Source: Apoderus coryli (Eukaryota; Arthropoda; Insecta; Coleoptera; Attelabidae). Taken from it: a DNA stretch of 64,000 nt. The stretch covers positions 14,446,001-14,510,000 of the forward strand of contig OU452204.1 of assembly GCA_911728435.2 (NCBI GenBank), in the 5' to 3' direction. Shown here in pieces: positions 1 to 64,000 of the stretch (position 1 is the first letter of the stretch; the number at the start of each line of letters is the position of its first letter). The position numbers and the translations under genes were made by a program. Below the pieces are notes generated by a model that was not told where the DNA came from, ran no database searches, and saw nothing but the letters and a program-made list of their open reading frames with translations.

Positions 1-1915
1 GATGTGTATGCAAATATTTAAACGAGGGTTTAGCAAAAATAAATGTTAAAAGGGCATCTGATATTTTACAAGCGCTCTTTTTTTATTAATGTAAACAAAT
101 TTATAATTAAAATGAAGGGAAAAAAGAATTTTAAAAATTATGCAATCATATAATATTATATATATATCTATATACAATTTATTTTGGATATAAAAATTGA
201 TTTCGACTCAATATTTTTCAGAATCAGTGCGTCATGTTTATACTATTATGGAAAGCAGTAAGTGTCTCGACTATCAATGTGTTTCAACGTAATATTAGGG
301 ACACTATTACTATATAACATACTACAGGACACATTTATAAACACCTTGTCCATTAATATCAGTTTTAAGGAAAAAATGAGTGCTAATAGATTCTCTATAG
401 TATTGTGGGATTTGTCAACACGTCAAGATGCTCCTTACCATATTTCTATAAATTGGAAACTTAAGACTAGTTACAATATTCGCGTATAATGTCTTTCATA
501 ATAAATTCAGGGTTAATTATTTAGGATTATTAAAAAAAAAACAAAACAATAAGTGGTACCTAGTGAGAAATTAATTATGTATTTAGGATAGACAAAATCT
601 AATAAAAGTATTGTCTGAAGCAAAGCGTCACATAAAATATGCAAATACATCTATTAATAATTATATTTAAATTTTTATTATTTTATTTTAGTGAAATTAG
701 GAATTATACATCTATAATTATAATAATGCTATTTAGAAAATGTTTACAAGATTAATTGATGTTTGGAAGAAATTCAGTTTATGTAATCATCATGTTTTAA
801 TGATGGTTTAAAAAAAGGAAAAGTTAATTGTAAAAAGATCAAACAAAAAATGTACCTATGTTGATATAAATAGAATATTAAACATATTTATATATATATT
901 TTTTTGGTTAGCACCATTTAATAGCTTTTTTTATTGTAAACTTGTATCAATTTTATTTCTTTATATTTATTTTGAGTCTATGTAATTTTATACAATGTGT
1001 TAATATATTTGTTGTATTTTGAAAATTGATGCGTATTAATTTGAATTAAATTTTACATGTTCATTATTATTATAATTTTTTAAGATTTTATTTACGAATC
1101 TATATACTTTTCCTAAACAAACATACAGTATTTATCGTTAGCAACACAATCAGAAAAATTAGCAACAGTAGGTTTTTCGCTCGCAATGACACATTGTATA
1201 ACGTTGTCGTAATGTTTTTATGTTCAAGATGGGTAAATCTCAGATACATCCATATGTCTCTGGTAAATCTACGTTTTATTTCTAGGCATATAAGAAAAAT
1301 TCAGAATTAATTTTAACCAATCAGAATCCAGTACAGCATTCTAAAATTTAAATTTTGCTTAAGTGCATAATTTAACGACATAGAAGTAATAATACAGACT
1401 GCCACATAGAGTTCTAGTTATTGATTTGTGGAAAGATGTTGGTTCCACTATTCTTAAAGAGATGTCGACTTGAGCTCATTTATTATTTCTTAAGTTTAGA
1501 GTCACAGTTCAGGGAGAACTGGAGTTCTAGAGCTGGGAGAATTTTATTTTGAAAATGACCGGTATTAAGGAAGATGTTACTCACTTTCGTCCACCATTTC
1601 ACGTTTAATGAATAAAACAGATTGTGTATCTGACGTATCTGTTTAACTAAAAATCGTTTTTACACCCACCATCAGTTTCTCGCGAGCTCGCCAGAAATAG
1701 CATGATTCGTTGTCCTATTAGGACGTCAGTTCGAAGACAGCGGAATCTCCACAGTCCTCGCCAAGTCCGATTTTAATGGTCTCATAGTGCTGTCATTGTT
1801 GAGAGGATACACAAGTATGAACACATTTGTTCACTGCAGGAAAGTGTTTTTATGTACGGAAATGCGAAAGCTCTTGGCAACCGATATTTGTTTCTATACT
1901 TTTAATGATAAGTAA
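1..1915. other. AT-rich stretch without a recognised gene
   Basis: No reading frame here looks like a known protein. The longest frame (262-489) has no recognisable domain and the base composition of its surroundings. Around 1630-1810 the sequence is less AT-rich but stops interrupt all frames. I see no tandem repeat or RNA gene. Confidence 0.5.
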
Positions 1916-1920
1916 AACTT

Positions 1921-2012
1921 CGTCTGCTCCACAAACAATTCTTTTATTTTATTAATATTGCGCCATAAACCATACATGTTTCGAGACACATTGTTCTCAT
2001 CATCAGTGGTCA
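1921..2012 (-). mobile_element. Remnant of hammerhead-tail retroelement
   Basis: Read on the minus strand this begins with an HHR motif and continues into a tail containing TTTGTGGAGCAGACG at 1921-1935, the same order and spacing as the fuller copies at 10410-10545 and 59069-59170. The distal tail block (CACTCC then ATGGAYTACTTC) is not found, so this copy is probably truncated. I could not identify a convincing target-site duplication. Confidence 0.55.
1969..2010 (-). ncRNA. Hammerhead ribozyme motif, type I-like
   Basis: The minus strand shows ACCA, CTGATGA, a stem II hairpin closed by GAGA..TCTC, then GAAACATGTA and TGGT. This matches the hammerhead order: stem I, CUGANGA core, stem II, GAAA, a minimal stem III (AC/GU), an NUH cleavage triplet (GUA) and stem I again. 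ACCA/TGGT would form stem I. One extra U sits between the core and stem II, as in the other copies in this window. Self-cleavage is inferred from the motif. Confidence 0.55.
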
Positions 2013-2292
2013 TTCAAAAAGGGGAGATTTAATACAGAAATTAATATAATATGCTTGTTCGAGTCTGGAATACAATAGTAATAATATCATTATAGGTTTT
2101 ATCAGTTTTGATTTATATTGGACTTACCATTTGTAGAAAAAATATTTTTATGACAATTTAAACATTAAAATTTTGTGAGTTCATTAGGGAATTACTATTA
2201 CAACTTTTTTAACTTAGAAACATTATATTGCTGTGCAACTTTAAATTTATATTTATTTTTCGACTTCATCTTGATTTAAATTTTTTAAATTT

Positions 2293-2523
2293 TTAAAATT
2301 CACAACGAACTATACTTTTAATTCCGAAATCCTTTGGTGACCCTAAACGTTTGCAGTTTGCACAGGTTTCTCCAAATGAACCGGGTGTTTTCAGCACTCT
2401 TACGAAGTTATAGCGTTTAACAGGATACCTACGTGAGTGGAAATCCAAGAAACGGCCGATTTCCAAGATAACGCCATGTTCCACAAACCGGACTGTTATG
2501 GAATTTTCATCTAGGCTACCCAA
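2293..2523 (-). pseudogene. Possible HTH fragment of a mariner-type transposase
   Basis: This 76-codon frame has less AT-rich sequence than its surroundings. Its middle part (RYPVKRYNFVRVLKTPGSFGE) and following GSPKDFG loosely resemble the helix-turn-helix region of insect mariner-type transposases (DUF4817-like: conserved P, a TGSF-like turn, then GRPR). There is no catalytic part nearby. The match is weak and the frame could be chance. Confidence 0.22.
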
Positions 2524-2588
2524 TGATCATTTCCACTAATTTTCAGCTTGTTAAACTATTTTTCCGAGATTCAGCATATGGTAGGTAC

Positions 2589-2718
2589 TGTTAATTAGTT
2601 TATTTATTGTTGTAATTATGTTCATTAACTCTTATAATAAAACACGATGTTTCATATTATAACCTTACTTTTATTCTTCTTCTTTTTTGGTATATCCTAT
2701 TAGGTCTATACCCTCACA
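2589..2718 (-). repeat. 3' LTR (element orientation)
   Basis: A 130-bp terminal repeat. In element orientation it starts TGTGAGGG and ends TTAACA, so it has the usual TG..CA ends. It is followed on the plus strand by the polypurine tract and preceded by the target duplication GGTAC. By eye it has no difference from the copy at 6876-7005. Confidence 0.95.
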
Positions 2719-2732
2719 TCCCCCTTTCTTTA
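2719..2732 (-). other. Polypurine tract
   Basis: In element orientation AAAGAAAGGGGGA lies directly against the 3' LTR, the expected position for priming of plus-strand DNA synthesis. It overlaps the stop codon of the Gag-Pol frame. Confidence 0.85.
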
Positions 2733-5700
2733 AAGGCTCAGTTTCTGAGGCGGTTTAACCATTCTACCTGAGGAAGTCTGTATAACAGGAATATAAGCAG
2801 CCTCAGAATCTGACTCATTACTAATATTAACATTTAACAAATTTTCATTGTTTACATCTACACTTTGAGTGGATTCCATTGAAACACTTTCAGTATCATT
2901 ATCACTTTCGATATTATTTTCACTATCACTATTCACACTGTCACTGTTCTCTAATTCTAAATAACATTTCTTTTCCTCTTTCTCTTCCTTTACAATTTTA
3001 GGAAATAAAAATGAAGAACGGTTTTCTTCCTGTCTCTGGCTGCTTAATCTTATAAATCTTCTATTTCTAAAATACTTCTTGCCGTTATTCATTTTTATTA
3101 CATATGTTCTATCTCTAACTTTTCTTACAATAATACCTGGTGTCCAAAGACCCTTAGGTTGAAGTTGAACAAATACTTTATCATTTTCATTTAGAGGTTT
3201 GAGAGCTTTAACATGTTTATCATGATAGGCTTTGGACTTTTCAGCTTTATTTTCTAAACATTTATTAAATTTACTTATTTTAATTTTATAAGGTTTTAAT
3301 TCAGAAGTTTTTATAGGTAATATTGTTCTTAGTTTTCTTGACATTAAAATTTCGGCAGGACTATAATTTAAATCAACTTTCATATTTCTATATAGTAAAA
3401 GTGACATATAAATATCTTTATTATCTTCTAAAGTCTTCTTAAATAAATTTTTAGCAATTTGCACGTTTCTTTCAGCCATACCATTACTTCTAGCATTAGT
3501 AGGTGAAGTAACTATATGATCAAATTCCCACTTTTTCGAAAACTGTATAAATTCTTTTGAAGTAAATTGAGGTCCCCCATCTGATACCAAAGTCAATGGT
3601 ATGCCGTGCCTAGCAAAAATACTTTTCATCTTAATTATAATATTATGACTTGTCGTATCAGCTTCAAGATTTTCTAATTCAATGTATTTAGAATAATAGT
3701 CTATTACAATTAAATATTTGTCCTTTTTAAATTCAAATAGATCACATCCTAATTTGTTCCAAGGTAGGTGTGGAATCGAATGATTCATTAACGGTTCATG
3801 TTGTTGACTTTTAGAAAATTTTGAACAAATCTCGCAATTAGAAATTACTTGTTTAATATCGTTCGTCATTCCAACCCAAAAAAGAGTTTCTTTGGCTAGT
3901 GAAAGACATTTATTTACACCCATATGGTTATAATGAATTCTTTGCAGCATTTCATTACGTAAATCTTTAGGTATTACAATTGCTTTATCTTTAAAAATTA
4001 TGTCGTCAACCACGGTTAAATCACTTTTATATTGAGCATATTTCCTAACACATATAGGCAAGTTTTTATTATTATTATTAGGCCAACCATTTAATATGAC
4101 TGTTTTAAGCATTTGTATTTCCTGATCACTGTTTGAGACTCGTTGAAATTCATTCCATTTTTCTTTAGTAATATTTATTTCTGACACTATTAAACAAACA
4201 TGATCTGAAATTTGAGTATCCATATCCAATTTTTGATTTTCATTTAGGAAAGCACGCGAAAGAGCATCTGCAATAATTAGATCTTTACCGCGTTTGTACT
4301 TTATATCGAAATCGTATTTTTGAACTTGTAGAAGCATTCTTTGTAATCGAGCTGGACATTTATTGAGCGGTTTTTTAAATATGTTAATTAAAGGTAAGTG
4401 ATCTGTCTCGACCATAACTTTTTTTCCAAACACGAATTGATGAAATTTCTCTAACCCTACCACTATTGCCAATAATTCCTTTTCGATTTGTGCATATCTA
4501 CATTGAGTTTCTGTAAAAGCCATCGACGCGTATGCGCACGGTAAGTTATTCTGTAGTAGCACCGCACCGCAACCAGCCTTTGAAGCATCTACTGACACCA
4601 CCGTTTCTTTACTTACATCATAAAACTGTAATACAGGTGTTTTTGTTAATATCTTTTTAATATCTTCAAATGCTGACTGGTGTTCCGGCTGCCACTCAAA
4701 ACTAGTTTCATTTTTAAGTAGACTGCGCAAGATTAGCGTTTTATTTGAGAAATTATTTATAAATTTACTGATATATGTAAGCATACCAAGTAAGCGTTGT
4801 ACATCTTGTTTGCATTCTGGACGAGGCATGTTCTTAATTGCATTTATTTTAGAGTCGTCTGGACTTACTCCTTTGTCCGAAATTATATGACCTAAATATT
4901 TGACCTCAGTATGACCAAACTTGCATTTTTCTAAATTGAATTTAACATTATGAGTTCTAGCTAAACTCAGAACTTTTCTAAGACGTTCGTCATGCTCTCT
5001 TTTAGTAGATCCCCAAACAAAAATATCATCTATATAGATGTCAACACCATCAATGTCGAAAATATTCTTAAACTTGGTTTGAAAAACCTCGGGTGCACAC
5101 TTTATACCATATGGAAGTCTTAGGAATTTATATCTACCATGTGGTGTACTAAAAGTGCATAAATTAGAACTTGCTTCGTCCAGAGGGATTTGATAAAATC
5201 CTTGAGTCGCATCTAAAGTGCTAAAATACTTTGCATTACTTAATTTACTTGTAATTTGATCAAGTGTAGGAATTTTACAATACTCACGCTTGATTGCTTC
5301 ATTTAAATCACGTGGGTCCAAACAAATGCGTAATTTATTATTTGGTTTCCTCACAAGAACAAGTGCATTTACCCAGTCTGAAGCTCCATTTACTTTTTGA
5401 ATGATTTTTTGTTTTTCGAGTTCATCCAAACTTTCTTTAAGTGCTTCTAACAAAGGCAACGCCACCCTTCGTGTGGGGTGAACCACAGGTTTTGCCCCTT
5501 CCTTAATATTTATATGAAATGGATCTCCAATACAACCTATACCCGTAAATAAATCTTTGTAATTTCTAATTATTTCAGAGTATTCCTTAGCATTTGAATT
5601 AATATTATCTATTTTCATGATTAGATTTAACTTAATACTCGATTCCAAACCTAAAATGGCTTCTGTATTAGAGTTAACAACGTAGAAATTTAGGTCGTGA

Positions 5701-6797
5701 CTATTAGTATTTCTCTTACATGAAATTACACAAGTACCAATTACTTTTAATGTGTCCCCTGTATATGAATTTAAGGTAACATTAGTCTTTTCTAACTCAT
5801 GATACGAAAATCCCAAAGACCTAAATATTTTGAAAGGCAAAATATTCGCCATGGCGCCTGTATCTATTTTAAAGCTAATCTCTTTATTATTAATTTGAAT
5901 ATCAGCACGCCACTGTCGATTATTTTGTTCATTTATAGCTAAGACATTTTTATTTACACTTCCCACATAGACAAAATTATTGTCCTCAGATTCTCTAACA
6001 TCATTTGAAATTGAATCAATTGTTTCTGTAACTTCGCGTATTTGGTTATTTTTCTTACATTTTAGATTAGACTTTTTCTTTTTAAAATATACAGCTTCAA
6101 AATGATTTGAAATTTTACAAAAGTTACATATTTTATTAAAAGCAGGGCATTTATTAATTAAATGTTCTTTCTTACCACATTTTTTACAGTCTTTTACAAC
6201 TTGTTGTTTACCATGTCCTCTTGTAAAAACTGCATCAATTTCCGTTTTTATTTTCGATGACTGGTCCATGAGTTGACTGCGAACTTTTGAAGACTCGATA
6301 ACATGACATAGTTCAATTGCGTTGTCCAATGTGAGTGAGTCGTTTTCTAGTAACCTCTCCCGTACAACTGGATTTCGCACTCCACACGTTATCATTGTTT
6401 TAATTAGGTCATCTTGTAGATTTGCGAGCTTGCATTTACTAGCTTTCTTTTTGAGTTCAACTATGAAATCTTCCGTGCTTTGACCTTCTTCTTGTATATA
6501 TGTAAAGAACTGGTACCTCGCGAAGGCTACATTTTCCTTACCTATAAAATGGTCTTGAAATTTCTTCATTAACGGTTCTAATTTATCCGTTTCATTTGGT
6601 TCAAATTTGAATGTAGTATACACTTTGAAACCATCATCACCTATGTAATGTAACATCTGTGCACACTGCGTTTTCTCATCTTTTTTATTTACTTCGGATG
6701 CAATTAAATAATTTTCAAATCTGGCCCTCCATAGTTTCCAGTTTTCAGGCACATTGCCCTTAAACGACAACGGAACAATACCGCGATTATCACCCAT
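2730..6797 (-). CDS. Gag-Pol polyprotein of LTR retrotransposon
   Basis: A single 1355-aa frame encodes everything needed for reverse transcription and integration. Residues 1-200 are Gag. A CCHC zinc knuckle follows (C204-C207-H212-C217), then a second knuckle at ~224-237 whose last cysteine position is tyrosine. The aspartic protease motif DTGA is at 312-315. Reverse transcriptase spans ~440-640 with YIDD at 588-591. RNase H has D737, E774, D799 and D844. Integrase has a zinc-binding HHCC region (~955-991) and the catalytic triad D1019, D1073, E1109. The C-terminus is acidic and low in complexity. No stop, frameshift or Gag/Pol frame change is present, so Gag and Pol would be made as one fusion. 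There is no envelope gene. All catalytic residues I can check are in place. Confidence 0.95.
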   Translation of the reverse strand: MGDNRGIVPLSFKGNVPENWKLWRARFENYLIASEVNKKDEKTQCAQMLHYIGDDGFKVYTTFKFEPNETDKLEPLMKKFQDHFIGKENVAFARYQFFTYIQEEGQSTEDFIVELKKKASKCKLANLQDDLIKTMITCGVRNPVVRERLLENDSLTLDNAIELCHVIESSKVRSQLMDQSSKIKTEIDAVFTRGHGKQQVVKDCKKCGKKEHLINKCPAFNKICNFCKISNHFEAVYFKKKKSNLKCKKNNQIREVTETIDSISNDVRESEDNNFVYVGSVNKNVLAINEQNNRQWRADIQINNKEISFKIDTGAMANILPFKIFRSLGFSYHELEKTNVTLNSYTGDTLKVIGTCVISCKRNTNSHDLNFYVVNSNTEAILGLESSIKLNLIMKIDNINSNAKEYSEIIRNYKDLFTGIGCIGDPFHINIKEGAKPVVHPTRRVALPLLEALKESLDELEKQKIIQKVNGASDWVNALVLVRKPNNKLRICLDPRDLNEAIKREYCKIPTLDQITSKLSNAKYFSTLDATQGFYQIPLDEASSNLCTFSTPHGRYKFLRLPYGIKCAPEVFQTKFKNIFDIDGVDIYIDDIFVWGSTKREHDERLRKVLSLARTHNVKFNLEKCKFGHTEVKYLGHIISDKGVSPDDSKINAIKNMPRPECKQDVQRLLGMLTYISKFINNFSNKTLILRSLLKNETSFEWQPEHQSAFEDIKKILTKTPVLQFYDVSKETVVSVDASKAGCGAVLLQNNLPCAYASMAFTETQCRYAQIEKELLAIVVGLEKFHQFVFGKKVMVETDHLPLINIFKKPLNKCPARLQRMLLQVQKYDFDIKYKRGKDLIIADALSRAFLNENQKLDMDTQISDHVCLIVSEINITKEKWNEFQRVSNSDQEIQMLKTVILNGWPNNNNKNLPICVRKYAQYKSDLTVVDDIIFKDKAIVIPKDLRNEMLQRIHYNHMGVNKCLSLAKETLFWVGMTNDIKQVISNCEICSKFSKSQQHEPLMNHSIPHLPWNKLGCDLFEFKKDKYLIVIDYYSKYIELENLEADTTSHNIIIKMKSIFARHGIPLTLVSDGGPQFTSKEFIQFSKKWEFDHIVTSPTNARSNGMAERNVQIAKNLFKKTLEDNKDIYMSLLLYRNMKVDLNYSPAEILMSRKLRTILPIKTSELKPYKIKISKFNKCLENKAEKSKAYHDKHVKALKPLNENDKVFVQLQPKGLWTPGIIVRKVRDRTYVIKMNNGKKYFRNRRFIRLSSQRQEENRSSFLFPKIVKEEKEEKKCYLELENSDSVNSDSENNIESDNDTESVSMESTQSVDVNNENLLNVNISNESDSEAAYIPVIQTSSGRMVKPPQKLSL

Positions 6798-6860
6798 TGT
6801 GTATTTATAAATGGTGAAAATCTTATTTATAATTATTCATTTAGTTATTACTATGAGCTT

Positions 6861-6875
6861 ATACTGACTGCGCCA
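6861..6875 (-). other. Primer-binding site, tRNA-Ser-like
   Basis: Directly inside the 5' LTR the element strand reads TGGCGCAGTCAGTAT. The TGGCGCAGTC start resembles the PBS of the Drosophila 17.6/297 group and Mag elements, which use tRNA-Ser. The primer identity is inferred from that resemblance. Confidence 0.7.
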
Positions 6876-7005
6876 TGTTAATTAGTTTATTTATTGTTGT
6901 AATTATGTTCATTAACTCTTATAATAAAACACGATGTTTCATATTATAACCTTACTTTTATTCTTCTTCTTTTTTGGTATATCCTATTAGGTCTATACCC
7001 TCACA
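6876..7005 (-). repeat. 5' LTR (element orientation)
   Basis: The 130-bp partner of 2589-2718, flanked on its outer side by the second copy of the GGTAC duplication. The AATAAA-like and A-rich stretches within could serve transcript ending, but no promoter element can be assigned with confidence. Confidence 0.95.
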
Positions 7006-7019
7006 GGTACTTTAGACTA

Positions 7020-8066
7020 CAGTGACTATATATTCTAACAGTGACGACATTAGGGTATAGTTCAATGTTAAAAAAGTTGTCTTGTTTTTTATTGGCTCAC
7101 AGAGAAACGTGGTTTCCGGTCCGGCATTAATCTGCACACTTTTTGTTTGTTTACTTTTTTTTACATGGGGTTCTTATGGAGGCATTCGGACGTTGAAAGT
7201 TTTTGTACAAATTTTAGTGTTAAATATTATATTTATAAACATTTGCGATTGAAGACTTAATAGTGTGTTAGTGATTCTTTTAAGACTATAATTGTTATTT
7301 CAAACCCTGTTTAAAAGAGTGGTTTTGCTGAGAAAATAAGTATGTACCAATCGCGTATTGCACGGCGTTACAGAATCAGTTATAAATAATAATAAAAATT
7401 AGTTACATAAATAATAATTAGTTACATAGATGCCTAGAAATAATGCTCACGCATAAATGTATTTCCACAGCTCATAAAGTCCGTTTGGATCATTTGGCTC
7501 GTCGATTAAAATAACATAACCTAAGACTGTGTTGTGTTATAAAAAAAAACAAGTTTTTTGTCATTATTTTGCACGAAAATATATGTGTACATAATAACAA
7601 TGTTTTAAATAATTCTGTTTGTGTTTGTAGTAGAACAATAATGCCTGGCTGTGCTGTTGTGGGTTGCAGTAATTCTGCCAGAAAAGGATTTGTTACGAAA
7701 ACCTTCCCAAAAGATCCTGAAAGAAGCAAGCAATGGTTAATAAGACCCGGAGGGACAACTGGCAACCTACTGATTAATCATGATTGTGTGAGGTTAGTAA
7801 TAGTAATATACTTAATCTAGGCGTAACAGCACTACAAAAATATATTATGCTTTATTTTTATACATAATTTAATGGTAGTTATTTCTCACTTGTACTTGAT
7901 ATACGTATTCAGGTTCACTTTCCTCCTGAAATATGGGAAAAAACTAGAGAAGATGGCACTCGCAAATTAAAGAGTAATGCTGTTCCCTTCTTCTCATTTT
8001 CTAAACCAGTAAAGAAGAGAAGGCCTCCACCTCAGAGAAGTTTAGTTTTGTACAGGAAAACTAAAG
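7020..8066 (+). repeat. Left arm of foldback element
   Basis: It pairs with 8787-9852 along nearly its full length, with scattered substitutions and small indels. Clear landmarks are the CAGTGAC terminus, the GGTTTCCGGTCCGG segment near 7110, and the THAP exons. Similarity ends near 8064, after the THAP exon 2 region. Confidence 0.85.
7641..8066 (+). pseudogene. THAP-domain gene fragment, left arm (frameshifted)
   Basis: Exon 1 (7641-7792) starts ATG and encodes MPGCAVVGCSNS...TFPKDPE, the N-terminal C-x4-C half of a THAP zinc finger with its conserved FP. The donor is GAG|GTTAGT; the acceptor is TTCAG at 7912. Exon 2 (from 7913) supplies VHFPPEMWE, RKLK and a VPFFSF motif equivalent to the AVPTIF end of the domain. 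In the ancestral frame the exon junction reads LCE|VHF, giving the canonical C-x2-H-F. This copy lost one nucleotide near 7740 and also has an in-frame TAA at 7775-7777, so it cannot make the full domain. No transposase region follows. Confidence 0.75.
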
Positions 8067-8786
8067 CCGGTATGTGTGTCTCTAGATCTACTTTTTTGCT
8101 ACCTATATCAAATATTCCACAAAATATGAAAGAGTAGGTAGTTTGTGATACATTTTAAGTAGAATATTACGAGTATTATTTAGTGGATTTTCCAATTTAG
8201 AATTATAGATGCAAAATCTAAGTGATATTTTTATTTGTTACAGATTCGACCAGCAAATTGTACAATCAAACTTCACTAAAATTCTTGATAAAACACTTGT
8301 AATGGTTTCTTTCCAAGTAAAACACTTTTTATTTTAACCAACTTTATTGTAGCCACTTAGGTATCTATAATCTAAATAATGATTTACAAATCCATTATAC
8401 ACTGTATAGGTATTTATATAAAGAAAAACAGGGTTTTTTGTAAAAAAAGAATGCATTTATTTAATAAACATTACACATAAATAACAGTGTTTTAATTTTT
8501 GAATTTGTACATAAGTACCTACTTTAATAAAATTGTACTATGCTCTAATCAGAGATGTTACCCACATCTTGTAATAAATTTTACCAATAATATACAATAG
8601 GTACATCCATTTTCTACCTGTATTTGTAATATTATTAATTGCTGAAGAGCTGTCACATACTTAAGTATCAAGTAACAATTACCGCAATAATGAGCCGGAA
8701 GTACAATATAAATTTATCTAAAACAGTATCGCCTTCTGTAATTCTGCTTGGAGATGAAGTAGACAAAGGTGATCCTGAAACAACAC
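8067..8786. other. Spacer (loop) of foldback element
   Basis: A mostly AT-rich 720-bp region between the arms. I see no coding frame with recognisable similarity. It separates the two THAP fragments, which point towards each other. Confidence 0.6.
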
Positions 8787-9241
8787 GTAATTTTCTTGCA
8801 CAAAACTAAACTTCTCTGAGGTGGAGGCATTCTCTTCTTTACTGGTTTAGAAAATGAGAAGAAGGGAACAGGATTACTCTTTAATTTGCGAGTGCCATCT
8901 TCTCGAGTTTTTTCCCACATTTCAGGAGGAAAGTGAACCTGAATACGTATAATAATTAATAATAATAGATAAGAAATATCAAGCAAGTACAAGTGAGAAA
9001 TAATACCATTAAATTATGTATAAAAATAAAACATAATATATTTTTGTAGTGCTGTTACGCCTAGATTAAGTATATTACTATTACTAACCTCACACAAGCA
9101 TGATTAATCAGTAGGTTGCCAGTTGTCCCTCCGGATTTTAATTAACCATTGCTTGTTTCTTTCAGGATCTTTTGGGAAGGTTTTCGTAACAAATCCTTTT
9201 CTGGCAGAATTACTGCAACCCACAAGAGCACAGCCAGGCAT
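8787..9241 (-). pseudogene. THAP-domain gene fragment, right arm (stop codon)
   Basis: Mirror copy of the left-arm fragment. Exon 1 runs 9241 down to 9089 and encodes MPGCALVGCSNSARKGF, then KDPERNKQWLIKIRRDNW in the frame lost by the left copy. The last codons before the donor give CLCE, and exon 2 (from 8938 down) gives VHFPPEMWEK, so C-x2-H-F is complete. A TAA codon interrupts exon 1 at the position matching 7775-7777 of the left copy. The stop shared by both arms shows that the gene was dead before the arms were duplicated, or that gene conversion homogenised them. Confidence 0.78.
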
Positions 9242-9852
9242 TATTGTTCTACTACAAACACACAAACAGAATTATTTAACATTATTATTATGTACACATA
9301 TATTTTCGTGCAAAATAATGACAAAAAACTTGTTTTTTTTTTATAACACAACACAGTCTGAGGTTATGTTATTTTAATCGACGAGCCAAATGATCCAAAC
9401 GGACTTTATGAGCCGTGGAAATACATTTATGCGTGAGCATTATTTCTAGGCATTTACGTAGCTAATTATTATTTATGTAACTAATTATTATTATTATTTA
9501 TAACTGATTCTGTAACGCCGTGCAATACGCGATTGGGCATACTTACTTTCTCAGCAAACCCACTCTTTTAAACAGGGTTTGAAATATTAATTATAGTCTT
9601 AAAACAATCACTAACACATTGTTAACAAGTCTTCAATCACAAATGTTTATAAATATAATAATTAACACTAAAATTTGTACAAAAACTTTCAACGTCCGAA
9701 TACCTTCATAAGAACCCCATGTAAAAATAAGTAAACAAACAAAAAGTGTGCAGATTAATGCCGGACCGGAAACCACGTTTTTCTGTGAGCCAATAAAAAA
9801 CAAGACAACTTTTTTACTCTAATGACATCACTGTTAGAATATATAGTCACTG
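8787..9852 (-). repeat. Right arm of foldback element
   Basis: Inverted copy of 7020-8066. It ends GTCACTG at 9852 just before the second TACTTTAGACTA. It lacks the short insertion seen near 7060-7070 of the left arm and carries several single-base changes. Confidence 0.85.
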
Positions 9853-10409
9853 TACTTTAGACTAAATAATAATAAGCAGTATGCAGTTATATATAAACCA
9901 ATCAGTGTCGGACTGGCAAAATTTAAATGAAATTTGGCACATCTGGATAGATAATTTAGATACATCTTTTTACGAAAACAATATGATTTTATTTCTACCA
10001 GTGGCGTGCGAACGGGCACATCTTCGCACAATTTTAATGAAAAATATGGTACGCCACTGATTTTTTAAGAAGCAAAAACTATTTCTAGAATCCTTGTTAA
10101 ATGTACAAGGAAAAAAAGCTCTTTACTTTTTTTCGTTTGACACACCGTTTGCAAGTAAAAAATTAAAATATCTACTGATTTCTGAAAAAAAATTAAACAA
10201 AAACGAAAATAACAACAACAATAACAAAATTAAAGAAAATTAGAGGTAAAATGACAAAAATTGGTTGTAGTCCACCCACCTCAATACATTTTCGACATCC
10301 TCTCACTAACGCATTTATTGCAGCAGATACTAAAATTGATTTTGAAATGGTCTTGGCCGAATCTCTCGAGGATTCTGATATGTCCAAATATGGATATTAT
10401 GGTAATTTG

Positions 10410-10545
10410 AAGAAGTAGTCCATACTCTTAGTGGAGTGCTAAGTTAATACAAAACAAACAAATATCGTCAGCTCCACAAATCTTTTATTTGAAAAAATCA
10501 ATTAAAACATACATGTTTCGAGGATTGAGATCCTCATCATCAGTG
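10410..10545 (-). mobile_element. Minimal 136-bp hammerhead-tail retroelement with TSD
   Basis: On the minus strand the insertion begins CACTGATGATGAGG (the HHR core) and runs through GAAACATGTA, TTTGTGGAGCTGACG (10466-10480), CACTCCAC (10431-10438) and ATGGACTACTTC (10411-10423). It is bracketed by a 13-bp duplication, TTATGGTAATTTG (10397-10409) and TTATGGGAATTTG (10546-10558), with one mismatch. Removing it and one repeat restores the transposase reading NSHN-NIHIW, which supports the boundaries independently. The element has no coding capacity, so it must be mobilised in trans. Confidence 0.8.
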
Positions 10546-10547
10546 TT
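10503..10547 (-). ncRNA. Hammerhead ribozyme motif, type I-like
   Basis: Minus strand: AACA, CTGATGA, one U, GAGGAT-CTCA-ATCCTC as a perfect 6-bp stem II, then GAAACATGTA and TGTT. AACA/TGTT can close stem I, and GUA is a permitted cleavage triplet. The 5' half of stem I comes partly from the flanking duplicated target, so pairing depends on the insertion site. Confidence 0.6.
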
Positions 10548-11691
10548 ATGGGAATTTGTTACCCCACGTCTGGTAAAAGAAGACTTATCCGTCCAAAAAG
10601 TCTTATGTAAATAGTCAGGATTTTCTTCCGTCGAGTTTAAAAGCCACTGGCAAAATCTTATTCTTTTTTCAGTATCACCAGGGTGCAAATTCTGAACTGT
10701 AAGTGATATGCATGTCTGTGGTCATTCGTAATATTTTATACTTAGCTATGCGCAGGTTCTGAGCTGTCTTCCGAGAGCTCAGCCTCGGATTGTTGTCGCA
10801 AGTACGAAGTATATGATTATTCTGAATATTATATTGACGGTTTCTGTTCCGTTCGTTATTAACACGCAGGCCAAAATTATGAAAGTTCTGATGAAAACGC
10901 GAAACCCGACCATCTGAAACTCTTCTATTTAGCATCTACGATATTCACGAACTGCCGCTTGTGCATTTCCATCACAAAATCTGTAGCAAAAATGAATATC
11001 TGCGTATTCGTTGTTAGAAAAAAGCATTTCTCAGATTAATATCTACTTACACAATGTCACAATGTCGAAAGTAAATTTTCTGACACAATTCAATTAACTG
11101 TCAGAATAAAATGAAAAACATTGACAGTAGTAGTCTTTTTTTTTTCACGGCCTACTGCTATAGATTGATTGAACTCCAGTTGCTTAAATAATTTTAATTT
11201 TTTGGCTGGAAATTGAACAAGGATTCGAGAAATAAAACAAAAACTTAAAAACAGTGGCGCACCATTTTTTTTATCCATTAAAATTGCCCGAAGATGTGTC
11301 CGTACGTCAATGGTAGAATTAAAATGATATTTAGACTATTTTTTTCATGGGGGTGTTGGCCTCCATCTCACCTATTTTTGTCCGCGTTGCCAGTCCAACA
11401 CTGAATGCAATTTTATACAAAATGTAAAAATACTACTGCAAAAAAGGTTAGGCTATTTATATTCTAACTCAAAAATATTAACCCAAACTTAAATTAATTA
11501 CACTTAATTCAGCAAAAGCCGAACAGTACAAACTAAAACAAAATTAATGATTTCAACACAAAATACCAAAAAATTAGATCCAACTCTATGTAATTTATTT
11601 GCTATAATATAACATTAATAAAAAAATCAATTTAATGCTTTATTTCTAAGAAGAACATGAAACGTCTGAAGCAGTTTATAAGTTTTATAAT

Positions 11692-11728
<37 letters not shown>
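11692..11728. repeat. (AAT)n tail of LINE
   Basis: About a dozen AAT repeats mark the 3' end of the minus-strand LINE. Similar TTA tails end the plus-strand LINE fragments near 31200, 35240 and 50095. Confidence 0.85.
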
Positions 11729-11846
11729 GCCTTTATTTGCCCAACAGTACAAAACCCTTTACAGGACAAATAATTTAATAATTTTAAACCTAAATCATAG
11801 TTCACCAATGCACAAAATAAATAAAAACTAAAATGAGTACCTATAT

Positions 11847-13502
11847 CTAATTACCGAAGTGCTGGATGGCAACTTCCAGAACCTCTCTCATCTCAGAATT
11901 GAAAATGTCACAGTCTGCACAAATCAAGTTATAATTACCACACATAATATTGACAGGAGAACGCAGCAACACATTGGTTCTAGCTCTCGCAATGTGAAAA
12001 GTTGAACTGTATCTAGTTTCAAATCTCGGAACATTAATATTTATATTCATTAACATTTCAGAACAGTCAACCTTTCCATGTAGAAGCTTATACAAATACT
12101 CAATTGAATTCAAAATTCTTCTTTTTTCCAGGCTCCGCGTATCAAATCTAGTCAACAATACATTATAGTCCACTCCCCTTTCAGGATATATTCCATCTTC
12201 CTTATACCCAAGATGTTTAAGAAATTTACGCTGCATTTTTTCAATTGCAACCTTATGAACATTATATATAGGGTACCAGACTAACGAACCGTATTCAAGC
12301 TTAGGCCGAATGTATGTAGAAAAAAGAATTTGTAAAGCAAGAATATTATTGAAGCCTTTTGTATTTCTCATAATGAAACCATAGGTTTTATTGGCTTCCG
12401 CTGTCTTAGTTAATATGTGTTCAGCAAAACTAAGTTTAGAGTCAAAGATGATTCCCAGGTCAGTCACTGTCTCAGAGGATGTTATGGCTGTGTCACTTAT
12501 GCTGTAGTTATATTGAATATTTTGTTTTTTCTTTGTATACATCACGATTTTACATTTTGCTGGATTAAGAGGTAAATGGTTAGTTTGACACCATTCCGAT
12601 ACATGATTCAAATTTGCTTGAAGCTCATTACAATTATTAATATTTTTTATTTCAAGAAAAATTTTTAAGTCGTCAGCAAACATTAACTTGCCACAGGTCA
12701 GTCTTTCCTCCAAATCATTAACAAACAATAAAAACAATAAGGGCCCAAGGTTTGAACCTTGAGGAACTCCAGAAACTGCATGGAAGGGAACTGATCTGTA
12801 ACCGTTATGTGACACAATCTGTTCTCTTTTCAACAGATAAGATTTCAAAAAGATTTGCAAGTCCTTAACAAAGCCGAACTTGTCCAATTTCATTAGCAAT
12901 CTGCTATGATCCACCCTGTCAAACGCCTTCGCGAAGTCCGTGTAGATCACATCCATCCGACCACCACTGTCAATCACCTCTGAGATACTTTGTGATATTA
13001 AAGTCAAATTACTTATTGTGGATTTCTTTGACATGAATCCGTGCTGAATTGGTGTGATCATGTTTCGGACAGAGGGATAGATGCGACCAAACAATACAGT
13101 TTCAAAGATCTTACAAAAATTTGACAGAATTGATATAGGCCTGTAGTTGCCAATATTTGATTTATCCGCCGACTTGAACACTGGTACAATCCTCGACTTT
13201 TTCCACTCAGTTGGAAATACACCACTATTTATAGCCAAATTAAAAATAAAACATAAGGGGCCAACTAAAACCGGAACACAATCCCTAACCAAAAACGATG
13301 GTATACCATCAGGTCCAGAAGTCAGTTTATTCTTGAGATTTTTACCCGCTATTAAAATTTCATTCTCAGTTATAGTTTCAATGCTGACTGGGTCCACACA
13401 AGATGAAAATCGCGGTTCATCCAGACTTTCTGACGAATGGATATACACACTTTCAAAAATTATGCGTTGTGCTATAAATGTCAAACGTAAAGAAACGCTC
13501 AA
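11847..13502 (-). CDS. LINE reverse transcriptase (5'-truncated ORF2)
   Basis: A 551-aa open frame with a full non-LTR reverse transcriptase: SGPDGIP at ~62-68, NYRPISILS at ~119-127, YTDFAKAFD at 187-195, GVPQGSNLGPLLF at 245-257 and the catalytic FADD at 275-278. The thumb region and a C-terminal portion typical of insect Jockey-type elements follow. The frame is uninterrupted, so the copy is fairly young, but the apurinic endonuclease domain is missing because of 5' truncation. The first ~20 residues probably come from sequence fused at the truncation point. Confidence 0.85.
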   Translation of the reverse strand: MSVSLRLTFIAQRIIFESVYIHSSESLDEPRFSSCVDPVSIETITENEILIAGKNLKNKLTSGPDGIPSFLVRDCVPVLVGPLCFIFNLAINSGVFPTEWKKSRIVPVFKSADKSNIGNYRPISILSNFCKIFETVLFGRIYPSVRNMITPIQHGFMSKKSTISNLTLISQSISEVIDSGGRMDVIYTDFAKAFDRVDHSRLLMKLDKFGFVKDLQIFLKSYLLKREQIVSHNGYRSVPFHAVSGVPQGSNLGPLLFLLFVNDLEERLTCGKLMFADDLKIFLEIKNINNCNELQANLNHVSEWCQTNHLPLNPAKCKIVMYTKKKQNIQYNYSISDTAITSSETVTDLGIIFDSKLSFAEHILTKTAEANKTYGFIMRNTKGFNNILALQILFSTYIRPKLEYGSLVWYPIYNVHKVAIEKMQRKFLKHLGYKEDGIYPERGVDYNVLLTRFDTRSLEKRRILNSIEYLYKLLHGKVDCSEMLMNININVPRFETRYSSTFHIARARTNVLLRSPVNIMCGNYNLICADCDIFNSEMREVLEVAIQHFGN

Positions 13503-13680
13503 ATAACAAGGTAGTATGAAGAGGAGGAGATAAAAGACCCTTGAACCTAAACTTAAGGTTTTGTATATCCGATCTGAAGTTTATATTTTCATAAAGATAT
13601 GGCGGATATTGGTGGAGCAGGGAGCAGTAATGAATGGTAAAAACATGCAGCATGATGAAATCTTTAATTGACAACCAATT
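13453..13680 (-). pseudogene. 3' fragment of a second LINE ORF2
   Basis: The minus-strand frame contains HYCSLLHQYPPYLYENINF and FRSDIQNLKFRFKG, a signature shared with the C-terminal ORF2 regions at 49.6 kb and 38.9 kb. It lies directly upstream of the other LINE in the same orientation, so the younger LINE probably inserted into it. Confidence 0.6.
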
Positions 13681-13689
13681 TGCACTATA

Positions 13690-14500
13690 ACTATAGTTAA
13701 TTTATCGCAAGCAAGACCCGTTGAATACGATCCTGATCGGACTTTAATACAACATCACAATAATCGCAATTACTCAATACAAGAGAGTCAGTTAATTTTA
13801 TTTTTAATGGTTTTGTAAGACTAAATCTATGAGGGTATACAACATTTTCAAAGCAGATCTTGTGGATTGGTTTCCCTCTTTAATTTTGAAATAAATAAAT
13901 GAAATAATTAACGCTATTACGAAATGGAAAGAAATAAAAGTTGTCCAGAATTAATTATCTAGACACAACCTTGCAATATTCATTTGACTATAATGATGCA
14001 CTAGTGATAGTGAAACTTAAGTAGGACCTAACTTAAAAAAACTGTTAAGCAAAATGTGAACTAATTATTTCGTGGTTAATACCATTTCCCATCCCATGCC
14101 AAGAGATGTTTCACTAGATAACGATATAAGATATTAATAGGCAAGTAGTCTACCCAACTATAAATTTGAAATCCTTTGCTTTACATCTCATACATAAAGA
14201 AAATTGGTACAAACGGTACTTAAATCATATCAAAGTATATAAATTGTTATATTTATGTCACTGATGTAACGCGACAGACGCTCCAAAGAATAAATCGACG
14301 CTGAAATCCACCAGTTGATATCCGGCGACGGCCGGTGATGCATGGTCGTCCCGACGGTGCTGTAATAAAATACTACGCTAAACGTGCGCGCGAATAGTAA
14401 TCATTTTTGGCGCGCTTCGCAATTTGTGTACAATTTATATCAATTTATATTATTCAAAAATATAAAAATATTTGCAAGGACAAACAGATTTAGAAAGACG
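13690..14500. other. Unannotated stretch with a local GC/CpG rise
   Basis: No coding similarity is seen. The 14270-14420 segment is unusually GC- and CpG-rich for this window (GGCGACGGCCGG, GTGCGCGCG) and lies 90-230 bp upstream of a possible first exon, so it may be a promoter region. Confidence 0.3.
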
Positions 14501-14505
14501 CAAAA

Positions 14506-14536
14506 ATGGCTGAAATGAAAGATGAAAGCCGTGAAG
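14506..14536 (+). CDS. Possible first coding exon, unknown gene
   Basis: CAAAAATGGC is a strong insect start context. The frame MAEMKDESRE runs into a good donor, GAAG|GTATGT at 14537. The CpG-rich segment lies upstream. Only ten codons are visible and no following exon could be tied to it, so the function is unknown. It may belong to a host gene whose first intron received the PLE, or to a transposon. Confidence 0.3.
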
Positions 14537-14888
14537 GTATGTTTAGTTATTAATTTGAAATAAAGCCTTAACTATATTTTTGGAAAAAAATTAATATTAA
14601 AAGTATAACGAATGGAATTAAAAAAGTGATATTTTGTTATGTTTACCGCACTGGACTTGATATTAATTTATTATTATTAATTTAAAATTTTAGTACCTAC
14701 CTATCGTAAGTTTCCATTCTGGCCTTCAGCGCGAACATCCTTATCAATAAGTTGCTAATGGATAAAAAATGATGATAGGATCAATCATTATTGTAAAAAT
14801 CAAACCTTGCGATTTTTTTATATTTATTGAATTAACATAATAGATTTTTATAAGAAATTATTTTACCAAAAATATTTAGTTTCTCAAG

Positions 14889-14952
14889 ATAAAAAGAACG
14901 CATAAGAGAAAACAAACGTAAAATGGACAACAAATTTGTACATAAGTCTATA
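14889..14952 (+). repeat. Left inverted repeat of PLE
   Basis: Inverted copy of 15914-15983, sharing GTACATAAGTCTATA and the GAGAAAACAAACGT segment with a few small indels. It overlaps the start of the RT remnant. Confidence 0.7.
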
Positions 14953-15165
14953 AGGCTTTTTTTATATGGCACTCCAACTGATGTTTTTGATTTTTTTAAT
15001 TTTGTTAATTCGCTACACCCTAATATCAATTTTAAAATTGAACTACCTTTTTGGACATTTGGATTATTAGAGATATTTTGGCGCATCAGTGTGAATTTGA
15101 GAAATATAGAAAACACTCTAATTCCTTTTAAATCTATAACCACCCGTTTAGTACCCGGATATTAA
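14923..15165 (+). pseudogene. PLE reverse transcriptase C-terminal remnant
   Basis: The frame contains DFFNFVNSLHPNINFKIEL, matching the PLE RT segment in which a short helix is followed by LHP-x-I-x-FT-x-E. Downstream similarity quickly decays. The part between this and the GIY-YIG frame (15170-15358) still encodes PLE-like sequence in other frames (for example RPLAENKTYVSRTYAGSY), so frameshifts have accumulated. Confidence 0.55.
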
Positions 15166-15358
15166 TGTGACAATTGTCACATAATAATGGTTACACTCTT
15201 TCAACCATTATGGACTGTATTTTAGATTCTACGGAAGATTTAGACCTTCTTTTAGGGTTATACGTCCTCTTGCAGAAAACAAAACATATGTCTCCCGTAC
15301 TTATGCCGGTAGTTATTGTCTTAAGATTGCAAAAACGCTAAGAATTAGTAATCCTGAC

Positions 15359-15661
15359 ATGGTCGTTAGTTTTTCAGGAGTTTATAGACTGTCTTGTCAG
15401 GATTGCAATAGCATTTATATAGGCCAATCTGGTCGTCGGATCCTTACGATATTCAAGGAACATTTGCATTATTATAAGCGTTATAAGAATACTCATATTT
15501 TTAACACTCCATCTAATTTTCCAAACACAACAAATCATAACTTTGATACTGGAAATTTCGGAAATCATGGACGCTATAAAACAAATAAAAGTGTCACTTG
15601 CTTGAATGACCAACCAGCTTTTATTGAGTCCTCAATTATTAATTCCCTTTTCAGTTTGTAA
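15359..15661 (+). CDS. GIY-YIG endonuclease domain of PLE (partial)
   Basis: The frame has SGVYRLSCQDCNSIYIGQSG, then RRILTIFKEHL: the GVY..YIG core, the R of the QSGR motif and the downstream EH typical of PLE endonucleases. A Cys pair between GIY and YIG is also typical of the PLE type. In PLEs this domain nicks target DNA for reverse transcription. The C-terminal half after FKEHLHYY is recognisable in style but shortened, and the RT it should be fused to is broken upstream. The ATG is internal, so this is a remnant and not a gene start. Confidence 0.75.
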   Translation: MVVSFSGVYRLSCQDCNSIYIGQSGRRILTIFKEHLHYYKRYKNTHIFNTPSNFPNTTNHNFDTGNFGNHGRYKTNKSVTCLNDQPAFIESSIINSLFSL

Positions 15662-15913
15662 TGTGTTCATTTTTTATGTTTTGCTTGTCTCATTTCAATT
15701 TACTGATTTTTATATTTATTAGTAAGATTTCTGTTCAATTCTTTTTGGACATACTGTACTTACTGAAAAAAGATAACCGTTTTTCTAATTTTTTCATGTG
15801 GTTCGAACCGAACTTCAATATTCTGATTTTTATTTACTCAACACAAGATGTTTTCACAAACACGAAAGGTTATTTGAGTGTGTTGTGCTTGTTGAAGATT
15901 GAAGTTTTTTGCC

Positions 15914-15983
15914 TATAGACTTATGTACAAATTTGTTGTCCATTTACGTTTGTTTTCTCTTATGATGCGTTCGTTTTTATCTT
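15914..15983 (-). repeat. Right inverted repeat of PLE
   Basis: Inverted counterpart of 14889-14952. It ends a few bases before the hammerhead motif at 15991. Confidence 0.7.
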
Positions 15984-15990
15984 TATTGTA

Positions 15991-16026
15991 GGACTGATGA
16001 TGGCTTGTTAAGCAGAAACTAGTTTC
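15991..16026 (+). ncRNA. Hammerhead ribozyme motif of PLE
   Basis: GGA, CTGATGA, TGGCTTGTTAAGCA (stem II GCTT/AAGC with GTT loop), GAAACTAGTT, TCC. GGA/TCC can form stem I, AC/GU a minimal stem III, and GUU would be the cleavage triplet. 28 bases further on lies GTGTGGAGTTGAC (16053-16065), close to the tail motif of the small HHR elements. That links the two families. Confidence 0.6.
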
Positions 16027-16526
16027 CGTTTTCATAATTGTATTAAATATAGTGTGGAGTTGACTTTGAAAGTTTTTGTTTGTTTTCTTTTATTTGAAGC
16101 TGACACTCGGATAATAGATAATTTATTTCGTTTATTATTTGTTTGTTATATATATTTATTGTTCTATTGCAATTATTGATCACCGGCTTCTTTTCATGAA
16201 AAAAAGGCAACTTTACTACTTGCATTAATAACAGATTTTTTTGGCAACAATTTGAGGCATTTTACCAAACTGATGAATTCATACCATCTGTGTTAGCAGC
16301 CGTTTCCGTTTTGGTATTTAAAGAAAAAACGAGAATTTCCAAAAAAAAATTGCCTTAATCCATAATGCAGAATATTTCCTATAAAGTTCCATGTAGGTCT
16401 CATTTATCAGATGTATATAATATTGTCATGATGAGTATTGTGAACCATCCAGACTGGGTAAACTTTAACTGATACATACTTCTTACCGAATTTTCAATAA
16501 GACTGCTTTTTATATAATTGGGATTA

Positions 16527-16566
16527 TGACTGAGGATAAAGGTTTAAACCTTCGAAACATGTCTCG
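16527..16566 (+). ncRNA. Hammerhead ribozyme motif
   Basis: CTGAGGA is an allowed CUGANGA core. It is followed by one U, then AAAGGTTTAAACCTT as a perfect stem II, and CGAAACATGTC. GUC is the most common natural cleavage triplet. Stem I is weak (GA/TC), so activity is doubtful. Confidence 0.5.
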
Positions 16567-16629
16567 CTAAAAATAGACAATAGAAATAAAAATAAGACAG
16601 ATTTGTGGAGGAGGCGTATTAAATTATCA

Positions 16630-17366
16630 TGCTAGGCAGTTGGATGCTACTGCGAACGACTGGTTTTCAAGTAATTTAGTGAAACTTAATTTTCGAGCTC
16701 TATTGGTCTCAGTGTCGTAGGTACGGCAAGCTTGTTGGGTTGGGTTGGGCTGGGCTCCACACATTGCTTGCCTCAAGAGTAGGTAAGTTATCGTCTGGTA
16801 TTTTTGCCGTTCGCAGGCTCAGGATCTGTCTGAGTCAGCATGCTAGGAGGACGGTGTTGTCGTTGTTTCACACCCATGTTTGTTATGGGGTGATACTCTG
16901 GGGCAATTCGTCTTCGGCTATTCAGATTTTTAGAATGCAGAAAACGGTTATCCGTATACCCGGAAATTTAGAGGATTGTAAGCCAATTTTCAAATCTTTA
17001 AATATATATTATCAGCTGCTTGAGATCCATAGATGTAAGCGTGAGTTTCGTACTAACTCGGCTTTCCACAAATATAACACTACGTCTGTGCTTCCAAGAA
17101 TTGTTTGCATGTGCAACTTCCTCAAGAAGTGCAGCAATATAATTCTTGCAGGTTTAGAACACCATAAGGTCATTCTTGCATTTTATTCCCTGGATGAGTA
17201 TTTTGATGATTAATTGTTTGTCTGTGTAGATATTAATTGCTTGTAATTTTTAATTTTACGATATATTAGCTGTGTTTTTTATATTTGAGTGTTTGTGTAA
17301 CCATTATATTTTGACTTGCTGCAATTGTTTTATACAAAACGTAGTCAATAAAGATGATTGTTATTA
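16630..17366 (+). pseudogene. 5'-truncated LINE, RT C-terminal part
   Basis: It starts within RT (LDATANDWFSSNLVKLN, the segment after the catalytic box) and continues in a 157-codon frame at 16740-17213 with LSLFHTHVCYGVILWGNSS and the MQKTVIRI stretch typical of insect LINE ORF2 C-termini. The 3' UTR ends AATAAAGATGATTGTTATTA. A frameshift separates the first segment from the second. Confidence 0.65.
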
Positions 17367-17385
17367 AGGACTACTTCTTCAAAAA

Positions 17386-17800
17386 AAGAAAAGAAAACCT
17401 CACTCAGTCGCTAGAAAACCAGACCGATGAAGACGGGAACCTTATGCTGGAAGAAGACAATTTGCTTTTCCAACAAGATGGAGCTTCTCCTCATTACGCT
17501 CTTCGTGCTAGGCAATGGCTGAATTAAACGTTTTCTCATGTATTATGTATTTGAAAGGATAGGTGCCCAAGATTAGCTGCCAAGGTCTCAAGACTTAACG
17601 CCACTGGATTTCTTTCTTAAAAAGTAAAGTTTACAAAACTCAGCTAGAAGGCATTGATGGCCTCAAAACTTGAATAAGTCGAGCCTGAGATATCTTAGGA
17701 AACCTGACGAAAAGTCTAGCTGGCAAGTTTTAAAATGAAAGCACTGTATGATAGAAGACTACGTGGCGATTCTCAAACAAATTTCTGTGGTGGTTGACAG
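17386..17800 (+). pseudogene. Mariner-type transposase remnant, catalytic part
   Basis: The translation shows LLFQQDGASPHYALRARQWL, the second-aspartate motif of insect mariner-type transposases, followed in shifted frames by remains of the SPDLTPLDFFLWG region (RLNATGFLS). Several stops and frameshifts are present. The first catalytic aspartate region and the HTH are absent. Other remnants of this superfamily are at 10250-10935, 35940-36207 and 53400-53870. Confidence 0.65.
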
Positions 17801-17829
17801 GGGAAGAATTGATGCAGTAATTTAGACAT

Positions 17830-20240
17830 CACGTTAGTATGAACTCCGTTTCACTTGTTGTTGTCTTTTGTAGGAAAATTGGGACAATTTCCTGATGTTA
17901 TGTGTGACGATCTGGAATGCTGGAAATCCCATCGAAATGTTATGCTAAAAGTATTCTTCACCGATAAACAATTGTTTTCTGCTTCTTTGGCAAAGGAAGA
18001 GTGTTGTAGACAACAGATGAACAGTCTTTAGGTACTAATTATTGCTATTGTAAACCAAATGAAAACCTGAAGAACAATCCGACATTTTGACGTAAAATGT
18101 AAAATAATGCGAAATCAAATGATTATAAGTACCTAAATATGTTTTTAAAACTTTAGTTTTATTTATTTAGAAGATGCCAGCTCAAATACAGACAGTGAAA
18201 TAAATACGAGTAATTCGAAATACCAAAAAGAACCACTAAACAAGCTTTAACCTTTTCACCGTTTATATATGCTCAGGTTAAAAGAAAAGAAACATAGAAA
18301 CACAAAGGTAAATTTGAAACACCCATTGAATTTTTACTTTCCGAAATACACTAGATTAGGAGTATGCCTTTTACTTTGAAAATAATATCCCCATTAGGAA
18401 GTTAAATCATATAGTCGATGAACCGAAAGTTAGCTCTCCTTTCATTTCAGAAGACCTGGGACTATGTCCTGAAGGTCTATCTATCATCTATTTTTTCTCG
18501 TCTCGTCTGCTGCTATATGTGTCTGCTAGTAGTTTGGAACTTCTGGCGTTTCTTCCCCGTGGATTGTGTCTATTTGGACGCCGCTAGAATCGACGTTGTC
18601 TAGGGTCATAGTTGGCATCTTGGCCTCTTGAACATCTTTGCTTCTTCCTCGCTGCTCGCAGAAGTGGATTCTGATGTCGCTCTGCCTTTTCAAAGACCGG
18701 TATTGCGGTCAAAAATTAGATGTGGATGACGTACATACCCGAAGTGTTTCTTCAAAGGGTTGAAAAGTTAAGAAAAAATCATAATTCTTTAGCGTTATTT
18801 ATGTATAATCTATGTATAAAAGCAATATCAAGAAGTATTTTAATTTTTGAGATAAATCGGAATTTAAGTTAGGTTGAGTAGGAGTTTGTTTTATCGTAGC
18901 TGCATTTTTTTTTGTATTTTTATTCTTCCTGTTCCAGGAATATATTTTAGGGGTTTAAAAAATTAATCAATATGATGTGTTCGGATTCTCTTTTGAAGAT
19001 CTAAACAAAATCCTGAACGTTATGTGTACGGAACACATCAAATTTCAAAGACAATAGTAGCTGATCATCAAATAATGCATGATATATAGGTAGAAAGTTT
19101 ACACCCTTATAGATAAAGGAGCGTAACTTTGGAACATTGAATTTTGAAATAAAAACACGTCATTATCATTTTCAACTTCATACAAACTATTTTGAAAATT
19201 AAATTAAAGTTGAGTTGCGCTTGGACTTTAGTTGACGCAGAGCCTTGTTTTACAATGTGATGACAATAAATACATATTGATAACCAACTAGATAGTGTTT
19301 ATTAAGTAATATGATATTCATAGAAGCACAAGGAATACCTACCTACCCTTCCATAGCGGCTATCTACGGCATGAATTGTGGAAAAGCAACACGCAGAAAA
19401 TCAACATTTTACCTTTTTTCTTTTCATTTTCACAGTGCGTGCCCTATTTACTTTTCTTTTCTGATACATAATGTTTATTATTTTGCTTATGGCATCAACA
19501 TTATTATGTTGAACAACAAAAATGTAGGTATATGCTTTTTTTATTTGCCAAGTGAGTAGGTACAGATAACTTGCACAAGAAAAATTCGAGTTAAAAGGGT
19601 AGGGTCGATGCTTTAAAATAATAAAAAAAAAATCCGTTGGCCTAAATATCAGTTTGGTAACTATGATTTTCAATGAATGAATTTTGATGGATTAACTGTC
19701 TAAACTTCGCTTAACGCTTCCATAGCTATGAGTTTCGTAATTCGTAACAAATAATATACTATATATATAAGTATATTATGTAATCGTTTACAAAATTTCC
19801 AACAATGTATTCAAGTTGAATCTGCGCATATTGAACACCTTTCATAACACTTTTTTTACTTTTAATGATGTTAAAGTAACGTTAACTTCCATAGAAACGA
19901 AGATAATAATATAAAATAATTGAGTATCCCAATGGCATGTTTTTATTAAAATGCGATTTTCTTCGAAACGGTACAAAATATTGATTAAGATGGGATATAA
20001 CTTTTTTATAGCAAATTGATAAAGGAATCAAACGATCAAAGCGAAATGTCACATTTGTTACCTAGTGCGAAAATTAAGCCAACCACTTTCGTCCAACCCT
20101 GTATAAAACAGACATACTCAACAGCACTTAACATATCCAATGAAGCACTGTTATGCGATAATTAAAATATCCAAATTTCCTTGATACCGTGTTAGCCGCT
20201 TAAAAGTTATCAACTAAAATAGTTTTTTAATTCTCAGTTT
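17830..20240. other. Stretch without recognised features
   Basis: AT-rich DNA. Short frames (18418-18603, 19311-19559) show no family signature. Near 18175 a serine/aspartate-rich frame (DASSNTDSEINTSNS) is too short to assign. AACCCTGTATA at 20096-20106 resembles the outer end of a mariner-type MITE, but no partner end was found. Confidence 0.4.
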
Positions 20241-20261
20241 GAAGGGCATTTTATATGAAAA

Positions 20262-20880
20262 GCTAATATTATTTTGTCGTCTTCATTTAAAAACGATACA
20301 CATAACCTCCAACGGAAGCACCAAGAAAACTACTGAACAAATCCAATTCCAGACCATACCGGTTCGCCAGAGCAGGCACTCTAGCCATAAAGTAATTTGG
20401 GGCATAATTATTAGTTGTATGAAATAGCTGAAAAGACCGTGTCTTTCGTGGCGGGACCCGAATGCCAATCCTGGAAAGAAGCCCAGGACAGTGGACCTCG
20501 TAATTTATTAATTTGAAATCTCTACGAGCCTTCAGATTTGTAACTCGCAAAATGTATTGCGTTATAATTGAAAGTGACATCCAAGCTTATACAAAACATA
20601 ACGCAAAAATATATTCTGAACCCTCTCCAAATTATGTACATGGCAATGATAGTGATTTAAGTCTGTTTGCAAAGCCTCTTCATCTCGCAATGTAGTTTAA
20701 AGTTAATGTTCAAAAACATGTGGATATGTCATTCACAAATATATTAAACAATAAGGGGCCCAGAAGTGAACCCTGAGGCACATTTGACGAAAAATAAATG
20801 GCAGAAGACTTGACACCTATGCGTACGATCTGTGAACGCTCATATAGATAGCTAGTAAGCCAAGTTGGTACGTTTTAATT
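20262..20880 (-). pseudogene. LINE ORF2 fragments, internally deleted
   Basis: At 20865-20720 the minus strand encodes WLTSYLYERSQIVRIGVKSS and NVPQGSLLGPLLFNIFVND, the RT segment before the catalytic box. At 20580-20287 a frame encodes CPGLLSRIGIRVPPRKTR and ALANRY, the C-terminal ORF2 pattern of Jockey-like LINEs. The catalytic FADD segment between them is missing, so a deletion joined the two. Confidence 0.55.
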
Positions 20881-20992
20881 GTTGATATTAGGTCTTACAA
20901 GGATACTAGAAAGAATTGGAATTGATTTGGAAACGGTTTGATGTAAAAACTAGCACAGTGATGTTGATGTTTCGACCTACAAAATTAGTATA

Positions 20993-21150
20993 TGTACAGG
21001 GTGTTCCAAATAGGACAGTTGATGTAAAAGATCAATTTCTAAAGTTGAAAAGTAATTAGGATACCATGGGGTTGATTTTTGAAAAAATGGTAATAGAAAA
21101 AACCGAAAACCTTCGGAGTCATTTCGGAAATACACATGTATGATTTACTT
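20993..21150. repeat. Possible mariner-type MITE end
   Basis: TACAGGGTGTTCCAAATAGG begins like the many insect mariner-type elements with TACAGGGTGTYCC termini. The opposite end was not found, so boundaries are unknown. Confidence 0.25.
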
Positions 21151-21159
21151 GTTTTTTTC

Positions 21160-22235
21160 TTATACTAATATTTATCAATGAAGAATAAAGCTTTTTAGAA
21201 ATTTAAAAGTATAGACCTATCAATTTTTTTTAGAGATAAAAAGAATCATAAAGTTACGGGGACGAATGTTGAAATTCGGTTGTATTTTCATTATTCCCAA
21301 TTTATAGAAATTCGACCAATGTCAATGGTGTGCCAATGAAAGCCAGCCATAAAGCGTTCTGGGGCTTAGTTGATGGAAGCTCGACGTGACGGATAAGTTT
21401 TCACTTGTCCTGCTGGTTTATTACTAATTTAAACGCCTTCAATGCGCCAGAATATGTATAGTGAACGGAACATTTTGTGTATGCTACAGCTACAACGTAG
21501 CATGAGCGTATTTTTTAAGTTTATATAAATAAGTATACATATTACACATTATCATAGAACCATAGTAGTTAATATTATTATAATTAACATAATTAATGTT
21601 ACAGTGCGTGCTTCACGAAAATAATAACATAAAATGATAGATCTACTCGTACTTATATTTTCTCTGTTCATTCGTTTATGAAAAGCGTTTTAATAATTCT
21701 TATATTCATGAAACAAATTAGACACTTTTATACGTTTATAAATATATAACTAATCGCTAAAAGCAATCTCGACGAAATTAAAGCGGTCGTGTGTCCTGAT
21801 TTGCTAATTTCGGCATATTTTTTCCTCCATATATATCACAATCTAATCTACCCATGAAAGCGCGAGGGTTTGTCACGATAAATATTGCGTTAAAGGGTGA
21901 GTATTTCTGGTATTTAAATAAATAAGTATATTTATATACATTTCTGATAAAGGGCAAGAAAAAACTTATTTTAATAATTTGTTTTTGTTTGTTATAATAA
22001 GTTTGTTATAATAAGGGTTTTCCAATTTAGAGGTTTCATTTTGATTTTCCAGCTATTTTCCTATTTATCAAAATAATATCTGTCATTTTTTGCCCAATTA
22101 ACAGGGATTTGGGGGTGGGATTGTATATACTCGTATATGTGTACATCATATTGAGGAAATTGCATCCAAGGTCACTTAAGTTGCTTGAATTCATATAGAA
22201 TATACAAATTGAGTTCGCACCGCTGAGAATTCTAT
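21160..22235. other. Stretch without recognised features
   Basis: AT-rich DNA with no supported coding frame, tandem repeat or RNA gene. Confidence 0.4.
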
Positions 22236-22239
22236 TGAA

Positions 22240-22560
22240 TTCGCTTGTACGTAGTAGGCTCATTGATTTGGGCTCCCATATACTCAAATTACATTGACAA
22301 TGCTTATCTTGAGGGTCGTCATCAAAAAGAAAAAGGGATAATCTTGGTCACTCCTCAAGGGTTGGGTGTTGCCAAATCCACTTTTATAATCGGCACCATA
22401 AGTATGGTGACATTCCAATTCTCAACGACTTACTTGTGTAGAACTGATCAAGTCGGTAAAATATCTTGGTTTCTTCGTTACATCATCTTGCAAGTGGGCT
22501 CTGCATAATAATATACTCAGAATATTTTAAAAATCCTTTTACTGTCTCTAAGCATTTGCT
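22240..22560 (+). pseudogene. Possible LINE RT thumb fragment
   Basis: In one frame near 22447 the sequence reads IKSVKYLGFFVTSSCKWALH, the pattern (V-x-YLG-x3-S-x3-W-x2-H) that follows the catalytic box in LINE reverse transcriptases. Flanking frames are not recognisable. A short and weak match. Confidence 0.3.
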
Positions 22561-22670
22561 GTACTCTAGGTTTATTGCACTGAGAGTATTGAATTCTAAG
22601 GCATGTTTGTGTGAGCTTTTACTCAATACAAGAGTTGTTCAACGAAACAATTGGTCAATTAGATGCAGTG

Positions 22671-25180
22671 GCGGCCCGTGAGTCCTGAGGGTTGTGAGGC
22701 AGTACAAAGATTTTTATAAAAAAATGGTTGATTACCAATTAATGAGAGTAACTATTCATACTTATATATATTATAATATTATGTATATTATTTGCTGATT
22801 ATTTGGGAACATGGGAACCTCTACTTAGTCAGTTACGGTTTAACTGGCATTTCAAAAATTGTATGAGAGCTTTGAAAATGACCGGCGATATATTAAATAA
22901 ATAATTGATTATATCCCCAGAATTTCGCATTTCTAAATCTACGTTTACTTGTACTACTGTCGGCGTTGGTGCACTACAGCCTGGACCTAGAACATCCATA
23001 TTTTCCATACTATTAACCACACACTAGCACAAAAAAAATTGCTTCACTTTAAGAATTTTTACACGAAAAATTACTAAACAACTATTTATTTATTCTATTT
23101 ATTGCCTATCTCCAGTGTCCCTTAATTTATTACGATGATTATAAAGAAAAACCAGAAATGAAATAAATGCACAATCTACTGCATGATAATTTACAAATTT
23201 TTCTTAATGCGTGTATAGGTACTTTAATAATATTATAATCAAAACATGTTATAAGAAAGCAAAAGAAAACAGTAAAGTGAATTGAACAAAGATCAAAGAT
23301 AATGCATGATCAATAGGTCAAAGCGAGAGTACACTAAGTAGTAAATGAAGGGCTATAATATAGACAAACGTGGATGGGGCATTTTACCCCTCATTTATTT
23401 TGTCTTTCTCACTCAATTTGCTGTACATCTAAAAACGCCCTAAGAGGCAATGCCGGACTTTCCATCTTTGTTTCACACATTAATGTATTGCTGCAGTAAT
23501 ACCTACTATGCTAGACAGAATTGTGCATCTCCAATTGTTATTGTGTTTAGTTTAACGTTGATAGAAATAATTGGAATGTGTACTCATATAATAAATACTT
23601 TGAAAATAAAATACGTAGGTACATGAGTATATGCCTGCGATGAATTAATATGCCATTTATAGCAATACAATAGAGAATCAACTCAACTCACATAAATTAG
23701 TAAACATAAATATTTAAATTAAAAAAAAACTTTGTAAAACTCATAAAAATGTGTGCAGTTAACTGTTAGCTGATTAGTTTCTGTTTAATAAAAAATCGGA
23801 GACTAATATTAATCAATGTGGTAGTAGATAACAATAATTAAAAGTGGCAACTCGCCGTGCATAGGGACGAGAGGCAGTGCCTCGCGCTTAAAATGAATCA
23901 ATTACGGCCAATATGGATGTTTTTATTGACATAATTTATAACAAATCACCATATGCGTAGGTATAATAAGTATACAATCTATCCATCTGTGCGCCATTTT
24001 TTAACAGCAAAAAAAATTTAATTCGTTAAAAAGTTAGTGAGGCACTACTTCACTTGCCGTCCTTGATTATATGTGAGTTCTATGCAGAACGTTCAACTAG
24101 TGACGCTTTTATAATTTGTTCTTGTGTCTGTAATTTCTGTTCTGCTCATATTTATTTCATATAGAAACAGACGTAACCCTATTGTACATTACATTTAGTC
24201 TTTATTTTCAAAAGATAATATGAAAATATGAATTAATTTCAGCTGGCTATTGTTAATATTCGGTACCAAAAAGGAAAACTGTCAAGTTCCGTTTCAAATA
24301 ACTCCATTTACAATTATGAGCATTTCGAAACCAAATTCTATGTTGCATTCATTAATATTAAATTTATAAAGCTACTTAATTAAATTATCAGTTTGCATAT
24401 TTGCTTTAAACATCTATTGATGTAATATAATATTGATGATAATATTTATTTATTAGTTCCATAAATATATCAACAGAATATTAATATTGTTATGGAAAAT
24501 GAAAATTGAACATTAATTCCTATTAGTTCTGTATGTATTACTAGATATTAGTGTGGATCATTCCATCATTCTAATATCTAATTTAATTTATGGATTGTTC
24601 TATAAGTTGAAATTATATTTTTTATGAAAAATTTTCTATAAAATTTTAGTATTTTTATTTGCTTGCAGTTTAACGTGCAATCCGAACCACGTTCATGGAA
24701 GTTTGGAATATAATAGAGACTTCCGGTTTATGTCATTTTGTTTCTTATTTTAAGCCTACTTAAACCAAGATATAAAAATTGTATCATCCCATTTACTTAC
24801 CCGGTATTTAGGTATATTTAGTAAATTTAGCATATAATTTTGCTCTTTACTTCGACAATTTTATACTTTATTTAAGAAGCAATACCATTCATCACAAATC
24901 ATCTAATAAATAAAAATAGCCAAGCGTGAACGCCACGGTCTTTCCTCTATCTATATTATAGCAATTTTCTACGGCATTTTAAAAGGTAAATTTCAAATTT
25001 AAACAGATCTAAATCTGCGATATTAAACTTTGCGTGCTCGTTTATTTTATTGGCTTATTACAAAATTTGCCGCAACGTATAAATAATTCCACCCATCTGA
25101 GTAGAGAAATTATACAGAAAAAAAAAATGAAAGAGTTAAGCACGCTAAAATCAGCCCTTGAAAATATCTGTCGTATAGAT
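22671..25180. other. AT-rich stretch with hAT-like end motifs
   Basis: CAGTGGCGGCCCGTGAG at 22672 resembles hAT termini, and GAGGCAGTGCCTCG at 23871-23884 and GAGGCACTACTTCACTTG at 24039 resemble inner hAT-MITE sequence. I could not pair two ends or find a TSD, and no gene is visible. Confidence 0.25.
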
Positions 25181-25187
25181 TAAAGGG

Positions 25188-25403
25188 ATGTTTTCATTCG
25201 AGGATTGGAAATTACGGATTGCGATTGCAAAACAAATAGAGGAGAGTATTACTAATATTTGGAAAATAAATCCTAAACAAATGAGGATTGGACGTTCAAA
25301 TAGTACATTTGTGTACCTAGTAGGAAAAGCTAGCATTCCCGGACGTCTGCCTGCGCCTCGACAGGCAATATGGAGTTCGGGGGCATGTGGCTTTCCCTAC
25401 GAG
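25188..25403 (+). CDS. Candidate coding exon, unknown gene
   Basis: A 72-codon frame from ATG (25188) ends at a strong donor, GAG|GTACGT, in phase 0. An AG precedes the ATG, so it could be an internal or first exon. The protein (MFSFEDWKLRIAIAKQIEES..., ending ...SSGACGFPYE) has balanced composition and the DNA is less AT-rich than its surroundings. I do not recognise a family. It could be a host exon, a lncRNA exon or part of a transposon. Confidence 0.3.
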
Positions 25404-25409
25404 GTACGT

Positions 25410-25963
25410 ACTATTTTTATTAATATTTAAAAGTTGTAAAATATTAATTACTCTTACTAGTTCTGCAGAGTTTAGTTCTTGTATTAATTGTCAGTGTATA
25501 ACAAACAAATAATTTTTAAAGAAAATAAATTGTTTTTGAAATTGTGTTGCGTTTTTTTTTGTTTTGAAATAACTGTAAGGAATAGCATAATTGTGTAGGA
25601 AAATTAACAGTTTTTCGAAGGATCATGGAATTTTAAGGGTGAGGCTCCAGCCGAGACCAGCAACCACAGTGGCGGCTTTTAAGAGTGAGCATTTAGAAAA
25701 TGACAATGAATTCATCCAAATATCAATACTCGTAGATACATTGCATACATATTTTTGAATCGAGCACCCGACATTCTTTGCTCTTGGTCTTTTAATGTGG
25801 ATTTCTAAGAGCGGCGTCTTTGTCCTTGTCGGATTCGTGCATCGTTGATGTTCGGCGTTTTGTTTTTATTCATTTCTGAGTCAGAAATTCTGACTTGGTT
25901 TCTTGATTAGAATAATAAAAATTAACTTGAGTTTAGGTCAGACCTCTTAGATTGATGTACATA
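25410..25963. other. Stretch without recognised features
   Basis: Continues the possible intron after the candidate exon. It contains CAGTGGCGGCTTTTAAGAG at 25670, a common hAT-like start motif in this window, without a partner end. Confidence 0.3.
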
Positions 25964-28006
25964 CTGTGTGGCAAACGGATTTGTAATAGCGCGGCGTCTA
26001 TAAAGGGAATGCAATTGTAATAAAACATGGCTGATTTCATTCATAAAATTTCCAGCGGCGTGCGTTGTAAAAGTTTAGTAATAATTAATAAACATTTATG
26101 TGTTACTAAAAAATTAATGAAAATTTCTTCTCGTGTTTGGTAAAAGCACCTACTGCTATTAAACTATAATACCCAAGAAGTATTGTCTTTAATTATTTAT
26201 TTTATTTTAAATATGTACTAAAGGTTGCATACCAAAAATAAAAACAAAACGTTCTTATGAAAAACAAAAACATTCTAAAACAATTTAACGAAATAAATTA
26301 AATACTTTGGTAATTTTGCTTGATTCAAACAAAAAAAAAATCTAAAACAACTTAGCACTTATCGAAAATAATTAAAATATCTTGGATCTTTTTGTTGCTT
26401 TGAGTCACGTTTAGAAACTACAAATAACTGTTTTAAATATTTTGATTAAATATATGGATCATAATTAGTATTACTTTGTAGAAGATGACAATCTGTAGAT
26501 TTCGTCAACTTAACCATCATCATTATCATTAGTCTCACTGTCGTCAACTTGTCCTAAAGTTATTATAATGTGCTCAATTTCCTCCAAAACTTCACTTCAG
26601 TCAGTTTTCGGAAGTAATTGCACAAGTGCATCAAATTTACTGATAATTTTACATGACAGCGTGTTGTCTAAAAACTGCATGTTAAAAGACTCCTCCACCT
26701 TCGGCGTCGGGCTCTTTCTCCAAAATATGAAAATGCCCGAATGTAGTTTTCCAAGACAACACGGTCGAATGCAAAATTACCTGGTTATTTTGATGCACGA
26801 GTGTAATTCGGGGGTATATTTCCCGAATACAAATACCTATTGGTTTAAATATTAAATAAACTGTCGCCACACGTATTGTATGTTGTGTTTGGTGTTCTTT
26901 GGTTCGCTTTCCATCACTTTATTTTCTATAATTCCCAATTAATAACATCGGAAACGAGACATTTTTAAAAATATTTTTGACCTTACTTGTCAAACTGATT
27001 TTATTTTTAATTATCATGGATTCACAATGAGATTACCGTGGATACGTAAACAATGCAATTATCGCAGTGCTCTTTCGGTTTCTACAGTGCAGTTACCGCT
27101 GTAATCAATCGATAATTGCACTCCTCTCATAGGATTTTTTACACATGAGGGAAATATTCCAAATAAACAATATTTCGCCTCTCTTGGCGGTATTTACGTA
27201 TTTCACGAAAAAAAATAACATATAAAACAGGTAGGTAAGTAAGTAAAAGAATGCCGGCAAACGAGGCGACTTTGACACTACCTATATGCTCAGTTTTGTG
27301 TGTTTTTTTATTTTTTTTTGCGTTTATATGAATGCAATTATATTACCTACCTATGAACATTCGCTATCACTTCTCAAAAATAAATAATAAATCTAGTAAG
27401 AACTAACAAACAATGAAACAAAGTAGCAAAACAGCAAATTGTTCATAATCACAAAACACTAAAGTAACAGAACACTAAATATACAATAATAATTTGATAT
27501 AGTATTTGATAATATTGCAACTCATACACGACAACAAAGGTATAATTACACCACTCTGCCACTGGATGATTCAATATTACTCGATATTCCAAGAAGGGCG
27601 GCAAAAATTGCGGGGAAGTACTCAGTTTCCACCAATTGCGACTTGAACAGCCGCATGGCGACAAACCGTGTGAGGATCTACTCACCAATTACGTAGAATC
27701 GTTCAGGCGGCGTCTAAACACGAATTTCGCGTGGTATTGCCGATTTTACTGAAGATCATAATTTATTTTCCCTATTTTAATATTCAGTGGTGAAAATTTT
27801 AGTTATTAAATAAAAATAAAACTAACAACTACTTTACTTAAAAATGCTGAGCTTTTTTTTTATTATTATTTATAATTCTAAAAAATCGATTTTCAAATTA
27901 ATACTACTTTTTGCCTAGAACTGGTGCTTTTTTGTAGTTAAATTTGGAAATATCGGATTTTTTTGTCCGAATTTCTTTAGCTGTTACACATTCGTTTGCC
28001 ACACTA
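25964..28006. mobile_element. Tc1/mariner-like transposon remnant (terminal repeats)
   Basis: The left end TACTGTGTGGCAAACGGATT and the inverted right end TAGTGTGGCAAACGAATG share an inverted repeat that extends to GTAAYAGC, with TA at both borders. The 2-kb interior has no transposase I can recognise, so it is either non-autonomous or filled with other decayed insertions. Confidence 0.45.
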
Positions 28007-28091
28007 TATGTGTTGCGGGAGCTTGTCCACGTGAAGCAATAACAAGAATGGCAACTGATGACATAGTTGAGCGACGGTCAGTCTTAATTGT

Positions 28092-28390
28092 GACAATACC
28101 ATTTACCAAAACCGTTACGGAACGCACATTCACTGTGCCTTCGTCCGTGGCATACTTCGACTATACGTTTTCTCCTAAAGTATTAACATGGAAGAAGTGC
28201 CGAAGTTAATAGCGCAGTTTCTTAAATTGCCGAAGCCCAAGAGTTACAATGGACATTGTTTTAGGCGAACATAGGCCGCCCTGCTTGCAGTTGCTGCAAC
28301 TCCAAATTTGCCACAGTTGACAAGCGAATTAGGCAGTCGCAGTGCATTAACTTTGCTGGAATCAATATCACCGCGTGTTATAACTGTAGA
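28092..28390 (+). pseudogene. Crypton-type tyrosine recombinase fragment
   Basis: The frame TIPFTKTVTERTFTVPSS resembles the segment of insect Crypton recombinases before the catalytic box. After a short gap, IAQFLKLPKPKSYNGHCFRR matches the box II region, in which GH-x2-RR contains the H-x2-R catalytic pair. The downstream AALLA continuation follows a TAG stop directly after FRRT. The nucleophilic tyrosine region is not preserved. Cryptons move by tyrosine-recombinase-mediated excision and integration. Confidence 0.5.
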
Positions 28391-28507
28391 TACTATTAAC
28401 GTGAATATTGTGAAAAATAGTTAATACTTAGTTAAGAATGTTCGAATCTATTTTTATGTGTGGTGAAAAAATTTCACTCTTTTTTGATAGTTGTGGAATT
28501 TTTTTTA

Positions 28508-28825
28508 TATTAATTTTTCTTTGGGTTTGAAGTTCTCCAAAAAACCTTTTTTTTTTTGTGGAGATTTTACTTTTATTTGTCACTAAAAAGAAAAAAAATT
28601 CCACTTAAGAATGGACTATTTTTTTAAAGTAATTATATACCTAGTTATTTTAAATTCCAATGATTAAAAGTATCTGAATTGAGAAAAGAGCGAAACGAAG
28701 CTGCTCGAAACGTTGTGAAAGTTAAAAATAAAATTTGACAATCGAATATGTAAATTTTGCTAAAAAACAATATGTTATATGAAAGTTTTTTGAGAACCTT
28801 AAACCCAAAGAAAAATTAATACTAT
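28508..28825. mobile_element. Foldback insertion with hammerhead-tail sequence
   Basis: TTAATTTTTCTTTGGGTTTG (28511-28530) is repeated in inverted form at 28799-28818, making an outer hairpin. Inside it lies a tail-like piece, TTTGTGGAGATTTTAC at 28556, then TTATTTGTCAC and TTCCACTTAAGAATGGACTA, which matches the tail of the insertion at 55622-55736. It is another snap-back member of the family, more decayed. Confidence 0.45.
28674..28718 (+). ncRNA. Degenerate hammerhead-like motif
   Basis: CTGAATTGAGAA followed by AAGAGC..GCTGCTC and GAAACGTT resembles an HHR with a damaged core: extra bases in CUGANGA and a bulged stem II. It lies inside the foldback structure at 28508-28825. Catalysis is unlikely. 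Confidence 0.25.
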
Positions 28826-28829
28826 AAGA

Positions 28830-29630
28830 TTTGTTATAAGTAAAATATATGCAATTACGTTGATTTAGCATACGATCGCCCCTGTATACTTTTGTGTTAT
28901 GTCAAAAAAACGGGCAACTTAAAACCAAAATGACATGTGCGTAACTTTCGGTCGTCACTGTATAGGTGTCGCCAGCACGTTCGATCCAATAAGAAATGTA
29001 TTGTTTAGTATATTTTGTCGCCTCCTAATTTATTATAAATTAGGTCAGTTCTGTTTTATGTTCAGACATCTTGAATTAATCGAAGATATTTTGAAATCGC
29101 AAACATTTTCTGAACTCATTACACAAATGCAAGGATTAAGTTGTTTTTCATTCAATATTTTTTCAAATTTCTCAATTCGCGTTTAATAGTCTGTTTAAAT
29201 TGCTGCGTTATATTTATTTTGGCTACACACTAAGGTTTACTTTAATTTTTGAAACTGTTTTTGATGGTTTATTCATCAATGAAAGATACTTTTTATAAAA
29301 TAATTATTGTGTTTATGGATACATTTCATTTTATAGTTGAGTTAATTAAACAAATCGTCAATTTTGGCTTATTTCGTTTGCCTCTGTTTATTTATTAAAA
29401 TTTTAGGTAAAATACAATGATTACAAATTAGTAATATTGACCACGGAAAAATATGACAATAGTACAAACAGTGATAACTTATGAAAGTTAGTTAATCTAT
29501 TATTAAAAATTATGTAACAACATAGTATGAAAAAAGGTTATATTTTAATAAACAAATAATTATTTCATATTAAACAATATTCTAACAATATTCCTACTTC
29601 GTTAATGTACATAATTAATTTTATCTTAAT
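28830..29630. other. Stretch without recognised features
   Basis: The 83-codon frame at 28935-29186 has no recognisable family. The rest is AT-rich DNA. Confidence 0.4.
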
Positions 29631-30027
29631 TTAGATCAGTGGGTCCCAACCGTTTGTCCGAGGCCCTCTTCCAAGTGGTCCGCGAAACTGGCACAGCTGA
29701 TTTTGATTTTTTCATTTATCAAATTTTAATTTTTTCCAGTAACGGATATGGCTGATGGATTAATATTTTAATATGTATTATGATACAGTTGAACAGTATA
29801 ATTGAGTTTTGTAAGTGAGAGCCTCAGCACCAAATCACAGAAAATTCGCGGCGTTATCCTTTCTCACATTACTTCATATTTTGTTTGTAATATATATTAT
29901 ATAAGAAGTATGAAAAAATTAGGCAACACACCTCACACCTGATGATATGCAGGAAGAGCTCATTGAATGACAGAATGATGGCAGTTGCAAAGGTATCTCT
30001 AGTTCAGGTTTAAACCTCGCGGAGTCT

Positions 30028-30231
30028 TTGTGCAAAGAAGCTGATTCTTATCCAAAGCTGCGTGATAGCGCCTTACGTTATTTGGTTATGTTTTCTACGA
30101 CTATTCTTTGTGAACAAGGATTTTCGGCATTACTTTTAATAAAAAATAAATACAGAAACCAATTAGACGCGGCTGACCATATGCGCGTAGCATTAAAAGC
30201 AATATCAATCCAAGAATTCCTATGTTGGTGA
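30028..30231 (+). pseudogene. hAT transposase C-terminal (dimerisation) fragment
   Basis: The frame reads SYPKLRDSALRYLVMFSTTI, then LCEQGFSALLLIKNKYRNQL and the MRVALKAI ending. This is the C-terminal dimerisation region of hAT transposases of the ZBED5/FAM200 type (the consensus has a serine-threonine pair, then CE-x-GFSAL and KNKYRNRL). Catalytic residues upstream are gone. Confidence 0.75.
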
Positions 30232-30327
30232 AGCAAATGCATCAGGCACAAAAATCTCATTTGAAAAAATATTTTTCGACGACTGTTTTAGAATATAGGT
30301 ATTCTGATGTCAATAATACTCTGACCT

Positions 30328-30385
30328 TATTCAGAGAGCCTGGAGAAGCCAGTAAATATATGGCGAAACGTCGCTTGAATGAATA
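30328..30385 (+). ncRNA. Divergent hammerhead-like motif with long stem I
   Basis: TATTCA-GAG-AGC and GCT-TGA-ATGAATA can pair as stem I with an internal loop. Between them are CTGGAGA, an AGCCA..TGGC stem II and GAAACGTC, with GUC as cleavage triplet. The core is CTGGAGA instead of CTGANGA, so A6 is G and activity is probably lost. The architecture resembles HHRs of Penelope-like elements and is distinct from the GAAACATGT family. Confidence 0.45.
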
Positions 30386-30480
30386 AAAGCTATTAGCATT
30401 TTTCAAAGTCCTTACTCCCTAAGAATCCACCACTATTTAAAAGGATTTTATTTTTATTAACGTATCTTATGATTAATACA

Positions 30481-30581
30481 ATGAACAATCAGGGAGGACA
30501 TGTGTGTGCTGCAAAATGTTGTCCCAATAAGCGGTACACTTGCTCTAAACATTTTTTTCGCTTCCCCACAGATCCTGTTAG
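30481..30581 (+). CDS. THAP-domain first exon (partial)
   Basis: ATG opens a frame with HVCAAKCCPNKRYTCSKHFF followed by RFPTDPVR. The C-x3-C pair near the N-terminus and the F-x-FP-x-DP pattern are those of the first half of a THAP zinc finger. It ends at GTTAG|GTGAAT, a possible donor. The second half (W, then C-x2-H-F, then AVPT) was not found in the next kilobase. It is probably a relic of a P-like element or THAP gene. Confidence 0.5.
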
Positions 30582-30889
30582 GTGAATAATAAGTAAAAAT
30601 AAAGATGAATACTAGATAATTTTACGTTTATAACAACTATTTGTATAACCGTAAAATTTATATTACGAAATGACAGTATCTAATATGTTTTTAAACTAAA
30701 TGACTAAAATTGCTGAGAACAGGATTCAGTTGATGCAGAATGCAGGCACACGGCTTGGATGTGGAATTCGTAGGGGTGAAAGAGGCTAGCAATAAGATTA
30801 AGGAAATCGGCTGGCTAAGAATGAAACAACGTGGTATTTTCATTCACTAATTTTGATTAATAAACAAAGTTCCGGGGATCTGTGTATGA

Positions 30890-31245
30890 TGTGAATATTC
30901 CTCATAAAACTGTCATTACGCCACCGCTACACTCAACATCTTTGAGCGGTCATTTACCTATACGGTTTCAAAATATTACAACGCTCTACCGGAGAATATA
31001 AAAAGTTGACAGGAGTTTTCGTGCTGTCTGACACGTAATAGAACAAATTAATTTGTAACCATAAGGTACCTACTTAATTTGGCCAGCGATGTAAAACAAT
31101 TTTCAGATAGGTTTAAGCTAAAATATAAGTTAAATTCAGGTTAAGTTAGGAAGCACTGCTTCAACTTTTGTAAAAATGTTTTTTTTTTTACGAATAAAGT
31201 TTTTATTATTATTGTGTTTATTATTATTATTATTAAAAATCACAC
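30890..31245 (+). pseudogene. LINE 3' end with TTA tail
   Basis: Non-coding and C-terminal LINE-like sequence (LSGHLPIRFQNITTLYR) ends in ACGAATAAAGTTTTTATTATT and further TTA repeats to about 31245. It belongs to the same group of TTA-tailed LINEs as 11692-13502. Confidence 0.45.
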
Positions 31246-31779
31246 AATCATGTCAACATTTACCTGATAACACCACTCAAGGCTGTTTTCAATCACTATG
31301 ACACCACAAATATTTCTGAAATTGACAGCGATATTATTATGTACTTAAATGTTTTTACAAAAATAAAAATACAGTATTGTGGTTAGAAACTGAAACCGAA
31401 AACTATAATTATTTTTAGTCAGGACCTGACTTTTAACCCAAAATGGCGGCGTCATACGTCACAGTTTAGTTCAAAGTGCCAACGTAGACTCGGAATGCTG
31501 TACTTATTAATGCTGTGGAAAAAGTATAGTCTGTAACACGTGAGGAATCAGCTATTCTGAACTCGTGGAGCGTCACCCTCGCCTATCGGTTCGGGTGACA
31601 AATTTCCACTCGTTCAGAATATTCCACATTCCTCACTTGTTACAGAATATACTATTTCAGATTCTAATTATAGATTTAATTTATTATTTACACAAAATTG
31701 TCAATTATTCTCCCTCGAGGGTCCAGTTTTACTGTAGTGGTCGGCCATTACTCAAAGGTTGGGAACCAGTGATTGTTTT

Positions 31780-34700
31780 GTGCTTTTACATTTACTTATG
31801 TAGTATATCGAAATTAAGTTACAGTCAGTGGCGTACATTTTTTTTTGTCAATATTTTTATTAAGTTGCCCTCCTAAAGCCACTGGAGTTAATAATTTTGA
31901 TCTAGTTAGGGCCATATAAGCTCCCTATTTCTAGCAACAATGCTGCCAAATTTCAAAGAAATCGGTAGGGAGATATTTGACTTAATTAAAAAAAACCGTT
32001 ATTTCCAAAAAAACTTTAACACCTTGTATCTTGGAAACAATGTATTTCTGGACATATGTTTATGAGAACTTAAAATGACCTGAGAAATCACCCCATTAAA
32101 TATAGCTACGTCTTTTTGAAACACTGTATATTCCTAGGCTCTTGTTGAGAGCCAGTTTTAATGAGATTGGGCTTTTCAGCACTTTTTGTTTAATTTTTAA
32201 CGTTTTGTTATACATAATTTATGCCAATAAATTCATTTAATATTATTTTGAAGTAAATACCATACGTATTAACATGGTAATGATTAAATTTTTATTTAAA
32301 TCTAATAATTACATTCAATTCATTTCCATTTAACTACATGCAATATAAATCTCTATATGCGTTAATTACATTTAACTACTCATCAGTTTAATCGGCTTTC
32401 ACGTGCGAATTATGTTAGTGAAATTCCTTTTTTAATTAAAGGCAGCAATTTTACACTACTTAATGGAAGCTTATAGGGATCTAACACTGTAATTAGTGTA
32501 TCTTCTATTAATTACTAATATGAGTGATTATTGAAGGTATTTATCATTTGCGTTATTAATTCATATTTCGGGTAAAAGTATGTAGTACTTAGGTAGGCAT
32601 CTATTGAATTAAAATAATAATTGATCGTCGAATTAGGTCCAACTCACAAGTTAGTTTTGCATGTAAAATATGCGAACCGAGATCCTATTTCTAATATGCG
32701 TCAGAGAGAAACCAGGTTTTAATATAAATCTTTGGTTAACAGAGTATCGGAGTTTTAATGCGAGACTTGAGACTAAACACCCTCTTGTGCATTTTTTGGC
32801 ATTCCTTATCGTACCATTAAACCATTAAGTAAATTCTGATAAAATACAATGAAACATGACACGAAACCAATATTAAATGCAAAGGGAGTCAAATTTAAGA
32901 GAAGGTATGTTTTAAATTGCCAAGTTTCAACTGACATCGGCTACCCAAGTCTTCATTTGAATTCATTACATCTATTTGCTCTTTTATACAAAAAAGCATC
33001 ATTATTAAACATTGTTTGCGAAATAAATAAGATTTTCCCGTGTCTATAATAAATTCCCTTCTGCCTTCTGGTTCGTATTTTCCTTCTAGATTATACGATT
33101 ATACATTCCGGGATGTCGATGGAAAATTGAAAACAGATATTAAATAGTTTACTCAACGCTCAAATGATGCATACAAACTTCCTGTCGATTAGACTCTGGA
33201 GATGACATGATTAAAAAAATAAATAAAAATACATTAGGATTTAGAGAATTTACATATTATGCAGAACAACTAGGCAGGATTTCATAGTTTTTAGATAATA
33301 TAGAGTTTATAATCTAGACGCCAATGGGATCCCTGTTTTAAATGTGTATACCTACCTGTGTTCATTGGACAACAGGTGCTTTGGAAATGTGCCAACGTTA
33401 TGATCCTGTTTCACACTTAACCGGTAGTTGAGAGCTTTTTAGAGTGCTGTTAGGTTTACTAAATGTACCTAATACAAATGGTGTTGTAATGAGTTTTATA
33501 TCTAAGTACTTACTACACAACATATTTCTGATTCATTTTTAATGTGATGTTACTTTTGTTTGATGCGTATTAGAGATATTTTACTGTTAGATAAAAAATC
33601 TGTACCCACTATCGAAAATGTTATGGATACATTTTTTAGAGAACGAGGCAAAACAACTACTCGGGAATATTCCCAACTGGCATTGAATTACAAACATAAG
33701 TTTTCTAAATAAATCCTGAAATGAAAATTTTATTTAGCTTTTTCGCATTAAATTAACTGAATATACCGGGTTATTCATATCTAAAACTCATATTTGTTTC
33801 CATTTTATTTCTTGTGAAAACGCAAAAATATGTAAATAGTTTCTAAATCAAGCGTTTTTTTATGGACATTATTTTGTACCATCCACCCTCCAGCACTTAT
33901 TGAGGTCTTCGACTTTTCGGGATTCCCATTTACATTTTTATACCGCATTCTTTTGAAAATGTTCTTAACGCGTTCATAACGCCTAATGGTAGACAATAAA
34001 GCAGATAGATTTCTGTAAGAACCATTTGTGTCATAAATAGGTTTGAACCGGAAAACTATTATTATTAAACTCTCTCGATCGATAAGTGTTAATCTGTTCC
34101 TTATTTACATAGCCTATAAAATTGTCCGAGTGATTTCCTGAAGTTAAACGTTGTTGATTATTGTAATAATGTAATTTCAGGTCACCTCAAATACTGATTA
34201 CTCTATTTAATGCGTTCGTAAGCTTTTTGCTCTGTATTGTGTTGAATCCTATATGCATGATATATCCTGCATCCACCGCCGCGTCGTTTTGCTAAGTTCC
34301 TCTGGTATCCTGATTATGTGGTTTACGTAGTCAATGGAATACTCTGCTAAGTCGTTTTAATTTACAGGTATCAAGAGAATATTCTGCATTTATGTCGCTA
34401 TTTAATTAATGGATTTGTTGACTGTCCAGAGTTTCAAGCAATAATTCCATATTCAGTGTCATCCCCAAAGTATGCACCGTATGGGAAACTTGTTTATTAA
34501 GGGGTTTTCGACAAAGAGTTATTCTTGGTGAAAGTTTGTGCATCCCTTAGAACTAAACATGCATCAACAAAATATAGTAACACATACGTATTTTATGAGG
34601 AGCCTTCAAAAATTTCATTTTAAGACAAGAGTAAAGTACCTTTATTTCAAAAAATTTCGGGAAATGTTATTTAGAAAAGTTGTTAAAAAATACATCAAGT

Positions 34701-34780
34701 CATGGCCATCGAAGTGAAGTTTTATTTTTTACAACGGGGACTAGGAAAAAAATTCCTAGTTTATATACATATACTCATTG
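31780..34780. other. 3 kb without recognised genes
   Basis: AT-rich DNA. 31915-32133 resembles the end of a mariner-type MITE (it ends AAACACTGTATA). The frames at 32849-33049 and 33805-33996 have no family signature. No tandem repeat or RNA gene is seen. Confidence 0.4.
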
Positions 34781-34845
34781 ATATTATATACGAAACAACA
34801 TAATAGTCAAAATAAACGGGAGGAGGTTCACACTCATAATACACG

Positions 34846-35262
34846 TTGCAGGGGCGATATTTATGTTTGCCATTTTCACGACTGACCATTGGACAAAGGA
34901 ACCCCAATTATATATGCATAAAATGCTATAATCACCTAATGAAACTGGATCATTCCTTTTCTGAAGTAATGACAATGAATAAATTTAAAAGCAAATTAAA
35001 GACTCTCCTGGGTTCTAGAATATATTATTCAATAGATGATTTTTTTGCCGAAAGAAATGTGACTGATTGTAATTAATGTTTGTAAATCGTTGTTTTGTTA
35101 AACAAGCCTCAAATGTAAGTTGATATTTTTTTTTGTTTCTTTGTATTGTGTAATCTTCTTATTACAATCTTACTGTTTATAAAAAGTTTCTGGTATTTGA
35201 CGATCCCATGATGCTTGTCGTTTTGCATTGAGTGGAAAATAAAGATTATTATTATTATATTT
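34846..35262 (+). pseudogene. LINE ORF2 C-terminus and 3' UTR
   Basis: The frame MQGRYLCLPFSRLTIGQRNP, then FKSKLKTLLGSRIYYSIDDF, is the final part of a Jockey-like ORF2. The 3' UTR ends TGGAAAATAAAGATTATTATT. The 5' part is truncated. Confidence 0.65.
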
Positions 35263-35315
35263 AAAAATCCTGTAATATTAAAAATTACACAACAATTGTA
35301 TTAGTCACGGTGCAA

Positions 35316-35865
35316 AGTTATTTTACTTTCCCGCAGAGGGAAAGTATTGTAAACGCGCAAAAAAAAAATTGGGATAAAGACGGATATAACCATTTTGAAG
35401 TTCCCTGAGACGATTAAGATCATTTCCAGATGGAAGTCTGTCTGTCTGTCTCTGTGTTTCTGCGTGTCTGTATGTATTCTTCCACTTCTGTGATAGGGGA
35501 GGACACAACCGCTAAATTTTCATATATCAGTAGGGGTCGAGTGATACATTGTTTTAAAGCATTTTTTATCTGCTTTACATTAATAAGTCACTTTTGCTAT
35601 TTGCCCCCGTAATTCTCGAGAAAATTGTGTTTAAAATTTCTCAGTTAGGTAGTTGGAATCTATCATATTACAATTATAATACAATATTTTCAAAGAGGGT
35701 TTTGTGGCGTCATTGATAGAGCGTTCGCTTCGCATGCGGAAGGTTATGGGTTTGAATCCCAGCTCTGGCAGTACTTTTTTTTTAATTTTAAATAAAGTAG
35801 TTAGTTTGTTACGTTAGTTTATTGGAAATAATGAAAATACTACAATGATAATAATAATTATTTTT
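35316..35865 (+). repeat. Dispersed repeat with tRNA-Ala-like core, copy 1
   Basis: A ~550-bp unit that recurs inverted at 50345-50790 and as a fragment at 56985-57078. It starts near ACTTTCCCGCAGAGGG, contains CTGTCTGTCTGTCTCTG, then a tRNA-like sequence and a T run, and ends TAGTTTGTTACGTTAGTTTA and a TAA-rich tail. Similarity extends on both sides of the tRNA-like part, so the whole is the mobile unit, probably a SINE-type retroposon. Confidence 0.65.
35698..35771 (+). pseudogene. tRNA-Ala(CGC)-like sequence
   Basis: It contains TTGATAGAGCG (D-arm/A-box-like), CGCTTCGCATGCG with anticodon CGC at 35731-35733, and GGTTTGAATCCC as B box (35749-35760). The anticodon and T stems partly pair but the acceptor stem does not, so it is unlikely to be a working tRNA. 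It is followed by a run of T that could stop RNA polymerase III. Confidence 0.55.
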
Positions 35866-35939
35866 AAATTCCGATTTATTTATTTTTGTTAACACGGAAA
35901 TAGCTATTTTATTTTAATGTTTGAATGTAATGAATATTT

Positions 35940-36207
35940 AGTTCCTGTGACAATATCGGCACCGTACGATCTGTCCTTGGAAGACCAACACGACTAGGAC
36001 GTCTCAGGTTCACTTTCTCTAACAGGATGAAGACGTGGGACGATGGGTGGAAGCAAAGGTTGTATGATGAGGTTGCCCTCGTTCCGGATATCTATCTCTT
36101 TTCATACAAGCGTGCTGTGCTGTTCTTCTTCTATTCCACTGTGCGGCAGCATACGCAAGATATATATCAGCAAGTTGTTCAACTGAGAAATCCTTATTCT
36201 TTTTCAA
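35940..36207 (-). pseudogene. Mariner-type transposase HTH fragment
   Basis: The minus-strand frame FSVEQLADIYLAYAAAQWNR followed by YPERGQPHHTTFASTHR is the N-terminal helix-turn-helix (DUF4817-like) of insect mariner-type transposases, in which a conserved YP-R-P-T-F series is found. Beyond it, in another frame, SRVGLPRTDRTVPI continues the domain. There is no catalytic part. Confidence 0.6.
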
Positions 36208-36436
36208 TACAAACTTTTAGCGCCCATTTTTTAGTTCCCACTTACAAAGTTAACCTGAAAATAAATCTGACAGTTAACGTCAAAAATGATATGGTTAATA
36301 ATTATTCATAAGATCGTTTTTGAAATTAACCGTCAGATTTATTTATGCAAAGTGATTTACTAAAACTTTTTTATAAAATCCCAAAAGAGTTATTTCTTTT
36401 TTATCGGATTAATCGGCACATTTGCTTGTGTTAATG

Positions 36437-36540
36437 TTCTGTGGCGACCATTATTCTTGCGCCATACTATATATATTGTATTGTATTCTATAGGTCCTGT
36501 GGCAACCATTTTTATTGTGCCAAACTGTATATATATATAT
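36437..36540. repeat. Local tandem duplication
   Basis: CTGTGGCGACCATTATTCTTG (36440 region) recurs ~58 bp later as CTGTGGCAACCATTTTTATTG, each followed by TGCCAWACTRTATATAT. It is a two-copy diverged duplication. Confidence 0.5.
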
Positions 36541-36544
36541 TTTT

Positions 36545-37600
36545 AAGTTAGTTATTATAGTTGTAAATAGTGTTTTCTAAATTTCATCCAATTTCCAAAC
36601 ATCTGGCACTAATATTTCTGCTTTCTCTTTACTTTTTTTCATTTTCACGAACAAAAAAATCCCTAGTCTGTACCTAGAAAAAGCGGTGGTTATTGTTAAA
36701 GCCACGTACCGACCAAATGTGGTACTTTCTTAACAGAAATGCTTTTCTATAATTTCACCCAAGTTAATCAGAATCAGAACAGTTAACAACTCTCTCGTGC
36801 CAGCAACTAAAAAAACTCTCTCTCCAGCTTTTAACAAGTTAACTCTCTGACACGCTCTGTTAATTATTAATAAATATTCAGTTTTCTACATACCGTTAAA
36901 CAGTGTTTTAATTATTACAACCATACTACCCAAATTACCAAAGTTCTCTATCACCTCTTAAAGTTTGTCGGTATGTTATTGGGACACACTGTATGTCAAA
37001 GTGAAAAACAACTTTATTAAAATGACAAATTTGACTCTTGGCTCTCTATGCTATTTTTGGGACCAATAAAGTATTTTTTGTTTCATTGCGACAGACACCT
37101 ACAACTACGAATCAAAAAATAGTGACAATTTCAGATATAAACAAAATAACATCACATAAAATTGTTTGAGACAGTTACACGTTTAAACAACCTCGACAAT
37201 TATATTTTGGCACAGTTGGCAAGCCGGCATTTAAACTCTGTATCTAATTTTATTTAGTTTGGTGTATATCGCGTAGAAATCAATTCTTTGATATTGCTAT
37301 TTAATTTTAATCTTACATGCAATAATTTTTGACAATAACTAGAGTAACGTGAGTTTTAACCAAAAATAAAAGTATGAAAACTGGTGTAAAGTGTAAATAA
37401 GTTTTAATTTTGTACGCTTAAAATTCGACTTAAACCAACAACATTTTCATTTAATTGCATGATTGAACGACGTAACTTAATAGTAATAGTAAACAATCAA
37501 AAAAGGTCGGTCGTACAAAAAATATATTGAAAATAAGAAGTAAAACTGTTTACTTCATTTGTCCAAAATTAATTTTTTAATGGAGTATTACATTGTATTA
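36545..37600. other. Stretch without recognised features
   Basis: AT-rich DNA. TATTGGGACACACTGTATG near 36977 resembles a MITE end but has no partner. Confidence 0.35.
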
Positions 37601-37604
37601 ACCA

Positions 37605-37797
37605 ATGTCGACTTATTCTCGTGCGGAGTCGTTAGCATCCTCATCAGATTCATCTTCAACAGTTTGTTCCATATGCGTTTCTTCAATGAATTTATCGAAT
37701 ACATCTTCTACATCGAGTCAAGAGGAAGATGACCTCATTAATAGATGTAAACGCAGAAAAGAACTTATGGAAGCTATGAAAAACAATAACGCATGTG
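37605..37797 (+). CDS. Short serine-rich ORF, possible exon
   Basis: A frame starting MSTYSRAESLASSSDSSS, with a C-x2-C pair (CSIC) and an acidic stretch followed by NRCKRRKELMEAMK. A donor-like G|GTAAAT sits just before the stop. No family is recognised. It could be the N-terminal exon of a transposon protein or of a host gene. Confidence 0.25.
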
Positions 37798-38969
37798 GTA
37801 AATAAAACACGTAGATACTAAAGGAATTTAAGAGTAATAAACTGTTGCCCGCGATGCTCTAACAGCTCTTCATATTTAAGTGTAAAAGAAATATTTTTGT
37901 GACTTATTGTCATGTACCTTTCTCGTGACAAGCTATAGTTTCCAAATAAAATATTTTTTTTATAGCAGATACCAATTCAACTAGGTACTTAAAACTCCAA
38001 ATATATACTTTTTACAGTCTAATTTTTTTGAGTCTTTTTCTACGCCTATATGTAAACAAGTTGTTGGAATGCGTGGCATAAAATACGGGAACGTTTTTTC
38101 AATTAATAAGCCCATGGGGCTACATCAGTAAAACCGGGACATTTTTTTATTTTGCATTTTGTATCTAATTTCAAAACTATATATAATTAGTCAATTTTTC
38201 TGACAGGTTTGGGGAATATAATTTTTTTTAATTTTTAACCCCTTTTTACACTATTTGTGAACGCCTGTGTGCACCAATTCTTCTAGGTGGCATTTCAGAA
38301 GTTTACAGGCGACTTAGAATAATAATATTATATATTAATAATGATAATTTATTGCAGTACAAAACACTGTAAAAGGATTTGGAGAAACAATGTAAAAACA
38401 GATCACAGTTCGAATCCTAAAATAACATACACACAATAATAATAATTGCAATAGAACAAAACATAATCACAAAAATTGCATACAAAACAATTATATATAG
38501 TTAATAAGAATGAATATATGAAGTCTGCAAACTGATATCTTATAAATCAATTAATCGGTAGCAGATACTTTTGAAATCTCGTTTAAATCTAGAAACAGGC
38601 ATTTCTTTTAACGAATCGCTAATTCCCTTGTAGAGTGCATGTAAAATAATGTGTAAATGACCGCTGAAAAGTGGTTGTTCGATGAGGAGGCGTTTCTACC
38701 TCTAAATCATAGAACTATAGATAAGAAGGGTCAGTAGACGCTAAAAACGGCATTGACTCGTCGCAATCCCAGCCACATTCTGGCCCGCTACTATATATAC
38801 TATATCTATATATACTATACTATAACTATAAGCGGCGGGGAATTGCTTTTAAGACAGAGATAACAAAGGTGCCGACACGAGGTGAGGTAGCTGTATATTA
38901 AACCAACTGTGTCTAAACCTTAGGTTGAACGAATGAACATCCGTTCTGAATTTAATCTTATCATACACG

Positions 38970-40312
38970 CAGAGAACAACTAAGGGAGAGAATATAAAGT
39001 CTGATGGGCGCGGCTAGTTTGCGCACCTCATTCGCGCAGAGGGATTCGATGACGTACTGAGTTTAGACATAGGCGCCACACGCAATTTAGTCTAGTTTAG
39101 CGTTGCGAGCGAACGGGTATTCAGTGGCAGCGTTAATCTGAGATTTTCGATTGCATGTGAGATATTGTGTGATTGCGAAATTTACATTCTTATCGTTTTT
39201 CCGTTAACATGAATAAACCTAAGTGTGGCGTAGTGTGTTCAGCGAAAGGCTCTGCGAACAAGAGTCATAACTGTAACTTTTTGTTTTTCACGTTTCCAAA
39301 AGATCAAGCATGTAAGTTTTGTTTCGATTAACTTATTGTATTGTATTTTTATAGTTATGTGGTATATTGTCTTATTCTTGAAATGAAATTCCTCCTGTAA
39401 TCTTATATTATGCGTAGTTGTATTTTATGGTATAATACCCAGTGTGTTATGTTCTATAGAGCTGAAATTTGGATGGTTCGTTCAGCCGTGAAGATCTTAG
39501 AGCTAGTAAAAATTTGAGTAGCTACAGTTTGTGTGCTGCTCATTTTGAAGACAGGATTAAGTAATTTTGGTGGATTCATGATGCCAGATCCTGATTTTGT
39601 TTTATATACATCCCGTTTGGAAGTTATATTTCAAACTAATTTTGAAAATGTGTGTACCTACACAAACAAATATTTTGAAAAAACTTATTTGCCTTAGTAA
39701 AGATATTGCATATGTACAACCATGTTCAGAATTTCCTACACTTATATCGTAAGTTTGTATTTCAGAGTAAAGTTATTTTATACGCTAAAAATTAGTGTAC
39801 CAACAAAAATAAACTTATTATAATAAAAACGTTATAGAAAAATATATGTTTTTTAGCTTCTGTTCACCCCTTGATGCCCACCTGCATTGCACCTACCTAG
39901 GTTCCTACTAATGACAAATACAAAAGAGTTCTTACAATAGCAGGTAAAATATCCCGATAATAACAGTACCTAATTATATACACGCATAACCCCGCAATAG
40001 TTTAAAATATTTCTTTAATTCGTAGTAGATTTTTTGCTGAAGATTATCATAGTATTATTAGAAGTAGTAACTTCTGGCAAACCCACTAGTTAGGAGATTT
40101 GTCTATTATAATTACCGACATTACCTAAAGTATTCCATGCATTCAATCCACACTGTAAGCATCTCGAACACCTTGAGTACCGACCTGCACGATTATTTCA
40201 ACAAAATTTAAATACGACCCTGTTTTCTACTCTTTCAACATGGCGGCCACAGGCTGAATGAGATCAAAGGCGGCAAGACAGAGATTATATTCTCTTCCTT
40301 AGTTGTTCTCTG
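38970..40312. mobile_element. P-like non-autonomous transposon with THAP exon
   Basis: A 1343-bp element with ~28-bp terminal inverted repeats (CAGAGAACAACTAAGG, then one mismatch, then AGAGAATATAA). It is inserted in a LINE; the flanks CATACACG and TATACAAG could be a decayed 8-bp TSD (6 of 8). It contains a THAP-domain remnant, the DNA-binding module of P-element transposases. P-type elements have short TIRs and 8-bp TSDs, so this class is the best guess. The catalytic domain is absent. Confidence 0.6.
39209..39562 (+). pseudogene. THAP-domain remnant of P-like element
   Basis: Exon 1 (39209-39311) encodes MNKPKCGVVCSAKG, then NFLFFTFPKDQA, the C-x3-C and FP part of THAP, with donor T|GTAAGT. 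The acceptor is probably AG at 39460-39461. Exon 2 starts EIWMVRS, then needs a one-base frame change near 39485 to reach EDLRASKNLSSYSLCAAHFE, which supplies W and the C-x2-H-F part. A stop follows near 39558. Upstream of the ATG the DNA is CpG-rich. Confidence 0.6.
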
Positions 40313-41238
40313 ATATACAAGTATGGTGGCTTTTTTCCGCAAATGATTCGAGAAACTCTGTCTGAATGGAGAGCGCATCTATTGCCCATTTTAAACCATC
40401 GTGCACTATACCTAGCGTGTGCGACACCTGCTCGAACTTTCTAACGCAAATATCAACTTGGTCTAAACAATGGACCATATATACAACACGTCGGCATAAT
40501 TAAAATAAGACAGAACGAGTTCAGCACACAATCTAATCTTAATAAGCTCTGATAGAACACTACATAATAATTTGAGAGCATAATGACGCTTCTGAATTGT
40601 TTTACTTACATGATCTTTATCATAATCATAGATTTGTAGCTAGGGTTACCTCAAGGTTTTTAACAGACTTAACCAGTCTTAGAACTCTGCCCTTAACAAC
40701 AACTCTCATGACAGACGCAATATTATCCCTGTGCATCCCGAACACAAGCAAATAACACTAATCAGGGTTGATCCTTAGTTGGTGCTCAGCTGCTCAGGCA
40801 ATCAGCCGATGCAAGGCATCGTTGATAACAAGCTCCGCACAATCTCGTTCGAAAGAAAAGATAAAATGGTAATACTGACTGTCATTAGCATAGAAATGGA
40901 GTCTTGAACTATCAATAGTATTGGCGTTGTTGCGGGTGTAAATTGAATACAGAATTGGGCCCAAGATAGAGCCTTGGGACACCACACGCAAAATCACTTC
41001 ATTAGACGACTGTCCTTTTAAGGTTACAACGTATTGTTTCCGATCTTGCAAGTAATGCTTAGCAATTATATAGCACTCTGAGACAATCCTATGAAATTTA
41101 AAATGGAAAAGAGAATTGCGTGATTTATAGTATCAAACGCCTTAGAAAACTCGAGTAGATTGTAGATTGTTTTATCGGAGTCGTTTAGGCGGTTTGGCCT
41201 CCCCTCACTTCGACCTGCAGAAGATCTTTTGTGAATGA

Positions 41239-41425
41239 CTCTAATCTATGAATTGCCCAGCTGTCCCACACTTTTCATAAAGTTGATGATTTCTCTGGGG
41301 GCTAAATTCCTTGCCTTGTCGGGTGTTAGGGTCACCCCTCCAAGGTGTTTTAGCCTTTTGCAGAAAAGTGCCATGCATTCACAGAGCACGTGTTCTGTTG
41401 TCTCTGTTGCTCGAGTAATACGAGC
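41239..41425 (-). pseudogene. LINE ORF2 C-terminal zinc-finger fragment
   Basis: The minus strand encodes TETTEHVLCECMALFCKRLK, then LTPDKARNLAPREIINFMKS, the H-x4-C end of the zinc-finger-like region and C-terminal helix found in R1/LOA/Jockey-type LINE ORF2 proteins. The plus-strand reading frame over the same bases is a shadow. It is separate from the LINE at 38325-41190, since it is a C-terminus lying upstream of that RT. Confidence 0.6.
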
Positions 41426-41519
41426 ATCTAAAAAATGTCATCGGTTATCTTTAGAAGAGCAGCAGAAGTACAACTATATCCCGGCCTACACCCTGATCCG
41501 CTTTCTTTGAGTATAATTA

Positions 41520-42390
41520 AGTATTAATGATATATACTAGAAGAGTGATTTATTTATTACTAATTTCTGATTTACTTGGCATTTTAACCAGCTTTGAGTT
41601 TTGAGCAATTATTTCCAGATGTGTTTTCATAATTTTTTGTTTTACCTGATGTTGGTAATAAATCTGTTGTATTTTACAATTAAATATAAAAACACATTGT
41701 GTAAATAAATAAATTAGTTATGAATTTTTAAATATAGAATCCATATCATCAAAGATAAATTTCAATACATAATAACAATCCTAAATTGTTATTCGCTATA
41801 AAATTTAAATTTATTCTTAGTCCGCTTTGCCATTAAATTATTTTTCATTAAAATTTATATTTTATGCAATTAAATATAAAAACCACATGTACCTAAGTTG
41901 AGTATAGATACACATAAAATTTTGGACAGATGATTTTTCGAAATAAATTTAAAATGACAAAACAAAGTAAACATAAATCTCACCAAGCTATTAAAAATAT
42001 AACATACATTTAAGTATAGATATCAATTGCTACGTTTTGTTTATAATTAAAAATTTTTTATTAACTAACTTGAAGACATAAATATTGAAAGCATATGGGA
42101 ATTACCACAAATTAATAAACAAGATTGTATTATACATCATTATACCAGAGAATAAGATACATTTTTGAAGAATTTACTAAGCATTTAATGATTTTATACC
42201 TATTTTTATTTGGTTTACTGGTTATGGACAATTTCATTTATTCTTGGTAGGTATACGGATCTTAAACTGCTTAAAATGATGTGTCACAAGATAGGGGATC
42301 CATCCAACAATGCTTTTAAAGTTCTCCCTCAAACACTACCTCGAAACAAATATTCAGTTCGTTAGGCTACGCACACTGTCGAAATCCCAA
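41520..42390. other. AT-rich stretch without recognised features
   Basis: Very AT-rich, with stops in all frames and no repeat or gene signal that I can support. Confidence 0.5.
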
Positions 42391-43480
42391 ATTTGTTATG
42401 ATATTAAATAATTTTGGAACTGCGTTAACTCCACACGTAGAGATGTTCCTCGATGCGACTAGAGCTAGTTCTGGACAGTCCAAATTTCTCGTCTATTTAC
42501 ACTATAAAGATCATTTTCCTGATCGACTGAGTGTGAACCCCGTTAGTTTCAATGATTTGGACATATCAATATCTGAAATTTAGGAAAAACTATCGAGACG
42601 ACCTAAAGAAGAGCCCTGGGCCTCATGGATTGCCTTATCTTTTTTTGTGACAGTGTAGCTTTATGCTGGGTGGTCCCCTGCATATCATTTTCAATGCGTC
42701 CTTAAAGTCTGGGGTGTTCATAAGTCTGGGAAGAAGCATAGTTTCAAGAATTACAGACCCATCAGTATTCTCAGTGTTATTCCTGAGGCATTTGAGAAAA
42801 GCATTATAGGATATCTTCGGCCTCTACTTGATAGGACTATCATCGATGGTTCTTGCCCGGAAAATCAGAAGAATTGAACCTTTTGAAATACAGCAGCTTC
42901 ATCATGGAGGCTCTGGAGTGTGGGTCAGAGGTGCATTCAATATATACAGACTTCTCTAATGCGTTCGACCGTGTCAACCACAATATTTTATTGATGAAAT
43001 TAGCTGAAATCGGAAGTAATGGATATTTTCTCGGATGGATTGGCAGCTACCTTACTGACAGAGTTCAGTACGTTACATCTAACGGGACTTCCCCAGGGAT
43101 CTCACTTGGGACCATTATTATTTAATATATTTATTAATGACATCGCAAAGTGTTTCACTTCTAGTGATTTTCTATTATTCGCTGATGATTTGAAGCGATT
43201 TAGAAGGATAGATAATGCCGATGACTGCCAAAAATTGCAGTCGAATTTCACTGTATTTCATGCATGGTGTACTCAAAATGTGTTGTGTGAGTCATCACTA
43301 AAGTCGGTCGCTATGGTTAAGCATTTGGCAGTCTTACTTGATAGTAGTTTGAGGTTTGATCCGCAAATTTCATCAACGCTTTCAAGAGAAGATCGTTTGG
43401 AATTATATGCAGATTTGGAGGCGCACATTTGCATTGATACGCTGATACATCAACGTCATGCACACAAGCTAGTTTTGCGG
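42390..43480 (+). pseudogene. LINE reverse transcriptase pseudogene
   Basis: RT segments follow one another in different frames: FKNYRPISILSVIPEAFEKS near 42750, VHSIYTDFSNAFDRVNHNIL near 42930, LPQGSHLGPLLFNIFIND near 43080 and the catalytic box FADDLKRF near 43180, then VKHLAVLLDSSLRFD. The order is that of a LINE RT related to the one at 11847-13502. At least three frameshifts are needed, and the conserved GPDG segment is damaged. The sequence after ~43380 no longer looks like LINE. Confidence 0.7.
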
Positions 43481-43730
43481 TAGGAATTCATATTCCCCTT
43501 CTGTCGATGCGAGCAAGACGTTTTTTTTTCATCAGCCGTTTAATAGAACTAATTACGTTTATAATTCGTTTCTGTCTCGTGCAGTGAGAATGGCCGATAA
43601 TGGCGCACAAAATCTGGTATAAAAACATTCCATTTGGAACAAACACCATTGGTCAATAGTTTTAGAAATCACGCATCAGTGCCAGAATAAAAAATTCTTG
43701 AAATCATTTACTTTCAGATGAACAACAATC

Positions 43731-44104
43731 TTTTTTTTTTCTGAAGTAATCCATTTATCGAGGAGTGAATAGTATGATTTGAATAAAACGACGTCTACTC
43801 CACAAAATGATCTATGGTTGGAAATTTGTCAATTATTTCCAAATTTCCAACCATTTAACTATATTTTTTATTAATTTAACAACTCAATTTATTTCCAACA
43901 AGGTGATATGTATAAACGTTTAAATCAAGGTAAAACTGTCTATTAACATTTGTATGAAGTACGACCCTCACATCTGACAATACTGTATAAGGTTCCTTAA
44001 GCCACTGATGATGGACGTGTAGTCCGAAACATGTCTGGCATTTAAAACAAGGTTTTAACGTATATATATAGATCATTTTGTGGAGTAGACGTCATTTTAT
44101 TCAA
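43731..44104 (-). mobile_element. Hammerhead-tail snap-back retroinsertion with TSD
   Basis: A 374-bp insertion between perfect 13-bp repeats ATGAACAACAATC (43718-43730 and 44105-44117). On the minus strand its 3' end is the tail CACTCCTCGATAAATGGATT followed by ACTTCAG and A10, a poly(A) signature of target-primed reverse transcription. Its 5' end is an inverted copy of the internal tail: 43778-43815 pairs with 44068-44105 with one mismatch and includes GACGTCTACTCCAC. An inner hairpin (GGTTGGAAATTTG..AATTTCCAACC) lies next to the 3' arm. Confidence 0.75.
44000..44041 (+). ncRNA. Hammerhead ribozyme motif, GUC type
   Basis: AGCCA, CTGATGA, TGGACGTGTAGTCC (stem II GGAC/GTCC), GAAACATGTC, TGGCA. 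GCCA/TGGC forms a 4-bp stem I with further A-T pairing beyond, and GUC is the preferred cleavage triplet. It sits in the inverted 5' arm of the insertion, so it is antisense to the insertion's poly(A) end. Confidence 0.6.
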
Positions 44105-44119
44105 ATGAACAACAATCAT

Positions 44120-44845
44120 TCATTCCTATGTCCTTGAAAAGCCTCATTTGTATCTAGACCTGTGATGATGAGCAGTATAGCTTTATTCGGTTTAAGAAAT
44201 TAACTCTGTTCTAGCGCAGTTCCGAGACAGTTTGTGAACTGCGTTGAACTGCTTTACACACATAATTTTGTGATGAGAGGCCCCACACATCATGTTTGTC
44301 GAAATGCGTATGTGTAGGAAATAGTCCCAAATCTTGGTCATGAGCTAGGATCGATTTTGACTGTTCTAAACTGTATTAAATTAGTTCAGCAAAACCCGAA
44401 CATTCGTACACTTTTGACAGTCCTAGAACAGTTCTTGTTTAAACCCAAATAAAGCTATCCCTAACTTTTCTATTCTATTTTCTATTTCGTGTTGAAAACG
44501 TATTTGCGTGCTCAATGTAGATAACAATTTGGTAGCTGAATTTTTAATTATTTAACAATTTACTAATCATGAGGATATATAGCGATAAAACATGTGGGTG
44601 CTGGATGATATTAAATAATCGTTTCACACCCTGCTGCAGTAAATGTAGAGATAGCTTTTTAATTAATAAATATTGTTAATGGTTGAATTCTTAACTCAAA
44701 CTCTCGTATATTTTTGGAGCAACATGATGTACAATGCATTTATTTATTACATATGCTAGGGATATTCGTTATTAAATCATTAAAATATATTTTTAATTTG
44801 AATTATCTCTATTTGAGTACTGAATGAAATAATGTGTAGACGTTT
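44120..44845. other. Stretch without recognised features
   Basis: No coding or repeat signal that I can support. It ends at the 3' tail of the next LINE. Confidence 0.4.
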
Positions 44846-45182
44846 TATTCAATTCAATTCAATTTATTTGCTTATACAATTTTTTACAAATTTACAGCAA
44901 AATGTTTGTGTACAATGTAAAATTTAGAAGAACAAAAACAAAAAATATCTATTATAAATACAATCAACAACAACCATAACCACCAAACACCAACCAATAT
45001 AAAATAGGTGTTATGCGATTCATATATTATACTATTACATACCGTGCTATTACCCTGAAAATTAATTAATAGTGAATTTTTTTATATAAAATACGAGAAA
45101 GAGAATAACAATTAAAAAAAAAACAAAAAAATGCATACTACTAGGCCCTATCCAAGATACTTAATATCATAATAATTAACCA

Positions 45183-45970
45183 CTATTCATTAATAAAGAG
45201 GGAGCGTAACTTCAATACATTTTCAATGTGATAACATATCGTCTTAATTGACTTAGTATTACTTTTAGACAGTTCAGTCGTGAAGTCGAGATACGATCTA
45301 AGGAAATACTCGGAACTCTCATTGATACATGACAAGGGGACACATTCGAACAAAACATGCTGGATATATTGGTTGACTTTTAGATTACACACACTACAAA
45401 TCTCCTCACACTGGATCTGATAAGTTATACCACGGACAGACAAACTGAGGAATACTTTGCTCGCCAAACGGAGTTGTGCTATGATCCTAATAAAATTTAT
45501 ATGCATGTCGAGCTGAAGGTATCTCTGACAGGCGGAGCTGGGAATATTAGGCGCAGTATATAGTGGGTAACTCGAAAGCGTGGCCAAATGGAAATCCTCA
45601 CCAGAACACCTGTCCCTAAATTCATCCGAATAGAGCTACTTTTCACTTTTCAGTTGTGCGACTGTCATACGTTCAAACTGGTCACCACGGTCAATATAGT
45701 TAAACATGCATTTCACCTGTGCTGCCCAGTTATATCTGCCATCAACATCCGTGCCAAGTAAGCTTATTTGTCGCAAAAAACATTTTTTAGGAAATCTGGA
45801 GGAGTCCATTAGCATTAGCTTCTGCAATCAATTCAGTGTTAGCTGGAATAGCATAACTGAAAGCTTTACAGTGCCTGTCTCAATTCGAATTAAGTAGTTT
45901 GGGGTTGTTTTAGGCAGTAGGAGCAATCGCTTAAAAAACTGAACTTGCACCCGCTCGATTACATCAGGGT
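45183..45970 (-). pseudogene. LINE ORF2 C-terminal part
   Basis: Two frames (45827-45636 and 45587-45183), separated by a stop, encode the region after RT. The second contains RIIAQLRLASKVFLS and CSVCNLKVNQYIQHVLFEC, a C-x2-C...H-x4-C zinc-finger-like motif typical of LINE ORF2 C-termini. Confidence 0.65.
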
Positions 45971-45980
45971 ATCTAAGACC

Positions 45981-46697
45981 CTATACTACCGCGCAATTCA
46001 TTAATATGCTCAAAATCAGCGAGTTATATAATTGCATTCTGGCTTTCCACGATGTTAGTCGAGAATTCGCCATTAGTCCCAAAACCCTGCCCGTAGCTTG
46101 AGTTGCCTTTGTGGACATAACCGCAGCTGCCTTCGGAAAAAGTGATGAAGCAGAGAAAGTTATCCCCAAGTAAACAAATTCTCTCACCATTTCAATGGGG
46201 TTTGACAAATATTTGAAGTTTCCACTGACAGCCCCAAAACCTCCTCTCTGAAAACACATTATTTTGGTTTTTGCGACATTGACCTCGAGTTTATTAATCT
46301 GACAATAGCTCTCAAGGTTCCTTAAGCAGCGGCTCACCCCAATTTCAGAATCAGAGAGAATAACCAGGACGTCTGCATATAGCAGGATGTTAATGTTTGT
46401 ATCATGGTCAATGCAAACTCCCGTCGACCCATTTTCTTTAAAAAAACATTCTATATCAGCCAAAAATAGTGAAAACAAAAGGGGGCTCAAAGAATCTCCC
46501 TGCAAAACGCCCTGGGTGATACCAAAATTCTTAGTAAATTCATTTTTCATCTTGACTTTAAAAGCAGCACTCTTGTAGAAGTTTATCAGAGTATTAATAA
46601 TATTAGAGGACAGGCCTATGTCGTATAATTTCTGCCACATAAGAGGATGATCTAGCAGGTCAAAGGCTCTACGAAAGTCGACAAATATAGCGAACAC
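45981..46697 (-). pseudogene. LINE reverse transcriptase with altered catalytic box
   Basis: A 238-codon frame with IFVDFRRAFDLLDH at residues 4-17, GVLQGDSLSPLLFSLF at ~63-78 and ILLYADVLVILSDS around 104-117. The catalytic YADD is YADV (residues 107-110), which removes an aspartate essential for metal binding. The QGDSLSPLLFSLFLADIE style differs from the Jockey-like LINEs here and suggests another clade; I cannot name it with certainty. A stop ends the frame before the C-terminal part. Confidence 0.75.
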
Positions 46698-46984
46698 TTT
46701 GCGCTTTTTCCGTCTGAGATGCAGTTGAATTGCGCAACTAAGGTTGTCGAGACAACCCCTACCTTTCCTGAACCTAGACGTTTTATAATAGAATTGATCA
46801 GTCCATATAGTGGGTTAGCTCATTTTATTGCTTTTATGTTGCCACTATCATTGATATGTTACTGTAAATAAATCTTTACCAAAGACAAGTAATGGTAAAA
46901 AACCGAAAACTTAGCTTAGACAAAAGAAAATGATTTTATGTCTCTTATCCCCAAAATTAAATAAAAAAACACTTAAAATTAAGA

Positions 46985-47335
46985 TTTAATTTAGGGGTAT
47001 CTGATACGCTGCGATCTGATGGTCTATTGTGTCCCCCTGTCTTGAGTTACTAACTGTGTCTCAAGTTAGAACTCTCGATCAAGTTCTAGAGCTCTTATGA
47101 TCTCCAGTAGCTTGGTTGGTGTCAGGGACAACACGTCTTCATCTTGCACGATTTTATGCCCCAAGTGTGCCTTGCGTTGGCTTCTGATAGCAGCGCATTC
47201 TGTTACTAGTTGCCATATCTTTCCAAAGGCGACAATGTCCTGTAAGACATCCTGTAAGAATACGTAGCCCGTTCTAACTGAGATCCAAACAGATTTTGGA
47301 TCTTTCATGGACGAAGTTTCCAAGGAATTTATTGG
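46985..47335 (-). pseudogene. LINE ORF2 C-terminal fragment
   Basis: The 85-codon minus-strand frame ends WQLVTECAAIRSQRKAHLG, then LTPTKLLEIIRALEL, the distal zinc-finger and helix pattern (x-L-x2-C-x-A...LG...L-P-x-K-LL) of Jockey/LOA-type ORF2. 3' UTR-like sequence follows to ~46985. There is no RT segment upstream. Confidence 0.5.
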
Positions 47336-47339
47336 ATAG

Positions 47340-48780
47340 TATCAATGTAGGAAGATTTTGCTAGAGTATTGCTTTTTCTGTTTCCTCGTTAATTCTGAAC
47401 CTCTCCTTGCAATTACTAAAACGGTGAAGAAATTATATCAGGTAAAAGTACAGGAACACTAAAAATATTAAAGGAAAAAATAATAAGGGTTGGTACCATT
47501 TTGAACAGTTTTGGACTCTCGCAATTGTTTATTAATTTCTGGGAAGATTGAAATAATGACATATCGGTTTTTGTGGTATCCTGTTCAACATCTTTTAATG
47601 TAAAATAATTACTAAAAAGTTTAGCTAATGCTATTTTTAAATAGATAGTTTTTTTTGCAATACTAAAATTCTAATTTTTTTTATTTTATTTTAAATTATT
47701 CGTGATAATATCATATTGTCACCAAAATTATATACATCTGCGACCTTTTGCTGCCACACATTTATTAAAATGTAAAAATAGTCACGAAACAGCTGCCTAT
47801 TACAAATTGCCCACATTCATATGTATCCAACACATATGAATTTTATTTATTAATTCAAATTGTGGAATTTTACACCATATTATTAAACTGTATTACTTCC
47901 ATGGATGTTGTTGTATTGTTTTGAATTATCAAAAGTCCGGATTTGTAACATATTTTTTTATTCAGTGTGGAAAATTTACTGTAGTTCATATAATATATGA
48001 TTTAAATTATTATAACTTGAAATAGGTGGATCTGTTATCGACATGAATCAAAATTAAATAAATAAACATTTCTATTACGTTGTTCCTCAATATAGAATAG
48101 ACAATTTACATGTAATCTGAAAGTCTTAATAAAAAATGTGCAATAAAGAAGATTACTTGATCATACATTTTAAAATTTTTAGCTTCCAATTCATTCGGAG
48201 CGAAAAATGCCAAAGTTAATCTTTATAATATAAAAACAAAAAATTGCATGTTGTTTCAGTGAAAATGGGGATTAAAAAGGATTAACCTTTGATGATTTTA
48301 CGCAGTACCTATACGCTAATGCTGCTGAATATTATATTATACTAATGTTTATTTTTAAATCTGGATTTTTATTAAATTAAAAAAAGTTAGCGTAATTATC
48401 GCTAGTGATAATTTTGCGAATCATTTCGCGTTCTATGTATGTGAGTTGGTTACACAAATCTTAACCTAACAAAGGGTTGAATTCGTCGAAATGACCTGAA
48501 TCCTTTTTCATTTTTTTATTATTTTTAAGAGAAATTAGTAAGCAATGGCGGCTCGTGAGTTTGGCTTCAGGCGGACGCAAAAATAATATTTAATAATTTA
48601 ATAGACATATTTAGGTAGAATATTTAGCTAATTATAAACAATTTGTTATTTTATTTAAAACAATAATTGTATGAGGTAATATAACCTTCTACCTACTTAC
48701 TTATCTTTTAACATGAAAACCCTTTTTGTATGGTTTTCGAAATTCCTTTAAAAGAACGTGGAACAATTTTGCTACTAGTT
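47340..48780. other. AT-rich stretch without recognised genes
   Basis: AATGGCGGCTCGTGAGTTTG at 48545 resembles a hAT-like end, as at 22672, but a partner was not found. Nothing else is supported. Confidence 0.4.
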
Positions 48781-48784
48781 TCAA

Positions 48785-50115
48785 ATAGTTATTTATTGTA
48801 AAATAAATGCATCCGCGCTACGCAAAAATTATCTGTGTGGAAGGGAGCAGGCAGTTTCATATAACGGCGAAATTTCCAATTTTTTTGCGCTTCGTAAGGG
48901 TGTGCCTCAAGGGTCAATCCTAGGACCCCTTTTGCTTTGTATATATACTTCCAATGCACCAAAGAGTATTTCAAACTGCTAGCAGCATTACTTTGCAGAT
49001 GATGCATAACTATATCTATCTTTTACTCTGGAAGAAGCTCCCATGGCTATTAATTTAATCAGTAACAACCTTGAATCATTTAGAAGGTATGCTGAGGATC
49101 ACTGCTTGAAACTAAATACCGAGAAAACCGTTGCAATACTATTTGGTCGGAAAAACGAAAGAGCCCTATTTTTTAACACTTACACCAATGTTCTGAACGT
49201 GGATGGTTCTGTTGTAGAATTCCGGAAAAAGGTGAGAAATCTTGGTCTAATACTGGATGATGAATTACGTTTCACAGCGCACGTAAGTAACTCTTTACAA
49301 AAGCTTACTTAAATTTGAGGCTTTTATTTCAAAACAGGCATTGTCTACCTTCAAAACTTAAAATATTGTTGTGTGAAACTCGAGTACTATCCCATTTAAA
49401 TCCTTGTGATACAATATACGATCCATGCTTGACAGTAGCTAACAAGGGCCGCATCCAGAAATTGCAGAACTCTTGCCTGAGGCTCATATTCGGAATACGA
49501 AAGTTTGATCGAATCAGCCACACATTGGCCCAAGCTAATTGGATAAATATGCAAGGAAGGCGAAATCTTCACATATCGGTGAGATATTGCTCTATTCTTC
49601 TGAATAAAACGCCTCCATACCTTTACAATAAAATAAAATTTCGAACAGACATCTATAATATCAACATTCGTTTTCCTAATTCACTAAACAGAAATATTCA
49701 AGAGGTCTTATTCTTATACCGTCTCTAAATGCGTGAATTCTTGGACCAATGATTTAAGGAATACTTTTTCAAAATGTGTGTTTAAAAGAAAATGTAATAG
49801 ACTCTTACGACCTTGAAATCTTTTTTTTCATAATAAGGTGGAATGACATATCAAGCTTAATTAATAAGTATAATTTTGAAGATATCTTGTATAGATTGTA
49901 TGCTAAAAGTATTTATTTTATTTTACTGTAATGTTTAGTGAGTGTGCTTTTTCTTTTGTATTTGTTTGTATTTATTAACAACAGCTAACCCGAACAGACG
50001 GTTATATGTAAATGCATAGCACCGTACTGAATCTCGCCCAATTGCGTATATATAAAAAAATGATTTACTTGTTTGTTAAATATGCAATAAAAGACCTTTA
50101 TTATTATTATTATTA
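48785..50115 (+). pseudogene. 5'-truncated LINE, RT to TTA tail
   Basis: It starts within RT with SYNGEISNFFALRKGVPQGS followed by ILGPLL, then the HYFADDAQLY catalytic box in a shifted frame near 48990. A frame at 49043-49312 continues with LNTEKTVAILFG, and 49315-49728 carries SCLRLIFGIRKFDRISHTLA and the PPYLYNKIKFRTD signature shared with 38.9 kb and 13.6 kb. The 3' UTR ends TTTATTATTATTATTATTAA. Two frameshifts or stops make it inactive. Confidence 0.7.
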
Positions 50116-50344
50116 AATATAATTTATAAAGCTATCAGTATAATATGTTCACCACTTTCGCTAATCAGCCTTATTACAAACTTTAATTGTTTTTCGAGCT
50201 ATTTTTATTAAATGTCATGAACCAAATGTCTAAACTAAATAAAAAAATTGGTTGTGTTGCCCCAAAACTTTCCCGACAAGATATACCTAATATAATCAAA
50301 AATATATGACCTGACAAACGAAACAGAATTTTAATAACAATTAT

Positions 50345-50790
50345 TATTATAATTATATTATTTTCATTATTTCCAATAAACTAACGTAACAAACTAACTA
50401 CTTTATTCAAAAATAACACAAAAAAAACATTGCCAGAGCTGGAAATCGAAGCCACAACCTTCCGCATGCGAAGCCAACGCTCTATCAATGTGTTAAAGTA
50501 CTCAAGTACCTACATATTATATTCTTATAAGAATATAGATTCCAACTACCTAACTGGTGAAATTTTAAACGCTATTTTCTCGAGACAAATATCAATGTAA
50601 AGCAGATAAATGATCCCCCTACTGTTATTTGAAAATTTAGCGGTTTTGCCCACCCCTATTACAGGGCTTAAGCGATTTCAACCAAACTCATACACCAAAA
50701 TTTAGCTCAATTGGTTAAAGCGTTTTGGCGCTATCGTTTTTAGCGCGTTCACAATACTTGCCCTATGCGGGAAAGTACAATGATAATGTT
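50345..50790 (-). repeat. Dispersed repeat with tRNA-Ala-like core, copy 2
   Basis: Inverted relative of 35316-35865. The minus strand shows the GGGCAAGTATTGTGAACGCG start, CTGTAATAGGGG, CATTGATAGAGCG, GGCTTCGCATGCGG (anticodon CGC), a T run, and TAGTTTGTTACGTTAGTTTA. The tRNA-like part lies at ~50431-50500. Divergence between copies is moderate. Confidence 0.6.
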
Positions 50791-50799
50791 ATCTTTAGA

Positions 50800-52685
50800 A
50801 CCCAAAGCTTGGAAAAGTAGTTCAGCTACTTTTAAGTAGTTTTAATGTCGAGTATAAATAATGCTTTTATTTGAATCATATCCATCATTTTTAAAATTTT
50901 GAGCTCAGTTTAATTTATTTCCAATTAAAGTATATAAATCTATTTTTTCTGTAACATAAATTCTTCTCTCCAAAATTTCTGAATTCCATTACTTTTCTAC
51001 GTACGGAATTTACTTTATTTAGTGCATGTATTAACATTAACATGTTTTAACATTAACAAAACTAACTGACAAGCCGAAAGAGTTACAGCATTTTTTGTAA
51101 TACATTTAGTTTTTCAGGAGGTGATTCCACTGAGGATGCCACCCTCTTCAGTGGCGTAGCCATCAAATTTATTAGAGAGTTAAGTTTCGGAAATTAAAAA
51201 ACAAAATAATATATTTAGGCATAGTCAAAGTGTCTCAAAAAATCAACGAAACAATAAAAAAGGAAATATACTTAAAACAAACACAACATAACCAAAATAA
51301 AAAAATTCGAATCCTTTTATAGGATACAAAAAAAAACCAATACGGATAATAAAGAAAGATATTCAAAATAAAAAATAAATTCGGATTATCTATTTCATCG
51401 CGCGATGTATTAAGAATCAAAGCTTTGCATGAATTTTGACTAAATAAACTCATAGGTAGGTAGATACATTTTGCTAGTTATTAATTTTGGGTGATGATGG
51501 TGTGTCAACTTCCTCTCTCGTTAGAGAGTTGGCTTAGTCTTTTGATTCTCCTGTTAAAAAAATCGCGAAGAATCCAGACTAAAGTGCATTCATTGTGTTC
51601 TTTAACATTTGGGAGACGAATTTAACGGTTTCACACTGTTTTTGATGTAGATCTTCATTCCTAATATCAGAAAACATTGTTATTGATCAAAAAATTTGCG
51701 AAATGATGATTCTGAAAGATCTTTTCTAAAATAATCACAACAATGCAATGCTGGCCGCTTTTAGAGAGAAACTCATTATGGAATCTTGAGCTAAAAACCA
51801 TTTTTGTGATTAAACACTTTGTATGTTTTAGATTTTAATGAAAATCGACAAGTTAGGGGAGAAATCAAGGCTTGGTCTTCTGTTTCTTTATATTATCCGC
51901 TTATATGAAACAAGAAAATTAATAATAATTTTATATTCCAATACGTAACCATAACGAGAAGTCATTTTACTGTTATAATAAAATCGGGCGTGCAATTATT
52001 TTTCTCGTTCATTATTTTTGCTCATCTCCCTTGGGAAAGTTTCAGAGATATATTATCAGGGGGCAAGAAAGAAAAAGTACGAACATCTAATTGGCTTTAA
52101 TCTGTATAATGTTACGGTCTTAAAAAAAAGAAGAGCGAATACCTAAATTAAATTCTCACTTTTGCTCTTTTGTTCCTGTTTTGTGGATATAGCAGAGATT
52201 CAATAACAAGGATTCTTTTAATACTTTTGCTGAAATGGAACCGGATAAGAAAAGAACAATAAGTGACACTTGCGGAGGGTTTAGGGAGGGTTATATATAC
52301 TTTTTTCCGGTAAATTATTACAAACTGGGGCTTGAGGCAACGGGAAATGTGTTGAGGGGATAAGAAAAACTTTTTGTTCTGTAGATCAATGATTAGAAGT
52401 TGAAAGTGTGGATGCGTTTTTTGTTCGGATATATAAGGTTATCGCTGTTATCTGATATTAAAAGGTTTATTGATCCCGTCAGCGAAGTTTTGGACGTCAC
52501 AAATTAGCCAGTGGCGGCGTGTGCTGGTTATTCTATGCTTTAATAAAAGTAGAATTTCAATCTCTTCATCTACATAACGAATAATACCTCTTTTATCCAG
52601 GTTACTTTGTCTTTGGTTACACAACGAAATAGATAAGAGTAATTCTATTTTAGTCGTATATAGTCATCTGATAAAGTGTGCTTTA
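50800..52685. other. Stretch without recognised genes
   Basis: CTTCAGTGGCGTAGCCATC at 51144 is hAT-MITE-like. No coding frame shows similarity; the 51235-51453 frame is a low-complexity Phe/Ile-rich shadow of AT-rich DNA. Confidence 0.4.
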
Positions 52686-52690
52686 TTTCT

Positions 52691-52727
52691 AAAGTAGTCC
52701 ATGATAACGAGGAGTCAGCTCCACAAA
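52691..52727 (-). mobile_element. Tail-only remnant of hammerhead-tail element
   Basis: The minus strand reads TTTGTGGAGCTGACTCCTCG then ATGGACTACTTT. Both conserved tail blocks are present but the variable stretch between them is deleted. No HHR follows upstream. Confidence 0.5.
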
Positions 52728-53018
52728 TTAATTAAAAATGATAGGGAAATTTTTTTTAATGTTACTTGAAAATGAGGCTTCCACCAGGTCCTGATCAAAA
52801 CCAGAGTATTTCATATGTTAATAGGTTCGTTCCAATTCCCGGTTTTCGTATCGTCATGAAACTGTTTCGGAACTGTTAGGATCGATTGCAGGCGCATGCG
52901 TGGACCTGGCACGGTTTTATTTCAGTAAAGAAAAGATAGGTTGTTGGAACAGAAAAACGCTGAATTATTTTTAAAGTGTCGAAATTATAATTAATTTTAA
53001 GTTTTCTGATTACGTATA

Positions 53019-54064
53019 CAGGGTGTCCAAAAAACATTCCCCACCCTTTGGGGGTAAAATCTACGACCCAAAATGAGACGAAAATCACTTATGTCAAAAT
53101 TTTGAAAAATGACTCCTTATGAAATTATGACCATTTTGAATATTGAAATTAGACAAATATTTCACTTGGAATTAAAAATTTAAATCTGGTCATCTTGACA
53201 AAAACAGATTCATGCAAAGAGAAAATCTGCATCCTTATCATATAAAGCCGATTCAAGAATTGCATCCTGGGGATACTGAGTTGCGCTTATGATTTTGTAG
53301 ATTTTTTTTAATTGAAGCAAGAAGTGTTCAATCAGCACAATTTGCATTGTTGAAATTACGAAAATCAGCACCAAATTAGAGAATCACATAAGCAAGCACG
53401 CTGGAGCTTAAATGTGTGGCTTTGTCTGTTGGGAAATAGGATAATAGAACCACAGTTTCTACCTAGGATACCAAACGCTGAAAACTATGCCAATTTTTGC
53501 GATAGCAGATTACCAACTCTTCTGGAAGAAGTTCCTTTAGTACAGCCGCCAAATATTGTATTTCAATATGATGGTGCACCTGCCCGTTATTCTCGAAATG
53601 TTTGAGAGATATTAAATCGACGTTTTCTCAACCAATGGATCGATCGTGGAGGACCTATTTCTTAGCCTCCTAGGTCCCCGGATCTCAACCCAATAGACTT
53701 TTGGCATTGGGGTTATTTGAAAAATACGGTTTACCATGTCCTACCCAACAGTGAAGATGATGTTATTGTTCGCATTTATGGAGCTTTAGCACAAATTACA
53801 AGCGAAGCCGTGTAGAAAACAATTATTGAATAAAATAGTGAGGATTTCGAACACTTGCCTTTGTAAATTGAAATGTTTTTGTTTTATTATGTGTTTAGTT
53901 AATAAATAATTTGATTTGAACATTTGATTTTATTTTCGAAAATTACTTCATTTTAATATTCAATTTCATAAGGAGACATTTTTCGAAATTTTGACATAAA
54001 TGATTTTTGTCTTATTTTTGGTCATACATTCTACCCTCAAAGGGTGTGGAATGCTTCTTGCGAC
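53019..54064 (+). mobile_element. Mariner-type transposon remnant with long TIRs
   Basis: The left end TACAGGGTGTCC and the inverted right end share ~100 bp (for example CCACCCTTTGRGGGTA, then TTATGTCAAAATTT and CTCCTTATGAAATT). TA flanks both ends (53017-53018 and 54065-54066). A transposase remnant lies inside in plus orientation. Confidence 0.75.
53400..53870 (+). pseudogene. Mariner-type transposase, catalytic part
   Basis: The frame from 53414 has RIIEPQFLPR and IVFQYDGAPARYSRNV, the second-aspartate motif, then a TGA stop. The reading continues with FLNQWIDRGGPIS, then a stop, then PPRSPDLNPIDFWHWGYLKN, the third catalytic region, in which D is expected in mariner types. Three in-frame stops but few frameshifts, so decay is moderate. 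Confidence 0.75.
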
Positions 54065-54069
54065 TAAAT

Positions 54070-54610
54070 AAATAAAAAGTGCCATTTTAACTTCTTATTT
54101 ATTTAGTTATTATCACAACATAGATCTTTATTAGGTATTATGTAGGTTTGGTAACTCCAGAATTTATATGCACTATATACCTATCAACATAAGAAATAAT
54201 AACACAACCTATGACATTAAAAATCAACCTACATAACCTAAAAATCGGTCCCCCTAGCCGCTAGTTCGTAGATGAGCAACGACTATGGTACTCTGACGAG
54301 CTCATAATAAGAGCGAAACCAATTCGTCAGTATCTGTCGACCCATGGCTCGGTCTGGTTCTACTGAATTAGATTGAGGTTCTGCCAAATTAAACAAAATC
54401 CCTAGTGTAGGTAAAACCAGTCATTTTGTCCGCGATGCCACGAAATTATTTTTCACTATTTTCTATTTTGTTTGTATCTTTAATATTTTTTTAACTGTTG
54501 CAATATGGAGACCATTCGAACATGATAATTTAAACTGTAGTGGAGAATTTAAAAATAAAGATTTACATGTGCAGTGTCAAAAATTAATTTTATGTAGGTA
54601 TGTATCAGTG
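54070..54610. other. Stretch without recognised features
   Basis: AT-rich DNA between two transposon remnants; no coding signal. Confidence 0.4.
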
Positions 54611-54639
54611 CCTTAAAAACGAACATGAAGAAGAATGTG

Positions 54640-55110
54640 ATTTAAATATCTGTAAATGGATGGAATTCCAAGATTGTCTATTAAAATTTCTAATACCAAT
54701 ACCAAAAAACAAGATATTATTAATTTTATGACAGAGAAACAATTAACTATTTCTAAAACAAAGTTGAGAAAGAAAGAATTACTTGATACAATAAAATCAT
54801 CTAATTTCAAAAAAGAATATACAATAGACCAAATTTGCCTAACTCAAGGACACATTGTTCTCAGTTTGCCGCCTTCAGACTATATTTTCAATCCGATCGA
54901 GAAGAGTTGGGAATCTTTGGGGATCATAAAACACGATTACAAAAAACCATTCATCATTGGTACAATCAGAAGAATGTTAAACAACGAATGACCTTTGATA
55001 ACATATTTATACCTTTAGAAAAAAGAAGTACTGACAAATTAAAATCGTTCAAGTTCAGAGAAAAAAAAAACATAAAGAAATTTGGCAACAAAAGCTACAC
55101 AAAACGTGCC
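54640..55110 (+). pseudogene. Tc1/mariner-superfamily transposase C-terminal half
   Basis: The 111-codon frame includes NTNTKKQDIINFMTEKQLT, a KKELLDTI helix, then HIVLSLPPSDYIFNPIEKSW, the LPPYHCDLNPIE region with the third catalytic acid (E). A frameshift near 54960 leads to a lysine-rich C-terminus. A related N-terminal half lies at 60985-61297, but there is no sign that they were one copy. Confidence 0.6.
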
Positions 55111-55621
55111 GCATGGGAACGGTTGTAAAAAACTTCAAAATTATTAATTTGTTGGTTTGTACCACAATAGCCTTATGCATTCGTTCCTCCGTATTTGCTG
55201 GTCCTGCTAACCCAAATAAAGTAAAATTTATTTCCCACCTAATTGCGATTTCGATACAATTTGACAATTACATTGGTCCGATGTACGCAATCCGTATACA
55301 ACACTACAGAGCAATAACTCTAAATTTAGTTGTTACTGTCTAACCTGCGGCGTCTAACGCTGGTCTCTAGTAATTTGCAGGAATTGCATTTCTGTCTATC
55401 CTACCCTCTTCGGTATGGAATGGAATATCTAGATAATCATATTCCTCTTGGCCGCCTGTGTGGAAAATATTTGTGGTCATATATGTTCGTAGGTAAACGC
55501 CATAAGCTTTAATGGACAGAAATGTTTGATAGGAGTTGTCGGCAATACTAATTAAGGCAGTGATTCATAGTAATCTGTGGTAGACCAGAAAATTGTAGAC
55601 AGTTTCGTCAATTCCTGAATT

Positions 55622-55736
55622 TTAAAGAAATAGTCCATTCTTAAGTGGAGTGAATTTAATGACAAAAGGAAATAAAACGTCAAACTCCACGAAATCATTT
55701 TAGAGATTTCGTGGAGTTTGACGTTTTATTTCCTTT
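55622..55736 (-). mobile_element. 115-bp hairpin retroinsertion with TSD
   Basis: It lies between TCAATTCCTGAATT (55608-55621) and TCAATCCCTGAATT (55737-55750), a 14-bp TSD with one mismatch. The insert has a perfect 33-bp inverted repeat (55664-55696 against 55705-55737) with an 8-nt loop, containing ACGTCAAACTCCAC. Outside the hairpin on the minus strand is the tail CACTCCACTTAAGAATGGAC followed by TATTTC. There is no HHR, only the tail snapped back on itself. Confidence 0.75.
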
Positions 55737-56130
55737 TCAATCCCTGAATTGTTATACGTCATCCAAAAAACGTTCAAAATTGACTATTTTACGTTCCTCG
55801 AAAGGTATAGGCCATATTTTCAGTTTTTTTAAAAAACAGGTGACCAATTGCTTTGAATTGCTTCGATCCTCATACAGACGATGGCTTAACGTTCTTGCTC
55901 ATAGGCATAGACCTCTTATAAACGTCTTTTGAAGAACAACTATTGTATTTTTGACCATTATTTGTTTGCACTAGTTGACGGGAGATTTTAGAAGGCATTA
56001 TAGGCATTATAAAGATAGAAAGAATATACTCTATAAATAAATAACAATTATTTTACGTCTGTGATTAAGAATCAATTACCTAAAACTATATAATTATCAA
56101 TTTTTTTTTATCATGTTTGGGGAATATATA

Positions 56131-56679
56131 CAGGGTTTCCCGAAATTAACTTAAATAATTCAAGGGGACAGTCTACAAGCGAAAATAATTTTTTTTTTCA
56201 TATGAACATATATCGAAAAATGCTTCGTTTTCCAGGGTGTTACTTGTAAATTCCTGACGATGGGTTTTTAGTAATATTTCCCAAACGCGTCTCGATATCA
56301 AAATGAAATTTGGCACACTTACGTATCTTTGTAGGATTATTAAAAAATATGATATCCCATGGTTAGGAAAATGTCCGGGGTGGGTTAGGCTGGGGGGTCA
56401 ACACAAATTTTGTCCCAACTTTTTTTTTGTGCGCTTTTTTTACTTTTTCTAAAAAGAATAATAAATTTGAGACTTTTGTACATAAAAAATGTTCACTTGT
56501 TTCATAACGCTAGAAGAAGCCCTTTTCAAGATAAATGACTTTGAAAACTTCTATGCAACGTCTCCAATTTTATTTTACGGCTACGATATACAAAAAACGG
56601 TGGAAATGCGTATTAAGGGTTGACAAAATAACTTCTCCTTTTCCTACAGAGATACGTAAGTTAATTTCGGGACATCCTG
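56131..56679. mobile_element. Mariner-type MITE, 0.55 kb
   Basis: The ends TACAGGGTTTCCCGAAATTA and, inverted, TACAGGATGTCCCGAAATTA continue to AACTTA, giving ~25-bp TIRs with two mismatches, and TA is at both borders. There is no transposase inside. The terminal motif is of the same class as 53019-54064 and 20993. Confidence 0.75.
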
Positions 56680-56984
56680 TATATTTTTTAATATTTCACC
56701 TCTTTTTACACTATTTACGAACGCCTATGTAAGCAAGTTTTTTATCATACATTTCATAGGTTATGACCCTGACCTTTTCTTATTGGCGTTCTGCAACTTG
56801 GCAATTTAGCCATCATCCAATTAATTAATTATTTTTAAGTATGGACCTACAGTTTAGCGTGGAGTCGGAACCACGATCATAGACTGCCAGCACCTACGAC
56901 TATGTAGTCCATAACTGTGCATAACGTGGCATAGGCAGTCTACTGACAATGCAGGAAGCACCATCCACCTACTTGACTACCGTG

Positions 56985-57078
56985 ATCGCATCGCGAAAGC
57001 GAGGGAACTTCAAAATAGTTATATCCGTCTTCATCTTAAATTTTTTCACAATACTTTCCCTATGGGTCGGGAAAGTAA
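56985..57078 (-). repeat. Dispersed repeat fragment, copy 3
   Basis: The minus strand reads ACTTTCCCGACCCATAGGG, AAAGTATTGTG, then AAGACGGATATAACTATTTT and GAAGTTCCCT, matching 35326-35412. The tRNA-like core is not included. Confidence 0.6.
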
Positions 57079-57099
57079 AAGTCAAGGTGAAGAAAGCAG

Positions 57100-57770
57100 C
57101 CGTTGGAATGTCCAAAAAATCCGAAAAATCTTCGCAACGTGATAAAAAAATCTGAAAATCGAACTTTATTGTATGGTTTTACACGTTTCTGCTGCGGTAT
57201 GGTTAAAAGCAGCTCGATATTTCTGGCTGGTCACTGTATTATAGACCGGGGCTTCTCTAATTTACACAACAGTTTCTGTAGAGGTAAAGCTCTAAGTTGG
57301 TTGTTTTGAGGATATACCTATAAGGATACCTACCAATAATATCACAAAAGCAGACTTTCAACTATGTATTTACTTGGATAACGGCAACAATTCTATGACT
57401 ACAAAATGAACTACCTGCTGAAGTTCAAGTTTGATAACATTGCGAAACACAATTATTCGGTATTTACATTGTCGTGAATATTTCAATAAAATTACAGTAG
57501 AAAGGGTACTGAAATTCTGCTCGCAATATTGAGTTGAATAGAGATAGAGATAAAAAAAATTAGATTACCTGAAAATACCAAATTTGCAGTAAAATTGAAT
57601 CGGTTTCCACCGGAATGAACGAGAGGATAGCACTATGCATTTAGCCGACGGCTGAAAATCCTGCCACTGCACTATAGTCCAGGTATTATTATTTGCTCGT
57701 TCGCAATAACGACAATAGAATATCTACACGATGTATAAAAATCAGTACCTTCATATAATGGCTATTTGTT
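57100..57770. other. Stretch without recognised features
   Basis: No coding or repeat signal that I can support between the repeat fragment and the direct duplication. Confidence 0.4.
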
Positions 57771-58138
57771 TTTCGTGAATTATTACGCAAACTATGATCA
57801 TTTAAATGAATGTGAAACTATACCAAATTCTTTCAATAGAAAAGTGGGAAAAGAATAGTATATTGTGCAAGGAACATGAAATGACATATATTTCCTACGA
57901 GTATGATCGTTTGCACCATGAGCCGCAGGCGAGTGCTGCAAATCATACGAGTAGGAAATGGTCATTTCATGTGAGTTTCACACTATACTTTTTCTACGAC
58001 TGTTTTAATGCTTTTGAAGAAATTTAACATAATTTTTAGGAAAATATATGTTTTCCGTGAATTATTACGCAAACTATGATCAATTTAAATGAATGTGAAA
58101 CTATACCAAATTCTTTCAATAAAAAAGTGGGAAAAGAA
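57771..58138. repeat. ~83-bp direct duplication around a palindrome
   Basis: The segment starting GTGAATTATTACGCAAACTA at ~57774 recurs almost unchanged at ~58056 and ends GTGGGAAAAGAA in both. Between the copies lies the palindrome 57875-57971. The duplication is too long for an ordinary TSD, so it may reflect unequal exchange or repair after the palindrome inserted. Confidence 0.65.
57875..57971. mobile_element. 97-bp palindromic MITE-like element
   Basis: It begins CATGAAATGAC and ends GTCATTTCATG, with further inverted matches TTCCTACGAG/CGTAGGAA-type, TATGATCGTTTGCA/TGCAAATCATA and GCGAGTGCTGC near the middle. It would form a long cruciform. No protein is encoded. Confidence 0.6.
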
Positions 58139-58438
58139 ACAATATTGAAATTATCGCTTTTAAGTTATTTATCAAAAATTTTTGAATTCATTTTACATAA
58201 TGATATTAACAAACATGTGGCTACTAAATTTCACAACATGGTCTTATTAGAGATAGGTCAACGGTGACAAATTTGGCAATTCGGAAAATGCTGCACGGGC
58301 CAATCATAGACAAAAATATCGAATATTTCAAAATGTCACAACACTTTGTACTAGGAAAACAGTTTATTTTTAAATTCTTAAGTGAAGTTTTATGAAAGGA
58401 ACATTGTGAAAACAAAAATGAATGCTAAATGTGATAAT

Positions 58439-58718
58439 TGGGAATATTTACATTGAAAAACTATCAAAATATTCGATAAATTTAGGAATATTTAGATTGA
58501 AATTAACTCTCAAAATATTCGATAAAATTACGAATATTTACATTGAACTTAACTCTCAAAATATTCGATAAAATTAGGAATATTTAGATTGAACTTAACT
58601 TTCAAAATATTCGATAAAATTAGGAATATTTACATGGAACTTAAAGATCAAAATATTCGATAAATTTCGGAATATTTAGATTGAACTTAACTCTCAAAAT
58701 ATTCGATAAATTTAGGAA
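58439..58718 (+). repeat. 46-bp minisatellite, left block
   Basis: About six units of 46 bp, built around CAAAATATTCGATAAAWTTA and GGAATATTTAGATTGAACTT. Units differ at a few positions, such as ACATTGAACTTAAATATC in place of AGATTGAACTTAACTCTC. The array is cut by the insertion at 58719-59200. Confidence 0.9.
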
Positions 58719-58777
58719 TAATGGAATGAAAGACGTCTGCTCCACAATATAATCTTCTATAATTAAATCAATGTACA

Positions 58778-58819
58778 TCCATACATGTTTCGAGTGTATA
58801 TACTTTCATCATCAGTGGT
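58778..58819 (-). ncRNA. Hammerhead motif in left arm, stem II weakened
   Basis: Same order as its partner at 59069-59112, but two substitutions give GAAAGTATATACACTC as stem II, which pairs poorly. It is antisense to the element's 3' tail. Confidence 0.45.
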
Positions 58820-59068
58820 AATAGTAGGGTCCAAATTAGAAAGCTAATGCATTATTCAAGGATCAATTGATAACAATTACAGATCTGAAAGTAGGTACCT
58901 ATTACAAAGTAAGTGAACCAGTTCAAACGATCTCAAACTATGTGTAACTTACCAGAGATCGTTTGAACTGGTTCACTTACTTTGTAATAGGTACCTACTT
59001 TCAGATCTGTAATTGTTATCAGTTGATCCTTGAATAATGCATTAGCTTTCTAATTTCGACCCTACTAT

Positions 59069-59112
59069 TACCACTGATGATGAGAGTATATACTCTCGAA
59101 ACATGTATGGTT
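59069..59112 (+). ncRNA. Best-preserved hammerhead ribozyme motif
   Basis: TACCA, CTGATGA, one U, GAGAGTATATACTCTC (stem II, 5 bp plus A-T pairs), GAAACATGTA, TGGTT. ACCA/TGGT forms stem I, AC/GU stem III, and GUA is the triplet. It is in sense with the element tail, 32 bases upstream of TTGTGGAGCAGACGTC. Confidence 0.65.
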
Positions 59113-59203
59113 GTACATTGATTTAATTATAGAAGATTATATTGTGGAGCAGACGTCTTTCATTCCATTACACTTTCACTCCTCCTCATGGATTATTTTT
59201 CGA

Positions 59204-59850
59204 AAATTTAGGAATATTTAGATTGAACTTAACTTTCAAAACATTCGATAAAATTAGGAATATTTCGATTGAACTTAACTTTCAAAACATTCGATAAAAT
59301 TAGGAATATTTACATTGAACTTAAATATCAAAATATTCGATAAATTTAGGAATATTTAGATTGAACTTAACTCTCAAAATATTCGATAAAATTAGGAATA
59401 TTTAGATTGAACTTAACTTTCAAAATATTTAATAAAATTGGGAATATTTACATGGAACTTAAATATCAAAATATTCGATAAATTTAGGAATATTTAGATT
59501 GAACTTAATCTCAAAATATTCGATAAAATTAGGAATATTTAGATTGAGCTTAATCTCAAAATATTCGATAAAATTAGGAATATTTAGATTGAACTTAACT
59601 TTCAAAAAATTCGATAAAATTAGGAATATTTACATTGAACTTAAATATCAACATATTCGATAAATTTAGGAATATTTAGATTGAACTTAACTCTCAAAAT
59701 ATTCGATAAATTTAGGAATATTTAGATTGAACTTAACTCTCAAAATATTCGATAAATTTAGGAATATTTAGATTGAACTTAACTCTCAAAATATTCGATA
59801 AAATTAGGAATATTTACGTTGAACTTAACTATCAAAATATTCGATATTTT
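59204..59850 (+). repeat. 46-bp minisatellite, right block
   Basis: About fourteen units continuing the array after the insertion. Units with the ACATTGAACTTAAATATC variant recur every few units, hinting at a higher-order repeat. The array ends at TCGATATTTTG near 59850. Confidence 0.9.
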
Positions 59851-59854
59851 GTTA

Positions 59855-60475
59855 TGGCTGTATATACTCATTTTTGTATATGTATTTGTAGTTTTATAGG
59901 TAATACAAATTTTATTTACTCAATAGATCAGTTTGTAATAATAATAATTTTTTTTATTATTTTAAATTTTATTTATTATTTTAAACCAAATCAACCCAAA
60001 CTGTATAACATAATCCACACGAAAATTGCGTATGACACCATTAAAAAAATGCTACCCCGCATGCATTGTTAGTTGTTAGTGTTATTGGCATTTTAACTGG
60101 ACAATAATACCTCTTAACTCATGTGTTTTATTGCCAATTTGAGAGGTTTATGGCTGACGCCACAGTAACACCACTGTCGTGCGGTTATTCCTATAAATTA
60201 TAAGTTATAGCTGTTATACTATACCTACTATTTGTAGATTTTTATTATAGAATTCGAAAATTGCTTGTTTATTATGCCATTTAATTAATGAGTTTACGGT
60301 CAAAAATCTACAGTTTCTACGAAGCCACCGGGGTTGTTGTCCATCTAATTTTGTGGAAAGTTAATCAATATTTGGTGACAGTCTATGCTTTGTGTTTAAT
60401 TGTGCAAATAATATTATTTGTACAAAACCCATTTAGGTATATTGAACTCTTGAACTTAAACGCATGTTTTTTCTT
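59855..60475. other. AT-rich stretch, possible intron
   Basis: The frame at 60288-60530 begins MSLRSKIYSFYEATG but has no recognised family and overlaps the acceptor of the next exon. If the exon at 60480 is real, this is at least partly intron. Confidence 0.35.
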
Positions 60476-60479
60476 TCAG

Positions 60480-60616
60480 AAGATGGAATGGAATTGGAAA
60501 CATTATATCAAAGATATTGCATTAGACTGAAACATGCTCTCTACTTGTCTTGTCTATCAATTTCAACACTGGCTAGTTTTGGTTTACTAATAACTACATG
60601 TGTCATTCATGTCCAG
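60480..60616 (+). CDS. Candidate exon of transmembrane adenylyl cyclase (first TM)
   Basis: A polypyrimidine tract and CAG (TTTTTTCTTTCAG) precede the exon, and CCAG|GTAGGA follows. It enters with two bases of a split codon and ends on a complete codon. It encodes DGMELETLYQRYCIRLKHAL followed by a hydrophobic helix (YLSCLSISTLASFGLLITTC) and VIHVQ. LYQRY-x-x-RL before the first membrane helix is the arrangement I associate with N-termini of insect membrane adenylyl cyclases, which make cAMP at the plasma membrane. The catalytic domains are not in this window. The family call is from memory of the motif and could be wrong; the exon itself looks sound. Confidence 0.45.
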
Positions 60617-60671
60617 GTAGGAGTAACTGAATTTATACTATTTTTGAAGGCTTAATAAGTTATTTATATTT

Positions 60672-60761
60672 TCTGAAGTAATCCATCTTCGAGAGGAGTT
60701 GAATGTGTAAGACACAAATAAAAGAATAGTTTGGTGGAGTAGACGTTGTTTTATTTGTGTC
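60672..60761 (-). mobile_element. 90-bp hairpin retroinsertion with TSD
   Basis: It sits between perfect 12-bp repeats TTATTTATATTT (60660-60671 and 60762-60773). The minus strand runs GACACAAATAAAA, a 25-nt loop containing AACGTCTACTCCACC, TTTTATTTGTGTC, then CAACTCCTCTCGAAGATGG and ATTACTTCAGA. The hairpin arms (60711-60723 and 60749-60761) are perfect. It is in the putative intron 56 bp after the adenylyl-cyclase-like exon. Confidence 0.75.
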
Positions 60762-60984
60762 TTATTTATATTTATTGTTGTACCTTAAAAGATAACAACT
60801 ACATAGTGGGAATGGTCAAGTATACGTTTTATGTTGATTTGTGTTTTGACTACACCTTTTCCATTTATTGTATTTCAGAAAACGTCAAATGTATTTCAGA
60901 AATAATTATAAAACATTTGTGGAATTTTGGATTCAGGATAAAGTTAAAAATTGTGAATGCATTTTGTACAATGTGTAGGACATT

Positions 60985-61297
60985 GATAACTGGGCATGTG
61001 GTATGTACCGGGAGATAATTGTTTCTTGTGCCAATCGTGGGGAAGACTGGGTCACTTTGGCAGAAAGGTTGAAAGTAAAATATAAAACCGCCTACACTTA
61101 GGTGACTTGGGGCGGGAATTGATGAAAAAGAAAGGGGGAATGCAACCCAAGGCGCTTAATGAAGATGAGATACATAGGGTGATAGAATGGGTGGAAGATG
61201 ATCTTGGGGTGGTTCTGAAACAGTTGCAAGCCAAGATATTGGCAACCTTTCAAAAGCAAATTTGCAAATTAGACGGTAGATTGTTTACAACAAAATA
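60985..61297 (+). pseudogene. Tc1/mariner-superfamily transposase HTH fragment
   Basis: From ~60995 the frame reads REIIVSCANRGEDWVTLAER then LKVKYKTAYT, hits a stop, and resumes with LMKKKGGMQPKALNEDEIHR, VIEWVEDDLGVVLKQLQAKI and a GRLFTTK ending. This is the N-terminal paired-type HTH region of an IS630-Tc1-mariner-like transposase. The catalytic domain is missing. Confidence 0.6.
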
Positions 61298-61309
61298 GGG
61301 TGCATTATC

Positions 61310-63320
61310 AACTTGTTAGATTATGTCAGAACCTGAAATGAATACATTTAATTTGGAAAACAATTTATGAAACGAATTTTAACTTATTTCGCCGAAGAAC
61401 GAGAGGCCGGCCGTGCCAAAGTTGGTAACAGACTGTTCAAGTAAAAGGGCCCACTTAATTGGGGGTATATTTGCGGGAGGTGTGGTACTAATGGAGCCTC
61501 GCCGCGCCGGGGACGTTTCACAGCACGTACATAAATAAAATAATAAAAGCAAGTAATCCATTGAAAACTATGTGAGTATTCATTCATATGATAAGAATTG
61601 CACTAAGATTCGTTCGACAAAGGATTGAATACAAAAATGTATTTTTGTTTGGTATTTAAAGAAAACAACGAGAATTTTTTAGCCTTAATGCAGAATATTT
61701 TTTATATTTTATTAGAATTTTCAATTGAAAATAATTTTCTAATGGTTTATATTATTAAATATATCAAATAGCAAAGAATCTTTCTCTGGTCATGAAAGAT
61801 AAGTAACATAAGAGCTTAAAGCGACTTTTCCAGTTTTTTTTTAAGTAAAACTTCAATGAAAAAAATAATTAAATCCAAATATCCCAGATGACTTTTTAAA
61901 TAAATGTATTGCTACCTAATCTGATTAATTTAGAATTAAAGTTTTTTAATGGATGCTATTTTGCGTATATTGATTTCGTCGCTAAACGACGGAGCTACTC
62001 ATTTGGGTGTGAATTAGAGCATAAAATCCGTATGGTTTGGTGGTGTAAATTAGAAGCCATGGTCAATAATTTTCAACAAGTTTAACAGCAAATTTAGCCG
62101 AAATTCAGTTATAGACGCTCTATTATTTAACATGAATGTTTAATTGCAGCATCAGATTGAACTATCTATAAAATACATTTGGATGGAATTTTCCAAATGA
62201 ATATAAATAGATGAGTTTTCATTTTAATTTCTTTTTATATTTTCATTCAGCTAATTAATTAATTAAGAGGATTAAGCTTTAAGCTCTGGAATTTACCGTT
62301 ATATAAATCACTTCTACATAACTAACTCCATATTCTGTAAAAGCAAGCCACATAAGCTAAAAATGTATGTGCAATATAGGCTTATGCGCGAATTTGAATT
62401 ATTGATAATCGTCTATTCAAAAATCATCTCTTCCACTATACCCATTGTTCGCTTGTACGAAAATATTGGAGGCATTGTTGTGAAATGGTATTCCAGGTAT
62501 TTTTATTTGACTGGAAGAACTTGCAAATACATACTGATAGAAAGGAAAGATATTTTCTATACATCGTTTTTGGGAGTTAAACTGAAAAGTCTCGTATGAT
62601 AAAAAAGGTAAAATTTGTTCTTTATGTTAGTTGAATTCTTGTTTGACAAAAGAAGTTTTTTGGGTTTTTCATCAGTGGTGTATCATGTGCTATTGTTTAA
62701 GATCAATTCCACGCATTCTCCATCAACAAAAAAATTACTGAACTAAACGTAAATGTTTGAAATTTGGGTCACACTGCCTGCCGATCACTAGTGATGAGTT
62801 GTAGATCAACGAAACGACTCGACTGGAATGCATGATTGTGTGGAGCAAATTTCCAACATAACTAAAAGTCTTGTTACTTTATCTAACAAGCAATTCACAA
62901 AAAAATTACTATTTACTCCCTGTAATTGGTTGAGGTTGAGGAGGTTCAGGTTTTTGCAATGTTTCTGGATTTTTGAAGAGCTTTCGCGTACTACAATATA
63001 TTATCAAGTAATGCGGCGGCAAAATAAAAATTTCATCGGGTACCAAATTTTTGAGCGGATTTTGCAAATTTATTCATTAAATGCTCACTTTTTAGCATTG
63101 TTTCTGTTGAATATTGAAATGTTTTTAAGCTTTTATGTGCATATAAATTTTGCTGAATCGGAGGCAGACAAAGAATAAAAGTTTTAGAAAATAATTAGGT
63201 ACTTACTATGTTTAATCTCCGTTGATTCATTCTAGTTTTAAGATTGATTTACTGGATTTTTATTATTATTTCTGAAAGTTTTGTGACTTTTTGAAAAGTG
63301 CTAAATTTTATTTCAAGCCA
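61310..63320. other. Stretch without recognised genes
   Basis: 61395-61520 is GC-rich for this window (GAGGCCGGCCGTGCC, CTCGCCGCGCCGGGG) without a coding signal. The frames at 62363-62599 and 62828-63178 (116 codons) have no family signature and the composition of surrounding DNA. Confidence 0.35.
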
Positions 63321-63324
63321 TTAG

Positions 63325-63380
63325 ATTAGGGAACTGGATGACTTGGAATGCTCCGGTAGCGAACAACTTTGAGTATCAAG
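63325..63380 (+). CDS. Possible small exon, unknown gene
   Basis: An AG acceptor (CCATTAG) and a strong donor (CAAG|GTAAGG) bracket 56 nt that are less AT-rich than their surroundings and encode LGNWMTWNAPVANNFEYQ in an open phase. The phase does not join directly to the exon at 60480-60616. The function is unknown. Confidence 0.22.
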
Positions 63381-64000
63381 GTAAGGGGAATTTTGCCCAG
63401 TTCTTATTTTGTTTACTTACTCCTTAAAATGCCACTTTGGTGTACAATTGGTATATAAATCAAAACAACTAAAATTTCATCAGGACAAATTGCAGCACAA
63501 TATGTTAATGAATTGATCTATCGTTCAGTGAAAAAAATCATGAAATAGAATCAAGGTTTTTTTTGTATATTAATTTTCCAGTATTAATACAAGTGTCGAA
63601 TGAATATTTCAGATGGTAATTGCCTGAATATCAAACGAAGGGGATGGAAAGCCACAAACTCCAATAAAAATTCAAATTCTATTTGTAATACACTTGAGAC
63701 AACCAACTTACCGATACACTCATAACTAGGCAATAAAGGTACTTCGTAAATATGCAAAAATCAGCGTTCACGCTTCAGGGCTACATGAAATGAACCAATA
63801 TAGCAGACGTAACTCTGTCTGTGCAGAAAAAATATATGAATAAGTATGTAAAGCAAATCACTGTTTTAGAGTTTTATTGTAGTAAAGAGAAACAGGAAGA
63901 AAAGAATCAGAATAAATTGGGATTCTAAAAGAATGTTGAATAAATTGATTTAGAATGTAAAACTCAAGTCATTTTAAACCAGGAGTTTTGCGAACATTTG
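63381..64000. other. Stretch without recognised features
   Basis: AT-rich DNA to the end of the window; no coding, RNA or repeat signal that I can support. Confidence 0.4.

Follow-up and report, generated by a model that had tools for sequence, protein, structure and literature searches.

A 136-bp hammerhead-bearing insert in a beetle transposase gene is very probably a severely truncated Penelope-like element copy

The insert and the gene that it interrupts

The window (the whole 64-kb stretch of DNA analysed here) carries on its minus strand a decayed transposase gene interrupted by a 136-bp insert (10410..10545; 5' end at 10545, 3' end at 10410), which is made up of a hammerhead region, a spacer, a GTGGAG block and a tail. 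Read along the minus strand, the insert starts with C-ACTGATGATG and finishes with ...ATGGACTACTTCTT, its first base being the C of CACTGATGA, at the edge of the ribozyme. The predicted 13-bp flanking duplications are there: the two copies of the target-site duplication (TSD) flank the insert exactly (CAAATTCCCATAA on its 5' side, 10546..10558; CAAATTACCATAA on its 3' side, 10397..10409; both on the minus strand) and are identical at 12 of 13 positions. Such agreement is rare at random placements, as two points 136 bp apart in the same window did as well in 5 of 20000 trials with a slack of 2, and in none of 3000 with a slack of 3. The original prediction had also raised the prospect that the repeats belong to a longer local duplication; they are not a piece of one, since the first base beyond them mismatches on either side.

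Upstream of the insert the host transposase is readable at 10545..10703 (minus strand; ..NLHPGDTEKRIRFCQWLL..GVTNSHN), the last base of this reading being the first base of the insert, and downstream it continues at 10333..10407 (minus strand; NYHNIHIWTYQNPREIRPRPFQNQF). The two TSD copies encode the same protein stretch (GVTNSHN before the insert, NYHNIHIW after it), and the flanks joined without the insert give GVTNYHNIHIW. A protein search with the joined reading returned three relatives at E <= 0.01 among 4 candidates: P0001 (86% identity over 89% of the searched region; domains DDE_3 and DUF4817), in which GVTNYHNIHIW runs uninterrupted, and P0002 (74%) and P0003 (54%), both from the beetle Exocentrus adspersus, which read GITNYHNIHIW; NYHNIHIW is uninterrupted in all three. 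Since both repeats encode the same stretch and the relatives are uninterrupted, the insertion and the duplication stand independently of the TSD statistics. The insertion is real, and the interrupted protein fixes its ends almost to the base. The expectation of a clean insertion into a transposase pseudogene, whose reading would be restored by removing the insert, was right at the junction (GVTNYHNIHIW, as in P0001) but not gene-wide: the host gene is otherwise broken by stops and frameshifts and lacks its middle relative to P0001, so the reading is restored locally only. The host transposon has TIR-like arms at 9980-10116 and 11198-11331, which are 74% alike.

Both of the conserved tail blocks that had been proposed are found and recur at other loci, namely the GTGGAG block (10472..10477, minus strand) and the end of the tail, which resembles that of Penelope-like elements (PLEs; 10410..10436, minus strand; CTCCAC ... 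ATGGACTACTTCTT) and contains the motifs CTCCAC (10431-10436) and ATGGACTACTTC (10412-10423). The stability of the folded insert is not unusual (z -0.89). A tail stem pairing GTGGAG with CTCCAC was considered and set aside: covariation is absent and three compared tails carry CTCCTC, which breaks one pair, hence we claim no structure here. The insert is non-coding and holds no ORF with the telomerase-like reverse transcriptase (RT) or the GIY-YIG endonuclease by which a PLE is recognised. Thus, it can only be a derived PLE copy, and the proteins for its mobilisation must be encoded elsewhere; the original view of a TSD-flanked retroelement insertion mobilised in trans is upheld as regards the insertion, with the proteins presumably supplied from outside it.

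A small hammerhead ribozyme at the 5' end

The hammerhead core that had been recognised at the very 5' end is of the Penelope kind, a small type I ribozyme (10502..10548, minus strand) identified by covariation and by a model from which it was left out. It consists of stem I (AACA/TGTT), CUGAUGA, an extra U, stem II (GAGGAU/AUCCUC), GAAA and stem III (AC/GU), the last having 2 bp and a 2-nt loop; the TSD takes in the outer two A's of stem I. The window holds seven such hammerheads, all with the type I core (CUGANGA, GAAA, stems I-III and UH at the cut) and with one extra U and AC-NN-GU in common. A model made from the seven recovers every one of them at E <= 8e-11 and nothing further better than 0.3 in the window; when built without the insert, it scores the insert's hammerhead at 56.6 bits. 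In the alignment of the window copies 88.5% of the cells pair and 13 cells are changed on both sides (each value reached by 0 of 500 shuffles), the count of further pair types being weaker (reached by 58 of 500).

Applied to 250 kb more of the same genome, the window-built model found 25 further hammerheads at E <= 0.01 (22 distinct rows). In their alignment, which was fitted to the structure and so leans toward it, 92.6% of the cells pair and 57 are doubly changed (each 0 of 500 shuffles), while the tally of pairs that show changes in both partners is again weaker (reached by 37 of 500). As stems I and II covary and the leave-it-out model finds the insert, we regard its hammerhead core as real on comparative grounds; stem III is invariant, so covariation neither supports nor opposes it. 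The Rfam hammerhead models, which had been suggested as a check, gave no match on the insert, the small variant lying below their reach. Three weak Rfam matches to other RNAs, all under the gathering scores, were dismissed as chance.

A small hammerhead in a pseudo-LTR (pLTR) is a PLE feature that the insert displays as predicted from its sequence, and its minimal type I core, devoid of a normal helix III, is like the small dimer-cleaving PLE hammerheads (Cervera and de la Pena 2014; Lunse, Weinberg and Breaker 2017; cited in PMC7761336; here and below, comparisons with published systems refer to excerpts of the cited papers). The loop of stem III differs from that of the lizard PLE PAc (Anolis carolinensis), having 2 nt in the insert and none in the printed PAc RNA by our own reading (PMC11167929). 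The extra U between CUGANGA and stem II, found in 7 of 7 window hammerheads, can also be made out in the printed lizard RNA (PMC11167929, again our reading).

The cut is predicted between 10510 and 10509, that is, 36 nt inside the insert, which agrees with the earlier remark that the 5' end does not sit at the expected cleavage site. Hence, the RNA would have been copied uncut through the hammerhead, and the latter did not set the end. This position bears on whether the insert could be a metazoan retrozyme, i.e. derive from a circular RNA that arises from hammerhead-cleaved tandem repeats and is then reverse-transcribed. Metazoan non-LTR retrozymes are likewise small non-coding elements with a type I hammerhead (PMC7229834), and PLEs have been proposed to mobilise them (PMC7761336). 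The insert, however, has a single hammerhead with no tandem copy in the window, and therefore neither the tandem units nor the second ribozyme of a retrozyme; its ends are unrelated to the predicted cut, and it measures 136 bp as against repeats of 150-450 bp (PMC7229834). We deem a retrozyme origin exceedingly improbable.

Related inserts in the same genome

The family was surveyed in 314 kb, comprising the 64-kb window and 250 kb of the same genome taken from the initial 540 kb of a single 46-Mb contig. None of the sampled stretches overlaps the window, and only two of them (L001 and L006) have 60-mers in common with it (72 and 78, respectively). A family profile has 27 matches at E 1e-3 in this sample, 9 of them in the window. 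Fourteen matches fall into 8 pairs or two-armed groups, and 13 were scanned as singles. A TSD was found in six of the eight groups (none in L005 and L021, best score 5) and accepted in three of the 13 singles, seven of which showed nothing. Among the singles, the candidates dropped were an A-rich one (L001), an AT microsatellite (L017) and one in L011 that overlapped itself. Scanning of the window pieces J, K, D and E gave no acceptable TSD. A T-rich repeat (15/16) by hammerhead E was rejected as a TSD because the 3' copy can be aligned with sequence of the insert itself and because an inverted repeat spans the supposed junction. Hammerhead D (16525..16571, plus strand; found with the window-built model) passes straight into an apparent non-LTR RT fragment (16529-16640), as judged by eye, the ORF that follows having no Pfam match.

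Nine TSD-bounded inserts were recovered from the 314 kb, and the TSDs of the eight besides 10410-10545 are 12-18 bp long. Within the window, insert B (1907..2309, minus strand; 403 bp) is one-armed and tailless, with a TSD of 13/13 and a hammerhead at 1965-2011. Four others have two head-to-head arms, one of them tailed: C (43731..44105; 375 bp; TSD 12/12, or 17/18 with an overlapping boundary; hammerhead at 44000-44043), F/G (58721..59203; 483 bp; two hammerheads; TSD 13/13), which lies inside a 46-bp satellite, and two that have no hammerhead, H (60672..60761; 90 bp; TSD 12/12) and I (55622..55736; 115 bp; TSD 13/14). Outside the window, inserts were delimited in L015 (988 bp; TSD 14/16), in L024 (657 bp; TSD 13/13) and across L020/L021 (247 bp; TSD 13/13). 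Random placements as good or better numbered, out of 3000, 0 for the insert at 10410-10545 (A), 5 for B, 1 for C, 6 for F/G, 0 for H and 22 for I; these controls cover the window inserts only and are mild, as the loci were picked after inspection and the satellite raises the null. The head-to-head arrangement with short TSDs that typifies PLEs is present in the family (n=6), the insert itself being one-armed.

The satellite around F/G, with a period of 46 bp, extends over 58436-59846, and its part at 59203-59846 contains 14 copies (92% matches). In insert C, a run of ten A's (43731-43740) stands between the end of the tailed arm and the TSD on the minus strand and does not occur in the other listed tail ends. 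A divergent hammerhead pair of another small family (CTGAGGATG ... GAAACGCGCGTC) is seen at L022:1465-1579, 19 bp apart. Pattern scans of genome and viral contig collections found nothing, nor did BLAST against phages and plasmids.

Two discrete 3' ends and a single tail

The 3' ends of the family fall at two discrete sites. Eight arm ends lie 25-32 nt past the start of the GTGGAG block (GTGGAT in L024), at what we call site 1; they belong to B, to one arm each of C, F/G, H, I, L015 and L024, and to the insert across L020/L021. Tailed arms run on to ATGGAYTAYTTC, at 60-69 nt beyond the block (73 in C if its A-run is included), from which a tail of ~35-43 nt follows, and it is at this tail site that the insert at 10410-10545 ends. 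The positions of these ends, rather than enzymology, point to two discrete internal RT start sites parted by a 30-40 bp tail, as is characteristic of PLEs.

Exactly one arm is tailed in all six TSD-bounded two-armed inserts. Two further pairs without a detectable TSD (L005 and L021) have one tailed arm each; in L005 the arms are not alike in sequence and may have been inserted separately. The divergent hammerhead pairs of L011 and L022 were kept out of the count, as the exact GTGGAG block is absent in all four of their arms (the plus arm of L022 has a tail-like motif 228 nt in). If tails were distributed at random on half of the arms, six out of six would be expected with a probability of 1/64 (our arithmetic), and the pattern suggests one start site per strand. 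Tentatively, and with somewhat more doubt than conviction, we propose that PLE insertion could be a two-strand reaction in which the two RNA start sites are divided between the nicked strands, each strand being extended from its own site. On this view, a head-to-head insert would consist of one tailed and one site-1 arm, and one-armed inserts like 10410-10545 would represent half-products.

The one-tail pattern extends the optional tail described on one of the inverted pLTRs of a rotifer Penelope (PMC3846280). In the literature searched, whose coverage left out the two original PLE-hammerhead papers, we found no paper on an obligate one-tail rule. A family this dense (27 profile matches in 314 kb) provides many TSD-bounded ends with which the origin of one-tailed inverted inserts can be tested in sequence data, and makes tractable an open PLE question, namely how inserts that are inverted and one-tailed could arise from two internal start sites when both strands are extended.

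The 5' boundary does not recur in 314 kb

The original prediction had taken the insert for a non-autonomous unit of minimal size whose 5' end is set at the hammerhead core. When the copies in the 314 kb were tabulated with their boundaries and TSDs, such a recurrent boundary failed to appear: a start at the ribozyme edge occurs in 0 of the 8 other TSD-bounded inserts, which leaves 10410-10545 as the sole one among nine. In the two other one-armed TSD-bounded inserts, 299 and 117 bp precede the profile match, and the arms of the two-armed inserts end at varied points. The lack of other copies sharing these boundaries, which the prediction itself had named as decisive against it, is thus what the 314 kb examined reveal. 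We also looked at 32 hammerheads for a TSD flush with stem I; three scored at least 9, a score that 23 of 600 random points reach as well, and by our reading the flush TSD appears convincing in the insert only, where alone the right-hand copy coincides with the family 3' end.

A dedicated unit of this kind, SINE-like and mobilised repeatedly by PLE proteins, would have a fixed 5' end at the hammerhead core and a fixed 3' tail. Both ends of the insert do match a module reaching from the ribozyme to the start site, and detectable homology between independent loci begins at the ribozyme, given that among the 21 pairs of seven upstream regions only A-E beats all its 60 shuffles (28 vs 27). Against this, the 5' end is shared by none of the other eight TSD-bounded inserts and only 1 of the 32 hammerheads has a convincing flush TSD. 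SINE hallmarks are likewise wanting, as a scan that tolerated up to 2 mismatches detected neither a pol III A box nor a B box, and no 5' end recurs in 314 kb. Moreover, the RNA required for the activity of the lizard PLE (the first 172 nt of its ORF) extends beyond the start site at 111-118 (PMC11167929) and would therefore be missing from a copy that ends at the tail. We consider a dedicated unit distinctly unlikely.

What lies upstream of the ribozyme elsewhere in the family speaks to another origin, that of a solo pLTR which remained, with its TSD, after two direct pLTRs of a larger PLE had recombined. Such forms have been described in Adineta vaga (PMC3846280), but the insert has no pLTR sequence at all upstream of its ribozyme, while the F/G palindrome carries ~128 bp there on each side and several copies have in common (by eye) a TAATGTTACC-like upstream motif. 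Recombination alone leaves the missing upstream part unexplained, and we find this origin very improbable.

As for the early stop itself, the folded hammerhead may have arrested the RT, which would make the ribozyme edge a recurrent end and is a variant compatible with truncation. The 5' end indeed falls within stem I, where a structured RNA could conceivably halt the enzyme; recurrence, however, amounts to 1 of 9 TSD-bounded inserts, and both B and the L020/L021 insert were read through the ribozyme. An arrest of this sort seems unlikely to us.

A probable truncated Penelope-like element copy

The reading that we favour, and regard as highly probable, is that the insert is a severely 5'-truncated PLE copy and not a dedicated minimal unit. 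Its shared 3' end is as expected of 5'-truncated copies, and the close match to published PLE features leads us to file the insert as PLE-derived. For a random truncation, a 5' end placed precisely at the ribozyme edge is a mild coincidence, which counts against this reading.

We envisage that a PLE protein made elsewhere nicked the DNA within the old transposase gene and that reverse transcription, target-primed as in the published lizard system, had the tail site inside a PLE RNA as its starting point. Approximately 136 nt would have been copied, through the GTGGAG block and the hammerhead, before copying halted early, probably within the 5' strand of stem I; joining of the cDNA end to the far side of a staggered cut would then account for the 13-bp TSD. 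The two A's common to stem I and the TSD may have been supplied by the target by chance or, being present in both, would allow for a 2-nt microhomology junction. Lying immediately upstream of the start site, the hammerhead would have been copied as a passenger.

In the lizard PLE PAc, RT starts at two internal sites, the sequence between which is the PLE tail, and the protein cleaves and extends both DNA strands, while hammerhead mutants insert normally in vitro (PMC11167929). PAc, of the Penelope/Poseidon group, resembles the beetle family in its small hammerhead with a very short stem III adjoining the start of the copied region, in its two internal start sites parted by a tail and in a repetitive pLTR arrangement (PMC11167929); it is a distant relative, and differs from the insert, which has no ORF and a mere 136 bp. 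From ATG to cut there are 28 nt in the insert vs 26 in the lizard element, and from ATG to end 128 nt vs 111-118 (PMC11167929). The Penelope of the rotifer Adineta vaga has inverted pLTRs, one of which may bear a 31-bp tail; its TSDs measure 8-10 bp, and one copy has a microhomology 5' junction (PMC3846280). Thus, short TSDs, inverted pLTRs, an optional single tail and a microhomology 5' junction are points of likeness, whereas the TSDs of the beetle family are longer (12-18 bp) and the insert is devoid of the upstream pLTR part (PMC3846280). As an object, the insert would be an ordinary and very short PLE remnant, and its value rests in its clean junctions.

Endonuclease ORFs and a neighbouring retroelement

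An intact PLE of the insert's exact family was not found in the 314 kb, so its source element is postulated. PLE-like endonucleases do exist in this genome, as two ORFs attest. One (15188..15661, plus strand) is GIY-YIG-like by motif and is followed, ~330 bp after its stop, by a hammerhead at 15989-16032; it probably belongs to a PLE, even though it gave no Pfam match and a protein search returned no relative. The second (L007:3071-3603) has a Pfam GIY-YIG match (E 3.4e-6, above the curated cut-off), and after the domain a hammerhead-like CTGAAGA...CGAAACG was spotted by eye (L007:4031-4063); judged by these features, L007 is another PLE-like lineage.

Around the endonuclease ORF of the window there is an inverted repeat (14886-14952 / 15914-15983; 93%), which probably represents the remains of a head-to-head arm. 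A further element, by resemblance an LTR-type retroelement, occupies 2589-7005. It is bounded by two 130-bp direct repeats that are identical to each other (2589-2718 / 6876-7005), its minus strand contains a 1368-aa ORF, and it is probably a young insertion.
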